Source: Candidatus Cryptobacteroides intestinigallinarum
GTDB lineage: Bacteria > Bacteroidota > Bacteroidia > Bacteroidales > UBA932
Length of the DNA stretch: 48,496 nucleotides
Assembly: GCA_017694785.1 (NCBI GenBank)
Contig: JADIMK010000038.1
Location: 1-48,496 of the forward strand
Direction: 5' to 3'
A program made the translations under genes and the position numbers. The notes under the pieces are model-generated. The model was not told where the DNA came from, ran no database searches, and saw nothing but the letters and a program-made list of their open reading frames with translations. Shown here piece after piece: positions 1-48,496 of the stretch (position 1 is its first letter; each line of letters begins with the position of its first letter).

Positions 1-1
1 T

Positions 2-430
2 ACCGGGTTCATCAAACTCCAGATCAAAGGTGGCGCAGCCAATCCATCACCTCCAGTAGGACCGGCACTCGGTTCGAAGGGACTGAACATAATGGATTTC
101 TGCAAGCAGTTCAATGCACGCACCCAGGACAGCGGTGGAAAGGTTTTGCCTGTAGTTATTACAGTCTACAGTGACAAATCATTCACATTCGAAGTAAAGC
201 AGCCGCCGGTAGCAGTCCAGCTCAAGGAAGCAGCAAAGATTTCTGCAGGTTCAGCAGAGCCTAACAGGAAGAAGGTTGCGACCATCACCTGGGATCAGGT
301 AAAGGCAATCGCAGAGACAAAGATGCCGGATATGAACGCATTTACTCTCAAGTCAGCAATGACAATGGTTGCAGGAACTGCAAGAAGCATGGGTATCAAA
401 GTAGAAGGAGAATTTCCAGCTGACATATAA
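2..430 (+). CDS. rplK: 50S ribosomal protein L11, 5'-truncated by the window edge
   Basis: Ribosomal protein L11 binds 23S rRNA in the GTPase-associated centre of the large subunit. The reading frame is open from base 2 and reads [11 protein letters not shown], then the proline-rich [10 protein letters not shown] element and [10 protein letters not shown], all characteristic of the L11 N-terminal domain. The first ATG at 92 is internal to the conserved domain, so it is not the true start. About five codons are missing to the left. The C-terminal rRNA-binding domain ([18 protein letters not shown], then the GTARSMGI element) is complete and ends in TAA. It is followed after 14 nt by rplA, the usual L11-L1 order. 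Identification is secure; only the start is absent. Confidence 0.97.
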
Positions 431-444
431 AATTCACACGCGAA

Positions 445-1146
445 ATGAGTAAACTTACAAAGAACCAGAAAATGGTGATGGCCAAATACGATGCGGCCAA
501 AGAGTACAAGTTGGCTGAAGCATGTGAGATTGTCAAGGAAATCACCTTCACCAAATTTGATGCATCAGTTGAGCTTGCGATCAACCTCGGAGTTGACCCA
601 AGGAAGGCAAACCAGATGGTCCGTGGCGTGGTGACACTCCCTAACGGAACAGGTAAGCAGACAAGAGTCCTTGTACTCTGTACTCCTGACAAGGAGAACG
701 AGGCAAAGGAAGCAGGTGCTGACTTCGTGGGTCTCGATGAATTCATCGACAAGATCAAAGGCGGATGGACTGACGTTGATGTCATCATCTGTACGCCTTC
801 TGTAATGCAGAAAGTCGGAGCAATCGGACGTATCCTCGGACCTAGAGGCCTTATGCCTAACCCTAAGACAGGTACTGTCACAATGGACATAGCAAAGGCC
901 GTTAAAGAGGTAAAAGCCGGTAAGATCGACTTCAAGGTAGACAAGACCGGAATCATACACGCTGCTGTAGGCAAGGCATCATTTACAGCACAGCAGATCT
1001 TTGAAAACGCACAGGAGCTGATCTCAGCCGTAATAAAGCTGAAACCGCAGACCCTCAAGGGTACCTACATGAAAGGCGTTTCTATCTGTACGACCATGAG
1101 TCCGGGAGTAAGAGTAGACATCAAATCATTCAGTGGTGCTGAATAA
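445..1146 (+). CDS. rplA: 50S ribosomal protein L1
   Basis: L1 forms the mobile L1 stalk of the 50S subunit and, in many bacteria, represses translation of its own L11-L1 mRNA. The 233-aa product has the usual length. It carries the L1 signature around residues 122-142 ([19 protein letters not shown]), a typical N-terminal segment with [20 protein letters not shown], and the C-terminal [17 protein letters not shown] helix. It lies between rplK and rplJ with gaps of 14 nt on each side, consistent with one transcript. No L1 operator-like structure was identified because the rplK leader is outside the window. Confidence 0.98.
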
Positions 1147-1160
1147 TAAAATTCAATGTT

Positions 1161-1685
1161 ATGAGAAAAGAAGAAAAAGCCCAGATAATTGAATCTATTG
1201 CAGCACAAATCCAGGAGACTCCTAATTTCTATATTACGGACATTTCCGGACTGAATGCTGAACAGACGACAAAACTCCGTCGCGACTGCTTTGAGAAGGG
1301 CATCAAGCTCGTTGTAGTAAAGAATACCCTCCTTCACAAAGTCCTCAAGGATACAGGCAACGAAGAGATGGCAAATCTCTTCCCTACACTTGAAGGTCCG
1401 ACAGCTGTAATGTATACGGAGACTCCGAATGCACCGGCAAAGCTCATCAAGAAATATGCTGATGCAGGAGCCGAGAAACCTGCTCTGAAAGGAGCATACG
1501 TTCAGGGGTGTTCATTTGTCGGAGCCGACAAACTCGGAGAGCTCTGCAACATCAAGTCCCGTGAAGAACTCATCGGAGACATCATCGGACTTCTCCAGTC
1601 ACCGGCACGCAACGTCATATCCGCACTCCAGTCTGCAGGCGGAAAACTCGCAGGCATCGTCAAGACTCTTTCAGAGAGAGAATAA
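1161..1685 (+). CDS. rplJ: 50S ribosomal protein L10
   Basis: L10 (P0) anchors the L7/L12 dimers to the ribosome and forms the base of the stalk. The 174-aa product shows the L10 N-terminal rRNA-binding domain (YITDISGLNAEQTTKLRRD, then KLVVVKNTLLHK near residue 50-60) and a C-terminal helix (PARNVISALQSAGGKLAGIV) that in this family binds L7/L12. It lies 35 nt upstream of rplL, the conserved L10-L7/L12 pair. The ORF is complete with normal length. Confidence 0.97.
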   Translation: MRKEEKAQIIESIAAQIQETPNFYITDISGLNAEQTTKLRRDCFEKGIKLVVVKNTLLHKVLKDTGNEEMANLFPTLEGPTAVMYTETPNAPAKLIKKYADAGAEKPALKGAYVQGCSFVGADKLGELCNIKSREELIGDIIGLLQSPARNVISALQSAGGKLAGIVKTLSERE

Positions 1686-1720
1686 GAGAATAAACAATAA
1701 CAAACTAAATAAATACAATT

Positions 1721-2101
1721 ATGGCAGATATTAAAGCACTTGCAGAAGAGTTGGTAAACCTGTCTGTAAAAGATGTTCAGGAATTGGCTCAGATCCTCAA
1801 AGATGAGTATGGTATCGAACCGGCAGCTGCTGCTGTTGCAGTAGCAGGTCCTGCAGCCGGAGCTGGTGAAGCAGCAGCTGCAGAGCAGACTGAGTTCAAC
1901 GTAATCCTCAAGTCAGCCGGCCAGGCTAAACTTGGAGTTGTTAAAGCTGTGAAGGAAATCACAGGTCTTGGTCTTAAAGAGGCAAAAGATCTCGTAGACA
2001 AGGCTCCTGACGCTATCATCAAAGAGAAAGTATCCAAAGCCGAGGCTGAGCAGGTAAAAGCTACCCTCGAAGAAGCTGGAGCAGAAGTTGAGGTTAAATA
2101 A
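1721..2101 (+). CDS. rplL: 50S ribosomal protein L7/L12
   Basis: This is the acidic stalk protein that recruits translational GTPases and is present in several copies per ribosome. The 126-aa sequence has the N-terminal dimerisation domain ([20 protein letters not shown]), an Ala/Gly-rich hinge at about residues 35-55, and the conserved C-terminal domain with [20 protein letters not shown]. It is followed by a terminator-like hairpin before rpoB. This fits the need for much more L7/L12 than polymerase. Codon use is highly biased, as expected for an abundant protein. Confidence 0.98.
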
Positions 2102-2132
2102 CTTCAACCTTTCCCAGAAGGGGAACAAATTC

Positions 2133-2168
2133 AGGTTTAGGGCCTAAGCAAAGACCCTAAACCTTTTT
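2133..2168 (+). terminator. Rho-independent terminator / attenuator between rplL and rpoB
   Basis: A perfect 10-bp stem, AGGTTTAGGG (2133-2142) with CCCTAAACCT (2155-2164), encloses a 12-nt loop and runs into five T residues at 2164-2168. It lies 32 nt after the rplL stop and 38 nt before the rpoB start. Since rpoB has no obvious promoter of its own in the remaining space, the hairpin probably acts as a partial terminator that lowers polymerase mRNA relative to ribosomal protein mRNA. The structure is seen directly; the read-through role is inferred by analogy with rplL-rpoB attenuation in other bacteria. Confidence 0.8.
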
Positions 2169-2206
2169 GTCGTATTTAAGTTTTTCTCTATACTAAAGGT
2201 AGACAG

Positions 2207-5200
2207 ATGTCACAAAAGACTAAAACACAGCGAATTTCTTTCGCATCATCAAAAATTCTCCTTGAGTATCCGGACCTGCTGGAGGTACAGCTGAAATCCT
2301 TCCGCGACTTCTTCCAGCTTGACACTACCCCTGAAAACAGGAAAAACGAGGGTCTGTATCAGGTATTCCAGGAGATATTTCCGATTGAAGACACAAGGAA
2401 CAATTATAAGCTCGAGTTCATCGACTACTTCATAGATCCGCCTCAGTATTCAATAGATGAATGTCTTGAGAGAGGTCTGACATACAATGTGCCTCTGAAG
2501 GCAAAGCTCCGCCCTTCATGCAGCGATCCTGAACATGAGGATTTCGACATCAGTGTACAGGACGTCTATCTCGGCAATATTCCTTACATGACCCCGGGAG
2601 GGACCTTCGTCATCAACGGTTCAGAAAGAATCATCGTATCTCAGCTCCACAGATCTCCGGGAGTGTTTTTCGGACAGAGTCTGCATGCCAACGGAACAAA
2701 GCTATATTCTGCCAGGATAATACCGTTCAAAGGCTCATGGATCGAGTTTGCAACTGACATCAACAATGTCATGTACGCATACATCGACCGCAAGAAGAAA
2801 CTGCCTGTCACTACCCTTCTCAGGGCCATCGGCTTCAACGGAGACAAAGACATCATCGACATCTTCGGTCTGGCTGATGAGATAGAGGCAACACCTGAAA
2901 ACCTCAAGAAGAACGAAGGACGCAAACTTGCAGCCAAGGTCCTGAAGACCTGGATAGAAGACTTCGTAGATGAGGATACAGGTGAAGTGATACCTGTTGA
3001 AAGGACCACACCTATCGTCGAAAGAGGCGAGGTTCTCAACGAGGACACAATTGCAAAACTTGCAGAAACAGACGTAAAGACAATTCTCCTTCAGAAGGAA
3101 GAGGCCAATGTAAATGAATATGCAATCATCTACAACACTCTCCAGAAGGATCCTACCAATACAGAGACAGAGGCCATCAACTACATCTACAAGCAGTTGA
3201 GAAACTCTGAACCACCTGATGAGGCAACCGCACGCGACGTGATCGACAAGCTCTTCTTCTCAGAGAAGAGATATGACCTCGGAGATGTCGGAAGGTATCG
3301 CCTCAACAAGAAGCTTAATCTTACAATCCCAGATGATACCCGCGTCCTTACGAACACAGATATCATCGAGATCATAAAATATCTTATCCAGCTGATCAAC
3401 TCAAAGGCTACCGTCGATGATATCGACCACCTGAGCAACAGACGTATCAGGACAGTCGGGGAGCAGCTGGCAAACCAGTTCAGCGTAGGTCTCTCAAGAA
3501 TGGCAAGGACCATCAGGGAGAGAATGAACGTAAGAGACAGTGAACAGTTCTCGCCGATCGACCTGATCAATGCGAAGACACTTTCATCTGTCATCAACTC
3601 GTTCTTCGGTACCAGCCAGCTGTCACAGTTCATGGACCAGACCAACCCGCTGTCAGAGATGACCCACAAGCGCCGTCTCTCAGCCCTCGGTCCAGGCGGA
3701 CTTTCCAGGGACAGGGCCGGATTCGAAGTCAGGGACGTGCACTACACACACTACGGACGTCTCTGCCCTATCGAGACTCCGGAAGGACCTAACATCGGAC
3801 TTATATCATCCCTTTGCGTATATGCAAGGATAAGCGACCTCGGATTCATCGAGACACCTTACCGCAAGGTAGAGAACGGAAAGGTCGACCTCAGCGACAA
3901 CGGCTGGCTCTACATGAGCGCCGAAGAAGAGGAGAACAAGATGATCTCCCTCGCAAACGTGAAGCTTGACGATGAAGGCAACATCCTTGAAGACAGGATC
4001 CAGTGCCGCCTTGGTGCAGACTTCCCAGTCGTGACCAAAGATGAGGTCAACCTCATGGATGTCGCGCCTAACCAGATAGCTTCAGTGGCTGCATCACTCA
4101 TTCCGTTCCTTGAGCATGACGATGCCCACCGTGCGCTGATGGGTGCGAACATGATGAGACAGGCGGTTCCTCTTCTCAACCCTGAATCCCCTATCGTAGG
4201 AACAGGCCTTGAAGAAAGGGTATGCCTTGACTCCAGGACACAGATAACAGCTGAAAGGAAAGGTGAAGTCGTATATGTAGACGCAAAGGAAATACATGTG
4301 AAGTACGACAGGACAGAAGATGAGAAATTCGTAAGCTTCTCACCTGAAGTCACAGTATACAAGCTTCCTATATACAGAAGGACAAACCAGAGCACGACTA
4401 TACTTCTCAAGCCTATCGTAAGGAAAGGAGATATAGTGGAGAAAGGCCAGATCATGACCGAAGGCTATGCTACCCAGAACGGAGAGCTTGCACTCGGACG
4501 CAACCTCAAGGTTGCATTCATGCCATGGAAAGGCTACAACTATGAGGATGCCATCGTGCTTTCAGAAAGGATGATCCGCTGGGATATCCTCACATCCGTA
4601 CATGTCGATGAATACATCACTGAAGTTCGTGACACAAAGCGCGGAATGGAGGAACTCACATCAGACATACCTAATGTCAGCGAGGACGCTACAAAGAACC
4701 TTGACGAGAACGGTATTATCCGTGTCGGTGCACACATCGAGCCGGGTGATATCATGATCGGAAAGATCACCCCTAAGGGAGAAAGCGATCCGTCACCTGA
4801 AGAGAAGCTCCTCAGGGCCATCTTCGGAGACAAGGCAGGAGATGTCAAGGATGCATCCCTCAAGGCTACACCTTCACTGAGCGGTACAGTCATCGGCACT
4901 GCCCTCTACTCAAAGGTTGCAAAGGAAAGCAACAAGAAAGAGGCAAAGGCTGACCTGAAGGCCAAGACAGACATGGCTGAGGACGATTTCAACAAGAAGG
5001 CAGCAGCCCTCAGGGCAAGATTCATCGAGAAGCTCAATGTCCTTGCTGAAGGCAAGCAGAGCGCAGGAATCAGTGACCTCTACGGAGTCGAGATCATTCC
5101 TAAGGGAAAGAACATCACGGCAGAACAGATCCGCGACATCGACTACGAGAACATCAATTCCGCGAAGTGGACTTCCGACAAGAACACAAATGCAATGATC

Positions 5201-6028
5201 AGGGAACTGATCAACAACTATTGCATCGCATACAAGGAACTTGCCGCCAAGCACAAGAGAGTGCTTGACAAGATCAAGGTCGGCGATGAACTTCCGAACG
5301 GAGTCATGCAGCTTGCCAAGGTCTATGTAGCCAAGAAGAGAAAGATCCGCGTAGGAGACAAGATGGCAGGACGCCACGGTAACAAAGGTATTGTCGCAAA
5401 GGTTGTAAGGGACGAAGACATGCCGTTCCTTGAAGACGGTACACCGGTCGACATAGTGCTCAACCCGCTCGGCGTGCCTTCACGAATGAACCTCGGACAG
5501 ATCTACGAGACAGTGCTCGGATGGGCAGGAGAAGTCCTCGGACTGAAGTTCAGCACACCTATCTTCGACGGTGCAAGCATGGAAGACATCTGTGCATACA
5601 CTGACAAGGCAGGACTGCCACGCTTCGGCAAGACATATCTCCGCGACGGAGGTACAGGAGACTGGTTCGACCAGCCTGCGACAGTGGGAGTGATCTACAT
5701 GATCAAGCTCGGCCACATGGTTGATGACAAGATGCATGCAAGGTCAATCGGACCATACTCACTCATCACACAGCAGCCTCTCGGAGGAAAGGCACAGTTC
5801 GGAGGACAGAGGTTCGGAGAAATGGAGGTATGGGCACTCGAGGCATTCGGTGCATCAAATGTACTCCAGGAGATCCTCACAGTCAAGTCCGATGATGTAG
5901 CCGGAAGGTCGAAGGCCTACGAAGCAATCGTCAAAGGTGACCTCATGCCTACTCCAGGCATACCTGAGTCTCTCAACGTATTGCTCCATGAGCTCAGAGG
6001 TCTCGGACTCAAGGTGACATTGGACTAA
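2207..6028 (+). CDS. rpoB: DNA-directed RNA polymerase subunit beta
   Basis: This is the beta subunit of RNA polymerase, which forms one side of the active-site cleft with beta-prime. At 1273 aa it is full length for Bacteroidota. The rifampicin-binding cluster around residues 466-510 reads [13 protein letters not shown], then [20 protein letters not shown]. The residues equivalent to E. coli D516, H526 and S531 are D, H and S, so no classic rifampicin-resistance substitution is visible. The catalytic C-terminal region has [10 protein letters not shown] (about residue 1052) and [21 protein letters not shown] (about 1193). A Lys/Ala/Asp-rich charged stretch near residues 900-940 looks like a lineage-specific insertion. 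rpoC starts 27 nt downstream. Confidence 0.99.
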
Positions 6029-6055
6029 TTACAGACAATTTGAAATTTTAGAAAT

Positions 6056-9000
6056 ATGCCGACTTTTAATAAAGAAAACAAGGTTAAAAGCAATTTCGAA
6101 AGAATCAGCATTTCTCTTGCTTCACCGGAAGACATCAAGCAGAGGTCTTCCGGAGAAGTCCTGAAGCCTGAGACAGTCAACTACAGGACTTACAAGCCGG
6201 AGAGAGACGGTCTTTTCTGCGAAAAGATCTTCGGTCCGACAAAAGACTATGAGTGTCACTGCGGCAAGTACAAGAGAATCAGATATCGCGGTATCGTCTG
6301 CGACCGCTGCGGCGTTGAAGTCACAGAGAAGAAGGTCCGCAGGGAAAGGATGGGTCACATCGAGCTCACCGTCCCTGTAGCTCACATCTGGTATTTCAAG
6401 TCTGCACCTAACAAGATCGCTGCCCTCCTGGGAATAGCTGCAAAGAAGCTTGAAGCAGTCATCTACTATGAGAAATACATAGTCATCAATCCAGGTACTA
6501 CAGGAATCGAGAAGAAGGAACTTCTCTCAGAGGAAGAGTACCTCGACCTGATCGACAGCATGCCTGACAACCAGAACCTTCCTAACGATGATCCCAACAA
6601 GTTCAGGGCAGGAATGGGTGCTGAGGCAATCTACGAACTCCTCAAGGAAATCGATGTTGACGCACTTGCCAAGGAACTCCGCGACAAGATGAACAACGAG
6701 ACATCCCAGCAGAGGAAGGCAGAAGCACTCAAGAGACTCAGCATCGTGAAATGGTTCCAGGAGTCAAAGGGTGTGAACAGGCCGGAATGGATGATCATGA
6801 AGGTCATTCCTGTCATCCCGCCTGATCTCCGTCCGCTCGTTCCGCTTGACGGAGGACGCTTCGCTACTTCAGACCTCAATGACCTCTACAGAAGGGTGAT
6901 CATCAGAAACAACCGTCTCAAGAGACTTATCGAGATCAAGGCACCGGAAGTCATCCTCAGAAATGAGAAACGTATGCTCCAGGAAGCTGTCGACTCACTC
7001 TTTGACAACTCAAAGAAGTCAAATGCTGTCAAGAGCGAAGCAAACAGGACTCTGAAATCACTTTCAGACAGCCTCAAAGGAAAGCAGGGACGCTTCCGCC
7101 AGAACCTCCTCGGAAAACGTGTCGACTACTCAGCACGTTCTGTGATCGTCGTAGGACCTGAGCTCAAGATGCACGAATGCGGTCTGCCTAAGTTCATGGC
7201 AGCAGAGCTCTACAAGCCGTTCATCATCAGGAAACTGATCGAGAGAGGCATTGTGAAGACAGTAAAGTCTGCAAAGAAGATCGTCGACAGGAAAGATCCT
7301 GTCATCTGGGATATCCTCGAGAATGTGATGAAAGGCCATCCGGTACTTCTGAACCGTGCCCCTACACTCCACAGGCTCGGTATCCAGGCTTTCCAGCCTA
7401 AGATGATCGAAGGAAAGGCTATCCAGCTGCACCCGCTCGCATGTACGGCATTCAACGCCGACTTCGACGGTGACCAGATGGCAGTCCACCTTCCGCTCGG
7501 CAACGCAGCCATCATGGAGGCACAGCTTCTCATGCTCGGATCACACAATATCCTCAACCCTGCCAACGGTACCCCTATTACGGTGCCTTCACAGGACATG
7601 GTCCTCGGTCTTTACTACATCACCAAGATCAGACCGGGAGCAAAGGGAGAGGGTATGCGTTTCTACGGACCTGAGGAAGTCATCATAGCCCTGAATGAAA
7701 AGGCTATAGACATCCATGCAAAGATCCTCGTCCGTCTGCACAAGGACAAGATGAATCCTGATGCAGGGACAGAAATGGTGGAGACTACTCCAGGCCGTAT
7801 CATCGTCAACCAGTTCGTGCCTAAGGAAGTCCCTTACGTAAACGAGATCCTCGGAAAGAAATCCCTCAGGAAGATCATCTCCGTAGTCATCAAGAACACA
7901 GGAGTTGCACGTACAGCCCAGTTCCTCGATGACATCAAGAACCTCGGTTACACAATGGCATTCAAGGGAGGCCTTTCATTCAACCTCGGCGATGTCATCA
8001 TCCCGGCAGAGAAGGAAGCCCTCATCGAGAACGGATACAAGACAGTGGAGACCATCAAGAACAACTTCGCGATGGGATTCATCACAAACAACGAGCGCTA
8101 CAACAAGGTCATCGACCTGTGGACTTCAATCGACAACCAGATCACCGGAATCGTCGAAAAGCAGATCTCCACAGACCAGCAGGGCTTCAACCCTGTATAT
8201 ATGATGCTTGACTCCGGAGCCCGTGGTTCAACACAGCAGATCAAGCAGCTGTGCGGAATGCGTGGACTTATGGCAAAGCCTCAGAAGTCAGGAGCACAGG
8301 GCGCAGAGATCATCGAGAACCCTATCATCTCCAACCTAAAGGAAGGTATGACAGTGCTCGAGTACTTCATCTCAACCCACGGTGCACGTAAGGGTCTTGC
8401 CGATACCGCCCTCAAGACGGCCGATGCAGGATACCTCACCCGCCGTCTCGTGGATGTGTCACACGACGTGATCATCAACGAAGAGGACTGCGGTACTCTC
8501 AGAGGTCTGATCGCTACTGCAATCAAGAGCAAGGATGAAATTGTAGAGTCTCTCGGAGAAAGGATACTCGGCAGGACATCAGTCCACGACATATTCAACC
8601 CTCTCACAGGAGAGCTCATCCTTCCTGCCGGTGAGGAAATCACAGAGAGCATCGCTTCTCTCATCGAGTCACTTCCTATCGAACAGGTGGAAATCCGTTC
8701 AGTGCTCACCTGCGAATCCCGCAAGGGTGTGTGCGCAAAATGCTACGGACGTAACCTTGCATCCGGAAGAATGGTCGAGAAAGGTGAGGTTGTCGGAGTC
8801 ATTGCCGCACAGTCAATCGGTGAACCTGGTACACAGCTTACACTCCGTACATTCCACGTCGGAGGTACAGCATCTAGTACAGCAGCCGAGAGCTCGATCG
8901 AATCCAAGTACAACGGAAAGCTCGAATTCGAGGAACTCAGGACTATCGAAAGAGTCAACGACGACGGCACCGTACAGGAAGTTGTCGTCAGCCGTACTAC

Positions 9001-10303
9001 AGAAGTCCGCATTGTCGATGAAAATACAGGAATCACATTCTCCCAGTATGATGTGCCTTACGGCTCTATCCTCTACAAGAAAGACGGGGACAAGGTCGAG
9101 AAAGGAGACCTCATCTGCGAATGGGATGCCTACAACGCCATCACAATCATCGAGACTTCAGGTACAGTACGCTTTGACAGCATGATCGACGGTGTCACAT
9201 TCCGTGAGGAAGTCGCTGATGAATACTCTCTCAACAGAGACAAGGTCATCATCGAGTCTCGTGACAAGTCAAAGAACCCTACCATCAACATCATTGATGA
9301 GAACGGTGAAAGCAAGAAGCAGTACAACCTCCCTGTCGGAGCACATGTAATGGTGAACGACGGAGACAAGGTAAAGGTCGGAGACATAATCATCAAGATT
9401 CCGCGTGCTATCGGTAAGTCAAGCGATATCACAGGAGGTCTTCCACGAGTTACCGAACTCTTCGAGGCCCGCAACCCTTCAAATCCTGCCATCGTATCCG
9501 AGATCAACGGAGAAGTCATCATGGGCAAGATCAAGAGAGGAAACAGGGAAATCATCATCAGGAACAAGTCCGGTCAGGAGAAGCGCTACCTCGTGCCTCT
9601 TACAAAGCAGATACTTGTCCAGGAGAACGACTACGTGAAAGCCGGAATGAGACTTTCAGACGGTGCAGTCTCCCCTACCGATATCCTCAATATCCTTGGT
9701 CCTATCAAGGTTCAGGAGTACATTGTCAATGAGATTCAGGAAGTCTACAGGCTCCAGGGTGTGAAGATCAACGACAAGCACTTCGAGATCATCGTAAGGC
9801 AGATGATGAGGAAAGTACAGATCAACGATCCGGGCGACACAGAATTCCTGCAGGAAGAGCTCGTCGACAAGTGGAACTTCATGGATGTGAACGACCGCAT
9901 CTACGGCATGTTCTACGTCATCGATCCGGGTGATTCTCAGAAATACACCGAGGGTCAGATAATATCTGTACGCGAGATGAGAAGCGAGAACTCTTCACTC
10001 GAGAGGCAGGGACTCAAGATGATGGTACTCAGAGAAGCCAAGCCTGCTACAGCAAGCCAGGTTCTCCAGGGTATCACAAGGGCAGCGCTGAAGACCAATA
10101 GCTTCATCTCTGCTGCATCATTCCAGGAGACTACCAAAGTCCTCAGCGAGGCTGCCATCAGAGGCCGCGTCGACTACCTCGAGGGTCTTAAGGAGAACGT
10201 CATCTGCGGACACGCGATCCCTGCAGGTACTGGCCAGAAGGAATTCCAGGAGATCCTGGTTGCCCCTATGGACGAGTACCAGAAGGCTATGAACAATCTG
10301 TAG
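6056..10303 (+). CDS. rpoC: DNA-directed RNA polymerase subunit beta-prime
   Basis: This is the beta-prime subunit, which carries the catalytic magnesium site. The product is 1415 aa. The N-terminal zinc ribbon has C67, C69, C82 and C85 (ECHCGKY and CDRCGVEV). The catalytic loop [12 protein letters not shown] has D469, D471 and D473. A second zinc-binding site includes C886, C893 and C896 ([11 protein letters not shown]). The trigger-loop/bridge-helix region includes [12 protein letters not shown] and [26 protein letters not shown]. All active-site elements are intact. A strong terminator follows 48 nt after the stop, marking the end of the conserved rpo block and the border to the accessory region. 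Confidence 0.99.
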
Positions 10304-10351
10304 ACACCACAAGACAGAAAGTCTTAGGAACAAAGATCTACATCAAATAAG

Positions 10352-10397
10352 AAGGTGGCCCGGAAGTCTATGACAATGACTTTCGGGTCACCTTTTT
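10352..10397 (+). terminator. Strong Rho-independent terminator after rpoC
   Basis: A long stem pairs AAGGTGGCCCGGAAGTC (from 10352) with GACTTTCGGGTCACCTT (10378-10394), with two G-T wobbles, and is followed by a run of T at 10393-10397. It lies 48 nt after the rpoC stop on the plus strand and ends the ribosomal protein/RNA polymerase transcript. Confidence 0.88.
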
Positions 10398-10450
10398 ATT
10401 ATATAATACAGGATTGATGATACAGGGAAATGAATTCTTTCCGTCTGACG

Positions 10451-10482
10451 GCAGACACCATAACCTGAAGCAGACACCATAA
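10451..10482. repeat. Short direct repeat in the rpoC / GH3 convergent gap
   Basis: The 13-mer GCAGACACCATAA occurs at 10451-10463 and again at 10470-10482, with a 19-nt period. It lies between the rpoC terminator and the hairpin ending the PUL transcript. No coding potential or known function is evident. It could be a simple duplication or a remnant of a larger junction sequence. Confidence 0.5.
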
Positions 10483-10519
10483 AGAGAAGCCGGTCCGAAA
10501 TTGCTTTTGGGCCGGCTTC
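10481..10519 (-). terminator. Terminator of the beta-glucan PUL operon
   Basis: A 15-bp stem pairs GAAGCCGGTCCGAAA (10486-10500) with TTTTGGGCCGGCTTC (10505-10519), with a TTGC loop and two G-T wobbles. Read on the minus strand it is followed by a T-rich stretch (TCTCTTTATGG), and it lies about 33 nt past the stop of the GH3 gene. It faces the rpoC terminator, so the two operons converge on a doubly insulated gap. The remaining bases in 10304-10552 hold no ORF I can support. Confidence 0.7.
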
Positions 10520-10552
10520 ATTGCCATATATAAAAGGATATATATAAGGATA

Positions 10553-12847
10553 TTATCTGACTGTAAATTCTGCCGGAGTACCGGAAGCGCTGTCACCTGC
10601 TATCCACAGCTGGAAATCGCCAGGTTCAACCTTTTTCTTCATATCCAGTCCATAGAACGCAAGGTCAGAGACTGGAAGGTCAAAGGCTACCTTTACGGAC
10701 TCGCCTGGAGCAAGAGTAACTCTACGGAAAGCCTTCAGTTCCTTGACAGGTCTGGTAACAGAACCTACGAGATCCCTGACATAGAGCTGTGCGACTTCTG
10801 TTCCCTGCATCTTGCCGGTATTGCTGAGCATCGCTTCAACATGTATGGTATCTGAAACAGAATATACATGATGGAGAGAATCAGCAGCTGATCTTTGCGG
10901 GGCAGCAGCCCCTGATGTTGAGAATACTGGCTCCGAATACCTGAATTCAGTATAGCTGAGTCCATATCCGAAAGGATACTGCGGATAGAATCCTGCATCA
11001 AGGAGATAAGAAGTGTTGCCGAGGGAAGTCTGTCCTGCATTAAGAGGTATGTCATAGAGCATGGTCTCTGTGCCGCGGAACGGACGCCCGGTATTGTTGT
11101 GGCTATAGTAGCACGGTACCTGTCCAGATGCTGCAGGGAAAGAAACAGGAGTCTTTCCGCTAGGTACGGCTTCTCCAGTCAGCAGGTCGACTATTGCTGG
11201 ACCTCCCATAGTTCCCGGATGGAAAGAGTAGAGGATTGCATCACACATGGAGGCTTCCTTGTCAAGTACAAGAGGTCTTCCGGCCATCACGGAAAGTACA
11301 AGAGGCTTGCCGGTTGATGCAAGTGCCTCAAGCATCTTGCGCTGGTCTCCTTTAAGAGTGATATCGGCCAGACAATGTGCTTCTCCGGACATGATTGCCT
11401 CTTCACCCATGAAGGCGAGGATGACATCAGCACGTCTTGCAGCGGCAACCGCCTTGGCAATGCCCTTGCTGTTGAACTCACGGCAGTAGGTAAGACCCGG
11501 TTCATAGATTATCTCGACGTCTTTGCCGTACTTTTCACGTATTGCATCCAGAGGTGTGACGGTGTGCTCCTTCTGGCCGTCAAATGTCCATGTACCCATC
11601 TGGTCGTATGGAGCATCAGCCATCGGACCGGTCACAAGGACTCTGCGCACCTTGGTCATGTCCAGAGGAAGGACTCCGTCATTCTCCAGAAGCACAGCAC
11701 TTTCAAGAGCTGTCTGATATGCTGCTTCCATGATGGAATCATTGTACTGCACGTTCTGCGCCGCAGCGACATCGACATAAGGATGCTCGAAGAGTCCGAG
11801 CCTGAACTTTACCCTAAGGATGTTCCTGACGGCATTGTCTATATCCTCCATCCTGACTTTTCCCTCAGAGAGGAGTTCTTCAAGATGTGCAGTATAGACA
11901 TATGACATCATGTCCATGTCAACTCCGGCATTGAGCGACAGTTCCGCAGCGTGTTTCCCGTCAGCGGCAAAGCCGTGCTGGATCATTTCCGCAGCTGAAG
12001 CCCAGTCAGTGACAACAAGCCCGTCAAAGCCCCACTGGTCGCGGAGGACACCTTTGAGAAGTTCCTTGTTGCCTGTTGAAGGTATTCCGTCATTGTCATT
12101 GAACGATGTCATGAGAGTCATCGCTCCAGCCTTGACTGCAGCCTCGAAAGGCGGAAGATATACATTCATCATCTGACGCGGCGGGATGTATGTCGAGTTG
12201 TAGTCACGGCCTCCTTCCACAGCACCGTATCCTACAAAGTGTTTTGCACACGCAGCAAGAGATGTTGAATCAGAGCAGTCGCCCTGATAGCCGCGTACCA
12301 TCGCAGCACCCATGACAGCATTCAGATATGTATCCTCACCGCTGCCTTCGGCTATCCTTCCCCAGCGCGGATCACGGGCAACATCAAGCATAGGAGAGAA
12401 TGTCCAGCGTACGCCGCTGGCCGTAACCTCCTCAGCGGTCAGTCTTGCTCCCTTCTGCACCAGATCTGTGTCGAAGGTAGCGGCCATACCGAGAGGAATA
12501 GGAAATACAGTCCTGAAGCCATGGATCACATCCCGGGCGACAAGGAGAGGAATTCCAAGACGGCTTTCCTCCACTGCAATCCGCTGATATTCATTGATTA
12601 CTTCAGGATTGACCTCATTCAGGATAGAACCGATGCTGCCGTCGCGTACCCCGGCTTCAATCTCAGGCGAAAGCCCTGCCACTGACACCTGATTCATCTG
12701 TCCGATCTTCTCCTGGAGGGTCATCTTTGATAGAAGATCATCGACCTTAGCATCAATCGCATCTTTTTGTCCGCATGACACAGGCAGGAAAGCCAGTACT
12801 GCGGCGGCGGAGACGACCGCCTGTCTCATAGATCTAACAATGTCCAT
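10553..12847 (-). CDS. GH3 beta-glucosidase, BglX-like lipoprotein
   Basis: This is a family GH3 exo-acting beta-glucosidase, expected to release glucose from the non-reducing ends of beta-gluco-oligosaccharides. The 764-aa product starts with a lipoprotein signal whose lipobox ends at C25 (LPVSC), so it is likely anchored in the periplasm or at the cell surface. The substrate-binding element KHFVGYGAVEGGRDYNST lies at about residues 201-218. The nucleophile is D281 in VVTDWAS. The (alpha/beta)6 sandwich domain follows at about 380-600, and a fibronectin-III-like C-terminal domain (ELKAFRRVTLAPGESVKVAF) lies near 680-764. It is the last gene of the PUL, 9 nt after the GH128 gene. The upstream ATG was used; the ATG at 12829 is also possible and would shorten the signal peptide. 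Confidence 0.93.
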   Translation of the reverse strand: MDIVRSMRQAVVSAAAVLAFLPVSCGQKDAIDAKVDDLLSKMTLQEKIGQMNQVSVAGLSPEIEAGVRDGSIGSILNEVNPEVINEYQRIAVEESRLGIPLLVARDVIHGFRTVFPIPLGMAATFDTDLVQKGARLTAEEVTASGVRWTFSPMLDVARDPRWGRIAEGSGEDTYLNAVMGAAMVRGYQGDCSDSTSLAACAKHFVGYGAVEGGRDYNSTYIPPRQMMNVYLPPFEAAVKAGAMTLMTSFNDNDGIPSTGNKELLKGVLRDQWGFDGLVVTDWASAAEMIQHGFAADGKHAAELSLNAGVDMDMMSYVYTAHLEELLSEGKVRMEDIDNAVRNILRVKFRLGLFEHPYVDVAAAQNVQYNDSIMEAAYQTALESAVLLENDGVLPLDMTKVRRVLVTGPMADAPYDQMGTWTFDGQKEHTVTPLDAIREKYGKDVEIIYEPGLTYCREFNSKGIAKAVAAARRADVILAFMGEEAIMSGEAHCLADITLKGDQRKMLEALASTGKPLVLSVMAGRPLVLDKEASMCDAILYSFHPGTMGGPAIVDLLTGEAVPSGKTPVSFPAASGQVPCYYSHNNTGRPFRGTETMLYDIPLNAGQTSLGNTSYLLDAGFYPQYPFGYGLSYTEFRYSEPVFSTSGAAAPQRSAADSLHHVYSVSDTIHVEAMLSNTGKMQGTEVAQLYVRDLVGSVTRPVKELKAFRRVTLAPGESVKVAFDLPVSDLAFYGLDMKKKVEPGDFQLWIAGDSASGTPAEFTVR

Positions 12848-12856
12848 ATCAAGTCT

Positions 12857-14128
12857 TTACTTTATTCTCAACCAGTTCAGACAAATTCCAGCTGCTTCTG
12901 TCCCTTCAAGGAAAATCTCAGTCTTTCCTGCAGGAAGTGAAATTTCGGAAGAGAGAGTCGTCCATTCATTGTCACTGTCAGGCAAGGAAATCTGCACATT
13001 GCTGCCACCTTCCGAAACTTCAAGCGAGGTATCCGTATAAGTAGAATACCTGAGTTCAAGCATATAGCTTCCAGCCTGAGGAACATTTATCTGATAACCT
13101 ACCTTATTGCCTTTCTTGACATCAAAGACCTCAAGTATACCGGACACGTCTGTTGACAGCCGGACATGTACGGTACCGTCGACAGAGCTGTAATGCTCAG
13201 CCGGAATTACTGTACCTGTCTCATAGTATACAGACTTGTCCTGAGTCGACATGTTGACGAACACCTTTCCCAGGTCAGTGAGCTCTATAGGACTGCTGCT
13301 CGTCAGGAGCTCGTTATTGATCTGGTTGAGAGGGCCGCCGCGAGGAATGAACCATGCATAGCGGAACACATCATCGTCGCTTTCCAGATAATTGATGGAC
13401 TCAACCATGAAATTCATCTGGCTCACAGCAGATACCGTTCCTCCTGTAGTAGCACAGAACTCTGTAAGCCATATAGGCTTGCCGTATTTCTTGAAGCCGT
13501 TGATATAGTTCTCAAGGGCCTGTGAGGTATTCATGTAGCAATGTACTGCTATCCCATCCATATCGTCAAGCGAGACTCCCGGCTGCTGGAGAAATTCATC
13601 CATCCAGACCCAAGGGTCGCTGTAGCCGGCCAGAGTGCCGTAGTTCATGGCCGGAGATATGAGTTTCATCCCGAGTTCCTTTGCAAGAGCCACGACATCA
13701 GGCCAGAACTGTGCTGCCTGGGCCGGAGTCATATTTGCCTGGTCTGTCAGGTTCGGTTCATTGAAGGCAAGGATATACTCAGCCTCCGGATGGGTCCGTT
13801 TGTATGTCCTGATGTTGTCCGGATTGTAGTTTCCGTTCCAGATCATCGGACAGAATTCAATGCCATACTCTTCAAGGTAAGGCTCCACTGCAGCCGCAGG
13901 TACATTTGATGACCAGTCATAGTACCATGATACGGCATCCCCGAGCAACGGGAAGTCATAGGAAGGAAGCTGAGCAAAATTGAAGCATACTCCCCTCTTC
14001 AGGCTCTTTCCCTGCAGGGTCTCATACTGTACCGCTTCCTGGCTGGTACCGTTGTCTGTCCCGTTTCCGGTCTTCTCGCATGAGACCGACATTAATGCGG
14101 CAACAGCTAAAATTACAAAATATTTCAT
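12857..14128 (-). CDS. GH128-type endo-beta-1,3-glucanase lipoprotein with C-terminal CBM-like domain
   Basis: The 423-aa product has a lipobox ending at C17 (MSVSC). Its catalytic domain, about residues 45-300, matches the Glyco_hydro_cc / Asl1 fold assigned to GH128, whose characterised members cut beta-1,3-glucan. Candidate catalytic residues are E124 in AFNEPN (acid/base) and E223 in WLTEFC (nucleophile). The elements GVCFNF, SWYYDW and FCPMIWNG near the N-terminus are typical of the family. Residues from about 320 to 423 form a beta-sandwich-like module (YMLELRYSTY, WTTLSSEISLPAG, LNWLRIK) resembling a CBM6/35-type carbohydrate-binding domain. Its place between GH16 and GH3 supports a beta-1,3-glucan target. 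The family assignment rests on motif recognition, not a search. Confidence 0.85.
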   Translation of the reverse strand: MKYFVILAVAALMSVSCEKTGNGTDNGTSQEAVQYETLQGKSLKRGVCFNFAQLPSYDFPLLGDAVSWYYDWSSNVPAAAVEPYLEEYGIEFCPMIWNGNYNPDNIRTYKRTHPEAEYILAFNEPNLTDQANMTPAQAAQFWPDVVALAKELGMKLISPAMNYGTLAGYSDPWVWMDEFLQQPGVSLDDMDGIAVHCYMNTSQALENYINGFKKYGKPIWLTEFCATTGGTVSAVSQMNFMVESINYLESDDDVFRYAWFIPRGGPLNQINNELLTSSSPIELTDLGKVFVNMSTQDKSVYYETGTVIPAEHYSSVDGTVHVRLSTDVSGILEVFDVKKGNKVGYQINVPQAGSYMLELRYSTYTDTSLEVSEGGSNVQISLPDSDNEWTTLSSEISLPAGKTEIFLEGTEAAGICLNWLRIK

Positions 14129-14163
14129 TATAAATCTAATAATGATTCAGTTAAATAAACTAT

Positions 14164-14189
14164 CTGCAGACTTGACATCAAGTCTGCAG
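14164..14189 (-). terminator. Intra-operon hairpin between the GH16 and GH128 genes
   Basis: CTGCAGACTTG (14164-14174) pairs perfectly over 11 bp with CAAGTCTGCAG (14179-14189) around a 4-nt loop. On the minus strand it is followed by AGATAGTTTATTTAAC, which is T-rich but interrupted. It lies 15 nt after the GH16 stop and 35 nt before the GH128 start. It may be a weak terminator or an mRNA processing/stability element that adjusts the level of downstream enzymes. The hairpin is clear; its action is inferred. Confidence 0.55.
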
Positions 14190-14204
14190 AATGGAATACG
14201 GGAA

Positions 14205-15242
14205 CTATTTCTGATATACCCTTACGAAATTGACATACATCTTGGCCTCATCTCCATTGTCAGGAATTGCCGTAATCTGTGCGGCATTGTGTATGCCAGG
14301 GAAATTGCCGCCCACTGCGAGATTGAAGATAATGAAGAAGTCATGATGGAAATATGGCTTCGTTCCTCCCCACTCGTCATTGGTGGAAGTGATTCCCATC
14401 TCATAATAAGGGGCAACATCCGGATATACGTCCTTGTCAAGGTACATCCTCAGGTAGTTTTCATCCCACTCAAGAGTAAAGAGATGGTATTTCCCATCCT
14501 GAAGGCTGTAGCTGTTTGTCGTAGACTTCGCATAATTGGGATACTGGCTCTGCGAATTGTAGAATCCCCAGTGTGCCGCACCGTTGAAATATCTGTCCTG
14601 TGTACCGTTGCGGATACCGTCGGCATGCCCCATCTCCATTATGTCGATCTCTCCGCAGCGAGGCCAGCTGTTGGTAGCGTAATCTGCACCAAGAAGCCAG
14701 AAAGCAGGCCAGAGGCCGTTTGCTGTAGACGGGATCATTATGCTTGCCTCGATCTTGCCGTGGGTGAACTCATGCTTGCCGCTTGTATTGACTCTTCCGG
14801 AAGTGAAATACTTGCCCATGTAGCTTTCTCTTCTGGCAGTAAGGATAAGGCAGCCATTGCCGCTTTCGTCCTTGCCGACAGACACATTCTCAGCTCTGTA
14901 GTACTGCATCTCGGCATTTCCGCCACCGTCCCCGTTGACTTCCATGTTCCAGCTGGAGCCGTCCAGGGATGAGCCGTCAAAGAGATCCTGCCAGACGAGC
15001 TTGTATCCGTCAGTCTCGCCGGTACCGTCCTGCTCCTTGTCATAGCCGGCATCACCTCCGCCGACATTGCCCTGCTCGTCATCGCCATCATCAATGTCCG
15101 TATCCTCGTCCTGACCGTCTCCGGGCTGCTCTGTAGTATCATCATCCAACGGAGAATCAATGTCAAGGGTTGAACATGAACATGCCACGAAGGCAGTCAT
15201 CATCATGGACAGTATAATATATCTTATTCTCATTATTGCCAT
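14205..15242 (-). CDS. GH16 endo-beta-glucanase (laminarinase-like) lipoprotein
   Basis: This is a family GH16 endo-acting beta-1,3(4)-glucanase, 345 aa. The N-terminus is a lipoprotein signal with a lipobox at C21 or C23 (FVACSC). It is followed by an Asp/Glu/Gly-rich tether at about residues 27-75, typical of surface-exposed Bacteroidota lipoproteins. The catalytic motif EIDIMEMG gives E198 as nucleophile, D200 as assisting residue and E203 as acid/base. The extra residue (EIDIMEM) is the laminarinase-type form with a beta-bulge. Aromatic residues around WPAFWLLG and KYHLFTLEW are conserved in the cleft. It probably cuts beta-glucan at the cell surface so that SusCD can import the fragments. 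The start could also be the ATG three codons later. Confidence 0.93.
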   Translation of the reverse strand: MAIMRIRYIILSMMMTAFVACSCSTLDIDSPLDDDTTEQPGDGQDEDTDIDDGDDEQGNVGGGDAGYDKEQDGTGETDGYKLVWQDLFDGSSLDGSSWNMEVNGDGGGNAEMQYYRAENVSVGKDESGNGCLILTARRESYMGKYFTSGRVNTSGKHEFTHGKIEASIMIPSTANGLWPAFWLLGADYATNSWPRCGEIDIMEMGHADGIRNGTQDRYFNGAAHWGFYNSQSQYPNYAKSTTNSYSLQDGKYHLFTLEWDENYLRMYLDKDVYPDVAPYYEMGITSTNDEWGGTKPYFHHDFFIIFNLAVGGNFPGIHNAAQITAIPDNGDEAKMYVNFVRVYQK

Positions 15243-15254
15243 AGTTTAGAATTG

Positions 15255-15296
15255 AAAAGAGAGGAATGGGTAAAGAAACCTTTATCCACCCCTCTC
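15255..15296 (-). terminator. Intra-operon terminator-like hairpin between the SGBP-like and GH16 genes
   Basis: On the minus strand, GAGAGGGGTGGATAAAG (15296-15280) pairs with CTTTACCCATTCCTCTC (15275-15259), with two G-T wobbles and one mismatch, and runs into TTTTC. It sits directly downstream of the SGBP-like gene and only 12 nt before the GH16 start. It has the full form of a Rho-independent terminator, yet the operon continues. It probably reduces expression of the enzyme genes relative to susC/susD/SGBP. The polarity is inferred. Confidence 0.72.
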
Positions 15297-15328
15297 CTCG
15301 TTACCACCACTAACCAGTCTCCTACAGA

Positions 15329-16129
15329 CTATTTCTTGTAGATGAAGATCGCATCCAGGTCAAGGGTTGTACCTGCAGTTCCTCCGCTGAGGAATGCAAG
15401 AAGGTTGATTGCGTCCTTCACAGGATCCTGGCTGAAGTCAAGCCCCATATCCTTGAGAGCAACTTCATATTCATTCCACTCACCTACAACGAACTTACCG
15501 TCATTGCTTACAGGTGCGATAGGATTGTAAGTTTCACCGTTATCAACATAAGGAGTCTCTCCGATAGCGAAGCTCGCGCCTGCAGTGGCAGCAGAAGGCC
15601 AGGTCATATAGAACAGATGTGACTTGCCGGTCTGGTTTGTCTTATATGCAAGGTGGAGATAGTAGCTGTCAAGGTCATTATCGATTGCTGTCACCTTGTC
15701 AACATCAGGGACATCAGCTGTACCGTTATAAAGATCCCAGGCACCGCCAGACCATCCGGCTGAACCTACTACAAATGAAACCCAGCCAGTGGCACCGCCA
15801 TAGAAGCCGAGGCCTGAATTAGTACCTGCAGAATATGTGTTTGACCATACATCGATGTTGATGTAAGTCACACCGTCAACAACTGAAGGACGGAAATCTG
15901 CTACAACCTTGTCTTTGATTGCATCAAATGAATAATCGTCCATGAAAAGCACATAATAGTTGGATCCCTGGAGGGAAGCATGGAGATCTGATGTACTGCC
16001 ACCGTTGCCGCCGCCGTTGTTATCGATGATAGCGTCAGAACCGTTGCTTCCGTTGTCCTTTTCACAAGAAGTGAAAGTGAAGCCTGCGAGAAGTGCTCCC
16101 GCAAAAAGCATCATGAAACTCTTTTTCAT
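15329..16129 (-). CDS. Putative surface glycan-binding lipoprotein (SusE/SGBP position)
   Basis: The 266-aa lipoprotein starts MKKSFMMLFAG with a lipobox ending at C22 (FTFTSC). A Gly/Asn/Ser-rich tether (about residues 25-45) follows. The rest is rich in aromatic residues and looks like one or two beta-sandwich domains ending in LDLDAIFIYKK. It directly follows susD, the position normally held by a SusE/SGBP-B type protein that binds the target polysaccharide at the cell surface. I see no catalytic motif and cannot assign a named family. The frame is open for 18 further codons upstream and would overlap susD by 4 nt, but the ATG at 16129 gives a proper lipoprotein signal and is preferred. 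Binding of beta-glucan is inferred from context. Confidence 0.75.
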   Translation of the reverse strand: MKKSFMMLFAGALLAGFTFTSCEKDNGSNGSDAIIDNNGGGNGGSTSDLHASLQGSNYYVLFMDDYSFDAIKDKVVADFRPSVVDGVTYINIDVWSNTYSAGTNSGLGFYGGATGWVSFVVGSAGWSGGAWDLYNGTADVPDVDKVTAIDNDLDSYYLHLAYKTNQTGKSHLFYMTWPSAATAGASFAIGETPYVDNGETYNPIAPVSNDGKFVVGEWNEYEVALKDMGLDFSQDPVKDAINLLAFLSGGTAGTTLDLDAIFIYKK

Positions 16130-16179
16130 AATAAAATTAATTAATTGGTTAACAGTTTGATAATTATATGATGTCTGAA

Positions 16180-17838
16180 TCAATATCCAGGATTCTGCTC
16201 AAGATGTCCGAGTCGGATCTCTTCGTCAGGAATAGGGAACAGCTCATGCTTGCCTGTGATGAAATCACCCATCTGGGCCCTTACCTGCTCTGACTCGTTT
16301 GCCTTGTAGGCATCCATGACGTCCTTTGCAATGCCCCAGCGGCAGAGGTCGAACCAGCGGTGGCTTTCCATTGCAAGCTCAACCCTTCTCTCATGACGGA
16401 TCGCCATCCAGAGATCATCCTCTGAGTCCGTCAGCTGATGGAGCGCATATCCATTCGTATAGTCAGGTACCTGATAGTCCGGGAACTCCGGAAGTATATC
16501 TTCAGAGCCTCTCGCCCTTGCCCTGACCTTCTCAAGATATTCCTTTGCAGTGTTCATGTCGTCGCAGTCAAGACAGGCTTCGGCATACATCAGGTACACA
16601 TCTGCAAGACGTATCACGATATTGTTGATAGGAGAACGCATATCGTTGTCTATGGCCTCAGGATAAGCCCTGGAAGTATAGTCGAACATAGTCCTCTTAA
16701 GGGTAACATACTTGCAGCCGAGATAGTTCTCCTGCTCAGGATTGCTGATCTCATCATCCTCAGGCGCAAGTATAGTCTCGTCCCTGCGAGGATCACCCTC
16801 TTCATATTCGTCATAAAGATTCTGTGTAGGCCTGTTGAAGCCCCAACCCACATTCACAAATGCAGATGAACGTGACCTCATGAGGATTGTGGCAAACGTA
16901 CCTCTCTGGAATCCGTTGCCCTCGCCATAGTCTGTAGTCTCTTCCTTCATATACTGGATCTCGAATACAGACTCAGGACCGTTTTCCCCGTCAAGGGTAA
17001 AATTGTCAGCATAGTTCGGACAAAGGGAATATTCTCCTGCCTGCTCAGATAGGAATGTCCGTCCCCACGTTGCTGCTGCTTCATAATATGTATCGGCATC
17101 CCCCTGGAGACCGTTGTTTTCCTTGTAGTTTCCCCAGTAGAGATAAGCTTTCAGAAGCATGGCCTGAGCTGCACCGGATGTAGCTCTTCCGAGGTCACCG
17201 ATGGCATAGGCGGATTTCTTCGGAAGCTTGGACTGGGCACTCTCCAGATCATCTGTTATAAGCGTATAGATCTCGTCGACAGTAGCCCTTGGCTTGATCC
17301 AGTCATCGCTGCTGTAGACCGGCTCAGTCACCTCAGGGACTCCGCCGAACATCCTTACGAGCCTGAAATAATAGAATGCACGCAGGAACTCGGCCTCTGC
17401 GATGAGTCTGTCCTTGTATTCCTGGGTGAATGTCTCGTCAATGCCCACCTCCATAGCAGATATCTGCTCAATGGCCAGGTTCGCTCTTGCGATGCCCTGG
17501 TACTGGGCCCTGTAATACTCCAGGATAAGTCCGTTGTTGGCGATTGCCTTGAAATTCTCAAGGTCATAGGCATCAGCCATATCAGAAGTATTCTGCCCGC
17601 CTTTGAGCGCATCATCAGAAACGACGTCTCCGATGAAGAATTCAGAATAATAGGTATTGTTATATTCCCACATCATAGGGACATAAGCCGCTGTAACAGT
17701 CTGCAAGGCAGCCTCAGAGCCCGTGAAATAGTCTTCAACCTTGTTGAGCATCGGGCTTTCTTCTCCGAGCCATCCGCTGCAGGACGCAGATCCCATGATG
17801 GCCAGCACAGCTGCAGTTTTCAGTATATATCTTTTCAT
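16180..17838 (-). CDS. SusD/RagB-family nutrient-binding lipoprotein
   Basis: This is a SusD-like outer-membrane lipoprotein that acts as the lid of the SusC transporter and captures oligosaccharides. It has 552 aa, a normal length. The lipobox ends at C20 (GSASC). The N-terminal TPR-like helical region includes LNKVEDYFTGSEAALQTVTAAY. Typical family segments include LIAEAEFLRAFYYFRLVRMFGGVPEVTEP (about residues 140-168) and, near the C-terminus, RHERRVELAMESHRWFDLCRWG and HELFPIPDEEIRL. It starts 12 nt after the susC stop, as usual for the pair. The partner enzymes suggest a beta-1,3-glucan substrate. Confidence 0.96.
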   Translation of the reverse strand: MKRYILKTAAVLAIMGSASCSGWLGEESPMLNKVEDYFTGSEAALQTVTAAYVPMMWEYNNTYYSEFFIGDVVSDDALKGGQNTSDMADAYDLENFKAIANNGLILEYYRAQYQGIARANLAIEQISAMEVGIDETFTQEYKDRLIAEAEFLRAFYYFRLVRMFGGVPEVTEPVYSSDDWIKPRATVDEIYTLITDDLESAQSKLPKKSAYAIGDLGRATSGAAQAMLLKAYLYWGNYKENNGLQGDADTYYEAAATWGRTFLSEQAGEYSLCPNYADNFTLDGENGPESVFEIQYMKEETTDYGEGNGFQRGTFATILMRSRSSAFVNVGWGFNRPTQNLYDEYEEGDPRRDETILAPEDDEISNPEQENYLGCKYVTLKRTMFDYTSRAYPEAIDNDMRSPINNIVIRLADVYLMYAEACLDCDDMNTAKEYLEKVRARARGSEDILPEFPDYQVPDYTNGYALHQLTDSEDDLWMAIRHERRVELAMESHRWFDLCRWGIAKDVMDAYKANESEQVRAQMGDFITGKHELFPIPDEEIRLGHLEQNPGY

Positions 17839-17850
17839 TGTACTGACAGT

Positions 17851-20800
17851 TTAGAAGTTAACATTAAGACCGAGCATGAAAGTCCTCGACTGAGGATAGT
17901 TACCGTAGTCGACTCCACCGCCTACTTCCGGATCATATCCGGTATATTTGGTCAGGGTGAAGAGATTGCTTCCCGACAGATAGATGCGGAGTCTGCTCAT
18001 CCCGAGCTTGCTGATCCATTTTGACGGGAGAGAATATCCGATCTGGAGATTCTTCAGTCTCAGATATGAACCGTCTTCAATGAACCTGCTGCTGTCTTCC
18101 CTGTTCATTGCACTTCCGTTAGGATTAGGTATACTTCCGTTAGGGTTGGATGTGGTCCATACATCCCTCATGGTAGTGCTGAGTGTCGCTTCATTACCTG
18201 TGCCTTCTGTCCTCAGGCGCACAGCGTTATATATCTCATTGCCATACACGCCCTGGAAGAAAAGCGAGACGTCAAGGCCTTTCCATGCAGCGGAGATGTT
18301 GAGACCATAGGTAAGCCAAGGGAAAGGATTTCCGAGTGCTGTCCTGTCTGATTCGTCAATCTTGCCGTCATTGTTGAGATCCTCATATTTTGCATCTCCA
18401 GGAGCGTATTTTCCGTCTTCTTCAGCCCAGAGATATTCCTTTATCTCGTCTTCAGTCCTGAAGATACCTTCATACTTGTATCCCCAGAATGTGTAGAGAG
18501 GGAGTCCCTCGTCAGAAATCACCTTGTCACCATATACCCTCTGACCTCCGTTGAGTGCAGTCAGTTCATTGTTGATGAAAGAGACATTGCCGCCGATAGA
18601 GTAATCTACCTGACCTATCCTGTTACGGTGGTTGAGAGTCAGCTCTATACCCTTGTTCCTGACAGTACCGACATTTGCGGTAGCTGCATAACGGTTACCC
18701 ACGTGCGCAGGTGCAGTGACACTCAGAAGCATGTCTTTGGTATCCCTCAGGAAGAGATCGACAGTACCAGTGAGCCTGTTGTCCAGGACACCGAAATCTA
18801 CACCGGCATTCCACTGCTCTGTAGTCTCCCACTTGCCGCCGTTATTGACATAGGTCAGGATAGTTGCGCCTGAAGCAAGCTCAGAAGGAGATCCGAGAGG
18901 ATAGTCTACGAATGTTGGACCTGTGTTCATCATGCTGAGGATGAAGCTGTCGTCACCGATCTGGTCATTTCCTATGCTTCCCCAGCCGGCCCTTATCTTA
19001 AGGTCATCGAGCCATGATATGTTCTTCATCCAAGGCTCACCACTGATTCTCCATGCCAATGCTGTGGACGGGAAATAGCCCCAGCGGTTCTGAGGGAACT
19101 TGCTCGATCCGTCAGCTCGGAAATTGACAGTAATAAGATATCTGCTGTCATAGGAGTAGTGGATACGTCCGAGGAAAGAAAGCCTGCGGGAACGTGAAGC
19201 TTCATCGGAAGCCTCAGTCCTGTCTTCGGTAGCCTGTGAAAGATACCAGTTGCGCTCTTCCGGATTAAGGATTGTCGATCCAGAACCACCTATGCTGTAA
19301 TGGTTGTATTCTTCATTCGTCTGGCCCACCATGACAGAGAAACTGTGCTTCTTTATGTCGCGGGCATAAGTGAGGGTATTCTCAACAATCACAGTCGAAT
19401 ACCTGGCCATATTGCGCTCGATGAAGTTCTTTTCATTCTTGTCATACTCGGAATACTGGTACTGGTAGTTGAAAAGCCTGTGCCTTGTATTGCTGAGGTC
19501 GAGGCTGACATCGGAACGGAAAGTGAGTCCCTTGATCGGGGTGAGTTCAAGGAAAACATCACCTACCCACCTTTCAGTCTTGTCCAGAGGCTGGGAATTC
19601 TCTACCATAGAAAACGGGTTGGTCACATTCTTGAAGTTTGACGCAGCGCTTATCCTTCCGCTCAGATCCTCTCCGAGATTGTTCACACTCCCCTGAGGAT
19701 AGCGGACAGGATCCCATGGAGCCATCGCAAGTGCCGCTGAAATGACTGATGCAGCAGGTGAACTGTTGTTGTTCATCGCATTACGGCCTTCAGACATCAT
19801 GAAGGTAAGGTTCTCACCGACCTTCAGCCATTTGGCTACCTGATGTGAAGAGTTGGCTCTCACAGTCGCCCTGTTGTAATCAGAGCCAATGATTGTACCC
19901 TGCTGGCTGAAATAGCTGCCGCTTAGAGACCACTGGCTCTTCTGGTTTCCTCCGTTGATGGAAACATGATAATTCTGTATGGCAGCTGTCCTGAATATCT
20001 CATCCTGCCAGTCCGTATCGATGGCCGAATAGTTCAGATTTGAGGGATACCATTTTGAAGAGCCTATCAGATACTGCCTTACCCATGAATTGATACCGTT
20101 CTCCTCCAGATAGGCAAGCTGATTCGCACTAGTAAGAGAAGCCAGAGTATGAGCAAACTCCGAGGCATTCATAAGGTCAAGCTGTCTCCAAGGTGTCTGC
20201 ACTCCGGCATAAGCATCTATGGAAACATTTATCTTGCCATCTGTACTTCCTTTCTTTGTTGTGATGAGGATCACACCGTTTGCTCCACGGGAACCGTATA
20301 TAGCTGTCGCTGATGCATCCTTAAGGATTTCAGTAGAAGAGATGTCGTTAGGGTTGACGAATGAAATATCGTCTACGATCACCCCGTCCACTACATAGAT
20401 AGGTGCACTGTTGTTGACAGTACCGATACCCCTGATACGGACCTCTGCTGCTGCACCTGGCTGTCCTGAACTTGAATTGACAGTCACGCCGGCGGCAAGG
20501 CCCTGGAGTGCCTGGTCAAGATTGGCAGTCGGAGTCTTCTGCAGCTGGTCAGCCTTTACCGAAGCTACGGAACCGGTAAGGTCACTCTTCTTCATTACAC
20601 CGTAACCTATCGCCACAACCTCGTCAAGCATCACAGCATCGGTCTTCATGGCAACATTTATGACCGCATCACCAGCAACCGGGAAAGTCTGGTCCGAAAA
20701 ACCTATTGAAGTAAACAAAAGAGTCTGTCCTGGCTGGACATTGATCGAATAATTGCCATCAAGGTCTGTAGAAGTACCTTGTGTCGTCCCCTGTATCACC

Positions 20801-20928
20801 ACAGCGACCCCTGGAAGAGGCAGACCGTCATCTGCTGATGTAACGGTTCCAGATACAAGCGCCTGCTGTGCTGAAGCAATCTGCACAACAAACAGTGCAA
20901 GAATAACTGTAAATAAGGTTTGTTTCAT
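17851..20928 (-). CDS. SusC/RagA-family TonB-dependent outer-membrane transporter
   Basis: This TonB-dependent transporter imports oligosaccharides across the outer membrane together with SusD. The chosen start at 20928 gives 1025 aa beginning MKQTLFTVILALFVVQIASAQQ, a clean signal peptide. The open frame extends 25 codons upstream without signal character. A CarboxypepD_reg-like domain (SGTVTSADDGLPLPGVAVVI) lies at about residues 24-105. The plug domain follows at about 105-230 with LDEVVAIGYGVMKKSDLTGS and the SusC element IRGIGTVNNSAPIYVVDG. The beta-barrel ends in RTFMLGLNVNF with the terminal aromatic residue needed for outer-membrane insertion. It heads the PUL and is divergent from the HTH sensor gene. 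Confidence 0.96.
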   Translation of the reverse strand: MKQTLFTVILALFVVQIASAQQALVSGTVTSADDGLPLPGVAVVIQGTTQGTSTDLDGNYSINVQPGQTLLFTSIGFSDQTFPVAGDAVINVAMKTDAVMLDEVVAIGYGVMKKSDLTGSVASVKADQLQKTPTANLDQALQGLAAGVTVNSSSGQPGAAAEVRIRGIGTVNNSAPIYVVDGVIVDDISFVNPNDISSTEILKDASATAIYGSRGANGVILITTKKGSTDGKINVSIDAYAGVQTPWRQLDLMNASEFAHTLASLTSANQLAYLEENGINSWVRQYLIGSSKWYPSNLNYSAIDTDWQDEIFRTAAIQNYHVSINGGNQKSQWSLSGSYFSQQGTIIGSDYNRATVRANSSHQVAKWLKVGENLTFMMSEGRNAMNNNSSPAASVISAALAMAPWDPVRYPQGSVNNLGEDLSGRISAASNFKNVTNPFSMVENSQPLDKTERWVGDVFLELTPIKGLTFRSDVSLDLSNTRHRLFNYQYQYSEYDKNEKNFIERNMARYSTVIVENTLTYARDIKKHSFSVMVGQTNEEYNHYSIGGSGSTILNPEERNWYLSQATEDRTEASDEASRSRRLSFLGRIHYSYDSRYLITVNFRADGSSKFPQNRWGYFPSTALAWRISGEPWMKNISWLDDLKIRAGWGSIGNDQIGDDSFILSMMNTGPTFVDYPLGSPSELASGATILTYVNNGGKWETTEQWNAGVDFGVLDNRLTGTVDLFLRDTKDMLLSVTAPAHVGNRYAATANVGTVRNKGIELTLNHRNRIGQVDYSIGGNVSFINNELTALNGGQRVYGDKVISDEGLPLYTFWGYKYEGIFRTEDEIKEYLWAEEDGKYAPGDAKYEDLNNDGKIDESDRTALGNPFPWLTYGLNISAAWKGLDVSLFFQGVYGNEIYNAVRLRTEGTGNEATLSTTMRDVWTTSNPNGSIPNPNGSAMNREDSSRFIEDGSYLRLKNLQIGYSLPSKWISKLGMSRLRIYLSGSNLFTLTKYTGYDPEVGGGVDYGNYPQSRTFMLGLNVNF

Positions 20929-20961
20929 ACCGTTGTTATTAATCACGTGTCTGATTTGCTG

Positions 20962-20969
20962 CAAATGTA
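20962..20969 (-). promoter_or_regulatory. Candidate -7 element of the PUL (susC) promoter
   Basis: On the minus strand TACATTTG matches the Bacteroidota -7 consensus TAnnTTTG. It lies 33 nt upstream of the susC ATG. I see no good -33 TTTG at the usual distance, which is common for promoters that need an activator. The phased CTCAACAA repeats lie about 45-85 bp further upstream. Confidence 0.5.
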
Positions 20970-21012
20970 TGTAGCCAGACAATACGATGATATTTTTCTC
21001 CATTCACAAAAA

Positions 21013-21052
21013 CTCAACAAACCTCAACAATTACCTCAACAATACTTCAACA
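21013..21052. repeat. Phased CTCAACAA repeats, candidate operator of the PUL regulator
   Basis: The octamer CTCAACAA occurs at 21013-21020, 21023-21030 and 21035-21042, followed by the related CTTCAACA at 21045-21052. Start-to-start distances are 10, 12 and 10 nt, close to one DNA helix turn, so all copies face the same side. They lie between the divergent susC and sensor genes, upstream of the candidate susC -7 element. This arrangement suits cooperative binding of the adjacent LuxR-type HTH regulator. The repeats are seen; the binding is inferred. Confidence 0.6.
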
Positions 21053-21153
21053 TCATAAATTTTATTTACTGTATTTCAATTATTTATAAACAAAAATCCA
21101 CCTAGCATAAATAAAATTATTTTTAAGCGTACCTCTACATACAATAAATTTCA

Positions 21154-21161
21154 TAACTTTG
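21154..21161 (+). promoter_or_regulatory. Candidate -7 element for the HTH sensor gene
   Basis: TAACTTTG matches TAnnTTTG and ends 20 nt before the ATG at 21182. No clear -33 element is visible in the A/T-rich sequence upstream. A GGAGAAG stretch directly after it could serve as a ribosome-binding site. The 253-bp intergenic region 20929-21181 holds this element, the phased repeats and the susC promoter candidate, and no other gene. Confidence 0.45.
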
Positions 21162-21181
21162 GAGAAGAAACATTTGACAAT

Positions 21182-24103
21182 ATGTCCTATCTTTCAGCAA
21201 TACAACGGACAGCGGTATCGCTCGTGCTTGCGGCAGCTGCAGCAATATGTGCACAGGCAGCTTTCCCTCCTGTAAGGAATTTTGAAAAGACAGAATACCA
21301 GGCCGGCACACAGAACTGGGATATAACACAGAATTCCGGCAAATTCATTTATGTCGCCAATAACGAGGGGCTTCTGGAATTTGACGGAGAGAAATGGACC
21401 ACTATACCCATTGCAAACTATACGAACGTACGTTCCGTAATGTACGACAATGCCTCCGGAAGAATCTATGCCGGCGCTTTCAATGAATTCGGATACTACA
21501 GTCTTGACATATCCGGGGAAATGAGATATACTTCTCTCATGGGCGCCTTCAGCGACATTCATGGTATATCAGAGATATGGAGGATAGTCAAGTCCGGAGA
21601 AAGATTCTTTCTCCAGGGCGATGACAGGATACTCGTATACTGTCCGGACGGGCAAGCAAAAGAATACAGGACAGGCAAAAAGGTCAACTGCCTTTCGGCC
21701 ATAGGAGACCATATATATGTGGCAGTCATGGGTGAGGGCATAATGACAGAGGACAGCAACGGACTTTCATTCCTTCCGGGGTGCACCACTTTCAAGGACA
21801 AGAAAGTATGCGCCATTATCCCGTACAGAGGCAACAAGATCCTCTTTGTCACTGAATTTGACGGACTTTTCATTTATGACGGAGAATCTGTATCACGGCT
21901 TGCAGCCGCATTCAGCGACAACCTGAAGAAAGCCCAGGTATTCTGTGCCGAATCAGACGGAAGGAAACTCGCCCTCGGGACAGTATCGGACGGCGTCTAC
22001 ATAATAGATCTGGAGACCATGTCTGATACTCACCTGAACATATTCTCCGGTCTTCAGAACAATTCTGTCCTGAGTCTGTTCTTCGACATTGACGGGAATC
22101 TCTGGCTCGGACTTGACAAAGGAATAGATTATGTCACACTCAATTCTCCTGAAGAAGAAATATTCAGCAACGGTAAGCTCTACGGTACCGGCTATGCATC
22201 CATAATCAAGGACGGCAGACTGTACCTGGGGACAAACCAGGGCCTATACTACATGGATGTCATTGATGGACTTGAATCCGACGGCCAGGGACATCAGGTG
22301 CCCGGCATAAAAGGGCAGGTCTGGTGCCTGGAAGACATAAGCAACACTTTGTTCTGCGGACATGACCACGGGCTCTACATAATCAGTCCAGACAACAGGA
22401 CAAGTAAAGTCGAAGATCTGCCGGGAATATGGAAAATAGAAGAATGTCCATTCAGTCCCGGAGACATACTTGGATGCTCTTACGCAGGGCTTTTCACCTT
22501 AAGCAAAGAAAACGGCAAATGGACGCCTCATCAGATAAAAGGATTCAACGAATCAAGCGGCACATTTGAAGCTCTTCCTGACGGGACCATCTGGATGCAC
22601 CACTGGATGAAAGGACTCTTCAGGCTGACTCTTAATGAAAGACGTGATTCCGTGACTTCTGTTGAATATTTTTCCAGGGCAAACGGCTTTCCGACCGACA
22701 GGAACAACATGACCAATATTTACAACGGACAAATCATCTTTTCTTCGGAAGGAGGTTTCTGGAGATACGATGACAGCACTGGCAACATAATACCTTTCAC
22801 CACACTGAACAGACTCTTTGCAAGTCCGCCGGTAGCTGTAAAAATAGATGAGTCCCCGGCCGGAGACCTCATGTTCCTGTCCGGGAACATGCAGACACTG
22901 GCAAGACTCGAAAACGGACAATATACCGTTGACAGCCTCTCCTTGAAATTTCTTCAGGACAAGAGACTGCCAGGCTTTGACAATATCTGTTGGATAGACC
23001 GCAACAGATTCATAATCAATACTGAAGACGGTTTCTCACTTATTGATACTAGAAAACTCCACAATGACCGTGGCAAGTCAGACAATGTGATGATCAAAAG
23101 CATACATGTCACGGCCGGAAGAGATTCTCTTGTCTTCGGGGCAAGGACACCTTTTCTTGGAGACAAGGATACAATCATGCTGAAACTTCCGTACCGGGAC
23201 AATTCCATGCTTTTTGAATTCGCCTGTCCGCAGTTTGCCCAGAAGAATGCTGTAATGTACAGCTGGTGGCTGGAAAATTATGACAGCGGATGGTCATCAT
23301 GGTCAGGGACTTCGTCAAAGGAATATACAGGCCTGCCATACGGCAGCTACACCTTCCATGTCAAAGCCCGTACACGCAATAGCCTTTCTTCTGACATGCC
23401 GGAATGCAGTTTCAGATTCACGATAATGCCTCCATGGTATCTAAGCAAGGCAGCCATAGCTGCATATGCCATACTTCTGGCATTCATGGTATATGCCATG
23501 ATTTCCTTCATCGGCCGCTATTCCGACAGGCAGGCAGCAGAAATGAAGAAGAAGAAGGAAGCCGAAATGTATGAACAGAAGATCAGATTCGAAGAGGAAT
23601 CCAAAAGACAGGAAAGGGAAATTGTCATGCTCCGTAACCAGACACTTGAGTCTGACTTGAAGCATAAGTCACAGGATCTTGCGACCTCGACCATGAACCT
23701 TATCCGCAAGAACGAGATACTGATCAGGATAAAGAATGAGATCGGAAAAGTCCAGGCTGAATTGGGAGACCAGTCAAATGCGGCAAAGAACCAGAGAAGA
23801 CTACAGAAGATACAGTCCGACATACGGGAAAACATAGACCACGACGATGACTGGCAGAAATTCGAGCACAACTTTGACTCTGTCTACGAGAACTACCTCA
23901 AACGGCTCAAGAAAGATTTCCCTAAACTCACAGTTTCCGACATGAGGCTCTGCGCATACCTCAAGATGGACCTTTCCTCAAAAGACATGGCATCGATGAT
24001 GAACATGTCGGTGAGGAGCGTAGAACAGGCCCGTTACAGGCTCAGGCAGAAGCTCGGACTTGACCGAGATACCAATCTGAGCGAATTTCTTCAGAATTTC
24101 TGA
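21182..24103 (+). CDS. Membrane-spanning PUL sensor-regulator: beta-propeller, Y_Y_Y domain, LuxR-type HTH
   Basis: The 973-aa protein has an N-terminal signal sequence (LVLAAAAAICAQA) and a long periplasmic region with repeated propeller blades (GNLWLGLDKGIDY, DGTIWMHHWMKGLFRL). A Y_Y_Y domain follows at about residues 670-747 (YSWWLENYDSGWSSWSG, LPYGSYTFHVKAR). One transmembrane helix lies at about 753-776, then a charged coiled coil (about 785-900), and a C-terminal HTH at about 914-965 (LTVSDMRLCAYLKMDLSSKDMASMM). There is no histidine kinase or receiver domain, unlike hybrid two-component PUL regulators, so signal transfer must be direct through the membrane. Divergent from susC, it most likely activates that PUL on sensing beta-glucan fragments. 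The ABC transporter gene starts 31 nt downstream. Confidence 0.9.
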   Translation: MSYLSAIQRTAVSLVLAAAAAICAQAAFPPVRNFEKTEYQAGTQNWDITQNSGKFIYVANNEGLLEFDGEKWTTIPIANYTNVRSVMYDNASGRIYAGAFNEFGYYSLDISGEMRYTSLMGAFSDIHGISEIWRIVKSGERFFLQGDDRILVYCPDGQAKEYRTGKKVNCLSAIGDHIYVAVMGEGIMTEDSNGLSFLPGCTTFKDKKVCAIIPYRGNKILFVTEFDGLFIYDGESVSRLAAAFSDNLKKAQVFCAESDGRKLALGTVSDGVYIIDLETMSDTHLNIFSGLQNNSVLSLFFDIDGNLWLGLDKGIDYVTLNSPEEEIFSNGKLYGTGYASIIKDGRLYLGTNQGLYYMDVIDGLESDGQGHQVPGIKGQVWCLEDISNTLFCGHDHGLYIISPDNRTSKVEDLPGIWKIEECPFSPGDILGCSYAGLFTLSKENGKWTPHQIKGFNESSGTFEALPDGTIWMHHWMKGLFRLTLNERRDSVTSVEYFSRANGFPTDRNNMTNIYNGQIIFSSEGGFWRYDDSTGNIIPFTTLNRLFASPPVAVKIDESPAGDLMFLSGNMQTLARLENGQYTVDSLSLKFLQDKRLPGFDNICWIDRNRFIINTEDGFSLIDTRKLHNDRGKSDNVMIKSIHVTAGRDSLVFGARTPFLGDKDTIMLKLPYRDNSMLFEFACPQFAQKNAVMYSWWLENYDSGWSSWSGTSSKEYTGLPYGSYTFHVKARTRNSLSSDMPECSFRFTIMPPWYLSKAAIAAYAILLAFMVYAMISFIGRYSDRQAAEMKKKKEAEMYEQKIRFEEESKRQEREIVMLRNQTLESDLKHKSQDLATSTMNLIRKNEILIRIKNEIGKVQAELGDQSNAAKNQRRLQKIQSDIRENIDHDDDWQKFEHNFDSVYENYLKRLKKDFPKLTVSDMRLCAYLKMDLSSKDMASMMNMSVRSVEQARYRLRQKLGLDRDTNLSEFLQNF

Positions 24104-24134
24104 CCATGCTCTCACGGGGATTGCTTAAATTTGT

Positions 24135-25775
24135 ATGGATATGAGAAACTATTTCAGATGGATCAGGCTTGCTTCCGGCGGCAACAGGACGGCACTTGCC
24201 GTCTACTGCAGCATCAATATCATACGGGCGCTGCTGTCTCTGGCATTCATATGGTGCACAAAGGTCCTGGTAGACATAGCTACCGGACATTCCGGAAAGG
24301 ACCTGACAGTGTTTCTCGGGCTGTGCATCGGAGCCATGGTCCTGCAGACAATACTCTCCCCCATTGCATCAAGACTCTCATCAAGGACCGAAATACGCAT
24401 AAGGAACAGACTCCGCTACATCCTATTCATAAGAACAATGGAAAGCACCTGGCAGGGAAGGAATGCCATGCACACCGGTGATATCATGAACAGGATCGAG
24501 TCCGATGTCAGTTCTCTCACATCTGTAGTATGCAGGACTATCCCGTCCTTGGCGACAGTAGTCATCCAACTCCTCGCTGCCATCTATCTCATGGCAAGCA
24601 TGGACCTCAGGATACTGGTCTGCACCATATTCCTCATGCCTGCGGCACTTGCCCTCAGCAAGAGATATTTCCGCAGGATACGCACGCTCAACAGGGAAAT
24701 CCTTGACTCAGGCAGCAAGGTACAGGCCCACATGCAGGAGAACATCCAGCACAAGACCCTGATAACAACAATGGAAATGGTGCCTGAGATATCACGGCAG
24801 CTGTCCTCAGGCCAGAAGGACCTTGAAAGACAGGTGATGCAGAAGACAGACTATTCCCTGTTCTCCAGGACAGTTATACAGGCAGGCTTCGCCGCCGGAT
24901 ATCTGACGGTATTCGTATGGTGTATCTTCGGACTGCTTCACGGGACAATGACATTCGGGACAATGACGGCATTCCTCCAGCTGGTATCCCAGATACAGAA
25001 GCCGATAGTCGACATAGGCCGCATGTTTCCGGCAATGGTACAGACTTCATCGTCTGCAGAAAGGCTTTCCGAAGTCTACGACCTGCCTCAGGAAAGGCAT
25101 GAATCTGACATAAGATTCAACGGCAAGACAGGAATCCGCCTTCAGGACATATCTTTCGCCTACAAGGACGGGCACACGGGAAACGGGAACGGATATGTAA
25201 TAGAGGGACTGAGCCATGACTTCAGGCCAGGGAGCATCACAGCCATTACAGGAGCGACCGGAGCAGGAAAGAGTACAATCATAAGACTCATCCTTGCACT
25301 CGTGCACCCCGACAAAGGAGAGATAACATTCTACAACAATGAAATGTCAGCACAGGCATCGGCAGACACCAGGTGCAACGTGACTTATATCCCTCAGGGC
25401 AACAGTCTGATAAGCGGCACCATCAGAACGAACCTCCTGCTCGGCAACCCGGATGCCTCTGAACAGGAGATGAGGACAGCCCTGCACAACGCCGTCGCGG
25501 ACTTTGTCCTTGATCTGACTGCCGGACTTGACACAGTATGCTCCGAATCAGGCAGCGGACTCAGCGAAGGCCAGGCACAGAGGATCGCAATAGCTCGTGG
25601 ACTGCTGCGGCCTGGAAAGATACTCCTCATGGATGAGCCGACTTCAGCCCTTGACCATGACACTGAGCAGACTCTATTGTCCAGGCTCGCAGCCAACAGA
25701 TACGGCAAGACCATAATAATAGTAAGCCACAGCCACAGTGTAGAGGAATTCTGCGACGATGTCATCAGAATCTGA
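24135..25775 (+). CDS. ABC exporter, fused permease and ATPase
   Basis: This is a half-transporter of 546 aa with an N-terminal six-helix exporter-type membrane domain (about residues 15-310) and a C-terminal nucleotide-binding domain. The Walker A motif GATGAGKS lies at about 373-380, the signature LSEGQ near 475, the Walker B ILLMDEP near 495-501, and a switch histidine in IIIVSHSHS. No C39 peptidase domain is present. Substrates of this class include lipids, lipid-linked oligosaccharides and peptides. The downstream S24/S26 peptidase overlaps the end of the gene, which points to a peptide or small protein. The EPS locus shows no Wzx, so a role as lipid-linked oligosaccharide flippase (PglK-like) is an alternative. 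Substrate unknown. Confidence 0.88.
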   Translation: MDMRNYFRWIRLASGGNRTALAVYCSINIIRALLSLAFIWCTKVLVDIATGHSGKDLTVFLGLCIGAMVLQTILSPIASRLSSRTEIRIRNRLRYILFIRTMESTWQGRNAMHTGDIMNRIESDVSSLTSVVCRTIPSLATVVIQLLAAIYLMASMDLRILVCTIFLMPAALALSKRYFRRIRTLNREILDSGSKVQAHMQENIQHKTLITTMEMVPEISRQLSSGQKDLERQVMQKTDYSLFSRTVIQAGFAAGYLTVFVWCIFGLLHGTMTFGTMTAFLQLVSQIQKPIVDIGRMFPAMVQTSSSAERLSEVYDLPQERHESDIRFNGKTGIRLQDISFAYKDGHTGNGNGYVIEGLSHDFRPGSITAITGATGAGKSTIIRLILALVHPDKGEITFYNNEMSAQASADTRCNVTYIPQGNSLISGTIRTNLLLGNPDASEQEMRTALHNAVADFVLDLTAGLDTVCSESGSGLSEGQAQRIAIARGLLRPGKILLMDEPTSALDHDTEQTLLSRLAANRYGKTIIIVSHSHSVEEFCDDVIRI

Positions 25776-25791
25776 CACAAGGAAGAATGAT

Positions 25792-26223
25792 ATGGAAGAC
25801 AGCCTGAAGATACCGAATATAGACCTTCTGGAAGAATGCATGGAATTGCTTGATGAAGGGAAGACTGTCCTGCTTACAGCCAAAGGCAGCAGCATGCATC
25901 CCTTCATCAGAAACGGAGAAAAGATTCTCCTGCAGAAAAAAGAAAGCTACCGAAGGGGTGACATCGTACTGGCAAGGACAGACAACGGGACGACTGTTCT
26001 GCACCGCATAATCAGAACAGGTAACGGCACCGCAACACTTATGGGAGACCGCAACCTCCGGAAAAAAGAGAAATGCCCCTCATCAGGAATCAAGGGCAAG
26101 GTAATATCAATCTCTGGAAAGAGAGGCATCCGCCTCACCTCATCATGGAGGCACAGATGTCTATCAGCGATATGGCTATGCCTGATTCCCGTACGCAGGT
26201 TACTGGTCAAATGCTTCTGCTGA
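25792..26223 (+). CDS. Small S24/S26-family peptidase (Ser/His type)
   Basis: The product is related to signal peptidase I / SipW-type proteins. The nucleophile is the Ser of GSSMHPFI (S34 from the ATG used), and the general base position is His in TVLHRII (H71), as in ER/SipW-type enzymes rather than the Lys of bacterial LepB. MGDRN downstream is also conserved. There is no N-terminal membrane anchor; a short hydrophobic segment (SAIWLCLIPVRRLLV) is at the C-terminus. The frame is open to an ATG at 25759 overlapping the ABC gene by 17 nt. The ATG at 25792 (143 aa) has AGGAAG 6 nt upstream and is preferred. It probably trims a peptide handled by the ABC exporter; that role is inferred. Confidence 0.75.
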   Translation: MEDSLKIPNIDLLEECMELLDEGKTVLLTAKGSSMHPFIRNGEKILLQKKESYRRGDIVLARTDNGTTVLHRIIRTGNGTATLMGDRNLRKKEKCPSSGIKGKVISISGKRGIRLTSSWRHRCLSAIWLCLIPVRRLLVKCFC

Positions 26224-26239
26224 CCAGAGTCCTGGTCAG
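26220..26239. repeat. Inverted repeat at the S26 peptidase stop codon
   Basis: CTGACCAG (26220-26227) and CTGGTCAG (26232-26239) form a perfect 8-bp inverted repeat around AGTC. It starts one base before the stop codon of the peptidase gene. It has no T run, so it is not a standard terminator. Related GGTCA/TGACC half-sites recur up to about 26300. It could be an mRNA 3'-end structure or a protein-binding site. Confidence 0.45.
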
Positions 26240-26329
26240 GCTGACCGATGTCATGGACAGATAAGGTCATGATGGTCTTGGCATGCAGAACCAGGTCATG
26301 CGGGATCAGATCCCGAACATAGACACAAG

Positions 26330-26360
26330 AAAGGGAGCCCCCCTCTGGAGTCTCCCTTTT
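26330..26360 (+). terminator. Rho-independent terminator after the ABC / S26 genes
   Basis: AAAGGGAG (26330-26337) pairs with CTCCCTTT (26352-26359) and is followed by a run of T ending at 26360. It ends the plus-strand sensor-ABC-peptidase transcript 107 nt after the last stop and separates it from the converging EPS/fimbrillin operon, whose last stop codon is at 26430. Confidence 0.7.
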
Positions 26361-26429
26361 CATTTAATTATGACCGACGGATATCGCCTGATAAGCCTTA
26401 CGGCTCAGAGACCCGTCAATTGATTTTGC

Positions 26430-28694
26430 CTATTTGTCCCAGCTTTCAGAACGTGTGACAGGTCTGACTACAGCACCGGTTGCCGATGCGGACTTCTTAT
26501 GCAGAGCAAACTTGAAGTTGTTGTCCACGATTGTCTGTATAAGACTTGCCGTGCCGTATTTCTGGCCTGACTCCGGCAGATTATCAGCAAAATTGAAAAA
26601 GATGAGTCCGAGCGAAGCGTTCTCCGATCTTTCCTGGAGCTGACGGACGGCGAAAGGAGCCATTTCCAAAGTAAGGTCTATAATACCTTGTGAACTTGGG
26701 TCTCTGCTGTAAGAACCTCCTACAAAAGAGCCTCCCAGGTCGTTCATGAACCACCACGAGTGATCATATCCAGGCTCGTTGTATTTATTCACACTAGATG
26801 TGAACAGAGCTTCGGCATACTGTTTCTTATAGTTGATATCAACCTTACCGTCAGGTCCATCTTCACCAGCCCCACTTCCTGCGACACCGACTGATGTGAC
26901 TTCCTGATAGAGCCATTTCATTGATGAAGAGTTCTGGACTGAAGAATTCGGAGAGCCCCAGCTGAGAGGCACTCCCTCAGGAACATAAGCAACATCCCAC
27001 AAAGAAAACAGACAAGGAATACCTGCCGATGCTGAAATCTTGTTTCCCATTCCTGGCGAGTTGAAATTTGCCTTGAGGATAATCTTGCCCTTTACATCAT
27101 CGATGGTAGTCTGAGGCGTTATCTCATCGGTATATATCCTAAGTGCAGACTTTGATTTTAGATTATTGATAGAATACTCAAGAGTCCGAATCCAGGCTTC
27201 TTCTGTATTTAACTGAGCCCACCCTTCATTATCAGTAGTACCGCCATCATAAGTAAGCTGTACAAACACATACTCATATTCCTTTCCCTTGGTCTCTGCT
27301 TCTGTCAGAGCATCGGAAAGTATTTCCAAAATTGTCTCCAAAGAATAATTATTCAGTCTTTTGCCATCAACGCATGCATAAAGTTCACCGCTCCGGAACT
27401 GAGGGTTAAAAAGATTATTACCTGCATCATACAATGCACCTGTCTGAATGATGAATGCACGGACGCCTGCCTGGAACTGATCTTCAATAGACGCATTCTG
27501 ATATATTACATTAGAGCCATTGGCCTCTGTAAGCATGGACATCTTGCTGCCCGGAAGGGAAAGCTCTGTGATATAGATGTCAGGATCGAGAGAATCCTGC
27601 CAGTAGTTCGTACCGCCGGTCTTCACATAAGGCAGAGAGACCCTGTTGACCTTGTGTGCAAGTATCTGGCCTGTCTGAAGGGTCTTGACAAGGTTTTGGC
27701 TGTTGACTGGAGATACAGATACCTGGAGAGTCTGCACTTCAAAGCCGTCGTCGTTAGGAAGAAGGTATGCATGCAGAACAAGCTTGTCACCGGGACCGAG
27801 AGATATATAGTCTCCCGTCTCCTCATTATAGCATGATATGGTGATCCTGTTCCTGACTTCATTGAGATTGCCGGCTACGTCACATTCCGGATTAGCACCC
27901 TGCTGTGTCCCGTCCTTGACAGGGTTGAAATCGCACTTGAAATCACCGGTAAGATATATGTTCTGCCCGGCTCCGTCCGGATCCACGGCATTGACATTTA
28001 TGCTGGATATCTTCACCGGCGACGAATTCTCAGTTGGACCGTTAACGGTGATCTCCAGGATAGTATTGAGCGGATGGAAAGTCAGAGGGACATCAGTACC
28101 TTCAGGAAGTACAGATTTGTCAACCTGTGTATATGCCCACATATAGGCATAATCAGTGTTGGCAATGCCTCTTATGACACGGTTTCCGTCAGCATCGACA
28201 GATTCCTCAAACCTGACCGGATCCTGAAGGACAGGCACTGAAGCATAGATCAGACCGTCTCCGTCAACCCCAGTCACGGCAGATGCCGGATAGAAGCCGT
28301 AGAAATCATGGATATCCGTCTGCCCCCACTGCAGCCCGGTATCCCCAGTCTTTGTGACAGATGCTGAAGTATTTGTAGGATTTCCTTCTGTATCGACAGC
28401 AGGCGTAACCTTGTAGTCTGAACGGACTGTATTGCTGGACTGAGGGCAATATACAGCTATATAATCATCATTGTCCCAATATACGGGATAGTACCTGTTT
28501 CCTGTCTCCGGATCTGTCAGTATCTCGTCCCCATATATAGTGCGTGTCTGCACATTGCCGGGAAGAGAAGATCCGAACGTGATCTCGTCCCCTGTCTCGA
28601 CAGGCACGAACGACTCCTTTACCGAACATCCGGCAAGCCCGGATATCACAATAACCGGAAGAATTATATACCTTGGATCTATAAACTTTCTCAT
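26430..28694 (-). CDS. Fimbrillin-like lipoprotein fused to a PI-PLC-like domain
   Basis: The 754-aa protein has a lipobox ending at C23 (GLAGC). The N-terminal half (about residues 30-360) resembles the Mfa-like/fimbrillin family: TRTIYGDE, YYPVYWDNDDYIAVYCP, WGQTDIHDFYGFYPAS, LTFHPLNTILEI and GQILAHKVNRVSLP. The C-terminal half (about 370-754) follows the order of elements in PI-PLC X domains: ITELSLPGSKMSM, IEDQFQAGVRAFIIQTG, LETILEILSDAL, KGKIILKANF and a late SLWDVAY. The first catalytic His of true enzymes (PGTHDS) is Lys here (PGSKMS), and the RAFD-R element reads RAFIIQ, so phospholipase activity is unlikely. It probably acts as a surface adhesin or binding protein. It follows the 63-aa gene by 12 nt, at the end of the EPS operon. 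Confidence 0.75.
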   Translation of the reverse strand: MRKFIDPRYIILPVIVISGLAGCSVKESFVPVETGDEITFGSSLPGNVQTRTIYGDEILTDPETGNRYYPVYWDNDDYIAVYCPQSSNTVRSDYKVTPAVDTEGNPTNTSASVTKTGDTGLQWGQTDIHDFYGFYPASAVTGVDGDGLIYASVPVLQDPVRFEESVDADGNRVIRGIANTDYAYMWAYTQVDKSVLPEGTDVPLTFHPLNTILEITVNGPTENSSPVKISSINVNAVDPDGAGQNIYLTGDFKCDFNPVKDGTQQGANPECDVAGNLNEVRNRITISCYNEETGDYISLGPGDKLVLHAYLLPNDDGFEVQTLQVSVSPVNSQNLVKTLQTGQILAHKVNRVSLPYVKTGGTNYWQDSLDPDIYITELSLPGSKMSMLTEANGSNVIYQNASIEDQFQAGVRAFIIQTGALYDAGNNLFNPQFRSGELYACVDGKRLNNYSLETILEILSDALTEAETKGKEYEYVFVQLTYDGGTTDNEGWAQLNTEEAWIRTLEYSINNLKSKSALRIYTDEITPQTTIDDVKGKIILKANFNSPGMGNKISASAGIPCLFSLWDVAYVPEGVPLSWGSPNSSVQNSSSMKWLYQEVTSVGVAGSGAGEDGPDGKVDINYKKQYAEALFTSSVNKYNEPGYDHSWWFMNDLGGSFVGGSYSRDPSSQGIIDLTLEMAPFAVRQLQERSENASLGLIFFNFADNLPESGQKYGTASLIQTIVDNNFKFALHKKSASATGAVVRPVTRSESWDK

Positions 28695-28706
28695 AACACA
28701 TGAATA

Positions 28707-28898
28707 TTAGTCCCACGTGTTCCACGAAGGATCTTCATTGTCAAAATAATTGCCTTCATTACCTATCTCATGACCTTCTATAGTGACACCCTCATCATGC
28801 TCATCCTTCGGGTCAAAGACAGAAGCGCTCATGAATCCGTTTTCTGTTTCAACAGAAGTATGGACTGTCTGCATCCTTATGTACTTTTTCCTCTCCAT
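28707..28898 (-). CDS. Small protein, KY-start and acidic tail, function unknown
   Basis: This gives a 63-aa product. It begins MERKKYIRMQTVHTSVETE, continues with GFMSASVF, and ends in an acidic, aromatic tail (GNYFDNEDPSWNTWD). I recall similar short proteins, with a KKYI-x-P-like start, an LETE-like element, an M-x-x-S segment and a variable acidic C-terminus, as common in Bacteroidales near fimbrillin and export genes. It has no signal peptide or membrane segment. It sits 12 nt upstream of the fimbrillin-like gene and 72 nt after the Wzc-type kinase gene. The conserved-looking head and Asp/Asn/Trp-rich tail would suit a precursor of a modified or exported peptide, but it could equally be a small accessory protein. 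Function not known. Confidence 0.65.
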   Translation of the reverse strand: MERKKYIRMQTVHTSVETENGFMSASVFDPKDEHDEGVTIEGHEIGNEGNYFDNEDPSWNTWD

Positions 28899-28970
28899 AG
28901 CTTTGTACTGTTAATCTTGTAAGTATCTATTATATTATACGATAAATATCCTTATATGAGTTCATTTTAT

Positions 28971-31355
28971 TCACTTTTCGTGACTTTTCCCTGTTTTTTC
29001 TCCGTAGCCGTAGCCGTAGCCGTATCCATATCCATAACCATAACCATAGCCGTAACCATAACCATAACCATAGCCATGACGGCTCATGTCAACGCCGTTC
29101 AGAAGAATTGCCATGTTGGAAAGTTTCCGGTCAGTATACATCTTCTCCACATCAGGAAGCTGCCGCCTGTCCATCCTGCCGGCACGGATGACAAATACGG
29201 TAAGATCCGTGACCCTGTTGACAATGGCTGCGTCAGCGATAATGCCAGCAGGGACACAGTCAACTATAATATAGTCGTATCTTTCACGGAGCTTGCTGAA
29301 AAGCTCATCAAGCCTGCTGTCCATAAGGAGTTCAGTCGGATTCGGAGCAGGAGTCCCGGCAAGTACGATGTCCGGGCCGTCCGATCTCAGGCGCAGGATA
29401 TCATCGATTGCCAGATCCCTGTTCGCCAGATAATCCGTGACTCCATAATGGCCATAGTTGAAGAATTTCGACAGTGATCTTTTTCTGATGTCGAGATCGA
29501 CAAGCACGACCTTCTTCTTGGCATAGACAAGACTGTATGCGAGATTGATAGAGACGAATGTCTTGCCTGCTCCTTCGTTCATGGATACAAGTGTCACAAC
29601 CTGGCAGCCGTTCTGCTTCCTGAGCATAAAGGACATGTTCGTCCTTATGATACGGAATGCCTCTGATATGACATTCCTGGTCCCTTCTACGACGACAGGT
29701 ACAGACTTCCCTTCCTTGGACTTCAGATTCTTGTCATAAGGTATTTCCCCGATGAACGGAAGATCCACGATATCTTCAATATCCTTTCTCCTGTGGACCC
29801 TTGTATCAAGAGTGAGAATCAGCAGGAATACTACACACGGAAGGACCAGACCGGAAAGCAGTCCGAGGAAAAGGATCCTGCCCCTGTCCGGAGATATCGG
29901 AGACATGCTGCCGGAGGCCTCGTCAATGATACGGGCATTGTTGTCTGCCATTGCCTGAGCCAAAGCATTTTCCTCTCTTCTGTTGAGAAGGAACATGTAG
30001 AGGCTCTCCTTGATCTTCTGCTGTCTTTCTATTGAAAGCATCTCCCGCTGCTGTGTCGGTATGGATGTCATCCTTGACTGTGCCCTCTGCTCACGGCTTC
30101 TGGCATCATTCAGACGGACATTCAGACTCACGACCATATTGTCCACAGCTCTGATTATGCTCTGCTTCATCGCGCGAAGCGAATTGTTAAGTTCCAGCAC
30201 CACAGGATTCATCTCGCTGCTGTCGTCTATCAGCTTGTCCCGCCTGAGCTTCACAGCATTGTATTGAGATATTTGGGATTCGATGTTCATATCATTGATT
30301 CCCGTATTTGCCGGAAGGAGATCCACCTCCTTGGAAGGATCAGAAAGATAGTCCTTGATATAGTCCGCCAGTTCAAGCTGGGTCTCAAGTTCAAGGACAT
30401 CGGTATTGTATTTCTGTGCCTGCTGGATATAGATGCCTGAAGTCGTCCCCATGTCGACCACCTGGTTGTCTTTCTTGAAGAGCTCAAGGTCAGACTCTAC
30501 CGAACCCAATTCCTTTTCTATGATGATGAGACGTTCATTGATGAAATCCGCAGTATTGATCGCCACCTGGTTCTTGTCGTTGATAGCTTCCTCGTTGTAG
30601 ACTGTTATAAGCATGTTGAGCACATCCCTAGCCCTGACCGGAGACTCATCTTTCAACGACAGGTTAAGTATCGAAGACTCCTCTCCTTCCTGACGGATCC
30701 CGAAATTGGCTCTATACCATGCGACCATGGAGTCAAGAGGTCGTTTCTCTACATGGATTTCCTTGCCTTTCCAGGAATTGTTGTAATAGTTGGTCACACC
30801 GAATACGGCGCGGATCCCGTTGCCTATCTCCAAGGTGTCCGCGACATGCACACCCACACGGCTTCTGCTATGCTTTTCACCGATCGATACCGTCATTGAA
30901 TCGGGTCCTGCAGGGACAACCGTCATCACTGCACGGCTCTGCGGCTCTGCATCCAGGAAAGTCACTGTCACAGGAGACTGGGTATAAAGTTCACGGTAGC
31001 GGAGCTTGTCATCTACTCTGTAGCTGACATCAGCGTGGACTCTCTGTATCACTTCACGGAACAGTTTCTTTGACTTGAACTGCAGTATTTCATTGGATAC
31101 ATTGACCCTGTTGATGAGATTGTCATACCTGTCGAGGCTTGCCGTTGTAGTCTTGTTGGAAGGGTCCTTAATTATCACCGTGGCTGAAGAATAATAAATG
31201 AACGGCCGGCTTGCATAATACACCCATGCCAGAAGACCGAATACGGCAACCGAAAGTACTATCCACCTCCATTTGGAAAACAGATAGAACACGATGTCAA
31301 GGACATTGACCCCTGACTGGGCTTTATCGTTTCTGTTTTTTGCTGACATATTCAA
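28971..31355 (-). CDS. Wzc-type chain-length determinant and BY-family tyrosine autokinase
   Basis: This inner-membrane co-polymerase/BY-kinase controls EPS chain length and export. The 794-aa protein has TM1 at about residues 31-51, a Wzz periplasmic domain with long coiled-coil segments (about 250-430), TM2 at about 505-527, and a cytoplasmic kinase domain. The Walker A form NEGAGKT lies near 588-595, Walker A' (VVLVDLDIRKR) near 612-622, and Walker B (YIIVDCVPAG) near 690-700. The C-terminal tyrosine cluster, the autophosphorylation site in this family, is here an uninterrupted Gly-Tyr alternation at residues 761-785 with 12 tyrosines, then EKTGKSHEK. Neighbours are the Wza-type gene 18 nt upstream and the small-peptide gene downstream. 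Confidence 0.94.
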   Translation of the reverse strand: MNMSAKNRNDKAQSGVNVLDIVFYLFSKWRWIVLSVAVFGLLAWVYYASRPFIYYSSATVIIKDPSNKTTTASLDRYDNLINRVNVSNEILQFKSKKLFREVIQRVHADVSYRVDDKLRYRELYTQSPVTVTFLDAEPQSRAVMTVVPAGPDSMTVSIGEKHSRSRVGVHVADTLEIGNGIRAVFGVTNYYNNSWKGKEIHVEKRPLDSMVAWYRANFGIRQEGEESSILNLSLKDESPVRARDVLNMLITVYNEEAINDKNQVAINTADFINERLIIIEKELGSVESDLELFKKDNQVVDMGTTSGIYIQQAQKYNTDVLELETQLELADYIKDYLSDPSKEVDLLPANTGINDMNIESQISQYNAVKLRRDKLIDDSSEMNPVVLELNNSLRAMKQSIIRAVDNMVVSLNVRLNDARSREQRAQSRMTSIPTQQREMLSIERQQKIKESLYMFLLNRREENALAQAMADNNARIIDEASGSMSPISPDRGRILFLGLLSGLVLPCVVFLLILTLDTRVHRRKDIEDIVDLPFIGEIPYDKNLKSKEGKSVPVVVEGTRNVISEAFRIIRTNMSFMLRKQNGCQVVTLVSMNEGAGKTFVSINLAYSLVYAKKKVVLVDLDIRKRSLSKFFNYGHYGVTDYLANRDLAIDDILRLRSDGPDIVLAGTPAPNPTELLMDSRLDELFSKLRERYDYIIVDCVPAGIIADAAIVNRVTDLTVFVIRAGRMDRRQLPDVEKMYTDRKLSNMAILLNGVDMSRHGYGYGYGYGYGYGYGYGYGYGYGYGEKTGKSHEK
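29001..29075 (-). repeat. Hexanucleotide repeat encoding (Gly-Tyr)12-Gly in the Wzc-type kinase
   Basis: Seventy-five bases encode 25 residues alternating Gly and Tyr. On the minus strand the unit is GGN TAY, with third positions varying between copies, so the tract is a degenerate hexanucleotide array. Slippage by whole units would change the number of tyrosines while keeping the frame. Confidence 0.9.
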
Positions 31356-31373
31356 TTGATTTATAAGTCATTA

Positions 31374-32189
31374 TCATTTATCGGGGAATATTCCGATGGC
31401 GTTACCGGCCCATATGAATGAGCAGATAGCCGTCAATGCAGACAATACCATTGTACCGATCTGCCATCCCCTGTCCTCAGCATCACGCTTGATGTATCGA
31501 GGCTCCACATATATCACATCGTTCTGCTGCAGGTAGTAGCATGGAGATGTGAATACATCTTTTGTCCTCAGGTCAGCGACATACATTTCCGCATCGTCTC
31601 CGACATTCCTGATCACAGCGACCTTATCCACACGGGCATTGACAGCAAGTCCGCCGGCCTGTGCAATGGCTTCAAAAAGAGTCACCTTGTCTCCATCCGA
31701 ACTGAATGTACCCGTTCTGGACACGGCACCGATCACAGTATATCTGAAATTGAGGAACTCGATGGATACCAGAGGCATCTTCATGTAGTTGCCTTCCTGT
31801 ATCTTCTCCTTTATGAGTTCTGTAGCCTGGGAAACCGTAAGTCCTTCCAGGTGCAGGCTCCCGAGTATCGGGAAGTCGATGTTTCCGTTTGCATCCACCC
31901 TGTACCCCTTTTCCTCCGAAATGGGCCCGGATGAACTTACGCTGCCGTCAGCTCCGACATTGATGCTTCCTCCGTGGACATTGAACGGAATGGCCAGTTC
32001 AGGATTTCTGCTGCTGCTCACCGCTATGTCCAGCCTGTCGTCTTTCATGATGACAGTCTCGTAACTCATGTCCACAGGATACTGCTCACCAGGAAGCATG
32101 TCCTGGAGATAGATATAATCCTTTGTGGCAGTACATGATGCCAGAAGCAATGTGACAGACAGGGCAATGAATGCCAAATGTTTTTTCAT
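31374..32189 (-). CDS. Wza-type polysaccharide export lipoprotein
   Basis: This is an outer-membrane polysaccharide export protein. The ATG at 32189 gives 271 aa starting MKKHLAFIALSVTLLLASC with the lipobox ending at C19; the frame extends seven codons further up without improving the signal. A Poly_export domain (KDDRLDIAVSSSRNPELAIPF, GNIDFPILGSLHLEGLT) is followed by an SLBB-like domain (YTVIGAVSRTGTFSSDGDKVTLFEAIAQAGGL). A hydrophobic helix near the C-terminus (WQIGTMVLSALTAICSFIWAG) matches the membrane-spanning helix of Wza. It is cotranscribed with the Wzc-type kinase gene 18 nt downstream. Confidence 0.94.
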   Translation of the reverse strand: MKKHLAFIALSVTLLLASCTATKDYIYLQDMLPGEQYPVDMSYETVIMKDDRLDIAVSSSRNPELAIPFNVHGGSINVGADGSVSSSGPISEEKGYRVDANGNIDFPILGSLHLEGLTVSQATELIKEKIQEGNYMKMPLVSIEFLNFRYTVIGAVSRTGTFSSDGDKVTLFEAIAQAGGLAVNARVDKVAVIRNVGDDAEMYVADLRTKDVFTSPCYYLQQNDVIYVEPRYIKRDAEDRGWQIGTMVLSALTAICSFIWAGNAIGIFPDK

Positions 32190-32216
32190 GATATGATTGT
32201 ATTTGTTCAACTTATT

Positions 32217-33158
32217 TCAAGATTCAGATATCTGCTGCATACCGCATGGGACGGCTGATTCAAGCGCAGAACGGCAGATTGTTGCCGCCTCCGCATCAGG
32301 AAGGCATTCCATCAGACCTATCCCGACCTTTTCCGAAATGCAGGCAAGGGTATCGCACAACGGACTGAACAGATGTCTGTCGCGTCTTATCGCCGAACTG
32401 CCCCTGAGCAGCATTGAAAACGCTGCAGCTCCATCCAAGGGTACGAATATGTTGCGGTCTGCCCTCCTTATCCCGGCTATACCCTTGACAGGACACCCCA
32501 TATTCCTGTAGCAAGGAGTCTTTCCGCTCCAAGGGGTGCCGTAGGCCATCACCAGATTGTCTTCTATGCGCAGCACAGGATTGTCATCGTTAAGAAGAAA
32601 ACTTCCTGCGATATTCTTCAGCCATAAGGAAGAATGTGTGCTCTTTCCCGCTCCGCTCTTCCCCATGAACAGGTATGAATACAAATCCCGCCCGGTCCGA
32701 ACGGCTACTGCAGAGGCATGGACAGCAACCGCCTGATGCCTTATGATTGACTGGGAAAACGCTATACGGAGCATCGAGCACAATGCGCTTGCCGCATACC
32801 GGCTTTCAATGGAAAGGACTATCTTCACATCTGAAAAATCCTCCGAAGCATACATGGTATGTACACAGGAGCCGTTATGCGGCCTCAACCGTACAAGATA
32901 ACCATCGGCCGTACGGTACAGGGCGCTGTATCCCATCTCATCTGAAATCTCATCCATAGCCATCCGGGAGCATGAATCTTCTTGCCTCCGGTCTTTTTCT
33001 TCTGTCATACAAGCGTCGAGGATATGGTGACAGCCGCCATCATCAGCCGCTTTGAATCTTCTGAATGAAGGCAGCATGGCATCCGGATCATATCTGTCAG
33101 GAAGAGACAGGGACAGACAGAATCCCGCAATCCTGTATGTGTATGTTCTGTCTTTCAT
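32217..33158 (-). CDS. HprK-related P-loop kinase-like protein
   Basis: The 313-aa protein resembles the C-terminal half of HPr kinase. The P-loop FMGKSGAGKSTHSS lies at about residues 163-176, followed by LLNDDNPVLRIED (the acidic strand that holds metal in this family) and YGTPWSGKTP. There is no HPr in the neighbourhood, so it is not the catabolite-control enzyme. Similar HprK-like kinases occur with a PqqD-like protein in EPS/exosortase loci and, with a nucleotidyltransferase, in paeninodin-type lasso peptide clusters, where the kinase phosphorylates the peptide. Here it overlaps the nucleotidyltransferase gene by 4 nt and precedes the Wza-type gene. Its substrate is not known. Confidence 0.82.
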   Translation of the reverse strand: MKDRTYTYRIAGFCLSLSLPDRYDPDAMLPSFRRFKAADDGGCHHILDACMTEEKDRRQEDSCSRMAMDEISDEMGYSALYRTADGYLVRLRPHNGSCVHTMYASEDFSDVKIVLSIESRYAASALCSMLRIAFSQSIIRHQAVAVHASAVAVRTGRDLYSYLFMGKSGAGKSTHSSLWLKNIAGSFLLNDDNPVLRIEDNLVMAYGTPWSGKTPCYRNMGCPVKGIAGIRRADRNIFVPLDGAAAFSMLLRGSSAIRRDRHLFSPLCDTLACISEKVGIGLMECLPDAEAATICRSALESAVPCGMQQISES

Positions 33159-34249
33159 CTTGCAGACTGTCCTCCCAGAAGGCCGGCCAATATCCAGAAC
33201 GTTTCACCCGCAGCAATCGGGAACGACAGCCCGGCATTTTGAATGAAAGCTGATAAGGTATGCATTTTACGTCTGACGGAAGATTTCCTGTCATTTTCCC
33301 GTCCATGCCTGAACCTGCCGAAATTCCCGCCATCCATGACAGCGCTGAGTATGCGTCCGTTTCTTGAGGGATCTGTTTTCCTGTATGGAAGCCACCTTTC
33401 ATCGAGTCCCAGGTACTCCACCATGAAGGCATTCACAACCTGGAACCATCTTCCCATTCCGATTCCATCCGCATCCCTGATGAATTCTTCTGATGAGATC
33501 TTCCCAGCATGGGCCTTCACACAGCAGGCCATGTCACAGAATTGCCTGAGGCCTATGCCCCTTCCGGCGAGATGTTTGAAAATATGTGAGCCGACAAGCA
33601 GAATCTCAAGTCCGGGAGAAGGGACAGTCAGACCTGGTCCTTCGGTATCCTCCAGACGGGCCGCCACAAAGCCATATCTGGCTATTAGATCTTGAATGAA
33701 TCGTCTCCGTCTCGGATCGTATATGTCAAGCAGCTGACGGTGGTGCTCAACAGTAATTCCGTTCCAGATGTAAAGGGAACTGCCGTCCGCTCTCCCATTT
33801 ATATGTATTCCTCTTCGGGACATGATCTCCAAAGCTGCCTCACTGTCTTTCCTGTCATTGAAAAACCAGTCAATATCGCCGCATTCCCTCAGATGTGGTT
33901 CATTGTATAGCCGGGCAAGTCCCTGGCCTTTCTGCAGCACCGGATGGAGGCCTGCGGAGGCGAAGATGGAGTTGATCTGTGATACAGCCTTGTCCATCAG
34001 GCAGTTCTTTTTTTCTATGGCAGCCGCATGTGCCGTCCATTCCATGAGCAGCTTTGCAGCCGGCAGGAATTCTTCAGGCAGATAGTGCAGTCCCCTCCAG
34101 ACAAGAGCCTCAACAGACTGACGGGAGGAAAGTACCATTACCTTCTGCCATTCCTCTTCCGTAAGAGGAAAGGAAACAAGTCCGTCCACATCGCGTTGCC
34201 AAAGCCCGGATCTGAGAAGAGAAAAGAATGCAGAAGTCACTCTGTCCAT
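33155..34249 (-). CDS. Nucleotidyltransferase family protein (NTP_transf_5-like)
   Basis: The 364-aa protein carries the family pattern KGQGLARLYNEPHLRECGDIDW at about residues 104-128, with the metal-binding pair D125 and D127 in GDIDW. Nearby YIWNGITVEHHRQL and LEILLVGSHIFKHLAGRGIGLRQFCDMAC are also typical. The reaction is unknown for most members; some act with HprK-like kinases on lasso peptides. It overlaps the PqqD gene by 13 nt and the kinase gene by 4 nt, so the three proteins are almost certainly made together. Confidence 0.85.
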   Translation of the reverse strand: MDRVTSAFFSLLRSGLWQRDVDGLVSFPLTEEEWQKVMVLSSRQSVEALVWRGLHYLPEEFLPAAKLLMEWTAHAAAIEKKNCLMDKAVSQINSIFASAGLHPVLQKGQGLARLYNEPHLRECGDIDWFFNDRKDSEAALEIMSRRGIHINGRADGSSLYIWNGITVEHHRQLLDIYDPRRRRFIQDLIARYGFVAARLEDTEGPGLTVPSPGLEILLVGSHIFKHLAGRGIGLRQFCDMACCVKAHAGKISSEEFIRDADGIGMGRWFQVVNAFMVEYLGLDERWLPYRKTDPSRNGRILSAVMDGGNFGRFRHGRENDRKSSVRRKMHTLSAFIQNAGLSFPIAAGETFWILAGLLGGQSAR

Positions 34250-34509
34250 ACGAGTCCATATCTAATCCAGATATCCAGTGTCTCCTTGACGTCAGCCAGA
34301 GCCGTCTCCATATCCACCTCATATTCCTCACATAGCCATCCGGCAAGCTGTTCAGGAGTAAAATCTGTTCCTTCAGCCTTTTTCCATAGCCATGCTGAAG
34401 TCTCATTGAGAGAAAAAACATCTGTCAGGTCTGTATCAGGCCCTGATACCCTCACCACTATGCTATAGGGACCTATTTCCCTGAGTTTCAAATCTTCGTT
34501 AAGCCTCAT
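34237..34509 (-). CDS. PqqD-family peptide-binding protein
   Basis: The 90-aa product has the PqqD fold pattern: an N-terminal beta hairpin (REIGPYSIVVRV), DVFSLNETSAWLWKKAEG at about residues 30-47, then FTPEQLAGWLCEEYEVD and a final helix ending in a YGLVW segment. PqqD-type domains (RiPP recognition elements) bind the leader of a peptide substrate and present it to a modifying enzyme. In this operon the partners are the nucleotidyltransferase and HprK-like kinase directly downstream. It starts 6 nt after the sugar-phosphate transferase gene. No radical SAM or ATP-grasp enzyme is present. Confidence 0.85.
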   Translation of the reverse strand: MRLNEDLKLREIGPYSIVVRVSGPDTDLTDVFSLNETSAWLWKKAEGTDFTPEQLAGWLCEEYEVDMETALADVKETLDIWIRYGLVWTE

Positions 34510-34515
34510 AGAGAA

Positions 34516-35148
34516 TCATATCTTTTTGCCGGACACCAGAGACCAGCCTGTTAATGCAATGATTTTCACATCCAGCAGGAAAGACTGTCTGCACAGATAG
34601 TCCAGATCCATATCGAGCCTGATGAGCATCTTTTCCATCGTGTCGGTATATCCGTTGTACAATGTAGCTTCTGAGAAAAGCCCAGGTCTGAGACTGTACA
34701 GATAACGGTAGTCCGGATTCCTTTTCATTATCTCATCTATAAAGCACTGTCTTTCTGGTCTCGGACCGACAAATGACATATCGCCCTTGAGTACATTCCA
34801 CAACTGAGGCAGTTCATCCACATGATGATCCCTGAGGAAGCGTCCTATCTTTGTCATCCGCTCATCATCCTCACTGCACAAAAGAGGCAGATCATCCTTT
34901 TCAGCATCAGGCACCATCGAACGGAACTTATAGATGATGAACCGCTTGCCCTTATATCCTATCCTTTCCTGACGGAAGATTACCTTGCCCTTATCTTCCT
35001 TCTTGATCAGCAGCATGATTATCAGACATGGCACTGCACATATAGCCATACTGATGATTGCCAATATTATGTCCAGGATACGTTTTACCACGGCATAAGC
35101 CGCATGCTCCCTGAATCTGTTGTCTTCTACAACCTGAAACTCTTTCAT
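34516..35148 (-). CDS. Initiating undecaprenyl-phosphate sugar-phosphate transferase
   Basis: This monotopic phosphoglycosyl transferase starts the EPS repeat unit by moving a sugar phosphate from a nucleotide sugar to undecaprenyl phosphate at the inner membrane. The start at 35148 gives 210 aa beginning MKEFQVVEDN and a 4-nt ATGA overlap with the preceding GT4 gene; the frame is open for 11 more codons. A membrane segment (IILAIISMAICAVPCLIIMLLI) is followed by FRQERIGYKGKRFIIYKFRSM, and then by DELPQLWNVLKGDMSFVGPRPE. It is the short form with only the catalytic domain. Sugar specificity cannot be read from the sequence. Confidence 0.93.
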   Translation of the reverse strand: MKEFQVVEDNRFREHAAYAVVKRILDIILAIISMAICAVPCLIIMLLIKKEDKGKVIFRQERIGYKGKRFIIYKFRSMVPDAEKDDLPLLCSEDDERMTKIGRFLRDHHVDELPQLWNVLKGDMSFVGPRPERQCFIDEIMKRNPDYRYLYSLRPGLFSEATLYNGYTDTMEKMLIRLDMDLDYLCRQSFLLDVKIIALTGWSLVSGKKI

Positions 35149-36260
35149 CTTGCCGTCATTTCTTCGTACAGTGACCTGCATTCCGCTATCATCCGGTCAT
35201 CTGTAAACATTGAATCAAAACGAGCTTTTGCCCTTTCGGAAAAACCTCTGTAGATCTCTTCTGATGACATTATCTCCATTATTGCACGAGCCAGCTCTTC
35301 AGCATTGCCTGGCTCTACATCCAGTCCCGAGATGCCATCGGCATTGACCCACGGAACTCCTGATCCCGGGATATCTGTGGCAACGACGGGCCTGCTGCAG
35401 GACATGGCTTCGAGCTGTACTATACCGAACGCTTCCGCCTTCTCTATCGAACTGAGACAGAACACATCACAGGCATTGTACCACGCCGGGATGTCTTTAT
35501 CGGGAATATAGCCCAGGAGCTCTACTTTACCGCTCAGACCTTCTCTTTCTATACGTCTGCTAAGAGACTTCATCAGAGGACCGGTCCCTCCGATAAGCAC
35601 CATATAGTCATCAGGAAGATATCTGGCCGCGTCCACCAGATATTCCTGTCCCTTGTAATGGATCAGCCGTCCCAGGCTGAATACAAGTATCTTTCCCGGC
35701 CAACGGGACCTTATCCCAGCTGCTTCGTCTGCGCATGCCGGGACAGGTCTAATCCCGATCGGGATGCACACAGTCTTGGAGACAAACGGATGCAGCTCAA
35801 CTGATGAGGAAATATACACCGGAGATGTCCCTACTATCCTGTCTGCCCGCCTGAGAAGCCAGCGCTGCAATCCTGAATAAAGCACCTTCAGCAGACGGCG
35901 CTTTATGATGTCACTGTGCCAGTGGAGGATCACCTTGCCTTTGTAGCCGGAAAGAAAAAGGGCAAGGCAGGCCATGGGATCAGGATGATGCACATGTATC
36001 ACATCATAGCGAGAACATCTTTTCCGCAGTTCGTATATGAGGGACGGTGATATCATTGTTGATGAAAATCTGAACCATGTCCTGCAGCATATAATCTTGG
36101 CATGAGGATTCAGATGCCGGATTCCTGATGCTTTTCCATATGCGGCACAGAGCATGTCACAGTCCGTCCCCGCTTCTGACAGGCCCAGCATCAGGTCATA
36201 CATCACTTTTTCGACACCACCCTTTATCGGGTAGAACTTGCCCAGCTGCAGTACTTTCAT
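35145..36260 (-). CDS. GT4-family glycosyltransferase (first of three)
   Basis: The 371-aa protein has a GT-B fold with the N-terminal glycine loop YPIKGGVEKVM, typical of GT4 retaining transferases, HVHHPDPMACL in the acceptor domain and a C-terminal E-x7-E motif (EAFGIVQLE). It is expected to add one sugar to the lipid-linked EPS unit on the cytoplasmic side of the membrane. It overlaps the sugar-phosphate transferase gene and the next GT4 gene by 4 nt each. The donor sugar is not determinable. Confidence 0.92.
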   Translation of the reverse strand: MKVLQLGKFYPIKGGVEKVMYDLMLGLSEAGTDCDMLCAAYGKASGIRHLNPHAKIICCRTWFRFSSTMISPSLIYELRKRCSRYDVIHVHHPDPMACLALFLSGYKGKVILHWHSDIIKRRLLKVLYSGLQRWLLRRADRIVGTSPVYISSSVELHPFVSKTVCIPIGIRPVPACADEAAGIRSRWPGKILVFSLGRLIHYKGQEYLVDAARYLPDDYMVLIGGTGPLMKSLSRRIEREGLSGKVELLGYIPDKDIPAWYNACDVFCLSSIEKAEAFGIVQLEAMSCSRPVVATDIPGSGVPWVNADGISGLDVEPGNAEELARAIMEIMSSEEIYRGFSERAKARFDSMFTDDRMIAECRSLYEEMTAR

Positions 36261-37495
36261 ATCTTTTTGTCTACAAATGAACCATATAGCCGGAAATAAT
36301 CGGCATACCTGTCCTGTTTCCTGAAATTATCCGTAGCAAATCTCCGGCATATATTGCCGTTGTATTCCTTTCCTCTTGATATAAGCTTCCTTGCGGCATC
36401 AAGCAGGCCTGGGACATCGCCTTTGGGCCTGACAGCACCTGCAGCACTACATACTGATTCCGGACTTCCTCCCGTATCGTATGTCACAACAGGTGTCCCG
36501 CATGACTGGGCCTCCAGATTTACTGTGGGATAATTATCCTGCCAGGTAGGATTCACAAATACATCAGCTGCTGAATATATCTCTGCCAGAGTCCCGGCAT
36601 CAGAAGTCCTTGGAATGCCTATGATATTCTCCGGAAGAATCTTTTTCTGGGCGTCATCCACCCCTGCGAGAATTATTGCTTCATCTTTGTCAAGAAGCGA
36701 GGCCATCCTTATGAAGTCATCCAGTCCTTTTTCACGGCTCCATATTCCGGCTACGCCTAATATTGTCTTCTTCTGTCCGAGCCCAAGACGCTTCCGTATC
36801 CTGTCCCTGTCTCCAGAAGGAGCGAAGACTGATGTATCAATGCCGTTGCGGATCACCCTGATGTCATAATCCTTCATAAAGGACTTCTCCAGCTCACCTT
36901 TCATCCATTCCGAGACAGCCACAACCGTCATCCTGTCCTTACATAAAGATGTAAATGCCTTCTTCTTGTCAAGCCAGTTGCGCCGCGAGCGGTCGATCAG
37001 AAGACTTGACGGGAAAGCCTTGCTCTGCGGGCATTTCCCGCATCCTGTCTGCCATTTCGTGCATCCTATTGAAGAATAATAGTAGCAATGCCCGGTATAC
37101 AGCCAGCTGTCATGTACTGTCCAAACGACAGGAATTCCGCTCTCTGCAAGATACCTGAACAGCAGCCTGTAGTCAAGGAAATAGCCATTGATGTTGTGAA
37201 GATGCACTATATCCGGTCCGATGACACGCATCTGCCTTATCAGTTTCCGTGTAGCAGCAGATGAAGCCAGCCCATGTCTGTCTGTCAGCCTGGTCACGAT
37301 GCCATGCCATGCCACACTTACAGCATTTCCTACCGGCAAAGTCTCCGAACTGCAGGAAAGCTTACCGTCACGGCCTCTGCTATAGGCGATGTAACTCTGA
37401 TTGCCCCTTCCAACTGCAAGATCCCCTATCTCCCTGACAATACGTCCGGTAGATGTAGAAGTCCTCAGTACATTGTTGATCTGCAGCAGTTTCAT
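36257..37495 (-). CDS. GT4-family glycosyltransferase (second of three)
   Basis: The 412-aa protein has a GT-B layout with an N-terminal acceptor domain (HLHNINGYFLDYRLL, WTVHDSWLYTGHCYY) and a C-terminal donor domain. A Cys-rich insert CTKWQTGCGKCPQ near residues 150-165 is typical of a GT4 subgroup in EPS and colanic acid clusters. The usual E-x7-E motif reads D-x7-E (DNYPTVNLE), a variant seen in this subgroup. The gene overlaps the following GT4 gene by 4 nt and lies 3 nt after the preceding one. Donor unknown. Confidence 0.92.
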   Translation of the reverse strand: MKLLQINNVLRTSTSTGRIVREIGDLAVGRGNQSYIAYSRGRDGKLSCSSETLPVGNAVSVAWHGIVTRLTDRHGLASSAATRKLIRQMRVIGPDIVHLHNINGYFLDYRLLFRYLAESGIPVVWTVHDSWLYTGHCYYYSSIGCTKWQTGCGKCPQSKAFPSSLLIDRSRRNWLDKKKAFTSLCKDRMTVVAVSEWMKGELEKSFMKDYDIRVIRNGIDTSVFAPSGDRDRIRKRLGLGQKKTILGVAGIWSREKGLDDFIRMASLLDKDEAIILAGVDDAQKKILPENIIGIPRTSDAGTLAEIYSAADVFVNPTWQDNYPTVNLEAQSCGTPVVTYDTGGSPESVCSAAGAVRPKGDVPGLLDAARKLISRGKEYNGNICRRFATDNFRKQDRYADYFRLYGSFVDKKI

Positions 37496-37498
37496 TTC

Positions 37499-38641
37499 CT
37501 ATCTTTCACTGACGAGAGATGTGAACAGATGCATCCATGTCTCCATTATCCGCTCCTGCGAATATTCTTCTGACACCTTTCTGGCACAGGCAGACATATG
37601 CTGCCTGAGGGCTCCGTCGGAAATCATCCTTTCAAGTGCAGCTGCCATTGCGCCGGTATCACCGTCCTTAATCAGGAATCCGTTCTCTCCGTCCCTTATC
37701 AGATCCTTCGGACCGCACTTGCAGTCAAAAGACACCACCGGGATGCCGGCCGACAAGGCCTCAAGCATCACCATAGGAAGCCCTTCGTAATGTGATGTCA
37801 TAACCAGTACTGAGCTGCGGGCATATTCCTTTGCTATATCTTTGACAGGAGGATTGATAGATACTGTATCAGCGAGTCCAAAACCTTCAATCATATCCTG
37901 CAGCTTCTCCTTACACTCTCCCTGTCCGAAGATGTCCAGGCGCCATCCGGTTGCTACGCCACTCCGGGAGACAGCGTTCCATACCTTGATCAACCTGTCG
38001 AAACCTTTCTGGTAGTCAAGACGGCCCACTGCGATGACTCTTGCCGCTGACATGTCAGCCTCTATCTTGTAAGGGAGTACTGCGGCATTCGGTATTGCAA
38101 GCATATTCGGCATATCGCCCCAATAGCCGAGATCTTCCTTTGTCAGGACGACAAAACGGTCAAAACGTCCTGCTATCCTCCTGTCCAGCCATGTTCTGAA
38201 GCGGTCCGACAGCCCAGCAAGTCCTTTTCTCCCATATTGCAGTCTGAAATAGCGGTTGTAGTGAAGCTCAAGGACTTTACGGCTTCCGTCCTTCAAAGAC
38301 GGTAAGAACGATGATTCAGACGGATACATCGACACCGTCACATCCGGCTTCTCCCTGCAGAGCAATTCAGACAGTCGTCTCCGATGCAGTGATTTCTTCT
38401 TCGTGAAAGCCAGGATACGCGAAAGGCTGTTCCTTCCGATATCATCAGAATAGTCTATGCCGAGATCAACCGTAGCCACCTGCTCCGGGAAAGGATAGAA
38501 TGGAGGGCGGCCATGCTGGTCAGTCGTGACAATCATGACTTCCCATGGAGTATGACTTGATATCCAGGACACCTTGTTGAAAAGTACACGTTCCATCCCA
38601 CCAGGATTGCATATCGAGTGTGTACAATAGATTATCTTCAT
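37499..38641 (-). CDS. GT4-family glycosyltransferase (third of three)
   Basis: The 380-aa product resembles AmsD/EpsD-type GT4 enzymes. It has an N-terminal loop NPGGMERVLFN, a donor domain with VIAVGRLDYQKGFDRLIKVW near residues 200-220, SVLVMTSHYEGLPMVMLEALSAG containing a canonical E-x7-E, and PVVSFDCKCGPKDLI. Members of this subgroup often transfer galactose or GalNAc, but the donor cannot be assigned here. It overlaps the Wzy-like gene by 4 nt. Confidence 0.92.
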   Translation of the reverse strand: MKIIYCTHSICNPGGMERVLFNKVSWISSHTPWEVMIVTTDQHGRPPFYPFPEQVATVDLGIDYSDDIGRNSLSRILAFTKKKSLHRRRLSELLCREKPDVTVSMYPSESSFLPSLKDGSRKVLELHYNRYFRLQYGRKGLAGLSDRFRTWLDRRIAGRFDRFVVLTKEDLGYWGDMPNMLAIPNAAVLPYKIEADMSAARVIAVGRLDYQKGFDRLIKVWNAVSRSGVATGWRLDIFGQGECKEKLQDMIEGFGLADTVSINPPVKDIAKEYARSSVLVMTSHYEGLPMVMLEALSAGIPVVSFDCKCGPKDLIRDGENGFLIKDGDTGAMAAALERMISDGALRQHMSACARKVSEEYSQERIMETWMHLFTSLVSER

Positions 38642-39972
38642 GCAGCGGAACTTTCTTCCAGTTCTTCACTTCCATTGTCCCCGTCTTCGTACTTGTCCTG
38701 CCCCGAGATGAGCGCGACAGCAAGGAAAGCCGCAAAGACAGGAAAGATATCGGTCGAGACCTTCAGCCAGCCGATGAAATTGACAGCCAGAATCATCAGG
38801 AACATCACCCTGTACCGTGGAAAAAAGCTCATGCAAGCCTGAGCTACCTTACAGAAATAAGTGATGAACAGGATGAGTCCAGTCAGTCCGAAATAGAATA
38901 TATATCTGAGATAGCCTATGTCAGTCGCCATATAATAACCATGGTATTCTTCGCCGGTATAGTAAGGATCGATTTCAGGGAAAGTTACAGGATTGGCGGC
39001 AAGTCCGTCACCTATGATCCAGGTTCTGGCATTGTCCGGAAAGACTATCATGTGGTTTATCAGGATATCGCTGGAATGCGTGTACCAATGTCCTGTCTCA
39101 AAGAGGCTGAAGAAGCCTTCAAAGGCAAATCTAATATCTGATGCTATGACAGGACTCAGGTTGTAAGAAATGACTACCACCGGTACAGCGACAGCAAGGA
39201 GTATGGCCAGTCTTCTGACAAATCCCCACTCCATGCCACGCCGTCCGAGAATCCAGGCAATGCCACTCACCGTCCAATAGAAAACAGCTATCAACACTCC
39301 TACAAGTGTCGTACGGGATATCATATTGCCAATCACAGTCATGACTATGAACGCTGCTACATACCAACTTATATGGTCCTGGACAAAACGGCTTCCGTGC
39401 ACACTCAGAAAGGCTATGATGACAAGTACCGCGGAAAACTTGAGTCCGGCTACATCAAGCGCACAGCCGATACCGTAGAGACGGCCCTCGGCTATTCCCA
39501 TATACTCTTCTGTACCGCCGAGAAAGCCGTCCACATATAGTCTCAGAGGCTCATACATGTTCATTATGAATGCGAGTATGCACTGGGCGGAACATATCAG
39601 GACCAGATAAGCCGCCACAAGTTCGGCATCCAGCCTTCCATGCACAGCCTTTATGACTCCACAAGCGCCCCATGCCCCTGCAATCCAGACCAGCATCGAA
39701 ACAAAATATCCTGTAAAGGAGTGGTCATGCGTTCCATTGTATGTTATTGACACCAGACTGATGAATGACACGGCAAGAGCATAGAAGAAGATCTCGACAA
39801 ACCGTCTGTCCGGTATGATTCTTCTGTACTTCACAAAGTCGATTCCCGCAAAGGCACAGCCCGCGACAGCCACCATCATCTTCGTGTTCACTCCGGGAAG
39901 GAATACGAACTCAAACGGGAAGAAATAGAAACTTGCGGCTATTGCGGCCAATGTCACCAGAAAAACCTTCAT
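38638..39972 (-). CDS. Wzy-like polysaccharide polymerase / O-antigen ligase-type membrane protein
   Basis: The 444-aa protein has about ten to eleven predicted membrane helices and a larger extracytoplasmic loop at about residues 280-370 (SDILINHMIVFPDNARTWIIGDGLAA, then YMATDIGYLRYIFYFG). That topology and the GDGL element are typical of Wzy polymerases and O-antigen ligases. Inside an EPS operon with a Wzc-type partner the likely role is polymerising repeat units in the periplasm. Primary sequence is poorly conserved in this family, so the call rests on topology, the loop motif and context. Confidence 0.8.
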   Translation of the reverse strand: MKVFLVTLAAIAASFYFFPFEFVFLPGVNTKMMVAVAGCAFAGIDFVKYRRIIPDRRFVEIFFYALAVSFISLVSITYNGTHDHSFTGYFVSMLVWIAGAWGACGVIKAVHGRLDAELVAAYLVLICSAQCILAFIMNMYEPLRLYVDGFLGGTEEYMGIAEGRLYGIGCALDVAGLKFSAVLVIIAFLSVHGSRFVQDHISWYVAAFIVMTVIGNMISRTTLVGVLIAVFYWTVSGIAWILGRRGMEWGFVRRLAILLAVAVPVVVISYNLSPVIASDIRFAFEGFFSLFETGHWYTHSSDILINHMIVFPDNARTWIIGDGLAANPVTFPEIDPYYTGEEYHGYYMATDIGYLRYIFYFGLTGLILFITYFCKVAQACMSFFPRYRVMFLMILAVNFIGWLKVSTDIFPVFAAFLAVALISGQDKYEDGDNGSEELEESSAA

Positions 39973-39979
39973 CTTGACA

Positions 39980-40978
39980 TCATCTGTATACTACTCCATA
40001 GAAAAGTCTGCATACAAGGATATAGTGGATACTCACCAGGACAAAAAGGCCATGGGAAGCACACCATTGCACACATCTGATACGGAAAGAGACATAAGGA
40101 TTTTTCATGATATACCGGTCTGTATCATGGTATAGCGAACGCCACTTCCTGAAATTTCCCCAATCATCAGTCATTATCAGCAGAGGGAACTTGGTCTGGA
40201 GCTTGAGAAAAGCGATTTCCCTGTCATATCTGCTTCCGAAGTACTTCTTCAGGAAATCTGCAGTTCTGCGGACGTTGTAATCAAGAGCAGCAAGCCTTTC
40301 CGGACCTGCGGAATTGCCCATTGCATTGACATTCATCTTCACATAATGATACAATGCCTTCGTCAGATGGAATACCTTTGATGCACAGGCAAAGAGCATC
40401 ATCATTGTCATGTCTTCCCCCATACCATGGCCATCAGGGAAAGATATGCCGTTGTCAGTGTACAGTCTTCTGCGGACCAGCTTGTTCCACACGTTGTATT
40501 TCATGCCTCCTCCAAGCATACAGGACAAAGCCTTGTCTGCTGAAGTGAAATCCGGCTCTTTCATGTAGCGGCTATCCCTTGAAAAAGTAAGGAACCAATC
40601 GCACCAGACAATGTCGGCAGACTGCTCCACAGCAGCAGAATACATCTCCCTTATCATCTCAGGTTCAAGGTAGTCATCACTGTCACAATGCAGGACATAC
40701 TCTCCGGAAGCCACGGCCAGACCAGTATTTCTGGCCGCAGGGAGTCCTTTGTTGACGTCATGATGCAGAATCCTTGAACGTGATGCGAAAACCGGATTCT
40801 CCGACATACGCTGCGCAACAATCTCCATGCTCCTGTCCGGAGATGCATCATCAACAAATATATACTCGACATCGTCCATCGTCTGGGAAACCAGTGAGTC
40901 CAGACATTTTCCGATGAAATCCTCAACCCTGTATACAGGGATTATTACAGATACCTTAGCCATACGAGGCCATTTCAT
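39980..40978 (-). CDS. GT2-family glycosyltransferase
   Basis: This is a GT-A fold GT2 transferase, 332 aa. It has KVSVIIPVYRVEDFIGKCL at the start, VDDASPDRS near residue 42, NKGLPAARNTG and the DxD-type HCDSDDYLEPE near residue 95. The C-terminal part (about 230-332) is typical of EPS GT2 proteins with a basic, partly hydrophobic tail. The ATG at 40978 has AAAGGA upstream; the ATG at 40963 (MAKVSVIIP) would fit the family N-terminus better. Both leave a short gap to the GT11 gene. Confidence 0.93.
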   Translation of the reverse strand: MKWPRMAKVSVIIPVYRVEDFIGKCLDSLVSQTMDDVEYIFVDDASPDRSMEIVAQRMSENPVFASRSRILHHDVNKGLPAARNTGLAVASGEYVLHCDSDDYLEPEMIREMYSAAVEQSADIVWCDWFLTFSRDSRYMKEPDFTSADKALSCMLGGGMKYNVWNKLVRRRLYTDNGISFPDGHGMGEDMTMMMLFACASKVFHLTKALYHYVKMNVNAMGNSAGPERLAALDYNVRRTADFLKKYFGSRYDREIAFLKLQTKFPLLIMTDDWGNFRKWRSLYHDTDRYIMKNPYVSFRIRCVQWCASHGLFVLVSIHYILVCRLFYGVVYR

Positions 40979-40986
40979 CCTTTATA

Positions 40987-41865
40987 CTATATAGCCCTCC
41001 ACCCTTTGCAAAGGACTCTTTCAGACCGGTATTCACTGCAGCTCTCCGAACTGAACCATACATCAGGGACAATGACTGTCTTTCCCGGATTCATGTTGAG
41101 GTAAGCAGCCCACCAGCTGTATGTACTGTTTGAAATTATATTATGGCTGCATAGGCTCATAAGCTGCATATCAAAATGACTGCCAGGACCGGCACATGGA
41201 TTCCAGTCTACCAGAGTATAATCAAACCATGAAAAATTGTCCTTGACCCACCTGGGATTGTCCGCAAAGACATAGAACCTCGGGGTCTCCACAGAAGAAC
41301 TTACTGCTTCCACAGCCTTTTCGTAATATCCGTATGGGCAGGTACCACGATACCATTTCCTCGTCATATAGTCATCTCCCTTCCTCACATGAATGGCGAC
41401 AGAGCCCGGATTGGTTTTCAGTTCCTGAGCCAATTCACTATTCCGTTCGTCAAGAGCCGGACCGAAGGAGAAAGCCTTACGGACGAGATCCTCATCCAGA
41501 GATTCTACCATAGCAGCATTCTGAAATACGCCCAGCACATAGACATCCCTCCTGTAAGCAACGGGGAGGTCAGCATCAAAGGCTGACGGCATTTCCATTA
41601 CACTGCCGGCAAACGGCAGTCTCCGGCGAATACGGGACAACATGCTGTCCCCCCCGCCAAGCCTTGACACAAGACCTTCCGGAGGAAGCCTGAGTTCAGC
41701 ATCAGGAAAGACAGTGCTCCATGAAACCTTTTCATGTGACAATCTTGCCGAAGTATAATAATCAGTATAGGCATCATACCCGTATTTTCGAAGATACAGA
41801 TAATAGCAATACTGAAACATCCTGTTCGCAAGCCCGCAGGCCATGTTCACGACTACTTTCATCAT
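40987..41865 (-). CDS. GT11-family fucosyltransferase (alpha-1,2 type)
   Basis: The 292-aa protein has the GT11 hallmarks: a GGLGNQ-like start (MACGLANRMFQYCYYLYL), the HxRxGD motif in VAIHVRKGDDY, YYEKAVE, FYVFADNPRWVKDNF and the C-terminal DMQLMSLCSHNIISNSTYSWWAAYLN. Such enzymes use GDP-fucose to add alpha-1,2-linked fucose, usually to galactose. Its presence suggests a fucosylated EPS, which in gut Bacteroidales can resemble host glycans. The GDP-fucose biosynthesis genes are not in the window. It overlaps the acyltransferase gene by 4 nt. Confidence 0.93.
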   Translation of the reverse strand: MMKVVVNMACGLANRMFQYCYYLYLRKYGYDAYTDYYTSARLSHEKVSWSTVFPDAELRLPPEGLVSRLGGGDSMLSRIRRRLPFAGSVMEMPSAFDADLPVAYRRDVYVLGVFQNAAMVESLDEDLVRKAFSFGPALDERNSELAQELKTNPGSVAIHVRKGDDYMTRKWYRGTCPYGYYEKAVEAVSSSVETPRFYVFADNPRWVKDNFSWFDYTLVDWNPCAGPGSHFDMQLMSLCSHNIISNSTYSWWAAYLNMNPGKTVIVPDVWFSSESCSEYRSERVLCKGWRAI

Positions 41866-42830
41866 ATCACTGACGGCATGAAACGGGAAAGTATGCGCGA
41901 CAGGAGATATCCACAGGCAACAGCGGCAATTACCTGCACTCCAGCGACAGCTGCTTCCACGAAACCGGTTGGGACCAGGATTCCAGCCAGGGATGAGACC
42001 TTAAGGATAATCTGAAGAAATGGTATCTGCATGCAGAATATCACAAGTGAATTACGCCCTATGGCAGCAAGCGGCCTATGAAGGAATGTATTGTCTATCA
42101 AATGGGACAATTTCAGCAGGACGATGCTGCCGCTTATGCCTGAAGCGAGGCACAGAAGCACAGACTTGCCGTATTCCCGTACTGAAAGATTGCCGTATCC
42201 GTTAACAAGAAGACTCGCAGCATATGCAGCAAGCATCAAGGCCGGCACAGACCAGCCTTTCTCCAAAATCCCATACTGTCTGACAACCTTTCCCGAATAC
42301 ATGAAAAGTCCAGTAAGAAATGCAGTATCAAGACTCCACGGAAGAAGGACCGGGAGAAACTTCATGACGACAGTCACTGCAACATAAGCCAATGCCATCC
42401 ATACTGCATATTTTCCCGAGCGGCATAGTACAGCAAATGTCAGGAATGACAGGAACATTGATGTCAGAAACCATAGCGGAGAGTTTCCGAGCCCAAGCAA
42501 CACCACATTATCCTCCGTACCAAGAGGATAAAGAGCATATCTGGAATACAATACCCCCGCAACATCCTTCCAGCCTATATCTTTCATACCGGAAAGTACT
42601 GCAGCGGCAGCAATAAGTACACTGAAAACAAGATACGGAATCAGGAGTCTGCGGGCTTTCTTCACCAAAGAAATACGCCCGGAAGAAAGGTAACCTGCTA
42701 TGAAATAAAAGACAGGTACAAAAAACCCGTTAGCAAAAAGCATTGCCCTGCTGCACAACGAATGACTCATCACAACAAGGATTACGGCAGTTCCCCTGCA
42801 GATATCCAGATATTCTATCCTTTCATTCAT
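41862..42830 (-). CDS. Acyltransferase family 3 membrane protein
   Basis: This product belongs to the Acyl_transf_3 family and probably O-acetylates a sugar of the EPS. The start at 42830 gives 322 aa beginning MNERIEYLDICRGTAVILVVMSHS, with the catalytic-type histidine in MSHS and the family FFVPVFYFIAGYL segment. About ten membrane helices follow. The frame is open for 46 further codons upstream, but that part overlaps the GT8 gene and lacks family character. It is 16 nt downstream of the GT8 gene. Confidence 0.9.
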   Translation of the reverse strand: MNERIEYLDICRGTAVILVVMSHSLCSRAMLFANGFFVPVFYFIAGYLSSGRISLVKKARRLLIPYLVFSVLIAAAAVLSGMKDIGWKDVAGVLYSRYALYPLGTEDNVVLLGLGNSPLWFLTSMFLSFLTFAVLCRSGKYAVWMALAYVAVTVVMKFLPVLLPWSLDTAFLTGLFMYSGKVVRQYGILEKGWSVPALMLAAYAASLLVNGYGNLSVREYGKSVLLCLASGISGSIVLLKLSHLIDNTFLHRPLAAIGRNSLVIFCMQIPFLQIILKVSSLAGILVPTGFVEAAVAGVQVIAAVACGYLLSRILSRFMPSVI

Positions 42831-42846
42831 TTCTGCTCTCGCTTCA

Positions 42847-43785
42847 TCAATCCTTCTTCCTCCCGAACACGAAATACCTTGCCAGTATCTTGATCCTTTT
42901 CCACAACGGCAGCCTGTCATACTCTTCAAGCCTGCGGTAGAAGAACTCAAAATAGAATTCCGGATCAAAGAACGGCGATTTCCTGTAGTACTCCCACCAT
43001 ATGTCGAAATTGACAGAATATCCTTTCCACGGTTTATGCCCGTTGAAATGAAGATTCCCGGATTTCATACCTTCATCAATCTGCCTGAGATCCATCAGTC
43101 CGGAGACTTCATCACGGTGCCGCATGCCATAATAGAATGAATAGTCGGTCATATTGTACTTCGGTTCAAGCCAGGAAATACGACCGGCACATGCCATGTT
43201 GAGAATATCCTGATCCTGGAAACGGAACCTTCTGTCTGCGAGGGACATGAATTTATTTACCATATCCTCTTCCCTCATCTGCTTAAGATTAAGAAGAAGC
43301 AATCCGGCCTGGAGATACTGTCCCGGACAGAGTCCTTGGACAGACGAGATATGCTTCAGCCCATCTTTCCCCAAGTTCATGCCTAGATCTAGAGCAGCAG
43401 CTATAAGATTACTGCCAAGATCCACATTATATACTTTCCCGAGATCTGTCCTGAATATGATGTCCACATCTGAATATATGATCTTGTCATATTCCGGCAC
43501 AAGTTCGGGCAACATGAGCCTGTAATATGTCGCCACTGTAATGCCCCTCACCTGATATGCCGAGGCAAAACGGCTGTCAACCGCCCTATAGCTTATACTG
43601 CAACGGGAATAATGCACCGGGATACTGTCCAGCAGACTTCCCTTGAAACTTTCATCTGCAGAATGGATGATGTAGATATCATAGAAAGTGTCATTGTCTG
43701 CACTCATGAGAAGAGATGATATGCAGACAGAAGCCGGCATCAGCAACCTGCTGTCAAAAGCAAATGCTATCGCTATCTTGTTCAT
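42847..43785 (-). CDS. GT8-family glycosyltransferase
   Basis: The 312-aa protein is a GT8 retaining transferase, the family of LPS galactosyl/glucosyltransferases and glycogenin. The start MNKIAIAFAFDSRLLMPA at 43785 matches the family N-terminus. The metal-binding DxD is in IYSDVDIIFRTDL near residue 100, LLLNLKQMRE follows, and the HFNGHKPWK element near residue 245 supplies the second metal/UDP ligand. It lies 4 nt after the preceding GT2 gene. The upstream 15 codons of open frame overlap that gene and were left out. Confidence 0.93.
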   Translation of the reverse strand: MNKIAIAFAFDSRLLMPASVCISSLLMSADNDTFYDIYIIHSADESFKGSLLDSIPVHYSRCSISYRAVDSRFASAYQVRGITVATYYRLMLPELVPEYDKIIYSDVDIIFRTDLGKVYNVDLGSNLIAAALDLGMNLGKDGLKHISSVQGLCPGQYLQAGLLLLNLKQMREEDMVNKFMSLADRRFRFQDQDILNMACAGRISWLEPKYNMTDYSFYYGMRHRDEVSGLMDLRQIDEGMKSGNLHFNGHKPWKGYSVNFDIWWEYYRKSPFFDPEFYFEFFYRRLEEYDRLPLWKRIKILARYFVFGRKKD

Positions 43786-43789
43786 ATCA

Positions 43790-44746
43790 TTATCGCTTAA
43801 GGTATGGCGGGATATTGCAGCGGAAGCCATCTTTGATACCTTTCCATTTGATGCGCATGATACCCCATCTGAACTTCAGGAATGAAACTGCAAGTGAAGC
43901 GACAAAGCTCGATCCGATGCAGATGATGTCAACAAGACGCCATGCGGCAGACTGTTCCCTTCCGTAGATGAACCTCTTCCAGAAGATTGTCTTGAACCTG
44001 AAGTCAGCATATATTCTCATCCTGTCCCTGTCAGTGCCATTCATAGCTGTCCCGGCATCGAGATGAACAACCTTGTCAGTAAACAAGGTAATCTCTTTCA
44101 GGCCGTAGAGATACATCTTGTAGAACATAGCCTGGTCGTCGCCCTGGGCATAAGGTACTTCGTCAAGCCAGGATTCTTCTTCAAAACGGATCTTCAGGAA
44201 ATCCTCTTTCCTGCACAGGAAACATGGTCCGGCATTTGTCTGTGAGAGATATATCTTCTGCGAAGGAGATGTATTGTAAGAATATCCCCCGTTCCGCATC
44301 ACCTTATATGCCCATTTGCCGTCATCTTTTCTCGGCCTCATCCGTCCTGTCAAAGCCATAATGATCTTTCCGGATGTACTCCTTGCGGAATTCCTGAATG
44401 TGTCGGGAGACACCACATCTGCCCCGCTTGTTCTGAGAGCATTTAACATCTCTTCCACGGCATCAGGCTCAAGACAGACATCGTCGTCGAGAAACAGCAT
44501 TATGTCCGTAGTGACTTCAGCATAATCCAGAGCCCTCTGGGCTACCATTCCCTTCTTTACATAGACATACCGTTCATTGCCGGGAGTTCCTTCAGGTATC
44601 TTATAACCGTCAGCAATATACACGATAATATCTTCCGGAGGAAGTGTCTGGGCATTGAGAGAGTCCAGCAGTCTGATATACTTCTGCCCGGCTGTTCCCA
44701 AGGTGCGTATTACCGCCGTATATTTCTCGGACTCTTCCAATCTCAA
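43790..44746 (-). CDS. GT2-family glycosyltransferase (divergent)
   Basis: The 318-aa GT2 protein has TAVIRTLGTAGQKYIRLLDSL at the start and the DxD-type MLFLDDDVCLEPDAVEEML near residue 85-100. CFLCRKEDFLKI, WLDEVPYAQGDDQAMFYKM and a C-terminal membrane-proximal hydrophobic stretch (DIICIGSSFVASLAVSFL) follow. It differs from the other GT2 proteins of the operon, which share a DDGS-type motif. Overlaps the preceding gene by 4 nt. Donor unknown. Confidence 0.9.
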   Translation of the reverse strand: MRLEESEKYTAVIRTLGTAGQKYIRLLDSLNAQTLPPEDIIVYIADGYKIPEGTPGNERYVYVKKGMVAQRALDYAEVTTDIMLFLDDDVCLEPDAVEEMLNALRTSGADVVSPDTFRNSARSTSGKIIMALTGRMRPRKDDGKWAYKVMRNGGYSYNTSPSQKIYLSQTNAGPCFLCRKEDFLKIRFEEESWLDEVPYAQGDDQAMFYKMYLYGLKEITLFTDKVVHLDAGTAMNGTDRDRMRIYADFRFKTIFWKRFIYGREQSAAWRLVDIICIGSSFVASLAVSFLKFRWGIMRIKWKGIKDGFRCNIPPYLKR

Positions 44747-45768
44747 CTGTTTTTACTTCTGAAGCGATATCTTAATAAAGACAGGATACCGGAGGCCTTG
44801 CTTCTGAGCCCGAGATACCTTATCCCCATTGCCGGAGAAAGAAAAAATACCACAGAGAAACCGGCTGCCATATCTCTGAGAAACCATCTGAACACATCTC
44901 TCCTGAGGCCTGACAGATCTATCCCGATATCCTCTCTGACATATGGACGGTACTTCTCCTCCGACATAGTCTGGAGTGTCCAGAAATACATCATCACGCT
45001 ATAGCGATGATAATATCTGCGAAGTCTCCTGTCATCGATTCGTTCCGCGCCTTCATGGAAGGCCCTGCACATCCTGAATGAATCCCTCAGGTTCCTGGAA
45101 TCTGCTGTATTTGCAATCGAGCCAGGCCTTTTCCTATACGCATAGAAGACAACAGGCACATATACGCTCCGAAGAGGCATCTGATAAAGCCGGCATGCGA
45201 AATCTATATCTTCGAAACTATACAGGATTTCATTCATTCTTATATGATTGAAGACTTCCAGAGAATACAAAGAAAGCCATGCAAAGAACTCACCTTTGAC
45301 AATTTCGGTAAGGAATTCATAGTTCTCCATCGGAGGAGTCTCCGTGTCCGGTCTCGGCAGTTTTCTTCCGGCAGGCATATCATTTCCGGCCATATCGACG
45401 CTTTTGTATTCTCCCCGGATGACATCAGCACCAGTCCTTTCCGCTGCTGATGCCAGAGTACCGAGAGCAGAGCTGTTGCACCACCTGTCATCAGAATCCA
45501 GAAAGATCACATACTTTCCGCTTGCCCTGTCCACCCCGTAATTTCTTGCGCTGCTCAAGCCGCCGTTCTTCTTGTGGAAGACCTTTATGCGGGGGTCTTC
45601 CCTGGCAAGTTCATCACATCTTTTCCCGGAGCCGTCTGTCGAGCCGTCGTCTACCATCACTATCTCAAAATCCCTGTAATCCTGCACCAGCACACTGCGG
45701 ACGCACTCATCCAGATATGCCTCGACATTATAGACAGGCACAATTACAGATATGAACGGAGCACTCAT
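44743..45768 (-). CDS. GT2-family glycosyltransferase
   Basis: This is a canonical GT2 protein, 341 aa: FISVIVPVYNVEAYLDECVRS, VDDGSTDGSGKRCDE, KKNGGLSSARNYGVD and the DxD-type IFLDSDDRW near residue 95. The C-terminal helical region carries a basic tail (RYRFRSKNS). It overlaps its neighbours by 4 nt on both sides. It is close in layout to the next two genes, suggesting paralogous copies that diverged in specificity. Confidence 0.93.
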   Translation of the reverse strand: MSAPFISVIVPVYNVEAYLDECVRSVLVQDYRDFEIVMVDDGSTDGSGKRCDELAREDPRIKVFHKKNGGLSSARNYGVDRASGKYVIFLDSDDRWCNSSALGTLASAAERTGADVIRGEYKSVDMAGNDMPAGRKLPRPDTETPPMENYEFLTEIVKGEFFAWLSLYSLEVFNHIRMNEILYSFEDIDFACRLYQMPLRSVYVPVVFYAYRKRPGSIANTADSRNLRDSFRMCRAFHEGAERIDDRRLRRYYHRYSVMMYFWTLQTMSEEKYRPYVREDIGIDLSGLRRDVFRWFLRDMAAGFSVVFFLSPAMGIRYLGLRSKASGILSLLRYRFRSKNS

Positions 45769-46700
45769 CTCAAGTCGCGTGAAAACATCTTGTGCAGCAT
45801 TGCCACAGGCTTCAAGGACAGAAGTCTGTAGCGTATCATGTAGCCCCTGCTGAGCGCATGGCGGACCCGGGGAAAGACATAGGCCACATCACTGTTCCGA
45901 TACCATGCGGAAGGGTTTTCAGTTGCTGCTCGGCGGCACAGCATCCTATGGTCAAAGAAAAGCCATGCCTCAAATCTGTCTGATCTTATCCCGAGGCCTT
46001 CATAAGCATCATAGAGTCTTCTCATTATATAGGCAGATAGATCAGCCGAAAGAGGATATTTATCTCCTATGGAAATCTCAGACTGGGTATATTCATATAA
46101 GAGGCCTGAAGACAAAGCAAGAGAACGTATTCTTTCAAGATAAGTGAGCAGGAAAAGAAAATCTTCACCCAAAGGTATCCTTTCATCAAAACGGAGATCC
46201 CCGACAAGTTTCCTCCTGAACACTTTGCCCCATACGACTTTCAGCACAGTAGTATAGTGTCTTTCTCTTATGAAATCCGTCATTTCCTGTCCGCAGAGCA
46301 GACTGTCGTCAAATCGCGTAAACCACGGAGTCCCGCCAGGTTTCGCTTCGGAAAAAGAACATATGACAAGATCTGCTTTACAGCAATCAGGATGCAGAAC
46401 CTCGGGATGAATGACATCATCGCTGTCAGCAAACACTATCATCCGGCCTGAAGCATTGTCCAGGCCCACATTCCGGGCAGAACTCACCCCGCCGTTAGGC
46501 TTGTGGAAGACTCTGATCCGGCGATCGCGCGATGCGAATTCATCGCAGATCCCAGGAGATGCATCAGTACTTCCGTCATCGACAAGGATAAGTTCCCAGT
46601 CCATGGACTGCCTACCGAGCACACTTTCCACACATCTGCACAATGTCTTCTCTGCATTGAAGACAGGTACTATTATCGTTATTTCCGGCAAGGTATGCAT
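45765..46700 (-). CDS. GT2-family glycosyltransferase
   Basis: This 311-aa GT2 protein has ITIIVPVFNAEKTLCRCVESVL, VDDGSTDASPGICDEF, KPNGGVSSARNVGLD and IVFADSDDVIHPE near residue 95. Its start codon directly abuts the stop of the preceding gene (TGA then ATG at 46701/46700), a sign of translational coupling. The C-terminal part resembles that of the 44743-45768 protein (YIMRRLYDAYEGLGI), supporting common origin. Confidence 0.93.
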   Translation of the reverse strand: MHTLPEITIIVPVFNAEKTLCRCVESVLGRQSMDWELILVDDGSTDASPGICDEFASRDRRIRVFHKPNGGVSSARNVGLDNASGRMIVFADSDDVIHPEVLHPDCCKADLVICSFSEAKPGGTPWFTRFDDSLLCGQEMTDFIRERHYTTVLKVVWGKVFRRKLVGDLRFDERIPLGEDFLFLLTYLERIRSLALSSGLLYEYTQSEISIGDKYPLSADLSAYIMRRLYDAYEGLGIRSDRFEAWLFFDHRMLCRRAATENPSAWYRNSDVAYVFPRVRHALSRGYMIRYRLLSLKPVAMLHKMFSRDLR

Positions 46701-47672
46701 TCAGCGTGCAAATCTCAGTCTGAGATTCCTGATCGAAAGCATCAGACGTGACACTGCTCCGAGATGGTGGCACAGGCACCACATCATTATCTTCAACTTG
46801 AGGTTGAGATATGGACATGACAGGATATATCTGTGGCACTGAGGATAGAAGGAAAGGAACTCAGGATATGTGGAAGAATCAAGGACCAGTTCCTGTGAAC
46901 TCTTCAGGACTCTCCAGCACATTTCCCTGTCCAATGCCTCGTAAAGCCCGGCTTCCCTGAGCCAGCATACGGCATCCATATACATCCTCTGTTCATCGTA
47001 CATCCTCCGTCTGTCGATATGGTGCATTATTGAAGCCGGATTCTGGACATTATAGAAATATAGCGGCTCATGTATATTCACCACTTTCCCGGCCACGGAC
47101 AATATCTTCACATTGACATTGAAGTCCTCACAATATGAAACGCCCGTATGGAATCTTATCCCGTTTTCTTCAAAAAGACTCCGGCGGTAAAGCATGCACC
47201 ACAATACCGTCCACGGGAATCTTATATACCGCCTCAACGACCCCACCTTGTCTTCCGTCATGTCCGGAAGATAATATCTCTTCATCGTGTCTCCTGCCAT
47301 CATGAAATCGCACATGGCCGCATCGGCACCCGACGATTCTGCGGCAGCATACATCTTTTCAAGCATAAGCGGATCTGTCCAGTCATCGCTGTCACAGAAA
47401 AAGATATACTTTCCTGTCGCTGCATCAAGTCCGGCATTCCTGGAATAAGACGGACCTGAATTCTCCTTGTTACGGATGAATTTGCATGAATTTTTTCTAT
47501 CCGGATAATCATCCAGGACCTTCTTCACTATATCAATCGAACCATCATCGGAACAATCATCCACAAACACATACTCTACCGGTACCAACGTCTGGCCGAA
47601 CAATGAACGTACGCATCTTTCTATGAAAGGACCGGAATCATATACCGGAACGATTACAGACACAGAATACAT
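46701..47672 (-). CDS. GT2-family glycosyltransferase
   Basis: This 323-aa GT2 protein has VSVIVPVYDSGPFIERCVRSLF, VDDCSDDGSIDIVKKV, NSGPSYSRNAGLD and IFFCDSDDWTDPLMLEKM near residue 95. It is the first glycosyltransferase of the operon, 3 nt after upxY. The C-terminal region (WRVLKSSQELVLDSS) is of the EPS GT2 type. Confidence 0.93.
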   Translation of the reverse strand: MYSVSVIVPVYDSGPFIERCVRSLFGQTLVPVEYVFVDDCSDDGSIDIVKKVLDDYPDRKNSCKFIRNKENSGPSYSRNAGLDAATGKYIFFCDSDDWTDPLMLEKMYAAAESSGADAAMCDFMMAGDTMKRYYLPDMTEDKVGSLRRYIRFPWTVLWCMLYRRSLFEENGIRFHTGVSYCEDFNVNVKILSVAGKVVNIHEPLYFYNVQNPASIMHHIDRRRMYDEQRMYMDAVCWLREAGLYEALDREMCWRVLKSSQELVLDSSTYPEFLSFYPQCHRYILSCPYLNLKLKIMMWCLCHHLGAVSRLMLSIRNLRLRFAR

Positions 47673-47675
47673 CTG

Positions 47676-48218
47676 CTAGCTGATTACTTCTATCAGTTCC
47701 GGACTTATGGTCGCAAGCGCAACAGCTATTACTCCTTCCACCGCTATGACAACCCTCCTGTCCCTTGCTCCTTTGACTTTCATGAATATACCCTCATATC
47801 CCTCGAAATCTCCGGCTATGATCCTCACCCTGGTTCCGGCCTTGATATTGACCTCGTCCTCATTGAACCATATGAGTTTCTCGTCACATGTACCGGTTAC
47901 AGCAATGAAGAGTCGCATCTGGTCTTCTGGAACTATTATCTTGGTCCCCAGGCGCCTGTTGACAATATACTGCAGATATGGCATCTTCTCCTTGACTCTC
48001 TGCACATCGCTCTGCGGTGCATGTACAAAAATAAGCCCCCTGACCACAGGTACGAGTTCCTTGACTTTGCGGCCTCTTCTTATTGTAAATGTATAATGCA
48101 TCGGGATATAGTACTCCAGTCCTTCGTCATCAAGCTTGTCCTTGACTTTCATTTCCCTGCGGTAAGTTACGCGCATTGCAAACCAGACCGGATTATCGTC
48201 TTTAACGTTGGATGCCAT
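47676..48218 (-). CDS. upxY: UpxY-type NusG-like transcription antiterminator
   Basis: The 180-aa protein is a NusG paralogue of the UpxY/RfaH class. The NGN domain, about residues 10-105, includes WFAMRVTYRREMKVKDKL and LVPVVRGLIFVHA. The C-terminal KOW domain includes AGTRVRIIAGDFEGYEGIFMKVKG near residues 125-150. In Bacteroides, UpxY proteins are encoded at the head of each capsule operon and prevent premature termination in that operon's leader. Here it heads a run of about 21 genes, which needs such antitermination. No UpxZ, the usual partner that inhibits other loci, follows it. The leader of about 130-165 nt contains a hairpin at 48244-48275. Confidence 0.94.
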   Translation of the reverse strand: MASNVKDDNPVWFAMRVTYRREMKVKDKLDDEGLEYYIPMHYTFTIRRGRKVKELVPVVRGLIFVHAPQSDVQRVKEKMPYLQYIVNRRLGTKIIVPEDQMRLFIAVTGTCDEKLIWFNEDEVNIKAGTRVRIIAGDFEGYEGIFMKVKGARDRRVVIAVEGVIAVALATISPELIEVIS

Positions 48219-48243
48219 ATCATGAAAAGCAATAGAGTGGAGT

Positions 48244-48275
48244 ATTGAAGACCAAGTATCATATTGATCTTCAAT
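48244..48275 (-). promoter_or_regulatory. Hairpin in the upxY leader
   Basis: ATTGAAGA (48244-48251) and TCTTCAAT (48268-48275) form a perfect 8-bp stem around a 16-nt loop, 26 nt upstream of the upxY start. It lies within the predicted 5' leader on the minus strand. In UpxY-controlled loci the leader is where antitermination acts, so this may be part of the pause/antiterminator element. Role inferred. Confidence 0.4.
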
Positions 48276-48354
48276 GAATTACTTGTAAAAATCCCGAATA
48301 CCCATTCCGAAACATCTGGAAATGGTGATTTTTCTTAATCCTTATACAACCTTG

Positions 48355-48423
48355 CAAATTTAATAAATCCTTAATTCCGCAACACTATTACAAATATAAC
48401 TTTTTAAGTACCTGAGCAACAAA
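48355..48423 (-). promoter_or_regulatory. Two candidate Bacteroidota-type promoters of the EPS operon
   Basis: On the minus strand, TTTG (48423-48420) is followed after 21 nt by TATATTTG (48398-48391), a good match to the -33/-7 pattern. A second candidate has TTG (48382-48380), 17 nt, then TAAATTTG (48362-48355). The predicted starts give leaders of about 165 and 130 nt before upxY. The sequence from 48276 to 48496 contains no gene I can support. Confidence 0.6.
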
Positions 48424-48435
48424 AAGTTGCTCAGG
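48411..48435. repeat. 10-bp inverted repeat overlapping the -33 element
   Basis: CCTGAGCAAC (48411-48420) and GTTGCTCAGG (48426-48435) form a perfect 10-bp inverted repeat with an AAAAA spacer. The -33 TTTG of the first upxY promoter candidate falls in its centre. It resembles an operator or a terminator (plus strand followed by ATTTT), but no plus-strand gene ends here. The repeat is certain; the role is open. Confidence 0.65.
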
Positions 48436-48496
48436 ATTTTGCCATGTCAGATTTTTCACCTATCTTAGTGTTGCAAATCAAAATATGTATCAAACC

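Follow-up and report, generated by a model that had tools for sequence, protein, structure and literature searches.

A gene set resembling that of linear polyphosphorylated peptides lies at an exopolysaccharide locus of Candidatus Cryptobacteroides intestinigallinarum

Linear polyphosphorylated peptides (LPPs) were described in May 2026 by Popov et al. from the lppA-K-B-S-D-N genes of Paenibacillus alginolyticus (PMC13381572). The core set comprises a PqqD protein, an HprK-like kinase, an NTP transferase, a SipW-type peptidase and an MsbA-like exporter (PMC13381572). LppK phosphorylates Ser3 of the core several times, LppS removes the leader with the aid of LppB, and LppN had no activity in the test host (PMC13381572). 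The leader motif is given as YxxPxVLxHQxIxFETxxS, with the serine at +18 from the tyrosine, and the substitution P-13A lowers LppA-LppB binding (PMC13381572). LPPs are said there to be ‘restricted to the Bacillota’, with the peptidase cluster ‘predominantly’ from that phylum, and capsule-locus neighbours are noted in Bacilli.

A second group of described systems shares several of these parts. A kinase, an NTP transferase and a PqqD protein are typical tailoring partners of lasso peptides (PMC9266682, PMC7533575). The HprK-like kinases carry a His-Lys-Asp-Asp signature, and in pseudomycoidin PsmN either attaches a hexose to phosphoserine or works ahead of a glycosyltransferase of the host (PMC9266682).

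The window, the 48,496-nt stretch of DNA analysed here, carries a comparable set in and beside an exopolysaccharide (EPS) operon. On the reverse strand, the gene for the initiating sugar-phosphate transferase (34516..35181, 221 aa; Bac_transf, PF02397, E 3.5e-56) is followed by those for a PqqD-type RiPP recognition element (RRE; 34237..34509, 90 aa; PF05402, E 1.3e-14), an NTP_transf_5 nucleotidyltransferase-like protein (33155..34249, 364 aa; PF14907, E 7e-38) and an HprK-like kinase (32217..33158, 313 aa), and then by the genes for a Wza-type polysaccharide export protein (31374..32210; PF02563, E 1.8e-16) and a Wzc-type chain-length regulator or tyrosine autokinase (28971..31355; PF02706, PF13807, TIGR01007). 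The coordinates confirm what a first-pass annotation of this DNA had reported, that the three genes of the trio overlap by 13 nt and 4 nt and are flanked by the genes for the sugar-phosphate transferase and Wza. After the Wzc gene, on the same strand, comes P63 (28707..28898), a 63-aa candidate precursor peptide with a leader-like N-terminus, KKYIRM...GFMSAS, and a predicted phospho-acceptor, Ser26. A 754-aa protein (26430..28694, reverse strand), classed as a lipoprotein by its lipobox pattern, starts 12 nt further on. Nine more proteins of the operon were scanned: six are glycosyltransferases (three of group 1 and one each of families 2, 11 and 8), and the others are an acyltransferase, a NusG-like protein and one protein without a family.

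The first-pass annotation had also held that no processing partner was present. This is not supported: a candidate leader peptidase and an exporter are encoded at 24.1-26.2 kb, on the forward strand and facing the EPS operon. They are an S24/S26 SipW-type signal-peptidase-like protein, which we regard as LppS-like (25759..26223, 154 aa; PF00717, E 2.7e-10), and an ABC exporter (24135..25775, 546 aa; PF00664, E 2.4e-26, and PF00005, E 1.7e-28), and their genes overlap by 17 nt. The kinase and the PqqD protein are each matched only once in the window genome, which makes the split pieces natural candidates for one machine. PADLOC returned no result for five proteins.

The PqqD protein is LppB-like in its sequence. 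Aligned with LppB (9x8z), its N35 and D73 fall on N33 and D70, positions that are Gly/Gln in the paeninodin protein PbaB1 (9x90). Among distinct sequences the Asn is kept in 115/115 and the Asp in 112/115. In LppB, Asn33 and Asp70 fix the YxxP leader, where paeninodin RREs have Gly/Gln (PMC13381572). The suggestion, made before any profile search, that this protein is a leader binder is supported. As many further RREs of PQQ and lasso systems have the same Asn/Asp pair (PMC13381572), N35 and D73 argue against the paeninodin type more than they prove an LPP type.

The residues bear on one alternative, that the locus is a decayed or split lasso-peptide cluster of the paeninodin type. The first-pass annotation had likened the kinase and nucleotidyltransferase to paeninodin-type tailoring enzymes, and the likeness to the paeninodin and pseudomycoidin systems (PadeK, ThcoK, PsmK, PsmN) is well founded: a kinase with His-Lys-Asp-Asp, a PqqD protein (B1), an NTP transferase and an ABC exporter are all present, and the first three are what lasso tailoring typically employs (PMC9266682, PMC7533575). 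Against this, the RRE of the window is of the Asn/Asp type, the conserved serine follows the leader where in those systems it is C-terminal, and the same cassette recurs elsewhere. The window genome contains no match to the B2 protease (PF13471) and no clear macrolactam cyclase. Its two Asn_synthase matches (PF00733; 20.8 and 22.8 bits) lie on other contigs and are listed over the family’s low cut-off of 21, one of them together with its neighbours; their weakness and their distance make them poor candidates for this cluster’s cyclase. We reject a lasso cluster as extremely improbable.

The kinase residues His147, Lys172, Asp191 and Asp192 are kept in 126, 126, 125 and 126 of 126 sequences. 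Its predicted fold is PEPCK-like, and nearly all of the 50 structure matches listed for the predicted model are PEPCKs, with no HprK chain among them. Profile searches of the trio placed the PqqD protein (PF05402) and the nucleotidyltransferase (PF14907) in the families first proposed for them, but left the kinase without a family above cut-off: no curated HprK model from Pfam or NCBIfam matched it at that level. A suggested connection to exosortase-linked HprK-related families found no backing either, with no match of kinase or PqqD protein to an NCBIfam model of that kind at E <= 1.

In the nucleotidyltransferase, D125 is found in 81/82 and D127 in 82/82 sequences. Its predicted model (pLDDT 89.7) had CCA-adding and other nucleotidyltransferases as best PDB matches, all of them weak (E >= 1.7e-3), and none reached E <= 1e-3. 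The peptidase matches PF00717 above cut-off and TIGR02228 with 34.5 bits, below the cut-off of that model. Its Ser45 and His82 are invariant (118/118), and the acid of the putative active site may be Asp97 (118/118) or Glu104 (116/118); the spacing from histidine to acid is unlike that of LppS, where the catalytic residues are Ser, His68 and Asp93 (PMC13381572). By analogy we liken the kinase to LppK, the nucleotidyltransferase to LppN and PsmN, and the exporter, with its ABC_membrane and ABC_tran domains, to MsbA and LppD.

How general is this set? From an alignment of the kinase at least 536 candidates were confirmed, and the best 80 were taken as named loci; by title nearly all are from MAGs or uncultured organisms, from Bacteroidota and some MAGs titled Fibrobacter. 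Partner genes were sought by six-frame searches with profiles built from the window’s genus and near kin. The peptidase was found in 74 of the 80 loci, PqqD in 66, the exporter in 59, the NTP transferase in 28, Wza in none and Wzc in 2, counts that are lower bounds because contig ends cut several stretches short and the profiles come from the genus and its near kin. A later sample comprised 40 kinase loci, 29 from the genus and 11 from a sample of the order; of these, 39 had the peptidase, 35 PqqD, 34 the exporter, 8 the NTP transferase and 1 Wza. With four loci that share DNA with named loci dropped, the counts among 36 were 35, 31, 30, 7 and 1. The NTP transferase is thus missing from most kinase loci. 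Within the window’s genus the kinase was matched at E <= 1e-15 in 253/300 genomes, and in 106/118 of those of good quality. It also occurs in Prevotella-like genomes, two of which, Prevotella sp. tf2-5 and Segatella baroniae DSM 16972, are titled as strains and not as MAGs.

These neighbourhoods speak to a second alternative, that the trio acts in the polysaccharide pathway, transferring phosphate or an NMP-derived group onto a sugar or a carrier protein, with the PqqD protein a mere tether. EPS loci of the genus do contain kinase-less PF14907 genes beside Wza-Wzc, some of them with a PqqD gene (L049, L062, L070), which would fit such a role; the kinase, peptidase and exporter were not found in those stretches. 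But peptidase, PqqD and exporter are frequent among the 80 named kinase loci and Wza and Wzc are all but missing, and gene fusions join the peptidase to the exporter (a single 746-aa ORF in L032) and an S24 domain to the kinase family (P0072). Wza or Wzc was found in 5/133 of the kinase loci collected, as judged with profiles made here and with some genomes counted twice. We consider such action in the polysaccharide pathway itself very unlikely. The trio does recur in related EPS loci, but the usual partners of the kinase are the peptidase and exporter and not EPS genes.

The EPS-embedded form is itself conserved. The order PqqD-NTP-kinase-Wza-Wzc-peptide-lipoprotein, read from the window as a feature of its EPS setting, was found again in three more genomes, two of the same genus (G347 and G344) and one of another family (G294). 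The kinases of these four genomes, from two families, form one clade with support of 100/100 in a tree of 125. In the same tree a MAG named Candidatus Cryptobacteroides (L117) nests among sequences from the window’s genus. The NTP transferase is present in 4/4, against 28/80 and 8/40 elsewhere. The peptidase and exporter flank the EPS locus in three of the four, and the 17-kb contig of G347 has neither. The two genes of G344 come straight after an rpoC-like gene and, like those of the window, are oriented towards the operon; those of G294 lie downstream on the same strand. A fifth EPS neighbour, L180, has the kinase and peptidase near Wza-Wzc in a different layout.

The best explanation, in our view, is that the trio belongs to an LPP-type set within the EPS locus, where PqqD, kinase, NTP transferase, peptidase and exporter would act on P63 and phosphorylate it at Ser26. 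We put the probability of this reading at about 0.73. The gene set and its conservation, the single kinase and PqqD matches in the genome, the leader motif of P63’s relatives and the recurring layout are observations; binding, phosphorylation, cleavage and export we infer from LppA, K, N, B, S and D. The PqqD protein would probably hold the N-terminal leader of P63 while the HprK-like kinase places phosphate on the conserved Ser26. The NTP_transf_5 protein might then tailor this phosphate, the SipW-type peptidase would be expected to cut the leader near the serine and the ABC exporter to release the core. The exported peptide is likely, as a conjecture, to sit at the cell surface with the downstream lipoprotein and the polysaccharide. 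Several observations count against the reading: in the window, the exporter and peptidase genes are on the strand opposite to the rest of the set, P63 lacks the proline of the leader motif, most later kinase loci have neither an NTP gene nor a nearby leader peptide, and EPS neighbours of the kinase are rare overall.

Small ORFs of the leader type share an N-terminus of the form KK-Y-x-x-P, followed by a hydrophobic stretch and a serine. P63 itself reads YIRM and not YxxP, has its serine at +20 from the tyrosine and shows no HQxIxFET. P63 was not among the matches of the first leader profile at E <= 0.5, and its membership of the family rests on relatives P0123-P0127. The search for relatives listed seven entries, including P63 and a near-copy, and the other five have YEAP or YMAP in place of the YIRM of P63, for example KKYEAPQT...VELEQGFMSASVFDP. 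Five distinct relatives with YxxP place P63 in a leader-peptide family despite its own YIRM. In an alignment of eight P63-type peptides Tyr6, GFM and Ser26 are invariant (8/8).

Leader peptides were found in 20 of the 80 named loci, in 11 of these on the same strand as the NTP gene and within 600 nt of it, and one locus (L086) has three in tandem. Over all loci there are 69 distinct peptides, 67 of which have YxxP, and in all 68 with a readable motif the serine stands 18-22 residues after the tyrosine, mostly 19 or 20; these motif counts are partly the product of selection by the leader profile. With a wider alignment (A4), peptides were found in 53/101 genomes of the genus, and the other 48 had no leader match. 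G091 has 17 peptide matches, spread over its contigs.

The first-pass annotation had named the 63-aa protein as a candidate substrate, and the evidence supports this: it is the sole leader-type match in the window genome, and its relatives carry YxxP. A third explanation accepts the same LPP-type machine and gives it another substrate, with P63 only a partner of the lipoprotein, for instance a regulatory or chaperone-like small protein. The missing YxxP proline of P63 would agree with that, as would the distance from the kinase at which leader-type peptides often stand with their lipoprotein genes, and in 39/40 of the later kinase loci the stretch lacks a peptide of this type. This explanation has more difficulty with the genome having yielded no leader-type match other than P63, with YxxP being kept in its five distinct relatives and with a P63-type peptide adjoining the EPS-type machine in 4/4 genomes. 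It is also at odds with the co-occurrence of leader peptides and kinase across genomes. In the sample of the order, window genome excluded, 5/7 genomes with a leader peptide have a strong kinase match against 17/294 overall (Fisher 7e-6; 2e-6 when G329 is left out). We counted a match as strong at E < 1e-30 (18/295 genomes); at E <= 0.001 there are matches in 70/295 genomes, for the most part weak ones. G121 and G329 have a leader peptide but no strong kinase; of the 17 genomes in the order sample with a strong kinase, 12 yield no leader peptide at the threshold of this test. The counted test used an alignment (A3) none of whose rows occurs in the loci retrieved from G091, G147, G214, G266 and G294. 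With A4, 9/12 leader genomes have a strong kinase, a co-occurrence that is partly circular because A4 includes peptides from G054, G091, G147, G214, G266 and G294; the G281 match sits in a 370-aa frame. Taken together, a different substrate seems unlikely, and we prefer P63 as the substrate of the LPP-type set.

The comparison with LPPs can now be drawn more closely. Both sets have a discrete RRE, an HprK-like kinase, an NTP transferase and an MsbA-like exporter, and the SipW-type peptidase of LPPs has a candidate counterpart here. The precursors of LPPs, like the candidate precursors related to P63, have a YxxP leader ending in a conserved serine and a variable C-terminus. Both sets are without a cyclase, and both are found in the neighbourhood of capsule loci, which for LPPs is in Bacilli. 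The hosts differ, being Bacteroidota and MAGs titled Fibrobacter here and Bacillota for LPPs as published. The leader here lacks HQxIxFET, including the FET that precedes the LPP cleavage site, and the spacing from tyrosine to serine is mostly 19-20 in place of 18. The NTP transferase is often missing, the precursors are scattered in some genomes and often adjoin lipoprotein genes, and the genes of the EPS form stand on either side of Wza-Wzc.

The first-pass annotation had regarded the function of such a set as undescribed, a view superseded by the LPP paper (PMC13381572). ‘Bacteroid’ is absent from the main text of that paper, ‘lipoprotein’ has 0 occurrences in the text available, and scattered precursors beside lipoprotein genes or a Wza-Wzc pair inside the set are not mentioned there. 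A literature search, judged on the titles and first parts of abstracts of the papers listed, brought up no LPP from Bacteroidota, and in the accessible text of a survey of Bacteroidales RiPPs (PMC10352776) neither S24 nor nucleotidyltransferase is mentioned. LPP-like sets have a broader host range than has been published, and there is a conserved capsule-linked form. The family is described as restricted to Bacillota (PMC13381572); a matching machine exists in many Bacteroidales. As sets recur in many of these genomes, the role of LPPs is likely to be testable there, and the scattered precursors beside lipoprotein genes, with the EPS-embedded form around Wza-Wzc, point to a role at the cell surface.

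A bolder proposal goes well beyond this. In the EPS form the NTP_transf_5 protein might, in the manner of PsmN, attach a sugar to the phosphate that the kinase places on Ser26 and so join P63 covalently to the EPS. The lipoprotein would hold the core once the ABC exporter has released it, and this ribosomal peptide would tie the capsule to the outer membrane; the scattered cousins would then belong to a general phosphopeptide-lipoprotein surface system of Bacteroidales. We offer this as speculation and think it quite unlikely to be right.

Leader-type peptides often stand alone with a lipoprotein gene, apart from the kinase. For 56 of the 69 peptides an ORF of at least 100 aa lies within 200 nt downstream. 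A loose pattern finds a lipobox in 31 of these 56, compared with 137 among 709 background genes (p 2e-9). A Pfam scan of ten partner proteins found no common family, with Big_2 in one, LRR_5 in another and none in eight, and the 754-aa lipoprotein of the window has no Pfam family above cut-off. Relatives of this lipoprotein adjoin a peptide gene on its downstream side in two further loci, L169 and L232, with 491 and 458 bits.

Pairs of PqqD, a leader-binding protein, and the nucleotidyltransferase-like NTP_transf_5 protein (NTP) were present in six loci of the genus (L049, L062, L070, L068, L060, and L044), and in the first three of these the Wza-Wzc polysaccharide export pair adjoins them. 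No HprK-like kinase, SipW-type peptidase or exporter was found in the fetched stretches of the six loci. The neighbour of PqqD in L070 and L068 is a protein of about 134 aa, which we take to be HAD-like. The order ABC-NTP-PqqD-peptidase was seen in L039, L042, and L043, near Wza-Wzc but set apart from it by intervening genes, presumably RNase H-like and PdxA-like. The kinase was not found within these three fetched stretches but each of the genomes has one kinase match outside them.

The peptidase-exporter pair directly follows an rpoC-like gene in G344 (L233:6800-8870), a genome of the same genus with the EPS-embedded layout, whereas in the window a stretch of about 14 kb, which we assume to carry GH3-like, SusC/D-like, and hybrid-sensor-like genes, separates rpoC from the exporter. 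Natural fusions join the peptidase to the ABC exporter (746 aa, L032:1716-3956) and an S24 domain to the kinase family (436 aa, protein P0072).

The window’s Wzc (28971-31355) carries a long run of (GY)n at its C-terminus, which is extremely rich in Tyr even for the tail of an autokinase. The lipoprotein (26430-28694) paired with the 63-aa candidate precursor had no Pfam match above the cut-off; its C-terminal half resembles a PI-PLC-type fold in which the active-site motif is changed.

In the single genome G091 (loci L153-L161) there are 17 leader-type matches, small ORFs with a similar N-terminus, one of whose frames holds a stop. Eight of the ten fetched peptides lie directly upstream of proteins of about 400-450 aa with lipoprotein-like starts. 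A D-x-LA-like C-terminal end is common to the precursor peptides of several loci titled Prevotella or Fibrobacter (L078, L090, L093, L107, and L134).
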